Shown here piece by piece: positions 1 to 64,000 of a stretch of 64,000 bases of DNA (position 1 is the first letter of the stretch; every line of letters begins with the position of its first letter). Source of the DNA: Sphagnum magellanicum (lineage: Eukaryota; Streptophyta; Sphagnopsida; Sphagnales; Sphagnaceae). The notes under the pieces are model-generated. The model did not search any database. It saw only the letters and a program-made list of their open reading frames with translations, and was not told where the DNA came from. The stretch spans positions 2,501-66,500 of the forward strand of contig CM038925.1 of the NCBI GenBank assembly GCA_021904315.1, written 5' to 3'. A program made the translations under genes and the position numbers.

Positions 1-22
1 AACCCTAAACCCTAAACCCTAG
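1..22. repeat. Telomeric heptamer repeat (CCCTAAA type)
   Basis: The window opens with three tandem CCCTAAA units, the standard land-plant telomere motif read in the orientation expected at the left end of a chromosome. Only three units are present, so this is either the trimmed inner edge of a telomere or an interstitial tract. Similar short tracts recur inside the window (about 1608-1635, 18357-18373, 19784-19803, 46188-46201 and 46611-46632), so the motif alone does not prove a chromosome end. Confidence 0.85.
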
Positions 23-198
23 TCTAATCCCTGGGCTCCCAACTCGACCCTCTACCCCTTTTTTGAGTTGGAAGCCAGGAGCGTGCCACTAAGTCACACT
101 TTTCGCAACTTGACTTCATGAAACCCTCAAGTGGGTTTCACCCCGTGATTTAGGAGCGCGTCATTCAAGTTCCCCCTGTCCTTAGCCACTTCACAATG

Positions 199-880
199 AA
201 AAAAAAAATAAAAAAATAAAAAATCATCCCTTTTCTTTTCCCTTTCCCTTCCTCCTCCCACATGTCAAATGAAGGTAAAAAAAACATTAGCCTCCACCCC
301 CCTCCCCCTTAACAATAAAAAAAGGAAAAAAAAAAATCAACCTACACCCTTTTCTTCCCGTCCCATAATGAATTTGTAAAAAAAAATTACCCCTGGTGAA
401 CCCCTCCCTCGTAAAAAACATTTCTAGAAACCCTAAATGTACCCCTTTCCCCCCTCCTCCTTCCACCTTTTCATACATCTGGGGAAAAAAAAAAATAACT
501 TCCACCCCCCTTTCCTTCAATAGTAAAAAAAATAAGAAAAAAATCAACCTGCACCCTTTCAAGTTCCCCCGTTGCACAATGAATAGAACCCTTCACCCTG
601 GCCCTTCTCAATAGTAAAAAGTAATTGTTGAAAGTTACAACTAGTAAAAAAGTAACAAAAAGTAATAAACTTACCCCTTTCAGCAGTAAAAAGTAACTTA
701 CAAAACTTACGACCAATAAAAAAAGTAACAAAAAGTGAAATAAGTGAACAAAAACAGCCACAACATTACACTAAAACAGCTAGGTACCGCAACGTTTTTT
801 TCCTGGTCAAACAGCCACCAGCCACCGGCATTACACTCGTAATGCCCGGATCATACCTATAGGAAAAGGCATATAAAGAC
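199..880. repeat. Subtelomeric block A, copy 1
   Basis: This C-rich/A-run sequence contains strings such as AGTAAAAAGTAA and AAAAAGTAACAAAAAGTAA and ends with a conserved segment around CATTACACTCGTAATGCCCG and GATCATACCT. The same order of motifs recurs at about 14270-14830, 15640-16110 and 17540-18095. Short reading frames across it are low-complexity and look non-coding. Confidence 0.8.
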
Positions 881-1149
881 ATAATACAATCCATAAAACC
901 AATGTCCACCTTATGGCTTGGTTCACAATGAGAATCAAAACTACATGATGGCCCACTTGGGCATCCCTTTCACCATGAACATGAACTCCCGCATTTGTTT
1001 CACAATGACATCGGCTTGTTGTGGAATCTCCACAATAGCATCACACCCTATGCACTTTCGTCACTTTTTGAGATCCTTAAGCAACTTTGTGGACTACATT
1101 GTACAAACTTGCAAATTCTATGAAAACCAGGAAAAGTCAACCAGGAATT

Positions 1150-1635
1150 GAAAAGTCAAATCCCCCCCATATCTTCCAAATGGTGATACATTAAGGAAAA
1201 TTTTTACATCATTAAAATCAAAACAATTGAAAATGGGGGGGTAGGTCACTTCAAAATCCAAAAAAAAAAGTTACAAGACCTTCGAAATGCCACTTCAACC
1301 CAAAAGCCTTAAAACTTCAATATCTTGCAAACCTTACACTTTTAGGCAAAAACAACTCCGTCACTAGCTTCAAAACACTTGAAAATGGGGGGGTAGGTCA
1401 CTTCAAAACTTTCAAAATTTATAATAATTAACCCTTTATGCCTTCACCTATCCGCCCCCCCTGAAATTTCATACCCCCCATATCTTGCAAATGGTGATAC
1501 TTTAGGTAAAAATAAATACACCATGATGATCAGAACCCTTGAAAATGGGGGGGTAGGTCACCTCAAAACCCCAAAAAAAAAACCCAATTTTGGGGGGAAC
1601 ACTCATGTAACCCTAAACCCTAAACCTTAAACCCC
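1150..1635. repeat. Subtelomeric block B, copy 1, ending in telomere-like motif
   Basis: The block carries the motif CCCCCCATATCTTCCAAATG, then a GATAC-A-TTA segment, then GAAAATGGGGGGGTAGGTCA, repeated at intervals of 100-200 bp (near 1165, 1385, 1475 and 1545). It closes with ACTCATGTAACCCTAAACCC. The same motif order, including the closing ATGTAACC(C/T)TAAAC tract, occurs at 16110-16552, 18095-18375 and 18830-19803. Confidence 0.8.
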
Positions 1636-2095
1636 GTTTTACTGCGCTTTCATTCTCGCTTTACCGCACTTCAACTCCCATTACGCTATTTTATCGCACT
1701 TTAATTCCCACTTTACCTTGCCTCGACTCCCATTCGCCCGAATTACCACACTTTAACTCCCCCTTTACCCCACCTCAACTCCCATTCGCCCAAATTACCG
1801 CACTTTAATTCCCGCTTTAACCCGCTTAAATTCCCATTATCCCGCTTCACTGCGCTTTGACTCCCACTTTACCCTGCCTCAACTCCATAAACCCTACTTT
1901 GCCTCGCTTTACCGCACTTTCACTCTCGCTTTACCTCGCCTCAACTCCCATTTGCCCAAATTACTGCTTTTTATTTCCCGTTTTACCCCGTCTCAACTCT
2001 TATTACCCTGCTTCACCCCTCTTTATCGCGCTGTAGCTTATCGCTTTACCCCCTTTTACCTTGCTTTACCCCCCTTCGCCCTAAATTTTTCTTCC
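1636..2095. repeat. Degenerate ~50-bp tandem array (CTTTA / CTCCC)
   Basis: A degenerate unit of roughly 50 bp is repeated about eight times. It contains GCACTTTAA(T/C)TCCC, then CTTTACC, then GCCTCAACTCCCATTCGCCC, then AAATTACC. No convincing coding sequence is present. From here to 2724 the sequence is C/T-rich (CCTCCTCCTCTTCCTC near 2270) and I see no gene. Confidence 0.65.
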
Positions 2096-2872
2096 TTACA
2101 TTCCTTTACCTCCTCCCCATCTTGCCCCCTTTGCCCTCACCCTCGCCCTCACCCTTTCGCTTACCCTTTCTCTGCCCCGCTCCACCACCCCCGCACTTTT
2201 CCCCCTTTTTATTTCAACAAACAAGGAAATGTGTTTTTCCCTTCTGTAAGTACTTGCAACGAGCTTCCTCCGCCTCCTCCTCTTCCTCTTTCGTAAACAT
2301 ATTCTCTTCATCATCACATGAATTCTCAAGCTAGTTTGCCACTACATTGTAGCTAGACCGCCGCACTCTTTCCTCTTCCCTTCTCTGGGTCCAAAAAAAA
2401 ACCATAAATCTCAGACAGATTCGAACACTGAAAACAAACAAACTTCTCCGCAAAAGGAAGTGAAGTTTCAGCACAACAATTTCCGGATTCTCATGACAGG
2501 CTAAAGTGAGCAGCCCGTCCTTAAAGAAAAAAATGGATACTGTGAAACATTCTTGCACACAACAGTTTCAGCGAAAACTTAGTAGCGCTAGATCACAGAA
2601 GCTCACCGAAAAGCTCATCAAAGACAGCTCCCTGTTTTTTCTTCTCTCTTTCATGTATTTTTCTATTTGGCAATGAGTAGTTTTCTGCACAACCACTTTG
2701 TTGTGGAATTCTTAACGACCATCCATGACGTGCTCCCAAGTCACGGGGTGAAACTCACTTGAGGGTTTCACAGAGTCAAGTTGCGGAAAGTTGAACTTGG
2801 TAACATGCTCCCGGCTTCCAACTCTAGAAAGGGGTAGAAGGTCGAGTTGGGAGCCCCGGGATTAGATTAGGA

Positions 2873-3570
2873 CGAAGGACTAACTTAGCTCATGTGAATC
2901 TGCATCTAATAACCACCCAAATCGAGTTAGTTTAGCATTCGGGACACCTTTTGGTGTTCGGACTTGCCACAGGCATTTGGACATACAAGACTCACCACGG
3001 CCCGGACTCGGGGGAAGCCACCACCTTCCCTCATATAGTATTCTCTGCGGCTGGTCGCGGAGACTACATCCGAATGGCACAAATTCCCAAGACTCCCGAA
3101 ATGGAGTCCCAAAATTGTCCCGGTGGGACTCCCGGAACTTTGAACCGCCATAACTCCCGACTACAAAGTTGGATCGCAACAAGGTCTAAACCAAAGTTGT
3201 AGCCCTTGTCGAGATCTTTTCAACGCCATGTTGCACGCTCAAATCAGACGTCGAAAAGAGGTCGACTCCCGACTTTTAGTGGTCGGGAGTCAAACTACCA
3301 GTTTGATTCCCGGCCTCCCGGCCTTTCTTTTGCCCATAACTTAGGCTGCAGATGTCTGAATTGCCAATGCGAGGGTATTTGCGATATCTACGTTTTAAGA
3401 CCTTTCCAACGACACCAAGAACACCCCAATGCAAGGTGTTTTGGGCCTTGCTGTCGAGCTCTGAACATTCGGGAGTCCCGGAAGACTCCTAACCTCCAAC
3501 TTTTCCAAGTGTTGGGCTTCACCCCCACACTTGGCCAAAGTGGGGTTGCGACAATCCAAGGTTAAGGGAT
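2873..3570. repeat. GC-richer dispersed-repeat-like sequence
   Basis: This segment is more GC-rich than its surroundings and is dominated by repeated GACTCCCG/CGGGAGTC words (near 3085, 3128, 3155, 3265, 3285 and 3472). Phrases such as AAAGTTGTAGCCCTTGTCGA resemble non-coding parts of plant retroelements, but that is recall and not a search result. Reading frames across it show no known domain. Confidence 0.4.
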
Positions 3571-3759
3571 CAGGGTGGAGAAAGTAACCCTTTGAATCTT
3601 ACTCTTGGATAGTTGCATGTGGCCTTCTTGTATGAATTATGAATGCCACCATGGACCACATCTGCTAATTTTATTTTGGGTATGTGTATGGTGGCGATCT
3701 CTTGATTAGTAAAAAGATTGGACGGGTTGTTGGAAACTTGTTGTTTTCCATAGTCTTAA

Positions 3760-5495
3760 GCCCTCTTGTTCTTCTGTCCTGGAAGAAATTGTTTGTTTTA
3801 CGTATTAATAGAGTTATTGATAAAGTCGCCTCGTCTTTGGGCCTCCTTTCACCCCCTGTCCCCTCTTTCTGCAAAGTAATAAAATTTGATTAAATCTCGG
3901 TATGAAATGCTAAAATCAGCATTTATTGCACAATGTTTGAGAGTAATTATAATGATGAATGATGAAACCCCACCAAACTTTCTAAAAAGAAAGCATCCAA
4001 GCAAGGAGGAGAAAAAGAAACAAAGTGCAAAGTGCAAGGACCGTGCGAAAGAACCCCAAAGAGTGAGCCCTGCCGAGGAAAAGGAACCCCTAAGTACCGA
4101 AACTTCCACTGGTGGCATGAAGCATATCAACTAAAGAAAGGGGAGGTAGACCTGATAATTATAATAGTTGTATAGGTAGGAGCGATGAAATATATGTAGC
4201 AATAGTGGAGAGGCACTCACGAAAAAGGAAAGACAGGATGAAACTTAGTTTGTCATCAAAATTGGTGGAAAAACTAGTTTGGGTCCCAATTCTTTGGTTA
4301 TGTAAAATTTTCATTCTTAACTATAGTTTTATGTTTGATGCCCTAGTGTGTCGAAACTGCCCATTCTCGGCCCTAATCATCTGACTTTATGGATAACTTT
4401 ATTATGTCACCGTTTGTAATATGTACCCTCAAATACGCACACGCACCTGTGCATTAGGCACAGGGTTCAAACTAGTTTCTAGTAAGGAAAGCAGGTGCGC
4501 ACTCATCCCTCCACAAAGTCAACCTACATGCCTCCTGGTGAAAAATTCCTAACTTTCTCGACAATAATTACCTAGGGATTTCTAGACCACGTTGGAACTC
4601 TCCGGTGAGGTGCTTGTCCATGCAGTGAGAAACAGGGCTCCATTTTCGTAACTCTCTTACGGATTGCTCCATCATGACTATATCATTCGGTGTGTAACTG
4701 TGATCACATTGGCCTATTGGAAAGAGACCGTTAAAGGATCATGATGGCCATAGTGTGATCCTTGTGGGTGTTCAACAGCACTCCTTCGTTTGATGTGTGA
4801 TGTTCACCAAACTTTTGACAGGACCCAGAGAAAAGAGAAATAGATTAATAACTGCTCATTATAAATGAAATAAAATCACGATACCTCTTGATTTGGAAAT
4901 CGCCATCAGAAGAGTTTATTTTTGTTTTTTAATTTTGGGCGATGCAAAACAAAAGTGGACCTTTCTTCAACCACATAAAGAATTTTATTTTGTGATGAAC
5001 TATGGGGTACTGTACATTAATAAGCAAACCTCATAGTATAATTCATGCAATAGAGTTATCCGTAAAGTAAGACAAACATAGCACCTGAACCCTCAGTTTC
5101 GTCGTACAGAGGGTGAGATTCAAGAAAAACCCGCAAGAAATTACATTAGCATTCAAGGGGAGTTGAAACTTAAAAAACCATCAATTTTGGTGGTAAATTG
5201 AGTTTCGTCCTGTCTTTCCTTTTTCCTGAGCGCCTCCACTGCTGCTACATATATTTTCGCTCCTCTTACCTGTACAACTACTACAATTAGTCCCCAACCT
5301 TGTGCATTAGATGCTGAGTTTCAGCATTTCATTATGAGATTCATTAAAATGTCTTCACTTTGCAAATACGATTGAAAGAGGGGATAGGGGGTGAAAGGAG
5401 GCCGAAAGACAGGGTTACTTTAGGGATGACTCTAATAGATCATGCTTCACAGCAAGCGAGTGGTTATACTCTAGAAAAACAAAAGGACACAAAAT
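3760..5495. mobile_element. Large fold-back (inverted-repeat) element
   Basis: The left arm (about 3760-4275) is the reverse complement of the right arm (about 5160-5495), in the same order over several hundred bases. Matching landmarks are the CCTCCTTTCACCCCCT segment (left ~3842, right ~5385), the GAAATGCTxAxATCAGCAT segment (left ~3904, right ~5315) and AAAAAGGAAAGACAGGA (left ~4223, right ~5210). About 0.9 kb lies between the arms. There is no transposase. The left arm carries an extra ~211 bp (see the separate entry). Confidence 0.7.
3943..4170. mobile_element. ~211-bp insertion in left arm of the fold-back
   Basis: The right arm has one copy of the sequence whose complement is CTAATTGTAGTAGTTGT. 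The left arm has two similar copies, at 3943-3957 and 4154-4170, with about 200 bp between them that the right arm lacks. The extra DNA contains an open, lysine-rich frame (3886-4134, + strand) that I do not recognise. This fits an insertion flanked by a short direct repeat or a local duplication. Confidence 0.45.
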
Positions 5496-5499
5496 TTCC

Positions 5500-6130
5500 A
5501 TTGAGGAGTGGATGGTAGGTGGGTGGGTGAATGACGAGTCACTAGTGTACCTTCCATTGAGGAGTGGATGGTTACTTACTTACCTACAGGACTCATTTTT
5601 TGCTACATGATCCTTTACCAAGGCAAAACTTGTTTACCTGGGTTGCTATGTTCCCTACCTACTTACCTACCGAATATCAACCCACCGGCCCTTTCCTATG
5701 TACAACCCAACAATTGGAACTAGAATCAAAATCTAGATTTTATTTAAAATTAAAAAACCCAAAATCAAAAGATTTTTTCATATTATTTCATAAGAGGCAA
5801 GAATAAGACTTATTTTCCACTACAAGATCCTTTACCAAGGCAAAACTTGTTTACCTGAGTTGTGATCTTTACTATATATTACCTACCTACTATCAACCCC
5901 CTGGCCCTTACCCTATGTACAACCCATCTACATGCATCTACTTACGTGCTTAGGGGCCACCCACTTTCCTACCTACCTACTTACTTACATGACTTATTTT
6001 CTACAGTATAGTTTACCAAGGTGAAACCTATTTAGTTTAGTTGTTGTGTTTTTTCTACATACCTACTAATGACCCACTAGCCCTTACCTACCTACCCAAG
6101 TCAACTAATTACCTACCTAACTCTAGGTAG
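5500..6130. repeat. Three ~200-bp tandem units in CTAC/TTAC-rich DNA
   Basis: Three diverged units start near 5595, 5812 and 5996. Each has CTAC-, then TTTACCAAGG, then AAAC(T/C)T and TTTA, then a CCTACCTAC run, then ACCCACCGGCCC or a variant. The region is rich in CTAC and TTAC tetranucleotides. The opposite-strand motif (GTAG/GTAA) dominates 58960-60600. Confidence 0.6.
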
Positions 6131-8394
6131 AAAGCACATTGTCAAATGCCGGGGCATTTTTAAAAAACAAGAAGTCCACTCTAGCAAGCATTCAGCCTTT
6201 CGAATAGGCCCACCTTTAAATTTTTTTTTTTTTCCCCTTTTTCCCATGATACCTTAAGCGTATCTGACAAGTATCTGAAGGATATCATGGGGAAAAAAAT
6301 GAAATTGAAATTGAAAATAAAATGTTGCTGGTGCTTTAGGCAGGGTAATAATGCACTCAGAGTGAGGCATTTCCAGAAACGAGCACCACTTGACTTTTGC
6401 CTTGGGTGGGCACTTATTTTAGCTATGCCTGCACAATTCCTTGGGGCATTACGCTACAGGTGTTTTCTTTTTGGCCTTGCCTACCAAGGCGAAGGATGTT
6501 GTGTTTAGATTCATTCTAAAGTACATTACCTTAAAGGGATTTTGGACCCTAGGTAATAAATAATAGGTGTATTTTTATATGATGAGTTTTTGAAATATGA
6601 TATTTTGGCTCATATTGAAACTTCAGATTAGTTATAGAGTTTTAATATTATCTTGAAGGATTTTGGTTTCTTTTAGAGGACTTTTTTTTTTGAAGATTAT
6701 ATTTTTTCGTGGTGAAATAATATTTGAGTTTCCATAATTCTTCTTCTTCTGCCTTAAGATAGTTTTTGATGTAAATGGTAAGGTCACAATGTGACACCCC
6801 CCTTGTTGTTAAAGATAGGTGGCCGAGGTTAAACCTAATGTCCATTGAGTTGGGATTCATCCACAACTCAACCACCTAAACCACACGTTGTGGTTTATTG
6901 TTGAGTTAGTAGCTGTTGCTGATTGCCTTTGGCACTTTAGCTTGGAATCGATGTCCTGTAATGTTCCTATAACATTGTATTTCAATAACAAAAATTCCTT
7001 TTAAAAAGACCTACTATGAAATTGTCGCATATAATGAGCAAATATTTTTGGGAAGCTTATTGTTTATTCCAGAGCTTGCATGATTAAAATCTTTCCCTGG
7101 ATATCATATCAAAGATCAATGGATTGGTTTTAGTATTATTTTTTCAAATTTCAATGTTTGTCAAAAGATAATTTCTCCTGGTTTTGGTGCGTTGGAGACT
7201 TGTAGAAAGAGTGCAATCACATTTGAAGAATAACGAATATTTTTATTGATGATAAACAAATGTTAGTAAAACTAGTTGCATATGTTGTTTAATATTTCAT
7301 TATACCGTGCACTTAGAACATTCAAATTCATCAACACATGTTCATTGCAAGAACACACATTTATATTAAATAATGTCAAAGCACTGAAAGCATTATTTTT
7401 AGACTCTACATGAATTTGTTGTGTGTTCATCAATCGTTGACAATCACATCAAAAAGTATAATTCTTTGTCTAACATTTTTGTCTTGAATTTGTTACAAAT
7501 CATGACATAACAATTGTCAATACATGCAAATTTCATATTATCGAATTATATCCATTATAAACAACATCATGGCCCAAAAATCTTTTATAGCAAAGTTGAA
7601 AATTATTATTATAAATATTCATTGTCCTTTTGCCTAATAATGAAAATACCTTCAAAGGTGACAACTTCTCATGGCATAGAGCATATAATGTGCATGAAAA
7701 AATATAGTTTAGTGAATTTTATTTTATTTTTATAATAATGATGCATGTAAAATGAACTAGACAAACATAGAATTTGTCACAAGTTCAAGAATTGACAAAA
7801 ACAAATGACACAAACATGTCTAAATTTCTTCATGGGAATGTTGGGTCTCCACCACAATAAATCACTAATCGAACTAGGTTTGAATTATATAATATTACCA
7901 TTGGGTACATTGTTGTACCTTGTGGGTCTACAACAATTCTCAATTCGAATAATGTTGATGCTTGATGCCCAAGATCAAAAAATTTTTACCCAATAGTTTC
8001 ATTCGATTGTTTCCAATAATGAAAGTAGATTTATATTTTATGATATGTTTATGAGAAAAAAATCCAAATAAACCATTTCACTTTGTTCATTACTAAGGTG
8101 TTGGTGTAAGTAAAACTTTCCCTTCCATTCTTTCGATTCAAGCATTGGTACATTTTTTTAACAAGTACCATCAATCAAAATTTTCAAAAAAAGAAAGCCT
8201 TAGGCATACATTGAAAAAAAAACTTAAAACTAATAGAATCACAATTCCTTCAAATCTTTTTATCCTTCTTAATTTCAAAAATCTACCATGTTTAAGTTCA
8301 AAATAGTTAGACAATTGATTTTTAAATGTGACAAATTATATTAATTGATAGAAGATTGATTGTTGGTTCTGATATGTAACCATGGGTTTCAGAA
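6131..8394. other. AT-rich stretch with no recognised gene
   Basis: I see no supported gene here. A short hairpin-like pair of CCCATGATACCTT and AAGGATATCATGGG lies at 6244-6290 and resembles the CCCATGATACCATC motifs at 54.6-54.9 kb. The longest frames (6287-6508 and 7514-7735) are compositionally simple and lack a domain or splice context. Confidence 0.5.
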
Positions 8395-9270
8395 TAATGG
8401 AAGAACCAATTTTTCCAGATATAATTGCAGCCTTCCAAAAAAATCATAAGAACCGGTCAAATACCCGTTTTACAAACTCTCGGTTCTCTTCCGGGTATTT
8501 CACCAAAAAATTCACCATGGCTTTATTATGAGGGTTTTTCAAATCCACATGCGAAAGTTCTTTAATTTTGATGTTTTTTTCACAAAAGAAAATTAAAGAA
8601 ACCCCCAAAACCAGATGTTCTTTGATTTCTAAATTTTGGAAAAAAAAGAAGAAAAAGAAATAAAAAAGGGACCAGAACCGTAGGTTATTAGGAAAATCAG
8701 ATGAGTGGCCCCCTATATCACAAGAAATCCAGTGTTGGGGTGGTTATTTGATTTTTTTAATAATCTCTGGTTCCGGTTATTTGGAAAATAATAATAATAA
8801 TAATTCCAGAAGAATTCAAGAACATCATCTGGTTGTTACACTTGGTTCTGGGTTTTTCAAAGAACGGGCAGTTTTCACAAAATAGTAGTCAAAGGATGGG
8901 CAGTTGTATAAAAGGTTATTTGACTTGTTTTTGAATGACCATGGTCGTGTGTACTTGAGAACCGGAGGTTATCATTTTCATCTCCCTATACTCGGCAGGA
9001 CAGCACTGTAATAGACCTAACCCCCGCCAACTCTTCGTGGGTTTGGAATAACAGGGACCCGTGGTTCTTTGATTCCGGGTTTTTCTTTTTTGCCCTGCCA
9101 AAGCCCCGGATCCACGGTTCTTTGATTCCAAAAGGTTGAAATAGGAACCGGCGGTTCTTTGATTCCAAAAGGTTGAAATAGGAACCGGCGGTTCTCTTAT
9201 TCCAAAAATAGTTTTTTGTCCGACCAAGGCCGAGGAGGGTCTCTGATTTGAAAATATTTTCATAACTGGT
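8395..9270. repeat. GGTTCC/GGAACC-rich element with 37-bp tandem repeat
   Basis: The segment is rich in GGTTCC, GAACCGG and GGGTATTT motifs on both strands. At 9115-9208 a 37-bp unit beginning CGGTTCTTTGATTCCAAAAG is present in two identical copies (9115-9151 and 9152-9188) and a partial third. Similar GGTTCC-rich sequences occur at 19806-19915 and 28990-29230, which suggests a dispersed non-coding family. The tail (9271-9564) leads into the helicase relic. Confidence 0.5.
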
Positions 9271-9564
9271 TTTTTTGGTGTCGTGGCATCACCCCCGTGG
9301 GTGGGTGCAACTCTGGTTAGAACCTGCAACTGGTTTGATCCGGTTGTTCAGAATAGTTGGGAAAGAAGAGAACTGCCGGGTGCCTTCCTTTTGTTGGTGT
9401 CCCAAATTCTTTCGTTTTGCGGCCTCCCTTTGTTTTCGCACTTGCTCATGGACACAACCAACGGCAACGCTGCGGAGGATGAGGACGACGAGGACAAGCG
9501 ACGGCGGCGGCGGCAGGACCGCGCCCGAGACGACGCTGCTTGTTGATCACAACGGAGAAGAACT

Positions 9565-10990
9565 ATGTCATTGAAGGATTTGAAGGAATCTCTCAAGAGC
9601 TGCAGCACTAGAATTCTCACATGCAGTAGTAGCAGCAGCAGCAACGCAGCACCAACAGTACCAATAGAACTAGCTTCGGGATCAGTTCTTGCTGTTGGTA
9701 GCAGGGCTTCAGTCTCGCAGGAAGTCGATGATTGTAGGTTGACACCCAAGACTAACTTGCGGGATCAATTGGCATTCTCCTTCCAGTCTTTTGAAGGTGA
9801 GAACTCAGGTACTACCAAGCTTCTTCCGCTCACGCGGTTCGTCTCTTGTCCTCCGGCAACGGTTCTCTCGCAGCAGAAAGTTTGCAGTGCAAGGGTAGCT
9901 TTGGAGCCTAGATCCTTCTCCATGGGAAATGTCCCCTCGCCTGCTTTGGATTATTGCCTTCAGCAGCAGCCCTCCAGAGCGAACAAGACACGGGGAAATG
10001 GATTAGGGTTAGGTTTTGATGCGGAAGATGTGAAGCGGAAGAGACGTCAGCTTCCTTCAAGGATTTCGGAGGTCCTGCAAAGGAAAAATGGTGTTGTCGA
10101 AGCGCGACAAATTGGAGAGCAGCGTCCTGAGAGACGCGGGATGCAGCAGGGCTCGGATGATGAAGAGGAAGAGGATGAAGAAATAGGAGGGGAAGAGGAG
10201 GATGTGAAGCGCGACAATGAAGCGGGGCTTTTTATACGGGCAGAGAACAAGGGTTTGTATGAGCCCCTCGTGCTGTGGCCACCACCAGATAGGGCGGCCG
10301 ATGGTGGAAATGAAGTGGTGTAGGTTTCGGCATCTATCCACAGCAGGCTGTTAGAGCATCAAAGAGAGGGTGTGAGATTCCTGTACAAGCTTTATAGAGA
10401 AAATCGTGGTGGCATCCTTGGAGATGACATGTATGTTGTCGTCCTCACATTCTATTCTGTCCTAGTCTAGTTGTTGAGGAGGAAAGGTTCAGCTGTTGCA
10501 ATACACAGTCCAATTGATTTTCAAACAATTCACATCCCTCAATGGCACAATTGACAAAAGCCTCATAGGAGGAAGTGCTATGCATGTGAATTCTGTTAGT
10601 TTTAGTATAGGAGACTTTCAGACCTCATTTATCTCTCATTTGAAGTGCTCACAAGTTTTGAATATTTGACAGGGGTCTGGGAAAGACGATATAGAGCATT
10701 ACACTCCTTGCAGCGCTGTCGCAAATGGATGGAGACTTGGACTGCTTGGGGAGGGGTGGTCATGTTATTTCAGGTTCAAGCATGGTGAGCAAAACAAGGG
10801 GCAGTGGTGTTGAGAATTATATTGGATCATCGTCAAAAGTTTTCTTAATTGTTTGCCCAACTTCTGTGCTTAGAAATTGGGAGCAGGAGTTTCAGGCCTG
10901 GGGCTCCTTTCGTGTGGGCATTTATCATGGAGCACAGAGGGAGGCAGTAATGGCAAAAGCAGAGGTTGGTGATCTTGAGGTTCTTAACCT
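9565..10990 (+). pseudogene. SWI2/CHR9-like Snf2 helicase, 5' two exons only
   Basis: Relatives are Snf2-family ATPases of the SWITCH2/ERCC6L2-like group, nuclear chromatin remodellers with roles in DNA repair. Exon 1 (9565-10430) starts MSLKDLKESLK, like plant SWI2 proteins, has a Ser-rich and an acidic stretch, and reaches RLLEHQREGVRFLYKLY and GDDM. Intron 10431-10672 splices exactly to restore the Walker A segment MGLGKT. Exon 2 continues to about 10990 through FLIVCPTSVLRNWE, EF and YHGAQRE (motif Ia region). Nothing later (DEAH box, helicase C domain) follows. Two in-frame TAG codons interrupt it, at 10321-10323 (family VVQVPAS) and 10692-10694 (family GKTIQ), both where relatives have Gln. 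It is a 5' fragment whose splice sites are sound but whose reading frame is dead. Confidence 0.75.
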
Positions 10991-11150
10991 GTCTCTGAAC
11001 TCGCTGCCTCATGATTAACTGATTATGTTGACATCCATTAGATGATGAAGCTTAATCAAGATATCTATTCCAAAATTTTTTCTTGCTATCTTCCCCAGAT
11101 TTTTGGCAAATTTTCTAACCATATATGCACTGGTGTTGAACTGAATGCAG

Positions 11151-11239
11151 GAACACAACAGGGCAGGAACGATTCCGGAGTCTTATTCCAAGCTACATTC
11201 ATGATTCATCAGTCGCTGCCATAGTGTTTGATGTTGCTA
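11151..11239 (+). pseudogene. Orphan exon of a RabH/Rab6-type small GTPase
   Basis: This 89-bp exon has a good acceptor (AATGCAG) and donor (GTAAGT). It encodes [20 protein letters not shown] and then IVFDVA, the switch II region that distinguishes Rab6/RabH (family [16 protein letters not shown]). The conserved WDTAGQE box reads N-T-T-G-Q-E here: Asp and Ala codons changed to Asn and Thr, both explained by G-to-A changes. Losing that Mg-binding Asp should abolish GTPase function. No exon for the P-loop, NKTD box or prenylated tail is visible nearby, so this is a single captured exon. Confidence 0.75.
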
Positions 11240-11503
11240 GTAAGTGCCTCCTATTTTTTTCTTATCCAGCTTGAATGGTCGAATGCTTTTCTATCGACTC
11301 ATTATGTCCTATTTCCTCTTACTCCAATTCCTCTTGACCACAGGGATAAAGCAAACCTTTAATCTTGAATTGACCATTTTGTGGTCGATCTGGTTACACA
11401 GTGGTCTTTAGTTGCAGATCCAATGGTTGGATCTTCACATGGCCAATACAATAGAAAGTAAGACTTGAAATTATGTATCAAGTATTGCCATCAAATCTAA
11501 AGT

Positions 11504-12016
11504 CTAGTTGGATCTCCAATTAGATTGAAATACATCCGTGAGCCCCTTGACCACCAATCCACCCTCTGTTGCAGAGGCAAGACTTTTAGCACATGTTCTG
11601 TGAATTAGTGGTAGACTGGCCCACTGATGGTCTTGAGAGAAACTAAAAGGAGAATTGAAGCAGTGGTGTGTCATCAACAATACGGGTTGAAACTTATTAC
11701 TTAGCTGATTTTTTCTTGTAAGTGAAGTGCTGCAGCAAGTGGATGCGGAGATGGCGATAACCAGCTGTTGCATTAGGATTGGAATTGTGTACACAACTTT
11801 GGAAGCACCCATGGAGAAGACACAAGGAACTGTCGTTGCTGGACGGTGTACCATGGTGTCATTTTAGGGCCTGAAAGCGGGAACCGTAGAATCGATTTCA
11901 AACATATGGTCATCGGCATTGCGATCTGCCTCTCTTTCAAAGCTTGCAGCATCTAATGGTGCATTCTCCTTAGGTACATTACTAAGCAAAATATTTTCTT
12001 CCTCTCTGGGATGCAT
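11504..12016 (-). pseudogene. Antisense exon-like frame of unknown family, one stop
   Basis: On the minus strand a frame runs from an ATG at 12016 (MHPREEENILLSNVPKENAP) through an acidic segment (ADRNADDHMFEIDSTVPAF) to a TAA at 11864-11866. It then continues in frame (MVHRPATTVPCVFSMGASKV, then VYTIPI) to about 11504. The composition is protein-like and would be open if the TAA came from CAA. I do not recognise the family. It lies between the Rab and KAS I exons on the opposite strand, so it is probably a fourth captured fragment. Confidence 0.4.
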
Positions 12017-12503
12017 TTTCACCTACTTGAAAACTGTACCAAAAGCTATATTAAAAATTGCCGGTGTTCTGTAATTGCAATGGGAGAGTTTTTTCTGTTG
12101 TTGTGCTACGTTGTGCACATTATGGCACGAGGTTTAGGGGTTTAACGTTTGGGGTTTACATGTGCTCTCAGCATTTGTGTTTCAAAATCCATCTATTCTT
12201 ACCCCTTCTATGCATTGTTTGATTAGTCTAGAAATGAACAATACCCATCTATAATCGACCATCTGCATAGCTCACATTTTTTATGAAGAAGAATTCTTAA
12301 GAACCCAAGTAGAAAGTCCTTCAACTGGGCCTGTCTACCAGTTCAAATTCTTTGTTCTCATCTTGCAAGATAACAATTGTGCCTCTGCTTTGTTTTCCAC
12401 GTCCATTTGTACTGTAATTTCTTATACACAGATATTATATCTGTCATCATTCATGGCTCTCTGCAATAGAGTAATCTTACATTGTGCACTTGTTTTCAAA
12501 CAG

Positions 12504-12854
12504 TAAGTTCACTTGCAAGTGCAAGAGCACCAGTGGCAATTGTAAGCACCCGTAAGAGGGAAACTGACCCTAAGAAGCGAGTGGTCATTACTGGCATGGG
12601 TCTCATATCGGTCTTTGAAATTGATGTTGACATGTTCTATGAGAAACTTCTTAAGGGAACAAGTGGCATATCACTGATTGATAGATTTGATGCCTCCAAG
12701 TTCCCCAAAAAGTTTGTGAGACAAATTGGTGGATTTTTTGCAGAAGGCTACATCGATGGAAAGACATCGACTTGATGACTCCCTTAGATATGCTTTGGTC
12801 AGTGGGAAAAGGGCTTTGGAAAATGCAAGCTTGGGTGGAGATAATCTTAACAAG
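12504..12854 (+). pseudogene. Orphan exon of plastid 3-oxoacyl-ACP synthase I (KAS I)
   Basis: KAS I condenses malonyl-ACP with growing acyl-ACP in plastid fatty-acid synthesis. The exon (acceptor CAAACAG, donor GTAAGA) encodes the start of the mature enzyme: KKRVVITGMGL, SVF, then GTSGISLIDRFDASKFP and EGYIDGK, then RLDDSLRYALVSGKRALENA and LGGDNLNK. A net one-base frameshift near 12766, between GK and RLDD, moves the frame from 12482-12775 to the frame continuing to 12854. The catalytic Cys and His exons are absent. Splice sites are preserved, so this is a captured genomic exon rather than a processed copy. Confidence 0.8.
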
Positions 12855-13261
12855 GTAAGATCCTGTGCCAATGTTTTCTCTACATGTGCTGGTTATAGTA
12901 CCAGTTCTCTTCAAAATATTCTCCTAGACTTTGCTTGAAGTACTAGTATGTCCTGTGGAGATGGTAATCGGAGGATAATGGCATTTTCTTCTGGTTGTAA
13001 GGTAGTTGGTCACTACCATAAATGCTGCTGTTGAAGGTCATTGAACATGTGTGTGACTTTTGTTATTGTTCAAACCGCTCCCGAACTTTCTTTATTTTTT
13101 ATCTAGTATTGACAACCTCATAAAGAAAATATGTCCACCCTCCATCCGGAAGTGTGTATAATCCCCATTTCTTACAGCATTGATTGTTTTTCTATGACAG
13201 GGAAATATGAATTCTTGTAAGTTCTTCTAAACTCTTCATTTAGTTTTTGGGGGGTGAAGCG
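12855..13261. other. Former KAS I intron and unannotated sequence
   Basis: I see no further KAS I exon. From about 13150 the sequence resembles 16745-16850 (GTGT-, TTTACAGCA, TTTTTxTGACAxGG and GGGGGTGAA landmarks), so the dispersed repeat described at 13262 begins inside this stretch. Confidence 0.4.
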
Positions 13262-13340
13262 ACCAAGACCAATCGATTGATCCCAATCTTGGTTTGCACG
13301 AACTAATTGGCATTCTGGAGTTGTCCACCCAAAAAGGTGC
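13150..13340. repeat. Dispersed repeat with GACCAATCGATTGATC core, copy 1
   Basis: The core GACCAATCGATTGATCCC is followed by TTGG(T/C)-TGCACGA, CCAATTG or similar, and GTTGTCCACC. Two more copies, arranged in tandem, lie at 16553-17015. The core is close to palindromic. From 13341 to about 14190 I see no gene. Confidence 0.55.
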
Positions 13341-14189
13341 TCTTCGATGCATTTCCATACAAGTCACCCAACCTAAAATGTTGAGGGTTAGTTAATTTGG
13401 AGCAAACTGTATGTTGCCAGACAATATTCAATCTGTGAAAGTGGTGTAATTTCAAAGCTTTATATGTTCTTATCGCTAAAAACTATGACCTACTATTGCT
13501 CATGTACTACTAATATGTTTGAACCTAGTGGGCACGAATTGGCACTCTTGTAATGATAACGAACGACCCCATATCTACCTCACAATTGAATATTAGCATC
13601 CTGACGCATGGGTTTAGAGTTGTTTTAGTGCATGAACTTTGACATTCCTCATCGAAATCAATTGAGGTGAGAATGCATTTGATTCTATAGCCAAAGGTTT
13701 GTATCAGATGATTAATTGTTTGTGGGACAACGAACCCCAGCCAAGTCTTAAAGACCTTACAAAAGGTAACCACCAAAAAATTGGTTAAATTCCCATTTTT
13801 TTTTTTCCAAACTCATGTCTCCGTGTGCTCAGATGCAAATGAGCCATGAATGAGACTTGTTGAGATGTATATGTCCGTTTTTTGGAATAGTCTTGACTTA
13901 AGAAAAACAATAAAGTTGAAGAAAGTTGATGTCTCCTAATCCAAAAATCTTTTTCATTTTTGCAACATTATGTTCATGCCTCATTGAAATTCTCTCTCAG
14001 TATTTGCCAAAAGTAAGACCAACAATTTCTGTACATCATTGTTACACCAGATTGTGGGCATCTTAGTTCCTAGCTTTCAAGGGGCTAATGGGTCCTTAAA
14101 CCTGGGAATTTACCAGTGACATTCTATCAAAGAACCTTGTCATGGACACGAAAATATAAGGAACCTTCTGTTACCTACTCTAAACAAAG

Positions 14190-14830
14190 TTTGGAAAAAT
14201 TTAAAATGGAATAGCCTATTAAGTAGATGGTTTACCTAGGACATCCAAAGAAACACTAATGAACCCTAAACCCCTGAGTGGCTACTTTCAACCGACCCTT
14301 CCCCCCTCCCATGAATTTGTAAAAAAAAATAACCCCCGGTGAATCCCTCCCTAACCACTCCACAATGAAAAAAACATTAAACCCTAAAAATTGTACCCCT
14401 TTCCCCCCTCCTCCTTCCACCTTTTCATATATCTAGAGGAAAAAAAAACATTAACCTCCACCCCCCTCCCCCTCAATAATAAAAAAAAGAAGAAAAAAAA
14501 TCAACCTACACCCTTTCAAATTCCCTCGTTGCACAATGAATAGAACCTAAACCCTGGCCCTTCTCAATAGTAAAAAGTAATTTATCAAAGTTACAACCAG
14601 TGAAAAAAGTAACAAAAAGTAACAAACCTTAATCTTTTCAGCAGTAAAAAATAAGTTACAAAACTTACAAATAGTATAAAAAGTAACAAAAAATAACAAA
14701 AAATGAAAAAAGTCAACAAAAACAGCCAGGCATTGCGGGAAAACAGCCAGGCACTCCTATGTATTTTTTTTGGACTAACAGCCAACAACCATGGGCATTA
14801 CACTCATAATGCTCGAATCATACCTTAAGG
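14190..14830. repeat. Subtelomeric block A, copy 2 with leader
   Basis: From AGTTTGGAAAAATTTAAAAT onward this matches 17455-18095 in the same orientation for over 600 bp, including the AGTAACAAAAAGTAAC part and the terminal TTACACTCATAATGC segment. The shared leader (14190-14280) is missing from copy 1. From 14831 to 15640 the sequence is low-complexity, with no gene I can support. Confidence 0.8.
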
Positions 14831-15639
14831 TTGGACAAGTAAACTTTGGGGGTTGGGAGTGGGTGGTTTCCCATGCCCCCTTTTAGTTAAACAAAAACAA
14901 AAAGCCAAAACAAACAAATCGAAAATTGACAAGAAATTAATTCAATGACATGGAGATAGCCTACAAAAATAATGGTGACCAAAGGTTTTCGAAAGAAAAA
15001 TTTCCTGCAACCAATGGGAAGGCTTAGCATGCCTTCGTGATGAGCTCTTTTTTTCCTTGTCGGGGTGGGGTCGGATGAATTTTTTGTTCTTTTTCCCCCT
15101 TCTTCTTAATATGTTCCCCTCAAGTTCCCAAAAGGTTCCCAATAACACCTAGGTTTTATCCCATATGTTTTGCCCAAAGTTCCATTCCCTTTAATATAAA
15201 CTATAATCCAAGGCTGCACATTTATCTTTATTTTGCAACTGGGGGTCCAAAGAGGTGCTTCCGTTGGGGGTGCTCCATGTTCCCAAAAAAATTGCTAATG
15301 GCCCCACGAATATGGTTATTTCAAAAAAATTAAATGACCATGACCACGAACTAATATATGAATCAACAATAAGAATAGTATAGTATAGTGTGATTGATAT
15401 TAATTAGTTGGGGGTGCCTCACAACTCCAGCTTTCTTTTTTGCCATGAGTTATTTTCATTGGCCTGTCAAAAAAAAAAAGTTCAAACTATGGAGCCTCCC
15501 CAAAATAAAACATTTTATCCAAACATGGAATGCCTCCCCTTTCACCCACTTATATAGGTGAGAATAGGACGACTTTGTCTGAAACATATGGGATTCAATG
15601 TTGTACGAATCGATTGCCATTCAGGTGTGCACCCTCAAC

Positions 15640-16110
15640 CCTAAGCCCTAAACAATGAAAAAAAAAGTTTTGAGAAAAAACTAATCCCCTTCCCTTCCTC
15701 CCTCCACATGTCAAATGAAGGAGGGAAAAAAAACATTTACTTGTACCCCCCTTGCCCCTCAAGAGTAAAAAAAAATTAAAAAAAGAAAAATCAAGGCGCA
15801 CCCCTTCCCCTCGAACAATGAATAAATATAATAAAATAATTCCCTTGGCCCCTCTCAATAGTAAAAAGTAATTTATGAAAATTATAAGCAGTAAAAAAGT
15901 AAGAAAAAGTAACAAACAATGAACCTTCAATAGTAGAAAGTAATTTACAAAAGTTACAAGCAGTAAAAAAAAGTAACAAAAAGTAACAAAAATTGAAAAA
16001 AGTCAAAAAAAAAGCCTAGCATTATAAAAAAAAACTTGGCATTACACTATGTTTTTGGTGGTCAAACAACCTCCAGCCTACGACCTTACGGGTGTAATGC
16101 CCAGATCATA
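15640..16110. repeat. Subtelomeric block A, copy 3
   Basis: The order of motifs matches copy 1: short CCCTAA-like start, CAAATGAAGGAGGG, CTCAATAGTAAAAAGTAATT, AAAAGTAACAAAAAGTAAC and the terminal GTAATGCCCAGATCATA. It runs directly into a block B copy. Confidence 0.75.
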
Positions 16111-16552
16111 TGTATAGGGGAATTTTTTCACACCATTGCATTCAGAACACTTCAAAATGGGGGGGTGGGTCATCTCCGAATATTAAAAAAAAAATCGCAA
16201 TCAGGTCAAAATGCCCATAAAACAAAAAAACACCAAATCTCCTATATCTTGCAAACCTCACACTTTTAACCAAAAATAATTCCACCACTAGCTTTAAAAC
16301 ACTTGAAAATGGGGGGGGTAGTTCACTTCAAAACTTTCAACATGTATCATAATTAACCCTTTATGCTTTCATCTATCCGGCCCCCCTAAAATTTCACGCC
16401 CCCCATATTTTCCAAATGGTGATACTCTAGGGGAATTTTATTGCATCATTAGATTCAGAACCCTCGAAAATGGGGGGGTAGGTCACTTCAAAACCCTAAA
16501 AAAAAAGCCCAATTTTAATGGGGACACACATGTAACCTTAAACCTTAAACCC
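16110..16552. repeat. Subtelomeric block B, copy 2
   Basis: It contains three GAAAATGGGGGGG(T/-)AG(G/T)TCACTTC units (near 16155, 16300 and 16465) and a CCCCCATATTTTCCAAATGG unit. It ends in CACATGTAACCTTAAACCTT, a degraded telomere-like tract. Confidence 0.75.
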
Positions 16553-17015
16553 ACTTGATTTTGGCTTCACCCCAAAGATGTGGCGATCTTCCATGCGTAG
16601 TATTCTTAAGGTGTTTTGTTTAGGGCGCTGGTGGACACCTCCTGACGGGCTATATGGCATTGCAGACCAATCAATTGATCCCGGTTTTGGTCTGCACGAG
16701 CCAATTGACATTCCCGAGTTGTTCACCTTCGATCTACAAGTGTGCATGATTCGCATTGTTTACAGCACTTATTCCTTTTTTGTGACAAGGAAACACAAAC
16801 TCTTGCATGTTTTGGCAAATTGTTCATTGGGGTTTTGGGGGTGAAATGATTTCTGTTTCACCCTGAAGATTTGGTGATGTTCTTATGTTTAGTTCAGGGC
16901 ATGGGTGGACACCTCGTGACGAGCTATATGGCATTGTAGACCGATCAATCGATCTCGATCTTGGTCTACACGGGCCAATTGACATTCTCGAGCTGTCCAC
17001 CTTCAATCTAAAACA
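16553..17015. repeat. Two tandem copies of the GACCAATCGATTGATC repeat
   Basis: Two units of about 250-290 bp start near 16560 and 16855. Each has TTTCACCC(C/T)(A/G)AAGAT, a GGTGGACACCTC(C/G)TGACG segment, the TATATGGCATTG(C/T)AGACC segment, the ATCGATC core and TTGTCCACCTTC. Copy 1 of the family is at 13150-13340. I see no gene from 17016 to 17454. Confidence 0.65.
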
Positions 17016-17454
17016 AATCGTGTGTCGATTAAATTAAAATTTGACTTCCATCCTGCGATGTAGAACTTTTTGGACTGTCAATTTTCCTAAAATTATTCTA
17101 ACCTTCCATCCAATAACTTATTAGTAATCCAAGCAACAAGACTTAAGTTTCTCGCTCAAAAAATACGCATATACGTATTCAAGTAATTATGGATATTCAC
17201 CAAAATTAGTCTCTTCTAGAAGATTCCAGAACCCCTAAGACCAAACCTTAAACCCTTTGCGTAGGCAAAAAACATTTTTGCAAGTACTAGGCTTTTTGGA
17301 AAATGACACGTTGTTAATGAGGCCAAAATCCAAAAGTTCACGGTCATTTTGGACAAATGAATAAATAAATAAATAAATAAAAAGGCGCACCCCTTCCCCC
17401 CCTGAACGATCAAAAAATACCTTCAAATAACTTCACCTTGCCCCCTTGAATAGT

Positions 17455-18095
17455 AAAAAGTTTGGAAAAAATTTAAAGTGGAATAGCCTATTGAGTAGAT
17501 GGTGCTCATGACATCCGAAAAACCACTAATGAACCCTAAACCCATGAGTGCCCCCATGAGTGGCTACTTTCAACCGACCCTTCCCCCCTCCCATGAATTT
17601 GTAACAAAAAATAACCCCCAGCCCCGGTGAACCCCTCCCTAGCCACTCCACAATGAAAAAAACATTTCTAGAAAAAAATGTACCCTTTTCCCTTCTCCTC
17701 CTTCCACCTTTTCATATATCTAGGGGAAAAAAAAAACATTAACCCCCACCCCCCTCCCCCTCAACAATTAAAAAAAAGAAGAAAAAATCAACCTGCACCC
17801 TTTCAAGTTCCCCTATCGCACAATGAATAGAACCTAAACCCAAGCCCTTCTCAACAGTAAAAAGTAATTTATCAAAGTTACAACTAGTAAAAAAAGTAAC
17901 AAAAAGTAACAAACCTTACCCCTTTTAGTAGTAAAAAGTAAGTTACAAAACTTACAAATAGTAAAAAAAAGTAACAAAAAGTAACAAAAAATGAAAAAAA
18001 TGAACAAAAATAACCAGGCATTCCTGTGTATTTTTCTTGGTCAAACAACCGACAGCCATGGGCATTACACTTGTAATGCCCGGATCATACCTTAA
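17455..18095. repeat. Subtelomeric block A, copy 4 with leader
   Basis: This is a direct copy of 14190-14830, about 3.27 kb downstream, with small indels. The leader, the C-rich part, the AAAAGTAAC part and the TGGGCATTACACTTGTAATG segment are all present. Confidence 0.8.
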
Positions 18096-18375
18096 AGCAA
18101 AAATAACTCTGTCACTAGCTTCAAAACACTTGAAAATTGAGGGGTAAGTCACTTTGAAACTTTTAAATTCTTTCATAATGAACCCTTAATGCCCTCATCT
18201 ATCTGGCCTCCCTAAATTTTCATACCCCCCATATCTTGCAAATGGTGATAAATTAAAGAAATTTTATTGCACCATTGGCTTTAGAACACTTGAAAATGGG
18301 GGGTAGGTCACCTCAAAACCCTAAAAAAAAACCCAATTTTAGGGGGAACACCCATGTAACCTTAAACCCTAAACA
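18095..18375. repeat. Subtelomeric block B, copy 3 (short)
   Basis: The block has one GAAAATTGAGGGGTAAGTCA unit and one GAAAATGGGGGGTAGGTCAC unit and closes with CCCATGTAACCTTAAACCCT. The 30-bp minisatellite begins at once after it. Confidence 0.7.
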
Positions 18376-18780
18376 TGGTACAATTCCATATTTTTGGCAA
18401 AACTTGACATAACTCCATAAATTTGGCAAAACTAAGACTTAATTCTATATGTTCTTCAAAACTTGACATAACTCCATATTTTTGGCAAAACTTCACATAA
18501 TTCCATATTTTTGGAAAAATTTGGCATAACTTCATAAATTTGGCAAAATTAAGACATAACTCTATATTTTTGACAAAACTTGACATAACTCCATATTTTT
18601 GGCAAAACACTACATCACTCCATAAATTTGACAAAAAAAAATAGAAATCCTTAATTTTGACAAAACATGATATAACTCCATAAATTTGGCAAAACTTTTC
18701 ATAACTACATAAATTTGTCAAAATTTGGTCCTACTCCATATTTTTGGCAAAACTAAATCATAGCCCCATATTTTTAGGGT
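18374..18780. repeat. ~30-bp minisatellite (CATAACTCCATATTTTTGGC)
   Basis: About thirteen diverged units of roughly 30 bp are present. Each contains (A/T)CATAACTCCATA(T/A)(T/A)TTTGGCAAAA. Spacing is regular but units vary at single bases, and the array ends in a TTTTTAGGG tract. It is neither coding nor CRISPR-like. Confidence 0.8.
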
Positions 18781-18829
18781 TTTTCATATCCCTAAACGAT
18801 TCTATAAATTGCACTCTCTAAACTTTCAA

Positions 18830-19803
18830 ATTCTGTCACAAAACAAGAAAAGTCAACCAGGGATTGGAAAGTCAACCCCCCCCATATCTTCCAAATGGTG
18901 ATATTCTAGGGGAATTTTTTCACACCATTGCATTCAGAACACTTCAAAATGGGGCGGTAGGTTGTTTCCAAATATTAAAAAAAACCACAATCAAGTCAAA
19001 ATGCCCATGAAACACAGAAACACCAAATCTCTTATATCTTGCAAACCTCACACTTTTAACCAAAAATAACTCCACCACTAGCTTTAAAACACTTGAAAAT
19101 AGGGGGGTAGGTCACTTCAAAACTTTCAACATGTATCATAATTAACCATTTATGCCCTCATCTATCCGACCCCCCTTAAATTTCACACCCCCATATCTTG
19201 CAAATGGTGATACTTTAGAGGAATTTTATTGCACCATTGGATTCAGAACCCTCGAAAATGGGGAGGTAAGTCACTTCAAAACCCCAAAAAAAAAGCCCAA
19301 TTTTGGTGGGGACATATATGTAACCCTAAACTTTAAAACTGGGTAAACCCCCCCCATATCTTCCAAATGGTGATAGATTAGGGAAATTTTTTTACATCAT
19401 CGGATTCACAACACTTGAAAATGGCGGGGTAGGTCACTTCAAAATCCCAAAAAAAAAGTTGCAAGACTTTCAAAATGCCCCTTCAACCCCAAAGCCCTAA
19501 AACTTCAATATCTTGTAAACCTTACACTTTTAGGCAAAAATAATTTCGTCACTAATTTCAAAACATTTGAAAATGGGGGGGTAAGTTACTTTGAAACTTT
19601 CAAATTCCTTCATAATGAGCCTTTAATGCCTTCATCTATCCAGCCTTTCAAAAATTTCATACCTTGCAAATGGTGATAGATTAGCAAAACTTTATTGCAC
19701 CATTGCCTTCAAACCACTTGAAAATTGGGGGTAAGTCACCTCAAAACCCCCAAAAAAAAACCCAATTTTGGGGGGAACACCCATGTAACCCTAAACCCTA
19801 AAC
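18830..19803. repeat. Subtelomeric block B, copies 4 and 5 in tandem
   Basis: Two successive block B copies cover 18830-19340 and 19341-19803. Each starts with CCCCCCATATCTTCCAAATG, has GGGG(G/C)GGTAGGTCACTTC-type units and closes with a (C)CTAAAC tract. The last one is a clean AACCCTAAACCCTAAAC at 19786-19802. Confidence 0.75.
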
Positions 19804-20187
19804 ATGGAACCAGGTTCTTGGTACGTGGAACTGGGTTCTTGGTTGCATAATTCCACTTAAGTGTGGAACCGGAACTGGAAGAGAAATATAACTTTTAAAG
19901 AACCTGAACCGGGGGTTCCACCCAACGCTGGTAATTTCCCTCAGATTCTCAAGGAGTATCATGCACGCAATGTCCCTCCTCTTTTCTAAAAGGGATATTT
20001 ACAAGAATATTAACGTATCTAGTGCACACCAAATACACCAGGAAATTTTGCAGATGCTTGGAGCAGACTAGGATTGAGGTTGAGGTTTTAGCCGTGGTCA
20101 CCAGAGAGTCGATAGTCCCAAGGTTGTTACCTATCAGAAGATTTGCTCAGGAACCCTTTGTTTGCTGCAGCGTGATCCGCAGGCACC
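19804..20187. other. Upstream region of the 254-codon gene
   Basis: The first 110 bases are GGTTCC/GGAACC-rich, like 8395-9270. Base composition changes to more balanced DNA from about 20040, consistent with the promoter and 5' UTR of the next gene. A polypyrimidine-CTGCAG at 20161-20170 could be a splice acceptor just before the ATG. I cannot place a TATA box. Confidence 0.35.
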
Positions 20188-20952
20188 ATGTCAGTTGACG
20201 CCTCCGCCTGTGGGACTGTCGACAAGAAGTCTACAGAAGAGTATGAGGTTGACTATCCCAAAGTTGTTGTAGCCGAAGTGGAAGCGGAACTTCTGGATCC
20301 GGTGAAGTCCGACCAACTCGCTCCAGCGACGAAGGAGGCTTTTGACGAGGTCATCCATAAGGAGAACAGGGTTTTGCTTTCTATTTGGCGGGCAAATCGA
20401 GACCAGCACACAACGTCAGATGGCGATAAGCACGAGGTTATTAAGCTGACCGCGAAGCTGACGCTGCATCCAGCTCCCAAGACGCGCTTCACAGATGCGA
20501 CGATCGAAGTGGAGCTTCTGAGCCAGAATTTCAAGATCGCGTATGTTTCTCCAGAGAAGACGGTCAGCGACAAGGAATTCAAGCGGACAGAAACCACGAA
20601 TAGGGGACTTCAGTTCGGACCGACTACTCACGTACCCGTTGGCTTTAATCTGGGGAGAAGCATCCAGAAGGAGTCTTCCGGGAGGAAATGTGAAGTCACG
20701 AGCTCCGGGGCCGATACGTCAACAGCCAAGTGGGTTGTGATGAACCCCGACCCCGACAAGACTCAACTAGGTGAGAGCCTTATTGCTGACTTGGGGATTT
20801 CACTGACCCATCCGGAAGGAGCCACCACGTGCCCGGCCAAGCTTTCGGTTGATGTAACAACCCGTCGGAATTGGAGTAGGGGTCGATTTTCGGATGGGAA
20901 ACTGCGTGTGAAAGATCATACTTTCGATTTCGATTTCACTGGATTAGATTAA
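20188..20952 (+). CDS. Intronless 254-aa protein of unknown family
   Basis: This is an uninterrupted 254-codon frame with balanced base and codon use, unlike the AT-rich repeats around it, which argues for a real gene. The protein is acidic at the N-terminus (EVDYPKVVVAEVEAEL), has no signal peptide or membrane segment and seems beta-rich. It includes KLTAKLTLHPAPKTRFTDAT, followed by an alternating hydrophobic strand (IEVELL), a Ser/Thr-rich middle and a C-terminal FSDGKLRVKDHTFDFDF. The start is the first ATG of the frame. I do not recognise a domain. The F-(T)-DAT-I-V-E-L pattern followed by SPE reminds me of beta-sandwich proteins that accompany STAND or protease genes in fungi, but this is a weak recollection. 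It lies 2.7 kb upstream of the TPR-CHAT gene, on the same strand. Confidence 0.65.
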   Translation: MSVDASACGTVDKKSTEEYEVDYPKVVVAEVEAELLDPVKSDQLAPATKEAFDEVIHKENRVLLSIWRANRDQHTTSDGDKHEVIKLTAKLTLHPAPKTRFTDATIEVELLSQNFKIAYVSPEKTVSDKEFKRTETTNRGLQFGPTTHVPVGFNLGRSIQKESSGRKCEVTSSGADTSTAKWVVMNPDPDKTQLGESLIADLGISLTHPEGATTCPAKLSVDVTTRRNWSRGRFSDGKLRVKDHTFDFDFTGLD

Positions 20953-23694
20953 TTAGACGTGCCAGCTGGATGACTTCCACCCGCTGTACATGAGTCGGTG
21001 AGAAGTCAGGGAAGAAGAGTAAGCTCTGTTGCAGGTCCTGGTTGTCTTTGCCCAATTCCGGGCACTGTACAAGGATTACTAATTCATCATCAATATTGCA
21101 CAAGTATCTGCAAAAATATTTTATCTGGCTCAGACATAATTTCAATGAAGTTAAATGCTTGAATCAATAGGGGTTCTCTCTTTCCCGAAAATATCTGGTC
21201 TGAATATCTAGGAAAAGAGGTGATTACTAGGTAAGCAGATGCTTTATACAAAGGCACAAGGATACAGCGGAAGGATTAAAGCCAAAAATAGGAGAGGACG
21301 ATGGGGCTAGATATGGGCTTCTTGTTGTGAAATTTTTAGGTCAGGAAGCATTTTGTGCTCCATCTTCCAGACTCTTCTTCGTGTATCTGTCCTGGTTTCC
21401 TATAGAGGTTTCAATGTGTTCATTGAAACTTGAAAGGTTAGAAACCTGATGAGTGCACTAGGGTTTAGCGCAATAGCAGTGCATATTTTAAGATTTTGTT
21501 ACTAATATTAAAAGATGGGCTCGAATCCTGAGATAGGTATCCTCTCTTGTCAAACAAAGCTACCACGGCTTCTAATGCATTGCTGTCTGTCTGCAGTCCA
21601 AGAGGGATAATTTCCGATGCTTCAGACCTTGCTGCTTATGTCCAATAAGTCTCAAATACTCGTGAATTGCGTTTAGAAGGAAATATCTGGATCAATAGTA
21701 TATGATCCACATATTGGATATTATAGATATGTGTGGATGGTGAACGCTTAACAAATTGTCTTATGACCCCGGGGTGTAGTCTCTATGAGTGTAGGACTAG
21801 CATCACAGCGATGTGCTACTTATATTTTCTTGTCGTGCAAGTTTCATTACTTCACCTCAATGCATTTCCACACTAACTAGATTCGTTCCCACAACAATCT
21901 CGAGAGTGTCTATGGTTGACAAGTGTTGCTTCATGCTAGAAAGAACCCCAAAATTCGATTGCCAAATGTATAAGAAAATAAACCCAAGAATCGACAAAAA
22001 CTGGCCCAAACCATCCACGGAATCAAAGGTTTCTAGTAGTTGTGAAAGATTGAAATCAGACACCGTCGATTAAAAAATTAGGACCGAAAAACTGGATCCG
22101 CACCCCCACCCCCAAAGACACCTTACACTTAGAATATGCCTCAATTGGGACCGGCTAACACCGGTAAAGACCTAAGTACTATCTCCATTGAGAACTGACA
22201 ACAATAAATAAAGTAAACAGAGGCAGGAAGTGTGGACAGTTTTGTTCGGACAGGATGTTGCCACCTGTTGCATGGGATGCAACATTGGGGCCACCAGCTT
22301 CACTATTCGGCCAGCTTAACCTTTGGCGCTGCCGTTGCCCCATCCGACGCCACAGATGCTGCAGCCTCGAGCGCCCGCATTGGCTGGGCTAAAAGACCCA
22401 ACTGGGGAGGGGTTTCCTGACCACGTGTCTCGAAGAATCGTACTCGACAGGTTCTTAGGCTACCTATCAAGAAGATTCGAAGAGCCTTTGCTTGCTGCAC
22501 ACGTACACTGTCCGGCGCCTGCGGGTTTCAACTCGTTCAATTTGTTAGCCACAGTTGTGGGGAAAGAGAGTTTCAAAGGCACTTCACACTGTGAAAGGCT
22601 GTGTACATACAAGCTTAACGGTGGAGCGAATGGTTGTTTGCATAGATATAGGGCTTCGGGCGAAATTTTTACGAATTGCGGGTAGCCTGTAGTGCTGGAG
22701 AGCGACACAGCAGCAGTTGCAGTCAATGTTTGGCGTCCTCTTTGCTGGTCCTCTCTTTCCCACTCCTCTTATTCTGTTTTGAATTTGAATCATCACCTAG
22801 AATCTAGCCTGTACAACAGTGTACCAGCATGGTTATTGAAATTGTGATGTGTGGAAGACCTCGAACTCTGTGATGCATAGTTGTACAAGTGAAAGTCAGG
22901 GGTTTCTTGTCTTTTACAAGTTACGTTTGGTTAAAGTTTACACGATCAGCAAGAGTTGTAGGTATATTTAGATTGAACCTCCAGCATGATCAAACCCTCC
23001 TTCAAATTTGTATAGCTGCACTAGTTGTCTCAGACATATCAGCTCTTATATATTGATGTCCAGACTCCAGAGTCAATATATCCAGAAGTCTTTTGCTGGA
23101 TGTGGTACTTTGAACTTCGATTTCTATTTCAGGTTTCAATCACTCTTTAACGCAGGTAGTTGAGCAATAATAAAAGAATCATAGCTGTGGACATGATTAG
23201 GTTCATATTCCTGGTGTCAAAAGGACGTGCAGAAGCCAAGAATCTAGTGCAAAGCTCACAGCAAACACTTTTATGATTCCCTGTGAGAAATTTTCCCATA
23301 AGAAAATCTTGACTTCCCCCTATTGCAAACATGATATGGTTTGTTTGACAATGGTAAAATACAATGATTAAGTACCCTGTTTCACAATGGGAAAATTGGA
23401 CTGAAACATTGAAATATTGATAATTGGTCCCACAATTCCCTTGGAGAGCTTCCCCTGTGTTTGGTTAGTTCAACTTTAATTTGTCAGAGGGTTCCTTTTC
23501 ACTACAGGGAATGCCAAAATTCTTTTTTGTGAAGGTGTACTGTGTAATGTCAGGCTCAAAGCTACAGGCTTGGCAGCATTCAAAACTTTACTCCAGATTA
23601 ATTGGTCTTCTCACACTTTCTTGGTAAATGATCCATGAGAACTGATCTGGCTCCAGCTGCACGATTTTCTTCCATTTGTTGTTGAGTTCAAGCT
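20953..23694. other. Intergenic region between the two intact genes
   Basis: No gene can be supported. The frames at 21813-22073, 22323-22685 and 22460-22726 overlap on both strands, lack domains and have no splice context. The stretch should hold the 3' end of the upstream gene and the promoter of the TPR-CHAT gene. Base composition is close to that of the two genes, and the dispersed repeats seen elsewhere are absent. Confidence 0.4.
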
Positions 23695-26600
23695 ATGGCG
23701 GATGCCATATCTGCACCGGATCAAGCGTGTGTCGGCCTGCTGGAAGAGTATGAAAAACTTATGGCATGTGGCAAGCAGCTGGCTGCGGCACGGTGCCTGG
23801 AACGTGCAACATCAGAGCTACAGAAGCGCCCTTGTGTGGCGCTTGCCTTGGCCGAAGCCCGTTCGCTATTGGGGAAATACGCTGCAGCTGAAAGAGCACT
23901 TGAAAGTGCTGATAAAGTCAAAAGCTCCCTTGGCGAAAGACTTCGGATCGAGAGTGGCCTAGCGCTCCTGCTTGTCCATACTAGTCCGGACCAATCAGAG
24001 GGGATCAAACAAGCACAGCTGAGGACAGCGAAGGCGTTGCGCTGCGCTGAATTAGACCCGGATTTGTCACCCGTGGAAAAAGCGCACATTATGGTAGACC
24101 GCGCAAAGGCGATTCTTATAGCTGCTTCTCGCTGGCAAGTTGACGTGCAAGCAGATTTGGAATTCTGGGGAGCATGCGAAGTATTGGAGGATGCGTCATC
24201 AATCCTCAAATTACAGGGCGCGCCACGGGCAGCGATGACAGCGCGTTTTCTGCTGGTGGATTCCAAGCAAACAATAGATGAACAGTTGACATTGATGCGG
24301 ACCGTCGCCAAGGACGCAACTGACTTGGGCCAGATAGGGATTGCATTTGAAGCTAGAATTCGTGCAGCTCGCATCATGACCGGAGCTCGCAGCTTGGATC
24401 GCAGCTTCACTGCTGCAAAGATCGTAGAAGAATTGAAAGATGTACAAGGTAACGAAAACATATCAGCCCTATATTCTAGGTGTTCAGCTTGATGTCGTTG
24501 TGTGCCAGGAATTACACTAGGACTCCATGTATTCGTCTTCAAATGGTCGTGAAATTTACCTGTGTGGCCTGAAGCAGGGGCCTCGGACGAGCTCTGGCCA
24601 ATTGATGTGTGGCCTGACGAGCTCTGGCCAATTGAAGCTTCTGTGGAGCAGCGGCTAGTCGGAACTGATAGTAGTGACCTCGACCAGTATAATTTGGCCG
24701 TCGAGAAACTTGCAGAAGGTGGTGCAGTACGGCAAGCTTGGGACCTAGCACGGCGGCTGGCTGATCTCGCTATCGACAGGAAAGAACACAAGACTGCCAC
24801 TTCCTACTTTCAGTGCGCTCATTCCCTTGCGAAGGATGTGGGCTGCCAGCACCTTCTGGCTGAAATGGAGCTTGTCCACATCAGGCGTCTCCTTAGCATG
24901 CAAAATCTGGCGGAGGCCATCGGGGCTTGTGATGACCTGTTACGGCCAGGGGTGGTTCGGATCTCCACGGAGCAGCGCTTTCGGATACTGACGGACGCAG
25001 CAAACGCACTGGGAGCAACAGGAGATTTTGTGGCACGCCTGGAGCGGAAGACAATGGCTAGAGCAGCTTTGGAAGCTGCAAACAATGGTGGAAATTTAAT
25101 CTTCCTTCGGCATACAATTGCTGTCGATTGTGAGCAGTCGAACTTAGAACTTTTGCAAGTAGGGGAACTGCTCGAATCAGCAGCAGACAATATCGAGCAG
25201 TTCCTTGCGTCGAGTCTGCAGGATCAAAAAACAGTACTGGACTTGGAGGAAGAGGACTTGGAGAGAGTGTTGCAGGGTTCAAAAACAGAACCGTACTTGG
25301 AGAGAGCAGAAGAGAGTCTCCAAAAGGCGAAGAATATGAATATTATGAAGGAGGAAGAGAGTTCTGCCCATGCAGGTTGGTGGTATAGTCTGACGGGCTC
25401 GGTAATAGTATGCAGGTTGATGAAGGACTTTTTTGACCAAGCTCTGAAGGACTTTCTTGACCAAGCTCAGAGGAACTATAATGAAGCTACCGGGTATGCA
25501 CATATTCAACGCAGTGAGATCTCCTTAATTGAATGATTATCTGTTCAGCTGCGTAAGTCACCACATTGCTTGTACTTCGAAGCTGTTGTGCACTCTTGCT
25601 TACCAGAACTTTAATTATAACATGTAGGCCAAATGCTTGCTGACCTGAAGTTTATATCATTTAGGCTGATCAACGCGGACTTTCTTGACCATGATCAGAA
25701 GAGCTTACACTCTGAAGCAATCAGGTGCGCACAAATTGCTTAATTCGCCAAATTGCCTACTTCGAAACTGTTGCACTCCTGCTTACCGGAAGTTGATTAT
25801 GTAGGGTAAGGAAGGACCACCTTGACGATGCTCAGAAGAACTACAATGAAGCCATCAGGTGTGCACATGTATAATTCAGAGCAGTGAGATCTCCTTTGGT
25901 CGAACGGTTTTTCTGACATGCGTGATTTTGCCAGATTGGTTATTTCGAGATTGTTGCGCTTTTGCTTACAAGATTTTGATTACTAATTTATAGGATTCTT
26001 GTACATGTATGTCCAGCTGCTTTGCAAAAGCGGGTTACAACCGTGCACACTATATTGCAAGGAACTTAATCAATGCGGCCACCATCATACTGGACTATTC
26101 TAATTTGGTCCCATCGGCGGTGGATGGCCTAGTGACCTTGCGACAGTTGGTGATGAGCTTACAGCGAGCTGTGGAAGACTGCAAAACCTCTGGGACCACA
26201 CTCGATCACGCATGGAGCTTGGTACTACTGGGTAGCGTACAACTTGAATTAGGCACTGCAACGGCAACAGAAAGCCCAGACTCACAAATGATCATTTCGG
26301 ATGGCCTTAAAGCCTTTTGTGACGCTGAGGATGTCTTGGACAAAGTGCAGCAGAGCGTTTCCCATGGCTCGCCGCTGGATCGGAGAAACATAAAAGCCAA
26401 TCTCACCATCTGTCGAGCTCGGGCTTGCCGGACCGCCCTGCCGGTACTGTTGGCCAACAAGCAGTGGATTGAGGCTTGGCAGCTCTGCCAGCTGGCTAAA
26501 AGTCGCACTCTGGCGGATGTCATTGGCAGCACCAGCCTCGTGGAGGATCTCAAGAAGTCGTTATCATCCGATTCAATGTCGCTGGTGCAACGTGAGCTTA

Positions 26601-26938
26601 CACTCGCTAATTCCGTTGGAGAGAGCAATGCCACAAACTGGGACGTGGATAGCTACCAGCTGACAGAAGCACAAGCTCAGCTGAAAGCAGCACGCAGAAG
26701 TGACACGAATCTCCAAGCATATCTAGACTTTGTAACGGGTGAGCTCAACTTCATTAATCACTTGTCCAGTTGTTGACATGTAACCTATCATTCCGGGGAT
26801 ACTCATTAAATTTTTTAGAAAATAGGTGAATAAAAATTATAGGATGCCATATATTGGTTGTTGCGTGAGAACTATTAATTTAAAATTTTTAACTATGAAA
26901 TTATTTATTCAAAACATTAATTTATAATTAATATAGCA

Positions 26939-26972
<34 letters not shown>

Positions 26973-28789
26973 CACTTGTGAGATCTAAAAAATAGTTGAA
27001 CAATTACCTAACACCCAAATTTAAATATTTTGTTTCACACATATAATCTCTATAATTTCAACGCTTAGTGTCACCCCAGGCCTATCATGAACATTCTAAG
27101 TTAAATTGAGAAAGGTTAGACCATTACAATTACAACGATCATGCAGGAGCGCCACTGAAACTGTCGGAGACAATCGAGCTCGCTCGTGAGCTAGGCGAGG
27201 AGGCCGTAGCCTTTGTGGACTGGTTCTACTGCGGCGATAGCCTGTGGATTAGCGTGGTGCGACTATGCGGGTCATCACAAGATTGTCACCCTGAATTTAG
27301 GTGCTTAAACAACAATGATTTGGATATTTTAGTTGGACTGTTTGCCAATGGCGGCCTTTGTAATTGGAACGAGCAGTCCGAGCAAGAGGAATTGACGAAC
27401 CTTCTAGTGCACCCTGATCTAGCAGAGTTGACAAAGCCTGGAGATCTGCTGGTGCTATCTCCGACCTCTGAACTCTACCGGGTGCCGTTCCAGGTATCAT
27501 ATTTGATTATCTAGCCATATTGTGAATGGTTGTAAAAACACTGTCTCGATGAGTCAGCTTCACATTAACCATTCACTTCACTGGTTCTCATGGCTCACAT
27601 TGCAGGCATTGAAAGTTGGCGAGGAATTGCTACTAAAACGAAACCCGTGTGTTTACACTCCATGCCTCCGCATTCTGCGGCAGTGTACTCTACGGCGGAA
27701 GGGTTCAACACCAGGCCAAGACTTCGCCGGCTTAGTGGAAGAAGTTTCTGCAAATTCCAAGACACTGGCTGAAAGTGCAGCAGAAGCAATAGGCATAAAC
27801 GGAGCCTTTCTGGTTGGATTGGAAACCGTGCCAAAAGTGGTAAATGAGATTGCCACGACTTTGGGCCTGGACGCTCCCCAGGTGCTTTTCTTTCAGTTGC
27901 ATACTAGTCCGTTATAATGCACTTTAGTCTTCTGAAAATCTTGAGCTCCCCCTGGATCATTTTAGAAGTGTGCCGATCTGGGCCATATTTCAAAATCGGG
28001 TTACACAAAAGGATTGTCACAATTTAAAAAATTCAAGACATATGTGATTTTTAAGTATCATTAAGAACTCAAAAAAAATTTATTTCCATTAAATCACATG
28101 TTTTTTTGAAGAATACATTTGGATAAAAACAAATGGTATAAGACAATCAAATGTTTGAGTATGGAATGATGTCCATTTAAATTTTACGAATGCCATAGTC
28201 CTCCAAAAAAATCATTTTTAAAAACATGAAAGGACTAATAAAAAGTGGACATTATTGTATGCAGGGCACCAAAGAAAATTTCATGAAGGCAATACGTAGC
28301 AACCAAGTAGTGCTGTACTTAGGTCACATCTCGTTTGAACGAAAAAATCCGCTGGCCTCCTCAATTATACTGGGTAATGACCGTTTCAGCGCCAGTGATG
28401 TTTTTAGCCTACCAGATGCTATGGAGACACGCACACTGCTGCTCGCTGGCTGCGAGGGTGGTCGTTTGCGAGTGGATCTTGGGGATGAACCCAGCGGCTT
28501 GGTGTCAGCGTTTCTATTTGCTGGCGCCAACAGTGTGTTGGTCACTCTTGGGACGATCGACCGAAACGCAGCTGCTTTCCTGCTCAACAAGATCACGACA
28601 ATGTTGAGTAAGAAGGAGAACAATCGTCGCGCTGGAGCTTTTGCAAGAGCGCTGCAGGCTTCTATGCTAGCCCTTCGGGAATCTGCGCCGGTCAAATATT
28701 GGGACCAGGGAGGGGAGGAAGAGGAGGACAAGGACAAGTGGAAAAAACCGTACTACTGGGCGCCCTTTGTTATCTACGGTTTGCCGTGA
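23695..28789 (+). CDS. TPR-CHAT protein (caspase-like peptidase), 8 exons
   Basis: CHAT domains are caspase-like (clan CD) peptidases often fused to TPR sensor arrays. My exon model is 23695-24448, 24578-25493, 25665-25724, 25805-25858, 26017-26738, 27147-27493, 27606-27881 and 28265-28789. All junctions are GT-AG, and the sum is 3,654 nt, giving 1,217 residues with no frame break. Residues 1 to ~800 are helical and Ala/Leu/Gln-rich, consistent with TPR-like repeats. The CHAT domain covers ~800-1217: the SPTSELYRVPFQALKVGEEL segment, then GTKENF. The putative catalytic His is H1064 (LYLGHIS) and the Cys is C1106 (LLAGCEGG). The end YYWAPFVIYG is typical. The start is the first ATG, with good codon use after it. 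The acceptor of exon 5 (GTCCAG at 26011-26016) was chosen to keep frame. Intron 5 holds an AT microsatellite. Substrate unknown. Confidence 0.85.
24587..24645 (+). repeat. 30-bp in-frame tandem duplication in exon 2
   Basis: The sequence GACGAGCTCTGGCCAATTGA occurs at 24587-24606 and 24617-24636, a 30-bp period. It encodes two copies of a ten-residue unit, DELWPIDVWP and DELWPIEASV. The unit sits just after the exon 2 acceptor, between helical segments, and keeps frame. Confidence 0.75.
25415..25880 (+). repeat. Tandemly duplicated small TPR-like exons
   Basis: The end of exon 2 and exons 3 and 4 share a unit: FLDQAQRNYNEAT, FLDHDQKSLHSEAI and HLDDAQKNYNEAI. Each ends in a phase-2 donor followed by similar intron sequence (GTATGCACATATTCA, GTGCGCACAAATTGC, GTGTGCACATGTATA). 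The introns also share downstream words such as TTGTTGCxCTxxTGCTTAC. The first copy also has an internal FFDQALKDFLDQA doubling. This is exon-plus-intron tandem duplication adding helical repeats. Confidence 0.75.
26939..26971. repeat. (AT)n microsatellite in intron 5 of the TPR-CHAT gene
   Basis: About 16 AT dinucleotides lie in the AT-rich 408-bp intron between exons 5 and 6. This kind of repeat is length-variable and has no evident role. Confidence 0.9.
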
Positions 28790-30399
28790 GCTCGCCATGA
28801 GTCAGAGGGTTTTTTTTTTCAATTTTTTCTGATTTCGAAACTTTGGCTAAATTTTCCAAATTTTGGACAATTTCTTTCTGATTTACACTAAGAAAAGCGT
28901 AAATCTTCGATTTTCCTCAATTTTCACAAATTCGCCAAGTAAAATTGTGGACTCAGGACATATTCTTGCCACACAACTCACACAACATATCGATGTCTAA
29001 GGCAGGTGTTTGATTTTTGCTAATATCCATAGGTTCCTGTTTTTAATAAAATAGTTCAGAATCAGAAAACCGCCTGGTTTCACTGAAAAAAAAAAGTCAC
29101 CAAGTTAGTTGATACTTATCAGTGTTGGGTGGGTATTTGATTTTGCTAATAACTGCCTGTTCCAGTTGAGGACCATCCAACCACCTGGTTCAGTTACTTA
29201 AAACCCATTGAAGACTCACCAAGATTCAATGCACAAGCTCACCATCGGTAAGTACTAGGTAGTAGTGTTTGGGGGATATTGCAGTCTTTGATATGTATCA
29301 GATCTGGATATTGAAGAAGATACATATATCCAGACCAGGTTTTTAAGAAAACAAATTTGATTTTGTGTATCCAGATTGGATATCATATTTTAGAATTTTT
29401 TAATCTTTCTCAGATATCAAGGTCCCGGATGTCACTTTTTTGGAATATTTGAAATCACATTTCAAATAAGATGTGACTCAAAAAACATGAAAAATTCACA
29501 ATAATTTAAAACAATAATTCTTCTCACAAGTCCACAAGTTTAGACTATTGTTTGATGAATTTTCACGCCACAGCAACAAGAGAAGTTGCCTTGTGAATTC
29601 AACAAAGTGTCTTGTTTGAAAAAATTGGCGCAAAGTCGCCATCTCTCTAACAACAGGTGCTCAAGTCACCATATTTAGATAATAAGTGACAATAAGTTTG
29701 TAGGCAAGGTTTCGTTATCAAAATTGTGAAATGGGTGGGTTGGTGAACTTCCACAAGAGGAGGTAGAAGAGAGAAGTAGACTTGAGTTTTGGTCGACTTG
29801 GGTTTGTTTTCCTTTGGTCCCTCTATGCTTTCTATACAGTGTCTTTATTTGCAATGGATTTTTCCATTTGTTTCAATAAATAATAATAATTTAAAATCAG
29901 TTTCCTTTATAAAGTGACAACTTGTTGGAGCCTGTCCAAAGTTCAAATATATGGCAACTTCAATTTTTTTTCCTCATGATGAAGTTAGTTTTTCCAAAAA
30001 AAAAACCCTTTCCAAGCAAACGTTAAACAATACCAATGACTTAAATGCGACCCTAGGTTTGACACAGCAAAAAAAATAATTTCAAGTTTATTTTTACCAT
30101 ACCCAAACTCTAATTAATACAATAAATATTTTTCTTGCTCAATTCAAGCAAAAAAGATTGTGGTACATTGGGTAGAATCACCTCTCATGCTCAAAGCTTT
30201 AGGGTTCTATTCTTTTCACTGACATTCATTTTTTCCGACATATATTGAATGAAAAACAAAAAAACAAAGGCATTTCAAGGCTTCCATAGGCAAAGGGCAA
30301 TTTCAGAGAGGACTTGGTGGTTTCCCTAGAGAACTTCCAAGTTTTGCTAAGGAACACAAAGTTTCCCAGGAAAACTAGACAGTTTCCTTGATGAGCTAG
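28790..30399. other. AT-rich intergenic region with dispersed repeat fragments
   Basis: No gene is visible. Segment 28990-29230 carries the GGTTCC/GGGTATTTGATTTTGCTAAT words also seen at 8.4-8.8 kb. Segment 29635-29800 (AAGTCGCCAT, CAAGTCACCATATTTAGATA, ACTTCCACAAGAGGA) is a diverged copy of one arm of the fold-back at 41.1-41.8 kb. A TATCCAGA/TCTGGATA palindromic patch lies at 29290-29390. The 3' end of the TPR-CHAT transcript should lie in the first few hundred bases. Confidence 0.45.
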
Positions 30400-31530
30400 A
30401 TGGTTCCCCAGGGAGGTCACTATGTGTTAAATTTTCACACTACCTGGGTTAAATAAGGTATTGTTTGGGAAATATTCTGTGAAAGGCCTTTAATTTTCCC
30501 CACTCTATTTTTATTTTAAAATCTAATTCTCACTTATTTAATCCACCCTAAACTTAATTTAAATTTGATATTCTCATCAAATTTTGGTATCTTATATTAG
30601 TTACAATTTTTAGTTTTAGTTGAATTGAATTTCACGAAAGGTGTACTATGGCACTTCAACCCAACACTGAAATCTAATAAATATCATGAAGTACACAAAA
30701 AGTCCACGCTAATGACAAGATACATCTACTGTGACTTTGAAGATGTGGAGCTTGCAACATCTTTAGATTGGAATAAAATGAACCTTTTACATGCTGAAGT
30801 TATGACATAATGTCACATATATGTACCACAAAGGAACCAAACAATAACTGATGGCTTTTGAATTTCATTTGTTACTTGTAACTACTAACAACTATCATGG
30901 TACCTTGACTAGTTTGACATGAAATATATTATTTTCAAAAATGTAAAAAGTTTCAAGTTTTTCATTTTATAAATTAAAAAATTATGTGAAGGAAAATAGA
31001 GAATTCATAGGAGTATTACATTTGTCAAAATGAATATTTTAAAATGAATTAATTACCATAGTACCTTGGCAGTTTTGGCACATGTCTGTCAAAACTTAAT
31101 TAATTTTATATATTTCATTTCGAAAAGTAAAATATTCCTATGAATTCTCTATTTTCCTTCCCAAAAGGATGGCCTTTGAAATAAAATATTTTCTGAAAAT
31201 TTCGTCAGTTTTGAAAATAATATAACTAATGCTGAAGCTACCAAGGTATCACGATATTTGACAAGCATGTGTCGAATTGGCCAAGGTACTAGGATATACT
31301 TCAAATTTTAAATAAGTATGTTAGATTATATTTACAGAATTTTTAATACTAAAGATTTATATAAACCCTATATTAATTATATGTTGAATTTTAGAATAAA
31401 CATAACCCTATTTTAGGCCTAATTAAATTATAATTTTTACTCAATAACTAATATATGGGACCTTACATTTTACTCACATATTTTTTTAATTAAAAAAAAG
31501 AGTAACCCACACTTGGGTGGTTCCCTCTAG
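30400..31530 (+). repeat. Dispersed repeat copy 1 with relic peptide
   Basis: About 30420-30890 and 31297-31500 match, in reverse complement, 51285-52070. Both copies encode a related fragment beginning MNFTKG (here 30625-30810, + strand), with H-F-x-x-TLKSN and HE following. Both end in stops at different points. The family is unknown, and the fragment may be a relic of a transposable element gene. The copy is split by a MITE-like insertion at 30893-31296. Confidence 0.6.
30893..31296. mobile_element. ~404-bp MITE-like insertion
   Basis: The copy at 51.3-52.1 kb lacks this segment, giving an empty site near 51485-51500 (complement AACTACTAACAACTAATACT). The ends are imperfect inverted repeats: TATCATGGTACCTTGACTAG at the left and, in complement, TATCCTAGTACCTTGGCCAA at the right. 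An internal perfect inverted pair, GGAAAATAGAGAATTCATAGGA, lies near 30987 and 31140. A TA target duplication is possible but the exact edge is ambiguous. It has no coding capacity. Confidence 0.75.
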
Positions 31531-33736
31531 AAACTAGGTGGTTCCCCCAAAAGAATCACTTAGCTACACCCACAACCTTAGTGCTTCTTGGGGGATCTAA
31601 GTGGTTCCCCCGGGAAACTCCTAACTCTCTCATGGAGCTAGGTGAGAAGAAAGAAAAAGAAATCACGAAAATGGTTGTTTTTGACCCATTCTCATTGTAA
31701 AGTCCATATCTTCTTCATTTTTTATTCATTTCTAATGATTTAAAGCGCTATGGATATGTCTAGTAGAGATCTACAAAACCCTACTCAAACCTTACCTTTG
31801 ACTTTGAGCTAAAGATCTTTTGACAATGCTCCTTTTCATGTACACTTCAAAAAGGTTTTGTAGAGCTTTACTAGAGATATTCATAGCATTTTAAATTGTT
31901 AAAAATGGATAAAAAATGATGAATATATGGACTTTGCAAGGAAAAGAGGTCAAAAACAATAAATTTCATGATTTTTTCCTTTTTTCCTTCTTCTTGCCTA
32001 GTACCCTTGGAGAACCACTTAGCTTCTCAAGGGATGGTGTTGCTATTTGATGGATAAGTGAGAATTGATAGTGTTATAGATTGTTTTCTTATTTGTCTTG
32101 CAATATTAATGCTTCACGATGTTCTTCTTCCATTGTTGTTTCATCTTCTTATTTGTCCAAATTATGAAGATGACATAAATTATCTATGTACCTTAGAGTC
32201 ATCTTCCTCTAGTGAAATCAACACATGTCAAATTGCAATTAATAGGTCAAGAAAACTTTGAACAACACCTAAAACCCAACATCAGTGATTTCCAAAGTTT
32301 GTAGAACCAGGAAAGGAAGGTTATTAAAAGATTCAGATATCTCCAAAACAACCATAATTACCATAGAAAAAAAAACCATTTTCATTCCAGTTCTGAGTAT
32401 AAAGTATGTGTGTGCGTTTTGCACTTTTTTTTTCCTTGTTTTTTGGGGGCATCAACTAAAATTGTTGAGATATATTATTCAATTGTTGCCCCTCTCCCCA
32501 ATGGAATTTCTTAAACTGTGAAGATTTTGTACTCAATTGTTGCACCACACAAACACACAGCAAAATTAAATTATGAATTTTTAAAAATTTTTTTTAAAAA
32601 GGGCTTTCTATATCATAACTTTCCATTTAAATTCATATCAAAGGATACATATGTATTCCAAAACAACCAATCAATAGAGGCCTCCTAGAAAAGAAAGCTG
32701 TAAAGATCCTAGTTGAATCTCATGTCCATAGGGTACCTACAATCATTTATTTCACAAGCAGTCATCTATTTGCTGCTTTTACATACTGAGTGAATTGTCC
32801 AAAGCATGTACCAAGCAGCAATTCCAACCAAAAGGGTGGTACCCAAACCCTTAATTCTGCAAGTGCTGGTTTATGCATATATAGTACCAAATAGAAAAAC
32901 ACATAACACACAATGCATGATACTTCAACTTACTTATTCAGGTCCGGAACAGCAGCTGGCACATCCACAAAGATCTTCCTTGTGACTGCCAACTGGCCCC
33001 ATGTCTTGTCATGCAATAGCATGCATGCATGCACACTCAAAAGGTGCGCTTCACAGGAATCAGATTCCACTCCCATCTTCAACAAAATATTTCCATCCAG
33101 TGGGGGTTGAAAAGCTGACCTGCGGGATGTCATTCCATGAACAACATCTTATTGATCTCCCCATTGCCTTTGCTGGATTATAACTGCATGAATTGCAACA
33201 TCATTTGTTTTTGGAGCATCTTCAACCATACCACTCTGAATCCAATTGGTGAAATGATCCCTCCAGAACTTCATAGATCTCATAGATCTTCACAGATCTC
33301 AGTAAGTTGATGTCAACAAGGTGGTGGCACACACAACCTTTTTGTTTGCACAATGGCGGTCACCAGACTCTGCTCCCATTGTGTCATTGTGTAGGCATTG
33401 CCAGCCATCAATGGCTGTATCTGCTGGATTGTCTGCATTGCATCAGACATCTTTGGCAGAGGTTATTAGAAAGTCCCCCCTTTTTTTTTGGAGCTGTTGC
33501 TGGACAGACTCTCACAGTTTTAGGGAACTTCTCAGGGGTTTTCACTTCACTCTTCCATTGATGTAATTGGAAGTGGGAATGCGCAAGAAAGTCCAATTGA
33601 CTGGGTCTTTTGACCCCATTTGAATTTTTGGAATTGTTGTACTTGTTGTCTCAAGAAACAGGTGTCTCCTTTGCATGCAATAGAGGGAGGGCGTTTTTCA
33701 AAAGTTGGTACACATCAAATACTGTGCTCTCTAAAC
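31531..33736. other. No recognised gene
   Basis: Segment 31531-32900 is AT-rich with direct and inverted AAATGGTTGTTTTTGACC-like and AAGATATGGACTTT-like words but no gene. From about 32900 the composition becomes more balanced and exon-like frames appear on the minus strand (32930-33133, 33408-33596). They show no family I can name with confidence. They may be the 3' part of the signal peptidase relic or another fragment. Confidence 0.35.
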
Positions 33737-34937
33737 CTGCAGGTGGCCAGTACCGCACCACTGACCTGCCAACAATATTCTCCATAGGAAGTGGACCCAT
33801 GCCACCATCAGCAAATACATGGTCAAACATGCCTGAAAAGACAAAGGCATAATCATAAAATCACCATTCTTGAAGCACACAACTAAGAGGTAGAAGCTGC
33901 AGTATGTTGTTGCCTACCAGACATGAGAATCAAGGCTCTTGTTTCAGTTGTCACCCATCATGAAAACATGCCCCTTTGGCACTCTCTGCAACATCCCATG
34001 CAACACATTAGCATGTTTGTTTAGGGTTTTCAAGAACAAACCGTCATCTCACCATTTGAAAAAAACTCAGTTTCAACCCCCAATGGAACCCAGGAATGCA
34101 ACAAGTTTCAGGGCCACATCTCATGTGTGAGTAATCCTACAGCTTAAAACCCTCTGTTGCCAACATTCCACAACAGGACAAGATATCATGAAGGCAATTA
34201 TTCTCAGATTGTAGCAAAAATTAGCAGTTTGCAAGAAGCGGGCAGAGATGCATATATAAGGTTTCATGTCATAAGCTGCGGGCTCTGCAATAAAGGCCTT
34301 GCTTCTGACAAGACCATTCACCACCAGTTTACCATTTAACACCTGGAAACAAATGAGGCACATCTGTGGAACCAACATTTGAGAAGGATGCGGTCTGCAC
34401 TGATCTCATAGTTTGACTACACCAATAGAAAATGAAGAGTCACAAACTTGCAAAATAAAAACCTGCAAGGACAGCAGATCTAGCCAATTATGAGGGATGC
34501 AGACATTCATGAAACAAGGAGAACAGAACCATTCCTTACCTGGACAAGATCATCTGCCTTTGCACCTACTCTTTTTATAAACATCTCCGCAGAACTAAAA
34601 CCCTTTTCCTGCAGGCAATCATGCAAAAAATGATCAACTCAAAATCCCCAGGCAATATTGTCAAGGAAAACAGACACAGTATCAAAGGAAAACAGATGGG
34701 GTATTGAACATAAAAATTGATTGACTGCCTATTCTGCATAGGATGCTGATGTGCAACTGAAAAACACTATCAAGAGAATCATGAAAACAACTAAATCCAT
34801 GACATCTCTCCAACAGTTTCTTCATGCTCCAGCAGTTGTCACAGAAACTTTTTGTTTAGATTGCTTACCAGCAAAATGCACGGAGGTTTAAAAATGACAA
34901 TGTCGTCCACACTCGAGTTCCTGAATAGGTACGAGAC
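33737..34937 (-). pseudogene. Thylakoidal processing peptidase (plastid signal peptidase I) relic
   Basis: Relatives (Plsp1/TPP) cut thylakoid-transfer signals from lumenal proteins. Five minus-strand exons are visible. 34869-34937 encodes YLFRNSSVDDIVIFKPP with the general-base Lys. 34540-34608 encodes EKGFSSAEMFIKRVGAKADD. About 34260-34342 encodes VLNGKLVVNGLVRSKAF and EPAAYDMKP. 33918-33985 encodes VPKGHVFMMGDN, a stop and NKSLDSHVW. 33737-33832 encodes GPLPMENIVGRSVVRYWPP. The stop (TGA, + strand 33944-33946) replaces the Arg of the conserved GDNR box. The donor after YDMKP is not GT. The exons with the transit peptide and nucleophile Ser (SMxPT) are absent. It is a truncated, dead gene with otherwise good splice sites. 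Confidence 0.8.
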
Positions 34938-35187
34938 CTGTCACATGCCATTCAAGTCCTTGTTGGCAAATTTATAGCATGACACCCTGCTTCTCATCTT
35001 TCTTGTACCTTTGATTTCACAAATTCATGTGGAATGGAAATTCTGCAGCACAAAGATTAAGAGCATCAATTTGCAAAGAAAAATGCTGTCTGGATATACT
35101 GCAGCACAAAGATTCAGAGCAAAGAGCGGATAGATAAAAGTTGTGAGTCTAGCAATGCTAAATAATTGCTTATGTTCTACTCCTCAG

Positions 35188-37500
35188 GCTGAAGCAATTA
35201 ACAATCCTGACAAGTTTGTGGATCATGATGCAGAGCTGCCATTGGCTCTCCTTGACCAAAAGGAGGTAGGCAAACCACATCTGTCTTTTTGCCTACGTGT
35301 TTTTTAGTTTAGAACTCAGAGCTCTGAATTCCAGATTTTGTTGATCTCTGAATGGTTACTGTCTACTGCACACTGTAGATGAGCCTTGGGAAGTTATGCC
35401 AACTTCCAAGCACATAGTTTGCAAAGAATCATGCGATGTTCTATGTGAAATCTCACTAGTTGATTACATTGTTCAGGCAGGCAAAACACTACTGCTGATC
35501 ACAAATTCAGACTATGTGTACACTGAGAAAATGATGGCCTATGTGTTCGATCCTTATCTACCTCTAGACATGAATTGACAAAGCCTTTCTGACATGGTAA
35601 GCTTTCAAAGCTTCGGAGTCTGTATCCAGCAATGTTTGTATATCTTGAAGAACTGCTGTTCAGTGGTCCTTCTTTTTTGCTGTTTGCATGATTGCTAGAA
35701 TTTGTAGAATTTGTGAAGGAAGTCTTTGACACAGAGGGGCCTTGCTTCCTGAGAGTTGTCAAGAGAGCGAATGTGTGTAGTGGGGCGACTGAAACATAAA
35801 ATTAGGTTTAGTTTCAATCTCCTGATCATGTTTGCTGCAGGTCATTGTGTCTGCCAGGAAACCTGAGTTTTTTCAAAGGTTTAACCCCTCATATGAGATC
35901 ATCACCAAGGCCTGATGCATGCCTGCAATGAGCCCACTAGAGGTGAAGAACCTTCTTGATGTTTAGTTCCAGCTGTCGGACTAAGCAGATGTTTAGTTTT
36001 AGCTCTCTGTGTAAGCTTTGAGACACTCTCCCTGTTCTTATCAGGAAATACTGTTTTTTGTGATTATGTCGACCCTGACCCCATTTCTAAGTGCACAGAG
36101 AACCACTAAGAAGTAGGCTAGTTTGGCAGCAGATGAGCTGGAGTCCAAATTGTGTCTAATTGTGGCTGAAATGGCTATTGACAGGAGGTCTCTATTGTGG
36201 TGGTAGTGCCTTCATGGTGGAGAAAGCTCTCGGCTCTCAAGTAGGTCAAACACTTTACATTGGTGATCAAATCTATACCGATGTCAGTCAATCGAAAGTG
36301 AATCACAGATGGTGGACAGCACTCATTTGCCATGAATTGGAGAGAGAGGTAATATTGCAACAGGACTCTTTCTGAAACTGTGATTCAGCTTTTATGAGCA
36401 ACAATTCATAGGTGCAAGAAAAAGTTCAGATCAAGTTTTTCCATTGATTCAGCTGCCAATTCAAGGGTAGACTTTAGTGGAAAATTGGTTGAAGTTCTTG
36501 TGCTGACCAGATCTAGGTTATCTGTTATCTTGATGGAATTGCAGGTGAAAGCATTGAGACATGGGAGTAGTCATAGGGCAAAGCTCATGGAATTGATAAA
36601 CAAGAAAGAATTGGTGAGCAATGTGTTCAATCAGCTTCGACTTGCCTTACAGCACTGAAAGCATGGGCATCCATCACAGGTCTATACACCCACAAAAGAC
36701 TCTCTCTCTCAATGTGTTTACCCATGACTATCATAGTATTTCCTGGCGCAAGCCTCAATGTGCAAGTCCTGCAAGGTCATTCATCTGACACTGTGTGAAT
36801 CACCTTGAAATCTTGGATGTTGTTGGGGAAGAAGACTCTGCAAGCAACATATGTAGAAAGAAAGGAATTGGTGGAGGAGATGGGTATGCTGTTAAGCCTG
36901 ATGGGTAGGCTTGATCAAAGAATAACTCTGATGATGGAGGCAGATGGAGCCCTTTTCAACCAAAGGTAAAGAGTTTCCTCACTTGGCAAGAGCTCAATCT
37001 GGGCTTTTGACCGGCCAGGAGGCAAGTTGATAAGTGTAACAGCCGGAAAACTGAGGTTAGGGAGGGACATGCTTCTTTTGCAGGTGGGGCTATTTGTCAC
37101 AAGCAAGGCTGTGGGATAAGAGCCATTTCACTAGCCAAATTGAAAAGTAAATCTGTGTTTGGTGCCCTTAAGTTTGGATTACCAAATTCACTACAGTTTT
37201 GCTAAAAGCCTAGGTTGAGAAAGAATTCAAGTACAGCTCAGGAAGGAACTCGTTGCTTTCACTCCAGGACTTAGAACAGAATGTATGCTGTGCCTGGTGT
37301 GGAACTCATAACACTTGTCGAATGCTGAAAGAAACTGACACAGGAAAGTGGATTTAAAACATATTCCAAATTTTTACTTCTGTCCAGGCATGCAGACATT
37401 TACACATTGCGGGTCACAAACCCAAGTAAGAACACATCCTTTTGCCATGCTGTCTTTCACAGAGTACTCGTTCATTTACTGGTGCATGCTTAGTGTGAAC
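35188..37500 (+). pseudogene. HAD-IG family cytosolic 5'-nucleotidase relic (C-terminal exons)
   Basis: Relatives are purine-type 5'-nucleotidases of the HAD superfamily. Exons: 35188-35265 (ELPLALLDQKE); 35477-35596 (GKTLLLITNSDYVYTEKMM, HAD motif II); 35841-35942 (VIVSARKPEFF, motif III Lys); 36185-36348 (GLYCGGSAFMVEK, then TLYIGDQIYTDVSQSK, motif IV); 36545-36679 (ELINKKELVSNVFNQLRLAL); a segment ending 36965 (LDQRITLMMEADGALFNQ); 37084-37146 (WGYLSQARLWDKSHF); and one starting 37388 (ADIYTLRV). The junctions I checked, including the last three, keep frame; the one before 36185 is unclear. Stops: TGA 35576-35578 (Trp in relatives), TGA 35913-35915, TGA 36656-36658 (Arg in relatives). The N-terminal catalytic DxDxT exon is missing, so it is non-functional. 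It lies head to head with the signal peptidase relic. Confidence 0.8.
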
Positions 37501-37695
37501 CCCAGGAACCAAATACTCAATCAAGTGTCTCTGTCAATTTGTTTTGTAATTCTTGGCTCCCCTCTTCTGTGGTGTGTTTTTATGTGTTGTGAAATACAAT
37601 TGGTTGATGATGATGATTCTGGATAGCTATATTATCTTCTGGAGGAAATTCCTGGATGGGAATTGCTCAGAATTTTTTTCCTTTGATCTTGCAGG

Positions 37696-37806
37696 TACTT
37701 GGAGAAAATATATCGAGTGAGAAAATAGCACCGATTTATGAGCTGTTACACAAGCAGATACATACAAAGACCATAATACAGCTGACAGTCAACTTTATTG
37801 AAAGGT
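37696..37806 (+). pseudogene. Orphan exon-like segment, family unknown
   Basis: An open segment with acceptor CTTGCAG and donor GTGAGA encodes GENISSEKIAPIYELLHKQI followed by HTKTIIQLTVNFIE. It has codon use like an exon and sound splice sites but no neighbour in the same family. It may be the last exon of the nucleotidase relic or another captured exon. Confidence 0.35.
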
Positions 37807-38339
37807 GAGAGAAGCCTAAAACCAGCAGATTGAATTTGTGCAGATTTTGTGAGAGTATTTCTCATAGCTAGCATATTACACTGGAGGAGTAGAACCAAAG
37901 CTCCAAAAGAAACATGCCAGTTTGTTTAATATGCAAAGAGATGAATGGGAAAGGAAAAAAATTGCAATATTGCATGTGCTTTGTTCTTGTGGGAAAGAAT
38001 GGCAGTGTACAACATCAATTCTTTCTTCTCTCACAAGTTGCTTGATTTCAGAGGTGATGGGAAATCCTGTAAGACTTCTCTCCCAATCCTTCAATTCTAT
38101 ACCTACAAGATAATAGTCTTTCTCAGAAACCTCCTTCTGCATGCACTAGTTGTCTTTGTCCTCTCTATGTCTATCAGAACTGTCCTTCTGTTTACAGTAG
38201 TCTTTCTCACGTCTCTGTTTGTCTCTCTCTGAAGCCAGCCTCCTTTGCATGTGCTAGTTGTCTTTCTCACTCTTTCTTTATCTCTTTCTGATGATGACTG
38301 ATAAGGACAGATGTCATCCATCTCTTTTGTATCCTTCTG

Positions 38340-38474
38340 TCTCACAAAGAGAAGAGATGGGAGACTTTCCATATTGAGGGATCGTGCTGTAAGGATTCTG
38401 TTCTCTCTCTCTCTCTCTCTCGTTGGAGCTGGGAACAAGAGACTTCTGCATCGGGAGATGCTGTTAAGGATCGT

Positions 38475-38513
<39 letters not shown>

Positions 38514-38620
38514 TTGGAGCTGGTACAAAGAGACTTCCATATGGAAGATGCTATATGGATCCTCCTCTTTCTGTCTCTCTCATTGAACCTGGTAGGAGAG
38601 ACTTCCATATTGACAATTTC
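38340..38620. repeat. ~85-bp minisatellite with CT-rich spacers
   Basis: Four units start near 38351, 38437, 38527 and 38603. Each has GGAGCTGG or a variant, AAGAGACTTCCATAT and GATGCTxTAxGGAT(C), and the units are joined by (CT)n tracts. The frames through it are artefacts of the CT repeat. Confidence 0.7.
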
Positions 38621-38777
38621 CATCAGCGCTTGTCACAATCCAACTGATGGCTGACCCTGCTGCAGTTGCTCAGATTTTTTTTTTGCTTTGTAATTCTTTT
38701 CTTTTGCAAATCCTTAGTTCTGTCTATATATGTCACCATCACGAGCAGTGGAAGAAGCTTGGATTTCTATTTTGAGC

Positions 38778-38778
<1 letters not shown>

Positions 38779-38859
<81 letters not shown>
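38779..38859. repeat. (CT)n(CA)n compound microsatellite
   Basis: About 28 CT dinucleotides are followed by about 12 CA dinucleotides. The tract lies 120 bp upstream of the S-protein-like start codon, in its probable promoter or 5' UTR. Confidence 0.95.
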
Positions 38860-38860
<1 letters not shown>

Positions 38861-38980
38861 TGCAACAGTCGAAGATTCTTGAGCAGAATTCTTGAGATTC
38901 TTGCAGCAGTAGAGTGAGCACTTTGGATCCCAGCAGTTGGGGTGTGGAGCGGGATTCGATAACAAAGACAAACAACAATC

Positions 38981-39458
38981 ATGAAGAACAACAACAACCA
39001 CCACCTGTCCGAGCTGCCGCTACGGATCTCCATTTGCTGTTTGTTGTTTCTGCTGTCGGATGGCAAGTCTGGCAGTTTGATAACTACTGTTCGAACAGCG
39101 GATGCAATGCTCAACGAACTTCACCCTGGAGAGTATCGGGAATTCGTTGCCTACCGGTACCTCATTACAGTGGACTGCTGGTCCATGGACTTCGACTCCG
39201 GGTTGCACACCGTGGCAGCAGGCGACAGTTGGAGCTTCACGATCCTCAACAGCAGCAACTTACAATTACAATCATGATGTGGATCATCGTCATAACCATG
39301 CGGATCATCATCATCTGGCTGACATTGTTGATCCGATGAATGTCTATTGTGTCTATACAGACGGAGGGACACTCCCGGCCAAGACCTTCCAGATTTGGAT
39401 CTTCGATCAAGCTTGGGACCGCGTCAATGCGCCCTCGTACTATTGTAATCCTAACTGA
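38981..39458 (+). pseudogene. S-protein-homologue-like secreted protein, one frame break
   Basis: Plant S-protein homologues are small secreted Cys-containing proteins. The first frame (38981-39277) has an N-terminal hydrophobic signal-like segment (RISICCLLFLL), then the family-like core CWSMDFDSGLHTVAAGDSWS plus FTI. Around 39250-39270 the frame changes. The second frame ends at 39458 and gives a His-rich linker (NHDVDHRHNHADHHH), then VYCVYTDGG and KTFQIWIFDQAWDRVNAPSY followed by YC, which fits the C-terminal half of the family. A one-base shift would join them; a sequence error or very small intron is also possible. Family assignment rests on the core pattern and is moderate. Confidence 0.5.
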
Positions 39459-41099
39459 AGTTGGATTGTGAAGGAAGAAGGATTCTATTTTCTGAATCAT
39501 AATTCTTCTTCCTGCAACGATTACGTGCTCTATACTAGCTGGTGAGATCATGTTTTCACATTAAATAATAAAAATAATCCAATAATCTACAATCTGGTGA
39601 TCGTGTTTTCACATCAAATAATCAAAATAATCCAGTAATCCACAATCTGCTGCCATAGTTTCTGCCCCAATGAGAGACGGACCAACAGACAGAGTTTCAT
39701 TCATGAGGAAGCGGCGGAGATGGTGAAGAGGGGGTTTTTTGACATGCTTCCTTCTAAGGTAATAAGAAATCTTGCTGTAAAATGCAATCACCGAAGTTTT
39801 TGTCATTACTTTCTCTCTTTTTTCCATAAATAAAGGAGTCACTTGAAGATCCGTCGGTGAGTTCTTGCACCTGACAGTGGTCATCTAAATGCACTACAAA
39901 AATTAGGGCAGGCTTTATGTTTGGAAGGAAATATTGTTTTGAATCCCAACACATTTTTCCCTGAGAAAAAGAATATGTTGTTGTATAGAAATATGACCAT
40001 TATTTGACTCACAAGGTTCGAGTTCCTCTATAGTTGACAATTGATTTTGGTTTTAAATACAATATTTTCAATCATGTGTATTTGTTGTAAACTTGCATTT
40101 GTTTTCCAACTTTGTTAAATGAATCTTCCATCTTGGGTGCCATTGGAAATGATTTTATTTTACAATTGTCTACATGATGGGATATATTTTAACTCCAATC
40201 AACAATAAACAACCATAGTTTTGTGTGGTAAGTTGGGGTTTAGGTGTCTAATATTTGCAAATTTCAATTGTGCCAATAAAACTATCCTTGTCAGCATGTG
40301 CCATGCACAAGGATTGTGAGATACATATTGCCAAAGATCCATCTGTGCAGAAAATTAACCTCTTCCTACTTTCCACAACTTTCCTTCACATTCCCAATTT
40401 TATTATTTGTCATGAATAATTCACTTGGGAAATATCATGACACTGAAATCCCAAAAACTTTATTATGTACCTAGCTGATTCTCGGACATCACTTGACAAC
40501 GTGTCACCTTCTAATTGGTCTAGATCACTCTATATCTTGCAACTATCCCCTTTTCATCCATGAAGGCAGCTTTTTCTTGTATTCATCCTTCATAGTTGTT
40601 GTTCTCGTAGACAGAATGTTCGTAGTCCTTGTCTTCATGGACAGAAAGAGTCTTTTCATCCATCATCTGCTACACTACCTCATACTTAAACAAGCTAACA
40701 ATCATGTACTACCTAGCTACCTATATTTTTTTCCTCCATGTGAATTTTTTTTGGGCCCCCTTATTGTGCACCTTTTACATTGGTAGTAAGTTAATATTGA
40801 ATTTTATATTCTCTTCCAATTCTAGTCTCCCATTTTTTTCCACTCCTTAACTAGGTACCTACCATTTCTTCACGTCCATGTATGTGGCTCATCAATTGTC
40901 ATCATAATGAAAAATAGCAAAAGTCTTGGAAAACAAAACAAATTTTATTTTTAAAAGTGAAAAAGCCAATTATTACATTCTTCATCATTATCCCTTTTTA
41001 TCCTCCACTAATTACCAAATGAACACACAAGTGACAACACACTAGAAAAAAATAGTACAGTATTGGCTAATAGTACAATCTTGGCTAATTCCCCTCGTC
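39459..41099. other. AT-rich region without a supported gene
   Basis: An ATCAAATAATxAAAATAATCCA(A/G)TAATC segment is repeated at 39560-39595 and 39611-39645. A possible exon (39690-39761, FIHEEAAEMVKRGFFDML, donor GTAATA) is too short to assign. The rest is AT-rich with no reading frame of interest. Confidence 0.4.
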
Positions 41100-41810
41100 T
41101 TCGGCCCACCCACCTCCTTCACAATATTGACAAAAAAACACCCTGCTCACAACTTGTAGCAAGTTCTAGGTACTCAGTGCCAGCGTTTTCTATTTGGCGA
41201 GTTTTCGCACTTTGGCGACAAAAAAAAAGGTGGTGCAACAAGTACAAAGGATTTTTTGGGGGAAAAAATGGGCCCAAGTCGCCATATTTAGACAGTGAGC
41301 TCCTACTGTGTCGCCACATCATAGGCGGAAACCCAAAATTTTCTACTTCCCTGTTTTACCCCTCGCCAAATTTGGCTAAGTCCTCTTGTGGGAGATCGCC
41401 AACTCAGCTACTTCACACTTTTGAAAAAAATATATTTGATAAATTTCCTCAAAATTCGACAGATTTCTAGGATTTTTTTGAGGGAGTCGCCAGTTTTTAA
41501 CAGTGGGGTCCCATACAGGGATGTTTTTTTTCCAAATTTGTGAAGTACTGTAGGCGGGTTGGCGATCTCCCACAAGAGGACTTAGCCAAATCTGGCGAGA
41601 GGTAAAAGAGGGAAGTAGAAAATTTGGGAGTTTTTTCGGTGTGAAGCGGCCAGACAGTAGGAGCCCACTGTCTTAATATGGCGACTTGGGCCCATTTTTT
41701 TCCAAAAAAACCCTTTGTACTTGTCGAACCACCTTTTCTTTTTTTTAAGCCAAAGTGTGAAAATTTGCTCCCCCCCCAAAACAAAACCCTGCTTACAAGT
41801 CACAAATAGA
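41100..41810. mobile_element. Fold-back element with ~300-bp arms
   Basis: The left arm (about 41135-41435) and right arm (about 41530-41805) are reverse complements over nearly their whole length. Shared landmarks are ACAAGTACAAAGG, ATGGGCCCAAGTCGCCATAT, AAATTTTCTACTTCCCT and TTGGCTAAGTCCTCTTGTGG followed by GAGATCGCCAAC. About 95 bp separate them. Diverged single-arm relatives lie at 29635-29800 and 53820-54130. Frames across it mirror each other and are not genes. Confidence 0.8.
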
Positions 41811-42462
41811 TTACAAAAGACATATAGGCGAGGTATATTTTAATTTTCTCTAAGTTAGGCTATAACAGTTTATCTTTAGTGTTTGTTTATTTTATTTGCA
41901 AATATGTCGTTGCCGACGGATGGCCACTTGTGCCTGCCCAGCAACCACCACCAGCACGCACGCACAGCCGCCATGTCGCTCCTTCCGTCTGCCGCGCCGG
42001 AGCTTCGCGACGACAGAAGAACAGAGGACGCAAGCAGCAATTGTAGAAGAAGAAAAGAAATGAAGCAACAACTACAGTCGTAGTATCGTGTGCACCTCTT
42101 TCTCTCTGTATTCTTCTTCTTCTTCTTCTTTTTCTTCTTTTTTTTTGGTTTGGCATTACTACGTTATGACGCTCTGTAGCAGCAGCTTGCCCAGTAGTAG
42201 CTGCTGTAGTTCTACTCTCTTCTTCTCGTGTGACGGCAGCGGCACCAAATTGCGCCGAGCCCAGGGTTTTTTGTTGTTGCGGGGAGAAGAATTTCGCAAC
42301 GACGACAAGCTCCGAGTATCGCGCCAGAAAAACTGTTTTTTCTAGTTGCCGCAACAGCAGTCGCAGTAGCGGAATTTTTCCCAGCGCGATTCTCGCCTCT
42401 GTAGTGTAGTATTACTACCTTTTGCATCTCTCTCTGCCGCTGGCGTTTCGGATCGTGGTTCC
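41811..42462. other. Upstream of the DUF3754-like gene; no gene of its own
   Basis: There is a (TTC)n-rich patch at 42110-42140 and short GC-rich frames (41883-42083, 42088-42345) that overlap frames on the other strand. A 24-bp unit with TTTCGGATCGTGGTTCC is duplicated at 42445-42490. The region could carry the promoter and 5' UTR of the following gene. Confidence 0.4.
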
Positions 42463-44539
42463 GTGGCTGGGGTTTCGGATCGTGGTTCCTTTGCTGGGAA
42501 CAGGAGGACGAGAACTAGGACGAGGAGGAGCAGTGGAGAGTGTTTTGGTTCTAGGAGTCTTGTGGGAAGTGTTTTGCGGGAATTGGAGACGGAAGAAGAT
42601 GGAAGATTGCGGGAAGATCGAGTGAGCTCTTCCGGAGAAGCGGCGGAATTGGCTTCTTCTTCTGCTTCTGTTGGCAGGTCGGAGGTTGCTGCTTCCGGGG
42701 AGAGTGCTTCCGGTGTCGTGTTAGGTTCCGTCGCGAATGGTGCAGCGCAGATCGGTGCTCTCTTTCATGAATTTGGCGGCGATGGCAGAGAAGCCGTCGG
42801 TGGAGGTGGAGGAGGAGGAGGAGGATTTCTCAGTGATGCCATGTCAAGACTTGTTCAAGAGGTAATTTTTCATAAGGAGATCTTGCTGCTTGCTGTTCTC
42901 CCTTGAAGAAAAACAAGAAGAGGAATTGAGCTGGAAAAGGGAAGAGAAAGCATGGAGAAAGAGGAAGAACAAGAACAAGAAATAACAAACAAATGTGCTG
43001 CCCTCATCACCGTTTCGTGCTCTCGATTCGTAGTCTGTTACAGATCTGTTCTATTGATCACAAATTGGAAAGAAAAATTTGGTAGGAGGAATGTAGATGA
43101 GCCAGAAGTTTTTTGAGCTTTTTTCTTGCTGTGTTTGATCCAGGACAGCAGCTCAAATGCAAGTCCTGCAGACAGATGGACAACACGATGCTTCATGGTT
43201 TAGGGTTTGAAGCTTGCAAAGAAAAATCTGGTAGCAGGGTTGTGGATGAGCCGGAAGTTTTAGAGCTTTTTTCTTGCTTTTTTTTTCAAGGATTGTAGTT
43301 CAAATGCAAGGTCCTGCAGACAGAGAGACAACAAGATGCTTCATGGTTTAGGGTTGAAGCTAAGCATGAAGAGAGACACAGCTCCCATAGCTCTAAGCTT
43401 GAAGGGACACAGGTTTAAAATCTGATCAAGCCCTTTCAGTCTGTGGAAACACGACTATTGTGCAGGAAGAGAAGATCAAAATCCATCATAAGGATGCAAA
43501 GAAGGATGGCAAGGATGATGAAAGCACGAGCATCACACAGATCCCTGTACTGAGGCAAAAATACATTGCAGTCTCAAAAGTGGAGTTGGTCTCCACGCTC
43601 TTGAGCTCTTGTCTGTCATCAAAAGAGGCATCAGTGCTGCTGGAGATTTTCTCATGTCTGGAATCTGTTCTCCCTGCTGAACATAAGAGCTTACTTGAGG
43701 AGCTTTGGATGGATTACTGCCTCGCACAATCATCACTCAAAGACAAGATGTCTTCTTCTTTTCCTTCTTCTTTAACATCTAAAGCAGCAGCAGCTTCTTC
43801 AGAAAATCATCAAAATGGGAAGGCTTCTGGCAAGCAGCAGTTGCGGCACTGGTGGCAGAGATTTGCAAGAAAGATCAGGGTTGTGAAACCACGAGCTTTG
43901 GGAGAGGAACTGCAAACTAGTACTGCTGGAAGGGAGGAGGAGGAGGATCAGCATGTGGCAACTGGGAATGGCAGTGCATTTGCCGAGTATTTGAGTGAGG
44001 AGCAAGTTACAGATGAAACTGCAGCTGAGCGTTTCCAGTGGCACTTCATGAGGATTCTTCGTCGAGCCAAATTTGAGGGACTTTCAGTGAGTGCTCACTG
44101 CAGCTTTAAATCAGATTATCTTCTCACCCTTCCCATAGATGTGGACTGGAAGAGTGCTGCATCTGCTGACGTTCTTCTCTTCCGACAAGGGTATGCGACT
44201 GAAAGGCAAGAGGGTTACCTCTTTGGTGCAAAGCTCGACGATCTTCAGTCTGTCTTTCTCCTCAAGATGTTCAATGGACTCATGGGCCCACTGTTCTGCG
44301 CAGGCCGCTGGTGTATCAAGAAATGGGAATCGCTCGAAGAAGACAAAGAGGGACGTGCCTTAACTGAATGAATTGAGCGTTGGCTCGAGGAGCCATTGCA
44401 ACCAGGTGCCAATCAATCTGTAAAACCTGACAATTCCTTGGATTTGGACTGGGTAGATCATGTGATCGTAGACTATGGACAAGAACCTGTAGAACCAGAA
44501 TGCCTCTTGCTTGTGTTTTACGAACCTCAGCTGCAATGA
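42463..44539 (+). pseudogene. DUF3754-like gene with a single in-frame stop
   Basis: Exon 1 (to 42861) is Ser/Gly/Glu-rich with a run of eight or nine Gly (plastid-type N-terminus possible) and ends MSRLVQE. Exon 2 (from 43466, acceptor TTGTGCAG) joins in frame and carries IPVLRQKYIAVSKVELV, then RFQWHFMRILRRAKFEGLSV and DVLLFRQGYATERQEGYLFG, a pattern I associate with plant DUF3754 proteins, whose function is not known. A TGA at 44369-44371 interrupts the frame. The same frame then runs 55 more codons (IERWLEEPLQPG to VFYEPQLQ) to a second TGA at 44537-44539, so the first stop looks recent or readable. I find no ATG for exon 1 near 42463; 42463 is a GTG and the true start is upstream or lost. 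Confidence 0.6.
43069..43365. repeat. ~148-bp tandem duplication in the DUF3754-like intron
   Basis: Two units, starting near 43069 and 43217, share GATGAGCC(A/G)GAAGTTTT, CTTTTTTCTTGCT, TCAAATGCAAG, TCCTGCAGACAGA and TGCTTCATGGTTTAGGGTT. The duplication is confined to the intron between 42861 and 43466. Confidence 0.75.
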
Positions 44540-45897
44540 AGGTTACGGAGCTGACATGCTTGCATTTGTTGCATCATTTGCTGCTGCTGCTGCCACAATC
44601 ATCCTCTGTTGCTGCTGTTTCAGAGAGGTTTGATTCTTTGTACGGAGGATGTGGAGCTTCTTCTGCTGCTCTTCCTTCTCTGCAGCTGCAAGAAGCCTGA
44701 TGGAAACTGTGAGAGTTTTTCCATGGCAGTTTGGTGGTAACCCATGGCAGAAGTAGTACCAGGAAGCTTTGCAGCTGTCATTGCCATAGCCATCTCTCCC
44801 CCTGAGGAAAAAAAGGCTTTTCAACCCAGAAACAAAAACAACCAAAACACACAAAACCCAATCCGCAAAAAAACCAAAACAAAGAAAACCCAATCAATTA
44901 ATTCTCTGCAAAACCCAGTTCAGAGAGAATGGGGAAAAAAAAACCCAATCCACAATGGGAGAATAAAGGATTCCTGTGGGCAAGAACCAAATGGGTTTGT
45001 GGGTTTTGTTACAGAAGGTTTTGAGAAGAATTTTCTTGAAGCATCACAGAAGAAAAGAGAGAATTGTGATGCTGCTTCTTGTTTTTTTTTGGTGGTTGTT
45101 GCTGGCAAATGATCTGAACCACAGACACAAGAATAGGGGAACGTTATTGCCCATCCATCCAAGATCACATACATGATCTTCATCATCATCATCATCATCA
45201 TCAGATAAGATAGGAACAGAATCTGTAACACAACATAATGGCTTTTTCATCCACCAATGGGGCTTTTTCATCCCACCAACAAAAGGTTCCCTTACTGCAA
45301 TGGACCTTTTTCATCCACTAACAAGGGTCTCGCAGCCGTTGACACCCGAAGCCAAGTTCAATGGCAGAAGGCTGGCAAGGCTTATTTTCCACCTGTACAC
45401 CATTGGGTTTGAACCCAGAACCTCCCTTTTGAAGTCCCAGGGTCCCAGCAGTAAATTTCTGGAGCAAAATTCTCCGCTCTCTTTTTTTCCTTTTCAGCCG
45501 TTTTTGAGATTTGCTTTGTTGTGGATTTTTCCTTGTGAAATGTCAAATGAGAATCGATTGTGATTTATTGAATGAAACGTTGAATCTTTTGTGTAACTTT
45601 ATTTCTTCTCAGGAAATGGGTATGACTCTGATCATCTTTGTGGATACTTTCAAATTTTGGATCTTTTCCTACACAAACATGTGGTACATAGTGCATAAGC
45701 TGCTCAAATGGCGAATCCTGCAGTAATTCACTCACCGATATACACAATAAGCATCTGTCCGAGAAAACATGCACAAGAAAAATCCTGGAAGTGAAGCTTA
45801 TGTATGTACACATTATTATCTATGAAAATGCAGAGAAATCTCCACAACAACAAACAATATACACAATGTAGCTTCATTTGCTTCCGCCTACAGTGGA
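44540..45897. other. No recognised gene
   Basis: Frames at 44500-44700, 44744-45112 and 45300-45563 show low-complexity Leu/Ser or Lys/Thr-rich translations with no family. A (CAT)n tract lies at 45178-45200, and a TTTTTCATCCAC(C/T)AA phrase is repeated near 45244, 45265 and 45308. Some of this may be the 3' region of the DUF3754-like gene. Confidence 0.35.
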
Positions 45898-47285
45898 TCA
45901 GAACCCATTTCTAGCCGACTTTTTCTTTGCTGTTTTTGCTGTGCTACTACCCTTTTCTGAGTTTCTGGACACAGTGGGGCAGCTTTTGTTGTTGGGCTTG
46001 ACATTTCCATTGTCTGCTTTCCTTTTTTCGGGCTTGAGCTTTCCTTGATTGCTGCCACATTTTTCGGCTTCGCAGGTGTCTTTGCAGGACTTCTTGTTGT
46101 TGTTGTCTCTTCCTTTGTCAGTGCTACTGTTCGTCCACCTGCACAATCTCAAAAACCCACATGCCAAAAATGTGTGAGCAATACACCCTAAACCCTAAAC
46201 CCTTCAACAATGAAGCATGAGGATTTTCACCTCAGATCTAAACCCTAGAAAACAACAAGTCTCAACTTGAGACTCTCTCTTTCACTCACTCTCGTGCTCT
46301 AAACCCTAAACCTTCTCACTCTTTCATTCTGTGTCATCATTTCATTCCGAATTTTGACGAGATCTAAACCGACCTGTGAAATCCTTGGCCAGTGTTTGGA
46401 CATGTGCTTGATCTTTGACCTAGAGGTGATCTCATACTGGCATCACCTCCATCGGGCTCATCCACCAGTTCTTCTCCAGGAAACATTTGATGTGACACTA
46501 TGCCGGTTGTTTACCCTGGAATCGAGGATTGTCCACCATTGTCGCAATCCACACATTTACCCCAACACCACCACAAAACACCACTCATGATTTTTGCTAG
46601 AGCTCACCCTCAACCCTAAACCCTAAACCCTAAGCAAGGGAATCCATGAAAGAAAATAATTCATGTCACACACTATTTGCTCTCCATCAAATCCACGCTC
46701 TTGATTTTGCTAGAGCTCACCCTAAACCCTACCTCTAAATCATAAGCAAGAGAATCAATGCAAGAAAAAATCTATGTCACACCCTGTTATTCTCCATCAA
46801 ATCCACAACTGAGAGTAAAACTTGCGGATCATCATGATCGAGCGTACTCCCATGCATACATATCTGCATTCAGGGTTTTAGGGTTTAGGGTCTAGAGCCC
46901 GCTAGAAAAGATTCAAGCGTACCCCTCCTTTTCCCGATCTTTTTGTTGCAGCTCTTGCAGATGGATCATGAGCGTTTGGCATTTTCAATTCATATTCGCC
47001 GGTGCCTTTGTCGCGATCTCAATCTCCAGCTGCATCATCTTCTTTAGTGTTTTCTTCTTCCTTGTCAGGTGTCTCATTCACCACATGCTCCAGTGTAGCT
47101 TCACCATCCGAGCAACGGAATTCCATTTGTTGTTGATCAAGACCAAAGCCGTCATACCAAGACCAGAGTATCAAGACCAGAGTGGGAATTACCAGGAGAA
47201 ATGGGCTTAGGGTTACATAGGATTTGTGGGCATTGGCAGTGCCATGTGATGTCGAGATTTAATGAAGGATCATGACGTGGCTTAC
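45898..47285 (-). pseudogene. Minus-strand exon-like segments downstream of the PARP1 relic
   Basis: Several minus-strand segments look exonic. About 46920-47180 encodes MEFRCSDGEATLEHVVNETP and an acidic run with one TGA before DRDKGTGEYELK. About 46376-46510 encodes MFPGEELVDEPDGGDASMRS and on to TGQGFH. 45898-46136, after a TGTGCAG acceptor, encodes a Lys/Ser-rich tail ending KKKSARNGF with a stop. I cannot match them to known PARP1 domains. They could be a diverged linker of that gene or another captured gene. Telomere-like CCCTAAA tracts at 46188-46201, 46295-46310 and 46600-46632 lie among them. Confidence 0.35.
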
Positions 47286-48207
47286 CATCAACATACTTGC
47301 AGAGGTTTTGAAGGTCCCCAACACGAAGATCGCTCAATCCTTCCACATCATCCAACCTGGAGACAACAGCAGCATTACACATTTTACTCCGAAATTTTGT
47401 CCTTGATGATCCCTGATGACCAACAACATTTCTATCACAGAAAAATATTCTATCATGAAAGATCGATCCTTCATGATCAAGCATCATTTCAGTCCAGTTT
47501 GTATGTGCGAATCCTTCAATGTTAGCAGTGAAGAAACTTTTTTAGGCCTGAAAGATCGAGTCCCCTATCCTGCTGCATGTTTCTATTGTGAAGGGTTCAG
47601 GGTAACCCTTTTTTAAGGGTACCCGAATGGGACTTACGACTTGATTTTGCCACCTTCATTGAAGACGCAACTTGCGTGATTCCACACCTGCCAGACAAAA
47701 AATCAAACTCCATTAGCATATCGCATTCCAGTGAGCTTCCTAATGCATTAATTTCCAGTCACAAAAAATTGCAATCGCATTCCAGTGAGCTTCTGAATGC
47801 ATTTTCAGTCACTTCTGAATTTGCAATCACATCCGGTGAACTTTCTAATGCATGTCAGTCACAAATTGCAAGCACCCACTTGCCCTAATTACACATAGAT
47901 TACAAATTAAAAAGTAAATTAGGGTATAGTTACAAATCCTTGAAAAGCAAAGCACCTTGGGATTGAAAATGCATGAAATTAATTGTTGGATCTAATTTTT
48001 TGGGCAAGCAGAAAGAAAGAAAATTCTACTTACAGGCATGAAACCTGCCAATTGATGGGCTTTTTGCATGTGTCCAAGGCAGAAGGTGTCTTTGGAGATG
48101 GGTTTAGAGCAAGCTCTGCAATGAGACTGAGCTGATTTCGCATACTCTGCTTTTCATGGCTAAGGATCAACAACAGCTGCACCAGTACTAGTGCTATCAT
48201 CTGCCAT
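47286..48207 (-). pseudogene. PARP1 N-terminus (zinc finger I) relic, three exons
   Basis: PARP1 binds DNA breaks through N-terminal PARP-type zinc fingers. Exon 1 (48034-48207) starts with an ATG and encodes KAEYAKSAQSHCRACSKPIS, then FCLGHMQKA and GFMP. Exon 2 (47638-47687) encodes VWNHASCVFNEGGKIKS. Exon 3 (47286-47356) encodes LDDVEGLSDLRVGDLQNLCK followed by YVDG. The phases (0, then 2) join perfectly and the C-x2-C / H-x2-C zinc ligands are intact. Two stops in exon 1, TAG (+ strand 48160-48162) and TGA (48154-48156), sit in the segment before KAEYAKS, where relatives have a basic residue or Pro and then Trp. No second or third finger, WGR or catalytic domain is seen. Truncated and dead. 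Confidence 0.75.
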
Positions 48208-48914
48208 TTTGCTGAGAAAACAAAAAATTCTCCCCTCCACAAACCCACCGAAAAACAACCAAAAAAAAGGTTGCACCGGCAAAAAATATTTACAGTACTA
48301 AAACCCACTAACCCAATGAACAACAAATCAACAAGAATTAGGGAATCAATACAAATTAACAAACAGCAAAGCAAACAAAAAAAGACACTTACTTAGATTG
48401 AGCAAAACAAAAGTACACTTTAACTTAGATTGATCAAAAAAACTCCAGATCAATTTCAAAGCTAAAAAGAGTGAGATTTAAATGAGAAGAGATTTCGGTG
48501 GGTGGAAAATTTGTTTGGGTTTGTATGAAGAAGATGAATTAATTATGAGTGGAAAAATGAATTATATTGTGGTTTTTATTATGGGTATGCTAAGAGAAGA
48601 GGGGGAATGTGGATGAATGTCGGATGAAGGTGGATGAATGTAGGATGAGTGTTGGATGAATGTGTATGAATGGTGATTTTGAGAGAGCATGTGGCAGCTG
48701 GTGGAAGTGACATGTAAGAAATTTATAAATTTGTAAAAATTTGTTGTACGGGAGTGCTGATAATGCAAATTTTCCTTTATTTAGTTTTCCCAACCCATTG
48801 TAACAACTCATCCCAAGAAATTGGGGGTGTTGATCAAAATGGACCCATGCCAAATGAAATTAGGGTTGATACTTGTCACTTTGTAATTTGAATTTCATAG
48901 TAGATAAATAACTA
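48208..48914. other. No recognised gene
   Basis: This is the region upstream of the PARP1 relic. A GGATGAATG(T/G)xGGATGA word is repeated five times at 48608-48670. Frames on the minus strand (48562-48853) read through that repeat. No gene can be supported. Confidence 0.4.
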
Positions 48915-49465
48915 ATAACCATTGTTGGCCGGTTATTGAGTTTTGACCCGGTTATCAACCCAGGTATTATGTATAACCTACCTATAGATTCTTTGATTTT
49001 TGGGATACCCCACTAATACCTATCGATAACTCACGGTATTGAATTTTCAAATTTTTTATAACCTACCCAGATGATCCAGTTATCTAATTTTTTTTAAAAA
49101 CATTTTACAATTAATAACCTACCAAGATGACCTAGTTATCATCTGGGTAGGCTATTAATCCTAAAATATTTTTTCAATTAGAAAAATAAAATTATTGAAA
49201 AATCAAATAACAAATCAAATCTTTAATTCCACTAAATCTACAACTAGGTAATAACCGACCGGATAACCAATGGTTATCAACTGGGTATTTGATAACCTAC
49301 CCTTATGCAATGGTATTGCTAAATAATTGTGATATTGATACCCTACCTGGCACTCAAATTTTGATACTGATATTGTTAACCTACCCAACACTCAATTTTT
49401 TTTGAAAAAAATAACTTACCTAGCTCTGGTTCTCAAAAAAGATCAAGAACTTGCCAACACCGGTA
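48915..49465. mobile_element. MITE family T (TGTTGGC ends), copy 1
   Basis: The left end CCATTGTTGGCCGGTTATTG is matched by the complement of the right end, CCGGTGTTGGCAAGTTCTTG. The interior is rich in GGTTAT and ATAACCTACC on both strands. A second copy, at 57865-58322, shares the end sequence and the adjacent TTGAGTTTTGAC. It has no coding capacity. Confidence 0.65.
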
Positions 49466-51284
49466 GCAACCTCAGGCCAAAAACCTAATGTATTTCTAGG
49501 GTGGGTTACATCAGGATATAATTAGGTTTTAACACAAAGAGCCCAAGGCAGAGGGTGTGAGATTGTACCATCCCTAGGGTGCAGGATATCAGCCCAAATT
49601 CATTTGGCCACACAACAGGGGACTCTATTTTTCTTTCTTTGATGGATCGGTGTAAAAATTAATGAATGGTTTTGAAGTGAGTGTGCATAGAAACATTAGA
49701 GTTTTCCTTAAAGTCATGCCATGTTGGGCATGACTTTCAGCTCCCATTTGGTGTTTCATGCCCTCTTGGTTGTTGTCCACAAAGTGTTACAATAAGGTAC
49801 CAAAATTTGAAAACTTAGCATCAACTCCCTTCCAACAACATTTAATGGACATACTTTGAAATAATTGTGTAACAATAAGCATAGCAGCATGGGAAAAAAA
49901 CAAGATGAAATTGAGATTATCACCAATTTTGGTTGTAGTCTCAGTTACACCATGTCTTTTCTTAATGTTAAAATTAATGTATTCTTTGACTTTATTTTTT
50001 TCTCATCTTAGCCCCTAACTGACCAAACACAAGGTATAGACCTTGTGTTTCCTAGACTTTACGGATTTCTCTATTGTGTAATAAAAATTCCATGTCCTTT
50101 CTTATGCAATATGTTTTCTTTGAGAAGTTTTTGGTACTTCTATTAGTGTCCATGGTTTTACAACTGTTTTATCTGTGCTTGTCACTCAATGCTTATGATG
50201 ATGTTGACTTACAACTTGCTAGCTTTGATCATAGACCCTAAACAAATTATCCTGTCGATCATTTTTTTATTTTGCTTATTTCATGTGAAGCATGTGAAGA
50301 ATTTTGAATAATCCTTATGGTAATCATAACCATCCTATAATCATCCATATTTATTTATTCTAGTAAGTTTGAAACTTTCAACTCTCCAAACCACTACATT
50401 AAAAAATCTTCACATGTTTGTCCCAAACACAATTTGGAAAAACATGATAAGTTACAAGTTCTTAGCTTTGGTTCAATCATGTAGTTTAACAAGATTGAAT
50501 GACAAGTTTATATATTATTGTTAAGGATGTCATTGTATTTAGATTGATTTAAATGAACATTCCAATCTAAAAGATGATATTAATTATCAGGGCATTTATA
50601 ATTTTCTTGTTCACCATTTTCAAGACATAAATATGAAATAACTTAAGTGTGTGTTTCAAGGAGAGTGTTAAAACTTAAAAGGCTAAAGATCCTAAGGTTT
50701 CAATCTACAAAATGTGAAATTATACCCATGGATATGATGTTACTATTTGGATTAAAGATCTTTTCAAACTTAGAAACATTTCACCTTCCATTGGCATGTT
50801 GATGTATTTTTTAATACAAGTTAGACAAAAAGATTGCAATGCGTTCTATAATCCACTTAGTAGGATTACATGGATGTTTTGTATAATTTGCTAGTTCAGA
50901 TTATAATTCATTAATTTTTGTGGAAGTCTTCATTCAAGTTTTGTAATTTGTGGCAATGTACAATCCATTGTTCGAGTGATAGGTCAAGTGATTTCAAAAT
51001 ATTTCAAAGCACGATCCTTGTTGGTGATGTTCAATGATATATAAACTTTCAAAACATGACATGAAAGCAATCCTCTATCTCACTATTAATGCACTAAAAA
51101 TTATCATAATGTGCAAGAACCTCTCACTCAATCTAGCTTTATTTGAAGTTTGTTCCTTGTTCTAAACTCATTGGGCATTTCATACAATTATCGACAAGGT
51201 GCATGCAAAAACTAGAGTCAAGAGGTGAATTATTGTGTTGTAGTTTGTCACATCAACTCACACTTGATCTTGTCTTATTACAAG
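49466..51284. other. AT-rich region without a gene
   Basis: I see no frame longer than about 60 codons, no known repeat family member and no RNA gene signal. The composition is uniform and AT-rich. It may be old, decayed transposon DNA. Confidence 0.5.
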
Positions 51285-52070
51285 GGGGCGGGGGGTCACT
51301 CCTTTTTTAATTTAAAAAATATGTGAGTAAAAGTATAGGGTCCCTTATAGTAGTTGTTATGTAAAAATTATAAATTAATTAGGTATAATAGAGTTATGTT
51401 TATTCTCAAATTCAACATATAATTCATATAGGGTCTATATAAATCTTAAGTAATAGAAATTTTGTAAATATAATATAACATACTTATTTTAAAATTTAAG
51501 TATTAGTTGTTAGTAGTTTGAATTAGCAAATGAGTTTCAAAAGCTATGGGGCAGTGCCTGGTTCTTGTGTGTTACATATATGTGACATTCTGTCATAACT
51601 TCATCAGTAAGAGGTTGATCTTATTTTGATCTAAAGATGTTGGCTTTAATTTGCTTACTAATGTGGACAATGTTGATTTTTTCTCATGACACTTATTGAA
51701 TTTAGGAGAGTATGTTGAGCATGTTTTGATGATGTTGCAGGCTCCACATCTCCAAAGCTTCACTAGATGTATCTCATCATTAACATGGATTTTGTTGCAT
51801 AGTTCATGACATTGATTAGATTTTAGTGTTGAACTGAAGTGCCGTAGTTTGCCTTTTGTGAAATTCAATTCAACTAAAACTAAAAATTGTAACTAATATA
51901 TGGTACCAAAATTTGACTGGAGCATCAAATTTTAATTAAGTTTAGGGTGACCTAAATGAATGACTATTAGAAATTTAGGTAATAATAGGGTGGGGAAAAT
52001 GGAAGGCCTCTCACATAATACCTCTCAAACAATCCTCTGTTTGACTCAGTCAGTGTGAAATTTTAACCTG
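51285..52070 (-). repeat. Dispersed repeat copy 2 with relic peptide
   Basis: This is the reverse-complement partner of 30400-31530, lacking the 404-bp insertion. The relic frame (51593-51868, - strand) begins MNFTKGKLRHFSSTLKSN, like copy 1, and continues with no known domain. The two copies allow an alignment of the family. Confidence 0.6.
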
Positions 52071-53819
52071 TAACGACCTCCCTGGGCTTATTTAGCATAC
52101 ATCATTGATACTTTTGAGAGCATCGTTATCATTATTAGAAATTCAAAAAATAATAATTGACTCTCGTCTTATGTTTTTGAAACTGAAATCTACATGGTGG
52201 TTCACTAATAAGGTTTGGTTCACAATGCTACCATTTGGAAAGAATAAGTTGGATTCACTAACAAAGCAGTTCCCATAATTTGTCAAAAGAGTTTTTGTTT
52301 AGACGCAAAGGGTCTGTCTTTAGGCCTTTCCCAGCATAAAGCACTGCAAAAAAAATTAATTTCATCTTGTTACTTTTTTACCATCTTTACGGCTTCTTTT
52401 GGCTTTTACAGCTCTGCCCATAAAGCAGCAATGTTCATCATGGTTGTGTCATCATGGTTTTACTTCTTCCATTGATGTTGAGTTCCATTATGCCATGTCA
52501 TTTTTTGTGAGACTTGCCTTTGAGCCTTGTTGATTTAGTTTTTTCAATACTTGCACTTTCAGTGAGCTTGAACTCCAATCTTCAATGACCCTCTTTTCTT
52601 TTCTTTTTGCATTTAAATTGAATTTCAAAATTTTGGCCATACTTTTGAAATAAAAGGTTATATCTGAATTATTTTAAATTTCTTGATGTACGCACAAAGC
52701 AAAAGAAATCATAAAAAATTATTCATTTTTAAAAGAAATTTGGGTAAAGTGAAAGAAAAAGAGAATTGAAAAAGAAAAGAAAAAAGATAAAGAAAACAAT
52801 GTGAAAAAAATAGAAATGAAAAATATTGTTAAAAATGGGACTGCTAATAATAACTTTTGAGGGTTTGTAAGTTACTCTACTAGCCTATCTAATAACTTCC
52901 AGAGTTCAGAATTTTTTTTTTGCAATCTTTTGGCCTAGGAGGGGTAACCAAAATACAAAGGAAAAAATTCCGCATTTCTTTACGTTAATCAAATCGGGCA
53001 TGAAATGGGAGTTAGACATATAGGAATCATGCAATTGTAGTTGTTCATGTGATCATGGGATGCAACATATGGGGCACCTCAATCCAAAGCCATATTTTGA
53101 AAATGCGAAACATTTCAAGATTTTGAACACAACACAGTTGAAGTTTTCACATTATGCAATTCCTCTCAAAAGATTTTTTTTGTACTTGTCCTTTTTTCAT
53201 CTAAAATTCTAATGTTTTTTTTGTTTGGAAAATTACTTTAATGTCATAAAATGTGAAGAGAAGCTTATTAACAATATTGTAATACGAAGGATCATTTTTG
53301 AAAAACCCAGATTGCATCAATGTCCTTGAAGTTTGAGGCTTGACTTTTGTGGGCAAACTCAACAAGTTTTCCAAATTTTTATTTCAAAATAGTACTGCTG
53401 TACAGGTAGGCAGGTTCGGCGCTTTTGTGCCCAATCTTTACTTTTAAATGTTTTGATTGTCAAAAGACAAAAACTCATAAAAGTTGGATTCTCCTTCTTT
53501 AATGTCACTCAGTTTTGAATTCTTAATTTCCCAAAAGAGTGGAATTTTTTTCTAGTAATTAACTTATCCCAAACCTGTTTGTCTACTATGGTACTCTTGA
53601 GCAATATTTTCTAGAAATAACTCCCTCTTTAATCATTGATTTTAGTTTACTTTTGTTTTCCTTTTAAGATAACAAATTGAGATAAAGTTTGGCAGAGAAT
53701 AGTAATGAGAAATTTTTAAATAATTATGCACAAATGTCTACGACCAATGGAGGGAAAAAAAAACCGTATTGAACCAATGCATTCAAGTTCCTGATCTCAT
53801 AAAGCCTGAGAGGGGGAGC
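52071..53819. other. AT-rich region without a gene
   Basis: I see no supported gene, RNA or structured repeat. There is an A/G-rich patch (AAAGAAAAAGAGAATTGAAA and similar) near 52740-52810. From about 53380 short words (TTTTGTGCC, GTCAAAAGACAAAAACTCAT) look like decayed element DNA. Confidence 0.45.
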
Positions 53820-54130
53820 TTAACCAAAATTTGGGCCTCCCCTCAGCTAACAACTTAGGGGTCAACTTGACGAGAAAAAACAGGGGATGCGAAAGATACA
53901 AAGAGATTTTTCGGAAAAATTGAGCCCAAGTCGCCACATCACGTGAGGGGAAAAAAAAGAAAGGGAAGGATGAAATCCCCAAATTTAACTTAGATAATAA
54001 GCTCCAACAAGTTGCTAATTTTTATAGGGGGAGTCCCAACTTTTTCGCCTTCCCTCTTTTCTTGCCTCTCACCAAATTTGGCTATGTGGAAGATCGCCAA
54101 CCCACCTACATCCTTCCATAGAATTTGAAA
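53820..54130. repeat. Single-arm relative of the 41.1-kb fold-back
   Basis: Landmarks in order are TTTTTCGGAAAAATTGAGCC, CAAGTCGCCACAT, CTAGATAATAAGCTCC-like sequence, CTTCCCTCTTTTCTTGCCTC, ACCAAATTTGGCTA and GATCGCCAACCCACCTAC. They match one arm of 41.1-41.8 kb at perhaps three quarters identity by eye. The second arm is missing. Confidence 0.6.
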
Positions 54131-54629
54131 AAAAAACAAACAAACCCATAGCCACAATAAGTGTTTTCTTTTGTGAAAATCCTTGGCCACTTCAACATTA
54201 ATTATATTATTATTTTCTGAAGTGTTGAAAATTTCAGAAAACAATTTCTTGTTTCCAAAGATTTTTCTTTTGTGAAGGAAATTTATTGATACTGCAACAA
54301 ATTTCTATTTTTCGAAACAAGTATTTCAACTTTGTAGGGTTGCAAAATGTGGTAAAAAATTGTGTGGTCATTTTGCAACAACTTGACAATATACAAGCTG
54401 TCAACTTGTGAACTTGACAATATCAACTTGATACCAAAAGCTTTGGAGTGTAGACCACCTTGTGGCCTCTACTTTCCTTCTTTTTTTCAACATTGAAATC
54501 AACAAAGCTTTTTTCTTGAATTTGTAATATTACCTATAGCCTAAGATGTTTGCTTTTTGTATCCGCTTGTTGACTAGAATTCAGTCGCATGCATGCACAT
54601 TTGTATGGAACCATCATCAAAAAAAAAAA

Positions 54630-54970
54630 TTTTAACACCCTCCAATACTTTCGGTTTTTCTACAATATCATCCAATGGGTATCATCCAATACTACTTTCA
54701 TTTTCCCATAATACCATCCAATAGGTATCATCATGGGAAAAAGAATAATAAATAAATAAATACACTGAGCATCCTTTATCCTGGTAGAGCCTCATGAGGC
54801 CTTGGGCTATTTTACACTAGCCATTTATTTTTTAAATGCCCTCCAATATTTTTTATTTTTCTACTTTATCATCCAATGGGTATCATCCAATATGTTTGTT
54901 TTCCCATGATACCATCTAATGGGTATTGTGGGAAGACAACAAAATTGAATGCCCGTATCATGGGAAAAAG
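54630..54970. repeat. Two tandem units with CCAATGGGTATCATCCAAT
   Basis: Two copies, about 54635-54750 and 54838-54970, share CCCTCCAATA(C/T)TTT, CATCCAATGGGTATCATCCA and CCCAT(A/G)ATACCATC. Inside each, CCCATGATACC and GGTATCATxATGGG form short palindromes. Similar palindromic motifs sit at 6244-6290. From 54971 to 56160 the DNA is AT-rich and I see no gene. Confidence 0.55.
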
Positions 54971-56187
54971 AATAAAATCAACAAAAATCCAAGTGGTTAT
55001 TAACATTTTCAAGTGGTTTTTCTTTTTTCTTTTTGTTTTTTTGTCCTTGTTCTACAAATTCAAAGTTCCAAATTTTTTTTATGTCCACTTTATGATGTCA
55101 CCAAAATGGCGATGATAATCCATAGGAAGATTTAACCAAATATTGCTATGAGCTAAATAATGAAAGTATTTTTTAGAAACAATATTTCTATATTTTCGGG
55201 TAACTACTTGAATCGGGTATGAAATCTAGCGATTTTTCTTAAATTATGGTCAAATTATGGCTAGATTGAAGATCTAAAAATAACACTTGATTTTAGCCCT
55301 TTTAATTATTTTCAATAGCTCTTTCTAGCTAATATATAGCTGGCCAAAAAAAACATTGCAAGTGGTAACACAAACTTTCCAATGAAACTACAAATTATAT
55401 GATTCCCACTTTTTAGGTGACACCAAAATTGGCAAAAGCATAGTATAATTGCCTAATTTTGGGTAATGGACAAATCCCAAGTTTTGGGTCATGCAATTGG
55501 CAAATTAGCATAAAACTAGAGATGTAAAGTTTTGTCATTTATTTAGTGAACTAACATTTATTAACCAAACTTAAGTTTGTCATTTAGTCATTAATTTTTG
55601 TCTTAATTTTCATTGAATACCATTTGTAGCAAACAAGCAACATAGATTAATTACTAAAAAAAATATTTTGTTGTTTTACGAAATTATGAACTCAAAATTG
55701 GGTGACATTAAAAAAGGAAAAAAAATTCATGAGTTTTCATCTTTTATTAGTGGATATGCTTGAAGTGTCAAAACATTTTAAAATAAAGATCGGCACAAAA
55801 GCGAGTCAAAACATTTAAAATTAGAGATTTGACACAAAAATGGCTACCTACTATAGTAATTGTTATGTCCTTTACCAATTTTCAACAAAGTGCTTTAGGT
55901 TTTTTTTTTGTCTTTCACTTGATGAACAATGGTCTCACAAAGCTTCAATTGTCCAATTATAGTAGAACAAACCATGATTAGTTATATTGTTTAATTCCCA
56001 CCCAACATCACCCTTGCTTCAATAGTGAGAATTTTTTTCTTTGTTTGTAGCTTTGCAATCTTTTTGTTTTGGTTGTTGTCACATGTAAGAAGAGGCCATA
56101 GTTGAAGACTTGTTATTTTGCCACACAAATTTGTGAAACAAGGGATGCAAAGTTATAATCTTGCACAATATTTTTGGTTTGCAATAC

Positions 56188-57363
56188 ATGGAATTTGAGT
56201 TCAATTTTTTGTTCTTCCTTGTTGGGGTATTTGGATTGCTAATTTGCTTCATAATGATCTTTCCAAAAGCAACATCAAGGCCCCCTAGACCACCATGTTG
56301 GCCCATTGTTGGATCTTTATTTTACTTGAGCAAAATCCCATGTCGATGCATGGTAGAACTTGCAAAGAAGTATGGACCAATTATGTACTTGCGTTTGGGA
56401 TAATTGAATTACATTGTGATTTCAAATGCTAAAATGGCCATGGAGGTATTGAAAATTCATGATGCAAACTTTGCATCTAGGCCTCAATCACTTGTAGGCA
56501 AATATGCAAGTTATGATAACTCTGACATCATTTTTTCAAAGTTGGGAGATCATTGGCGCCAACTTTGCATGATATGTGCTAATGAATTCTTCACACAAGC
56601 ACAATTCAAGACATTTCAACCTAGGCGCCAAGAGGAAACAAGTTATACGGTGGAACACATCACCAAACATAGCCAAGAAGGGAAACTCTTGGAAATGAGG
56701 CCTATTTTCCATTGATTACCAAGCAATAACATTTGTCAAAAATTATTTGGCCAATGTCATGAGAAATCAAACAACATATTTGAAAACATATTGGAAGACT
56801 TTTTCAATGTTATAACAAACATCGCAAAAGTAGCAAGTATATTCAATGTTAGTGAACTCATACCAATCTTGAAATTGTTCGACTTGCAAGGTCTCAAAAG
56901 ACGTATGAAACACCTACAAAATCAGATGAAAAGTTTTCTTTCAAGAATATTGGAGGAGTATTGACAAGGAAACAAAATGGTCATTAATTCCATTACAAAA
57001 GACTTTGTTGAAATTTTATTGAATCTTGATGAAAAACTTGATGAAAGCTCAATCATGGGAGTTGTGATGGTACATGCACCCTATTCTACTCTAGTTGTTT
57101 TAACAAAATGTGTTGAGATACATTTTGTATGTTTGTCACAAGTTTGTGATTTTTTTAATTGTTGGCTCACTAAATGTTTATTAATTTTGATTAATAGGAT
57201 ATGCTTGTGGAGAACAACAAAAACAACTGCAAATGCTCTAGAATGGGCACTAAGTGAATTCATATTCCACCCTGAAATGATGATGAAGGCACAACAAGAA
57301 CTCACATCTTTCCCATCTCTCTCCCATCATTCATTGTTCATGTTGTGGGAAATGGCAAGATAA
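56188..57363 (+). pseudogene. Cytochrome P450 relic, N-terminal half to I-helix
   Basis: Plant microsomal P450s are ER-anchored haem monooxygenases. From the ATG at 56188 one frame carries a membrane anchor (FLFFLVGVFGLLICFIMIF), a Pro-rich hinge (RPPRPPCWPIVGSLFYL), then ELAKKYGPIMYLRLG, FASRPQ and ILEEY. Stops interrupt it at TAA 56401-56403, TGA 56713-56715 and TGA 56962-56964. An intron of about 57060-57197 follows. The next exon carries the I-helix oxygen-binding region, here GTTKTTANALEWALSEFI-like with a small frameshift at its start. The ExxR and haem-Cys parts are absent. Likely a CYP71-clan type, but the subfamily cannot be told. Confidence 0.75.
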
Positions 57364-57864
57364 TTCACTTGGCAACAATCAAATTTTTTTTCAATTTTGT
57401 GATATAAAAAATTTGGCAAACTCTTTCCAAACAAATTTTAGCAAAATTATTTGAATTTACTGTAGAAAAACATGTTTTTCCAAAATTTCCTTTTTTTTCT
57501 TTGGTAAAGAAAATGACACTTTGTTGTCAAAAAGAAAATATTGGTTAACAATCAAACTTAGCCATAGTTGAACATTTCAAAACAATCACTCAAAGCATTG
57601 GGAATGAAGAACATGACAAAGTGTCACATCCCCAATCTGTTAACATGGTGCAACCAATAGCTGTAATGGATTATTCTTCAACTATCTTTATACAATTTAA
57701 GAAATAGAATGCTCTGAGTTGGCAAATTATAATATATATATTTTTGTAATGGTTTAGATGTTAACATTGAAATCAGACGTTTTGAAATAATCCACACAAG
57801 TTGGGTGTTGTTTTTTGTCCTTGGGAACGGGCTTGACTTAGCCATTACTAATAGCCTATCGATG
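57364..57864. other. AT-rich sequence after the P450 relic
   Basis: I see no K-helix ExxR or haem-binding FxxGxRxCxG motif in any frame here, so the P450 is truncated rather than merely interrupted. No other feature is visible. Confidence 0.5.
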
Positions 57865-58322
57865 AGAATCGACCAATGTTGGCCAAATATTGAATTTTTT
57901 TCATAACCACCTAATAGGTTTTGTTTTTTGAATTTATTTTGGACCCAATTAAGGTTATCAATATTCATATCAAAGTAATAACTCCAATTATCAATTTACC
58001 CAATTTTTGAATACTAATTAGTTATGCACGAGGTTAGGTTATCAAATAATCGATTGAAAATCACATTTTAACATGCTAGTTATACATTAATTATAGGATT
58101 TTTTTAAAATTATTTATTTTTGTTTTAATATCTTGTATCAATGATTTAATATTGATGACCTACATAGAAAATTAGGTCATCAAGATAGGTTATTAGATTT
58201 TTAAAATTAAATATTACACAATTATCAATTTAACAAATATCAAAAAAAATAGTAACCAACTAATAGGTTATTAATAATGGGGTTGATAACTAAGTCAAAA
58301 CTCAATAACTAGCCAACATGGG
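57865..58322. mobile_element. MITE family T, copy 2
   Basis: The left end ACCAATGTTGGCCAAATATT (followed by GAATTTTT) and the complement of the right end, CCCATGTTGGCTAGTTATTG (followed by AGTTTTGAC), form inverted ends of about 27 bp. The interior is rich in AGGTTATxA and TAATAACC-like words. The right end matches the left end of copy 1 at 48915, in the opposite orientation. Confidence 0.65.
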
Positions 58323-58959
58323 ATTGGACTAGTTTTGCCCATATCATGGTGCATTTTGGATGCCACTAAGGTACACATCATGTAAGTAGATAATGACCCC
58401 CCAAAATGTCTAACTATGATATGGATGACTACACCTAATGTTTATGCTTCCCAACTTTAGTACAGGTTATGTGATGTCCACATTAACAAGTGTCCAAATC
58501 AAGTGAAAATGTTTGGGTTGGTGTAAGGTAAAGTTGTGAGCCAATTGTTGACCCTTTCTTCTTAAGACTTTGGTTTTGCAATAATTTGAAAATGCATTGT
58601 ATGTAGTTGTTGCACACGATGGTTGGGGTTGAGAGTTTGAATACATACATACCTAGTAGGTCGCCTTTTTCCTTCCTAGCAGCCATGTATTTTTCATAGA
58701 AAATTGGTGAAATTTTCAACCAAATGCATGGATGCAACATGGTTTAGGGTTTCACGAATTCAATTCAATGGGATTTTTTTGACTACTTAATCAATTTCAC
58801 ATTTAGTCAAATAGGACAAAAAATGAACACCTCTAATAAAAAAACACAAATATGTTATCAATTGAGACATATAATTAAATAGGACATGTGATTATAAAAT
58901 TTGGAAAACAATATTATGTAAGTATATAGTTGATATTATACACATGTCGTAAATACATA
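58323..58959. other. AT-rich region without a gene
   Basis: A minus-strand frame (58483-58740) has no family or splice context. Nothing else is visible. Confidence 0.4.
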
Positions 58960-60600
58960 GGCAAGAAAAATAGGCTAAGGATGTAGGGTCGGTAAATAAA
59001 TAGATAATTGTTTTTTTGCATGAATTCCTAGGGTAGGTTTACATATATGTAGGGTGAGATAAGGTAGGTAGTTAGGTAGGGTAAAGTAATGACATACTAG
59101 CTAAATAGGGTAGGTAGATAGGGTAGGAATATTGTTTTCCCATATTTTATATGTATTGCCTTTCTGGATAGGAGTGTCAATCATCTATATAATTATTTTT
59201 AATCTATCCAATATTACAATGTGTCATATTGAATGAGTTGAAAAATAAAATTTATAATTAAAGGAGATATCCTATCAAAAAAATTACAAAAATATCAATA
59301 TTTTAGTGCAGGTTTTAATTCAATAAGATGAAATAACCATTTTGTAAAACATTAAATTCAATATCCATTATGTAAATTCAAATTAAATAATTAAAAAAAT
59401 TAAACCATAAAAATAAATTAAATTGTTAAAATTTGAGGACTTGGATAAATATTTTTATTTAATTTTATGTAAAATTAATTATAACATCTTTTGCATATTA
59501 ACCAAAGTAGAAATTATTAAATCTCATTTTTTTTTAAATTGTAAAAACTTTATCGAATTGTGTAGTTTATGACTAATTTTTATTAATGTCAAAAATAATA
59601 ATAATATTTTTTTCAATAAAAATAAATAAATATTTACCATCTACCACATAGTTTTAAAAAATGAAAAATTAATAGACTTGTAGGCACCTAAAAACAATCC
59701 ATGTAAAAAAGTAAGTAGGTAGGTAGATAGGTTGGTAAATAGTAAATAAGTGATAAGTTAGACATTGTATATAGGTCATAAGTAGGTAATTAGTAAGTAG
59801 ATGGGTAGGTGGGTAGTGCATGTGAAATTTTGGATTTGTAAAACAAGTTGAAAGAAACAACAAAAGTTAATTATTAACATGTGTTTGTATTTGTTAGATA
59901 CATTCAACTATATCTACAACTTAATTGTATGATGTTAAAATTTCATGTACACTTTTAAAATAAAGGTCAAATTTTTTTTGGTAATTTCCACTATTATTAT
60001 TATTATACTAAAAATGGTTTGATGATGCAATAATTGATTGAAAGGAAGGAAAAAAGGGTTAAAAATGGGCATTTAGTTCTTTTAGTAATTTGACAATTAT
60101 GGGTATTGTTTGCAAGATTCAACACACCATCTCTATAATAAGTAAAAAAAAAATTAATAATTCCATAATCATTTAATTGTCACAATATTCATGAAAAACT
60201 TTAGATTGAGAAGAAAATTCAAATGAATTTTCAAACCATGTAAATGTACCATATGCATTTGGTAATTCTCCTCACCCTTTAATCCCCCACTCCCCCCTTT
60301 TTTCCTTGGACATATTACATACAAGACGAAATTTCAATCTATCATTGCAATTCAAAAAACTACTAAATTTGTTTTGTTTGATGTTCTTTTACAAAGTGAT
60401 GTGGTGGTTTGATGGTGAAGACAATGGTTTGGAGTCAAAAAAATCAAGTTTCAATCCCCCATACCAACATATATATACCATGTGTTGTATATATATATGT
60501 AAATGTATAATACACATGTACAATATAGTTGGGTTGTGAATAGGTAGATAGGTGGCCATAGTGGGTAGGTAGGTGGGTAGATTGGTAGGTCTAGGTACCT
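58960..60600. repeat. GTAG/GTAGG-rich simple-repeat patches in AT-rich DNA
   Basis: Runs such as GGTAGGTAGTTAGGTAGG, AAGTAGGTAGGTAGATAGG and GTGGGTAGGTAGGTGGGTAG occur near 59040-59125, 59710-59820 and 60541-60600. They are separated by AT-rich sequence with poly-T runs. They are the complement of the CTAC-rich array at 5.5-6.1 kb. A (TA)n patch lies near 60470-60500. No gene is seen. Confidence 0.6.
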
Positions 60601-61644
60601 ACTTACATGACAGAAAAAACTATTTATTCATTTTTAAAATAATTTTTTTTGGGATGTATGGTTTTGATTAATTTGTTTCAATTACCCAAATATTTTGTTT
60701 GATTTTACCAATTAAAAAAACCACTAGTCAAGTTGAACATGTTCAAATCAACTTGTCCTAGATGACCAAGTGGTCATGTTGACCAAATGTTAGAATAAAT
60801 GGTTAAATTTGGTCTAATTTTCTAGTCAAATAAATTGTGATTTGTTTTAGTGAATCTTGCAGCCTATTATCATTAATGGCTATTGTATCAACATTAGTTT
60901 TCCATTTCAATACCTATTTTTTGATATTAACTACTAGTTATAGAGGTTATGGTAGGATTTAAAACCTTTATAGTAGCCTTATGCAATTTCAACTCCATTT
61001 CCAATAATTGAATGGGGACTCTAGTTCCTTTTGGCAAGAGTTGTCCTAAATCTCCTCCTACACTACTACATAGCTTTTTCCTTTGTCTCATCTTATCATT
61101 GTTGCAAGATTTTCACTTCTATTATTTGCATCCCTCAATTGGGCTTCCAATAGCCAATTTGAATCAGGTCCCCTACATGATGTATTGTAAAATGACTATT
61201 TCCTTCAATCCTTTTCACAATTAATGTTTAGGTGTGTTTATCAATAGCCCCAAGGTTTGATTGCAATGCTTAGATAACTAAAATTTAGCTATTGTAACCT
61301 CCATGATATTAACCTTCGCCAACTTTTTGGTAAGAACTTCTTTAGTACTAGCACATTGTTTTATTATAATTACGCCAAGTTTTGAGATTTGTTATTTTCA
61401 AGCTCCAAGTGAGCCTCCATTAATGTAGCATGCTCATAGTATTGTTTGGCCATTTTTTATGCATGTATTGATGTCCTAGCTCCTTGATTCATCCACCTTC
61501 TAGAACTTCATCTCTTGCATTTGAATAATGATAGTAGCAAATAGCTAAATCTAAATGTTGATATGTCAATAGAACTTATGATCATACCTAAATCATCTGG
61601 TAGTATTAGGAATGATATTGATGAAGGAGGGCCCAACGAAGATA
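60601..61644. other. AT-rich region without a gene
   Basis: A + strand frame (61012-61224) is Phe/Leu-rich with no recognisable domain. I see nothing else. Confidence 0.4.
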
Positions 61645-62200
61645 TCAAAGGTGTGTCCTATTTAACCTAGATGCCAAATAGGACATGGATGGTCCATACC
61701 TTGCTAAATTCTTCCTCATTAGTCTAACCCCTATTAAACTAATTGAAGGACTTATATTGAACATTGTTAGAACAACATTAGTTGGTGGGCTTGCTAATGG
61801 AGAAGATACTGTAGTGTTTGGTTCATTTGGTTTAGTACTTGGAATTTCCAAAGAGGTTAGGATTTGGGGTTTAGATGCTTGAATTGGTGCATACAACTTT
61901 AATACTATAGTAATGGCAATATCTAGTACATGTTTTCCAACCTCCATGGCCTCCTCTTATGGTGGTTCCTCTTCTTCAATACCCAAGGTTTATAATATTG
62001 ATATATTTTGTTCCTCCTCCTTTGGGAATTGTTCTATCAAGGCTTCTTTGAACATCTCCTTGCATGGAATAGGCTCCTTTTTGAATTTTTTAGAGTTGGG
62101 TCTAATAGCCAAACCAACCTTTTCTTTTTCAATTTCCTCTTAATAATGCACCTCATGTGCGAATAATCCAATAGGCTTAGGGGTTATGTAGAACCCTATG
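61645..62200 (-). pseudogene. Decayed minus-strand frame, possibly transposon-related
   Basis: A minus-strand frame can be followed from about 62200 to 61645 with three stops: EKEKVGLAIRPNSKKFKKEP, then CKEMFKEALIEQFPKEEEQ, then EVGKHVLDIAITIVLKLYAP and a Ser/Pro/Thr-rich end. The lysine-rich and then Pro/Ser-rich composition looks protein-like. No family is recognised. From 62201 to 63555 the DNA is AT-rich with no gene. Confidence 0.3.
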
Positions 62201-63555
62201 AATTTTTGTTTTTCTTGGAACCCTTTAATGTTGTTCTTAGTCTAACCTTAGGTATAGCAACCTTGGGTGAAGTTTGGTGCATCTGTTAAATGTAAACATA
62301 TTTAGGAATTTTAATAGTTTTGGACAGAAAACCAAAATTGGAAATCTAATTTGTATTGATTTTTACAATTGGTTTTGCAAATTTGATTAGTACCAATTTT
62401 ATACTGAAAATGATTTATCAATTTTAAACATTATTTTTAAAAACCAATTCTTAGAACTGGAAATGTGTAGATACATTTTTGATTGGAAGTTAATGATAAA
62501 TTAAAGAGATGATTTAAGGAATCTTGCCTTTCATTCAAAGTTCCATCATTTTTACTTTTTCTATTTAAGGGTCGGTTAATTTTGGAGCCCAACTATGTGC
62601 ATTTTTGTTTTAAACAATGTGTAGTTTCCACAATAATGGATTTGATGTAAAAATACATTCTAGAAACCAATTGCACATTTCTTTCTTTATGTTTTTGCGT
62701 TTCCATTTACATTTCTCTCCATAAAGTGTGTTTTTGAACTTACATTCAAGTTTTCTTTCAAGTTCTTATGCTTTCATTTTAAATTTAGTGTTTGTAGTGT
62801 TGCATTTGTTTGAAATTTGATGATGTATGTTCATTACTAGAAATTGTTCAAAACCAGAAATCTATTTGATATCGGAAGTAATTTTTCTATTGTAAGTGAC
62901 TATTTTATCATTTCCAAACTACATAAAAACTGAATTTATGTTCATATTCCACTAAAACTTCATGTCTACCATGTGGCCTTAACATTTAGTGACCATTCCA
63001 TGGATTGGTTTGGATGATTAAAACATGTCTTTAAGTGTTTTGAAAGATGGTTTAGGAACTATGTTTCACCACATAATTTTATCAATAAAGAATTAATAGG
63101 AATAACAATATTTGTTCAAATTGCTCCATATTTTAACCACATATAGAATAAAACATGTTTTATATGATGGCATAAATTTTCAATTTGATAAATCACCAGA
63201 TTTTGTGGAATTGATGTTAGAATCTTATTTTTTTTTCATAAAAAAGGTAGTGATATTAAGGACAATCAATTTTTTTTTTTAACAACAAAATTACATCCAA
63301 AGGTTTGGAAAGAAGTATAGGAGACATGGGTGCAAAAAAAAAGACATTTGATGTTTTTAATAGGTTTTTGGCACTCTAATGAAATTATGTCATTCAAGAA
63401 TTGTTTTATATTCTTGCATTCTTTTTTGGTTTATACTTGAACATGACATTCAAAATTTGTTCAATTGATTTGAATCATGCATTATAACACTTAAGGGTTG
63501 AAAACCTAAACATACATATCCCCTTTTCACTATTTAACATCTCAAAACATTCATT

Positions 63556-63993
63556 TTGCTTCAAGACTTAGGACATAGGACAAAAGGGTTCCTATTGTGG
63601 TACCCCATCAATGAATGCAACTTGAAATTAATCTTGCCAATCAATTGCCAGTTTTTTTTTGAGGAGTACAAGTTGATTAACAAAATTATTTATTATGTGA
63701 AAGATGAAGGCATAAACTTGTCTACAATAACAAATGTTTTTAAACAAATTGTTATTTGTGAAAAATTGGGGATATTGGCACCATTTGAAGGTGTTTGTTT
63801 TGGCCATGCCCTTTTTAAAGTTTGCCAATATGCCAATTCTAATGAGAAAGTAAGTTCAAGTTTGCAACTTGTGAACATCAAATATGCACAATTTTCAGTT
63901 GAAGCTTATATTACATGGCCAAAAAAATCAAGAAAATGAAGGGTAGAATGGACAAAAGCTTGTTTGGTTACAAGTTTGTGACCATGGAAACTA
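63556..63993 (+). pseudogene. hAT-like transposase fragment
   Basis: A 127-codon frame carries NKIIYYVKDEGINLSTITNV, then GVCFGHALFKVCQYANSNEK and a final ITWPKKSRK. This resembles the RNase-H-like middle part of hAT-type transposases as I remember them (V-K-D-E-G-x-N-L, then CFGHALxKxCQY). A TGA at 63937-63939 interrupts it, but the same frame continues RVEWTKACL, which also fits the family. The upstream BED finger and downstream dimerisation region are not in the window. A relic. Confidence 0.5.
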
Positions 63994-64000
63994 AGTAGAT

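Follow-up and report, generated by a model that had tools for sequence, protein, structure and literature searches.

The window analysed here, a stretch of 64,000 nucleotides from Sphagnum magellanicum, lies on a 17.46 Mb contig and begins at base 2501; bases 1-2500 are N in the sequence analysed, and the window opens with three CCCTAAA-type repeats. The contig start, 2,500 bases away, and the repeats uphold the chromosome-end setting proposed by an earlier sequence-only reading. An eight-exon gene lies on the + strand within 23695-28789. On independent rebuilding its exons joined in frame to 3,654 nt, that is 1,217 codons and a stop, as had been claimed; there is no internal stop and 7 of the 7 introns are GT-AG. 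An open, single-exon reading frame of 254 codons (20188-20952, + strand), placed 2.7 kb upstream, is a candidate partner or substrate of the gene product. The sequence-only reading presumed nearly every neighbouring gene to be dead; this upstream frame is open, and the Pfam check of the window covered ten ORFs besides.

Exon 1 (23695-24448, + strand like all the others, residues 1-251) codes for a probable helical-repeat region. The 3′ end of exon 2 (24578-25493, residues 252-556) is copy 1 of a duplicated microexon, whose copies 2 and 3 form, in tandem, exon 3 (25665-25724, 60 nt, LINADFLDHDQKSLHSEAIR) and exon 4 (25805-25858, 54 nt, VRKDHLDDAQKNYNEAI); both are frame-neutral, of phase 2-2, and skipping of either preserves the frame. 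By eye only, the copies look TPR-like. Exon 5 (26017-26738, residues 595-835) uses the acceptor at 26016, with another AG upstream at 25993 whose use leads to a stop at codon 620 and truncates the protein before the CHAT domain. A linker and the start of that domain are encoded by exon 6 (27147-27493, residues 836-951), and the domain continues through exon 7 (27606-27881, residues 952-1043) into exon 8 (28265-28789, residues 1044-1217 and the stop), which carries the putative catalytic H1064 and C1106.

Pfam CHAT (PF12770) matches residues 916-1215 with 103.9 bits, well over its cut-off of 24 (E 1.4e-29, profile positions 5-288 of 289). In the alignment of ten sequences, the window CHAT and nine bacterial CHATs, the H1064 column is nearly invariant and the C1106 column invariant; the catalytic His and Cys that the sequence-only reading took to be kept are found at these positions of the rebuilt protein, both in catalytic columns. 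The residue following the His is Ile in the window CHAT and Gly in five of the nine bacterial rows. C1106 is aligned to the separase GC motif and H1064 to the CHG motif of 8d9f, which we take to be a Craspase entry and which the PDB copy labels 'CHAT domain protein'. The profile of the ten sequences matched 8d9f at 1.6e-20, 7y9x (deposited as Csx29) at 7.1e-17 and separase 5fc2 at 8.9e-7; the window domain alone, compared with the PDB by phmmer, reached nothing better than E 0.66. Separase and CHAT are kin within clan CD. The Pfam match, the dyad alignment and the profile matches to solved structures bear out the proposed kinship with TPR-CHAT proteins and separase, and the gene product is probably, on sequence grounds, a caspase/separase-like CHAT-family cysteine endopeptidase of clan CD, with predicted activity. 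The window gene is a known kind of protein and an unusual member of it. The TPR array that had also been claimed did not hold at Pfam library cut-offs: no TPR model exceeded its cut-off in the full protein, the best being TPR_19 at E 0.32, with exon 1 alone. For residues 1-836, phmmer against the PDB listed three RecA entries and no others (E 0.012-0.046).

That the gene might be a separase or a housekeeping paralogue is scarcely credible. Peptidase_C50 (PF03568) does match, with E 2.3e-5, but at 24.1 bits it stays under its cut-off of 27.8 and far under the CHAT score, which disfavours separase identity; the near-neutral substitution ratio and the decayed relatives described below also speak against such a paralogue.

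Decayed relatives and constraint

Two decayed relatives of the window gene, C8 and C12, lie elsewhere in the moss genome; both are without a match to window 25445-27775. The ratio w was 0.89 against C8 (358 codons) and 0.90 against C12 (232 codons), with coverage mainly in exons 1-2, in the only comparison of its kind run and one that includes a decayed branch. Because of these values, the dN/dS near 1 that had been named as evidence against the sequence-only reading is nearly what is found for exons 1-2 relative to decayed copies. The frame itself behaves differently from a neutral one. Simulated neutral drift of 0.05 per site produced a mean of 6.4 stops and a probability of 0.001 for none (2,000 runs), against zero in the window frame; dS between the window gene and C8 is 0.26, and at half that value, if such a halving is assumed, several stops are expected under neutrality. 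Stops alone are no sharp clock here, since in the same codon-matched alignments C8 has 18 gap events and C12 has 9, each with a single stop. Second codon positions are less divergent than first and third positions (p 0.027 for C8 and 0.026 for C12, the two tests not being independent). Hence the window gene has its frame kept and its amino-acid sequence loosely constrained. The earlier suggestion that survival reflects selection stands as regards the stop-free frame, unlikely under neutrality, but is weakened by the slight amino-acid constraint.

The same data bear on the somewhat unlikely alternative that the gene is dying or was silenced very recently, its intact state being due to chance or to a recent loss of constraint, and that it is perhaps unexpressed in subtelomeric chromatin. 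A w of about 0.9 against relatives that themselves have few in-frame stops would agree with it, as would the lack of a match to 25445-27775 in both relatives, the chromosome-end location and the competing acceptor AG at 25993, which truncates the protein. It is opposed by the absence of stops over 1,217 codons, where several would be expected neutrally under the assumed halving of dS, and by the lower divergence of second codon positions.

Moss paralogues, bacterial relatives and origin

The moss genome contains 21 CHAT matches over the Pfam cut-off, corresponding by our own grouping to about 16 loci, the window gene and 15 others. By phmmer the window CHAT scored 75.2 bits against the best bacterium, an actinobacterium, whereas the top score among seven moss paralogues was 16.2; in score, it is closer to bacterial CHATs than to those seven. 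In a tree of 71 rows these seven paralogues join a cyanobacterial pair with support 100/98; the window sequence belongs to a separate supported set of 19 rows (99/92). Both results speak for acquisition of the gene from a bacterial (or fungal) source, in an event separate from the origin of the other moss CHATs, a tentative possibility with the balance somewhat against it. The branch leading to the window row is very long in that tree, and a forced clade of the window and seven moss CHATs was not rejected (AU p 0.344). Moreover, the 27-row tree gave no supported placement of the window row; a clade of it with four actinobacterial rows was absent, though not rejected (AU p 0.231). Also against acquisition are the 36.2 bits that the moss C1 gene reached by tblastn, the choice of bacteria by likeness to the window CHAT and to a Streptomyces gene, the seven introns of the gene and the scope of the comparison, which took in bacterial and same-moss sequences. 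An origin separate from the other moss CHATs is not proven, and the phylogenetic check of transfer that had been recommended gives a divided answer: bacterial CHATs are nearest by score, but the data do not reject a grouping with the seven moss paralogues.

The upstream reading frame

A gasdermin, considered as neighbour of the CHAT gene, was rejected: ORF 20188-20952 has no gasdermin match in Pfam or PADLOC, searches that divergent gasdermins could escape. A protease and its substrate could be encoded side by side, with this ORF as the partner gene, on the pattern of the CHAT pairs of bacteria, but we consider this unlikely. In bacteria, five of the six contexts used have a member of an unnamed family of about 240-280 residues next to a gene of CHAT or caspase-like type; however, three of these five came to light through their location at CHAT genes, and of the four places from a whole-genome search two adjoin such a gene and two, in related cyanobacteria, do not. 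No model matched this family in the libraries searched; NCBIfam gave no match, and PHROGs nothing better than E 0.061 for the moss ORF and 0.21 for L025. Among genomes sharing a phylum with an Anaerolineae genome, 4 of 301 matched the family (two already known); the corresponding counts were 2 of 292 for a cyanobacterium's phylum (one with a stop, excluded from the profile) and 2 of 396 for that of Nonomuraea, the latter being weak partial matches with E about 0.008 that were excluded from use. None appeared in the 398 genomes searched from the phylum to which a Xanthobacteraceae genome belongs or among 11 CHAT-bearing genomes, empty results that show little. On plasmids the family was seen only in Paraburkholderia. 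In the flanks of the other moss CHAT matches neither the small family nor the moss ORF had a match below E 2, a null result without weight because these 3.1-4.0 kb stretches are too short for a window-like ORF spacing; in a viral collection, searched with a few short patterns each, no relative of the CHAT domain or of one bacterial small protein was confirmed.

Compared with a six-member profile of the family, the moss ORF ranked 5th of 5,001 against shuffles and 1st of 721 against real ORFs, which favours a pair. The ranks nevertheless drop to 11th of 5,001 with a second shuffle set, to 49th of 5,001 and 10th of 721 without the member that suggested the idea, and to 121st without another member, and the ORF scores at most 6.7 bits where true members score 63-184. 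BLASTP against the first family member gave E 12. The hhalign alignment is colinear, but P was 0.43, 0.42 and 0.12 as the profile grew; the global mode was uninformative, 176 of 200 shuffles scoring at least as high as the moss ORF. Two members gave pairwise z values of 2.6 and 3.2, four others values from −0.6 to 0.7, and the predicted models of the moss ORF alone and of the bacterial small protein (two rows) were unusable (pLDDT 33 and 34). When the window CHAT was forced together with three neighbour-bearing CHATs, the likelihood rose 2.9 above that of the free tree (AU p 0.57), whereas in the 27-row tree a clade with four of them lay 0.8 log units below it (AU p 0.376). Homology of the moss ORF to the bacterial small family is not established and, judged by these scores, leans negative. 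Quite improbable is the wider scheme of a plant suicide or immune switch made of two adjoining genes, protease and substrate, homologous to the bacterial CHAT-plus-neighbour pair, with a sensor varied by microexon duplication and alternative splicing.

Proposed function and comparison with known systems

We propose that the locus probably carries a working, nucleus-encoded CHAT-family protease of a moss, of immune or conflict type, with an N-terminal sensor and cleavage of a partner. By analogy with the Craspase TPR-CHAT protein, the N-terminal part of about 900 residues, probably alpha-helical, would be a sensor that holds the dyad inactive until a ligand binds; the activated protease would then cleave a partner protein. 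For Craspase the His/Cys dyad and its allosteric opening are described in PMC9729208, which quotes an inactive distance of about 7 Å, and in a fungus a TPR-bearing CHAT protease activates a gasdermin, according to PMC12881547. An immune or conflict-type protease would fit better than a housekeeping one because of: (i) the weak constraint with a kept frame; (ii) the local exon duplication; (iii) the decayed siblings, and (iv) the chromosome-end position. The gene may belong to a fast-changing defence system.

If functional, it would be a land-plant caspase-like sensor protease distinct from both metacaspases and separase. In the sources consulted, the rest of its group appears as defence and cell-death machinery of bacteria and fungi. 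About 16 CHAT loci in one moss genome offer a ready system for asking about CHAT proteases in plant immunity. The bacterial small family is itself a testable substrate candidate, though of the four places detected independently of CHAT genes only two adjoin one. No literature on the CHAT domain in Sphagnum, Marchantia or Physcomitr(ium) was found; most subscription papers lay outside the search, so absence from print is not shown.

Separase (Peptidase_C50) shares with the moss protein a catalytic Cys aligned with C1106, but the C50 score of the latter is under the cut-off. The 15 further moss loci likewise exceed the Pfam CHAT cut-off, some with TPR-like stretches by eye; they differ in that seven group in the tree with the cyanobacterial pair, and in similarity to the window CHAT (at most 16.2 bits by phmmer for those seven; 36.2 bits by tblastn for the C1 gene). 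The actinobacterial CHATs of Nonomuraea, an actinobacterial MAG, Streptomyces and Frankia are the four top-scoring relatives (29-33% identity, the first three at 69-75 bits), but have about 390-435 residues, no long N-terminal part and different neighbours. The type III-E CRISPR TPR-CHAT protein of Craspase (Csx29) also has a CHAT domain with a His/Cys dyad at the C-terminus of a longer protein, as PMC9729208 describes it, whereas the moss gene is eukaryotic, with introns, a longer N-terminal part and no TPR at Pfam cut-offs. The fungal TPR-CHAT/gasdermin pairs differ in the neighbour, the moss ORF having no gasdermin match in Pfam or PADLOC; the proteases themselves, as described in PMC12881547, resemble the moss protein in being eukaryotic CHAT sensor-proteases, the sensor role in the moss being a presumed one.

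Gene model, domain and chromosome-end setting

Rebuilt from the sequence, the eight exons of the caspase-like protease gene at 23695-28789 (+) join into 1,217 codons, with no internal stop and with all introns of the GT-AG type. In the full model protein, Pfam places the CHAT domain at residues 916-1215 (103.9 bits against a cut-off of 24), with a His at 1064 and a Cys at 1106. When the window CHAT is aligned with nine bacterial CHATs, the Cys column is invariant and the His column nearly so. The sequence-only reading had claimed an intact CHAT gene with both residues kept, and the independent rebuild, the Pfam match and the dyad columns all agree with it. The window domain by itself matches PDB entries weakly by phmmer (best E 0.66), C1106 falling on the GC motif of separase and H1064 on the CHG motif of 8d9f; the profile built from the ten sequences reaches CHAT proteins of solved structure with E 1.6e-20 and separase with E 8.9e-7. 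The gene is a real, probably functional member of a known enzyme family. What makes it unusual, without being categorically new, is its host, how far it stands from the other CHATs compared in that genome, and its microexon array.

The array consists of tandem copies of the end of exon 2, exon 3 and exon 4, together with portions of their introns. Exons 3 and 4 are of phase 2-2, and the frame survives skipping of either or both. At the acceptor of exon 5 (26016) another AG lies 23 bases earlier, and its use would bring a stop at codon 620, ahead of the CHAT domain; the cell may use the acceptor of the model, the pair of sites may act as a switch, or the gene may be damaged.

The window covers bases 2501-66500 of a contig that measures 17.46 Mb, in an assembly of 439.0 Mb and 31 contigs. 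It opens with three plant-type telomere repeats and is preceded by 2,500 bases given as N in the sequence used. A fragment resembling cytochrome P450 lies at 56965-57363 (E 0.0011, under the cut-off).

Relatives in the moss genome and selection

The moss genome holds at least 21 matches to PF12770, the window gene included, which by our count merge, neighbour with neighbour, into about 16 loci. The contig of the window, C19, carries five of these; at one of the five (C19:80433), some 50 kb away from the gene described here, the match contains stops. Further comparison took in seven of the 15 other loci. By phmmer the window CHAT scored up to 75.2 bits with bacterial CHATs and 16.2 with the best of the seven paralogues; by tblastn the best moss paralogue gave 36.2 bits. 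The moss CHATs C1, C7 and C11 match one another at 160-294 bits, while for C16, C19b, C6 and C14 the two kinds of match lie closer together, at 58-100 bits within the moss and 62-83 bits in bacteria. The bacterial rows were picked by likeness to the window and to a Streptomyces gene, so that bacterial neighbours were favoured in the comparison. In the tree, the seven moss CHATs join two Tolypothrix genes (100/98) and the window row falls in a different supported set (99/92), but on a very long branch, and a clade uniting all eight is not rejected (AU p 0.344). A 27-row tree gave the window CHAT no supported placement.

Two decayed relatives lie on C8 (about 6136500-6155500) and C12 (about 2384500-2402400), in each case within 5.3 kb of sequence that is about 95% alike between the two contigs; this shared stretch may be a copy of mobile or segmental origin. 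Both carry stops in the matched frames and nothing that matches window 25445-27775. The suggestion that survival of the window gene reflects selection holds in part. Under neutrality a stop-free frame is unlikely: in simulation, a neutral gene acquired on average 6.4 stops at 0.05 changes per site, where 0.1% of 2,000 runs ended without any, and at 0.08 or 0.13 changes per site each set of 2,000 runs contained no stop-free gene. Taking half of dS as the length of the branch is an assumption. Against this, dN/dS is 0.89 with the C8 relative (358 codons; dN 0.233, dS 0.260) and 0.90 with that of C12 (232 codons); comparison of the CHAT domain is limited to exon 7 pieces of 34 codons each (1.01 and 0.90). 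Divergence at second codon positions is below that at first and third positions (p 0.027 for C8 and 0.026 for C12, the two not independent). The relatives themselves were perhaps under constraint for some time, since their long codon-matched stretches hold one stop each beside 18 and 9 gap events. We read the window gene as one whose frame is kept and whose sequence is loose or fast-changing.

Neighbours of bacterial CHAT genes and the upstream ORF

In Paraburkholderia phymatum a 243-residue protein begins directly 3′ of the CHAT gene, and relatives of it lie downstream of CHAT genes in two Anaerolineae loci. A genome search added relatives in two more genomes of the latter's phylum and in two related cyanobacteria, one copy being broken. 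Members of this small family (about 240-280 residues) were taken from bacterial loci L014 (7121-7849), L025 (8792-9511), L103, L106, L107 and L108; three searched had no Pfam match and four no PADLOC match. In five of the six contexts used the neighbour is a CHAT or caspase-like gene, and in the sixth it is metallopeptidase-like, the caspase-like and metallopeptidase labels being assigned by eye. Three of the five arose from inspecting CHAT loci; among the places from the genome search the fraction is two of four. The gene next to the cyanobacterial copies (L110 5897-6568 and L111 4586-5569) resembles, by eye, a metallopeptidase of the thermolysin type. Other proteins recur near bacterial CHATs: a 170-residue, CBS-like one (by eye) after those of Frankia and Nonomuraea (L024 9020-9529, L055 9012-9521), one of some 220-260 residues that by eye resembles an anti-sigma or zinc-finger protein and precedes acidobacterial CHATs (L033, L036, L042, L051, L056, L066, L068, L093) and a different one, of about 280-310 residues, upstream of CHAT in L034, L048, L057 and L063.

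Upstream of the moss gene, the ORF at 20188-20952 (+; 254 codons) matched only itself in the moss genome; its open stretch of 258 codons exceeds the longest (198) in 500 doublet shuffles of the surroundings. By eye it shares the layout of the small family, and BLASTP against the first member gave E 12. It ranked 15th of 2,001 and 5th and 11th of 5,001 against shuffles, in separate tests, and 1st of 721 real ORFs; with the member that prompted the idea left out of the profile, it ranked 49th of 5,001 and 10th of 721. Comparison by hhalign gave P 0.43, 0.42 and 0.12, and the ORF reached at most 6.7 profile bits against 63-184 for true members. Its membership is not established. Protease and substrate or partner could lie side by side, the ORF being the partner as in the bacterial pairs, but the small-family contexts were found partly by examining CHAT loci, and we hold this unlikely. 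A two-gene plant protease-substrate switch for suicide or immunity, homologous to the bacterial CHAT-plus-neighbour pair and with a microexon-varied sensor, would be more improbable still; both were set lower because of how the bacterial contexts were found.

Comparison with known CHAT proteases

Sequence establishes the domain, the putative dyad and the intact frame of the moss gene, and its action can be pictured by analogy. In Craspase, target RNA allosterically opens the TPR-CHAT dyad H585/C627 and Csx30 is cut (PMC9729208); a fungal TPR-bearing CHAT protease activates a gasdermin (PMC12881547). The window protein may follow a sensor-protease logic like that of Craspase and the fungal CHAT.
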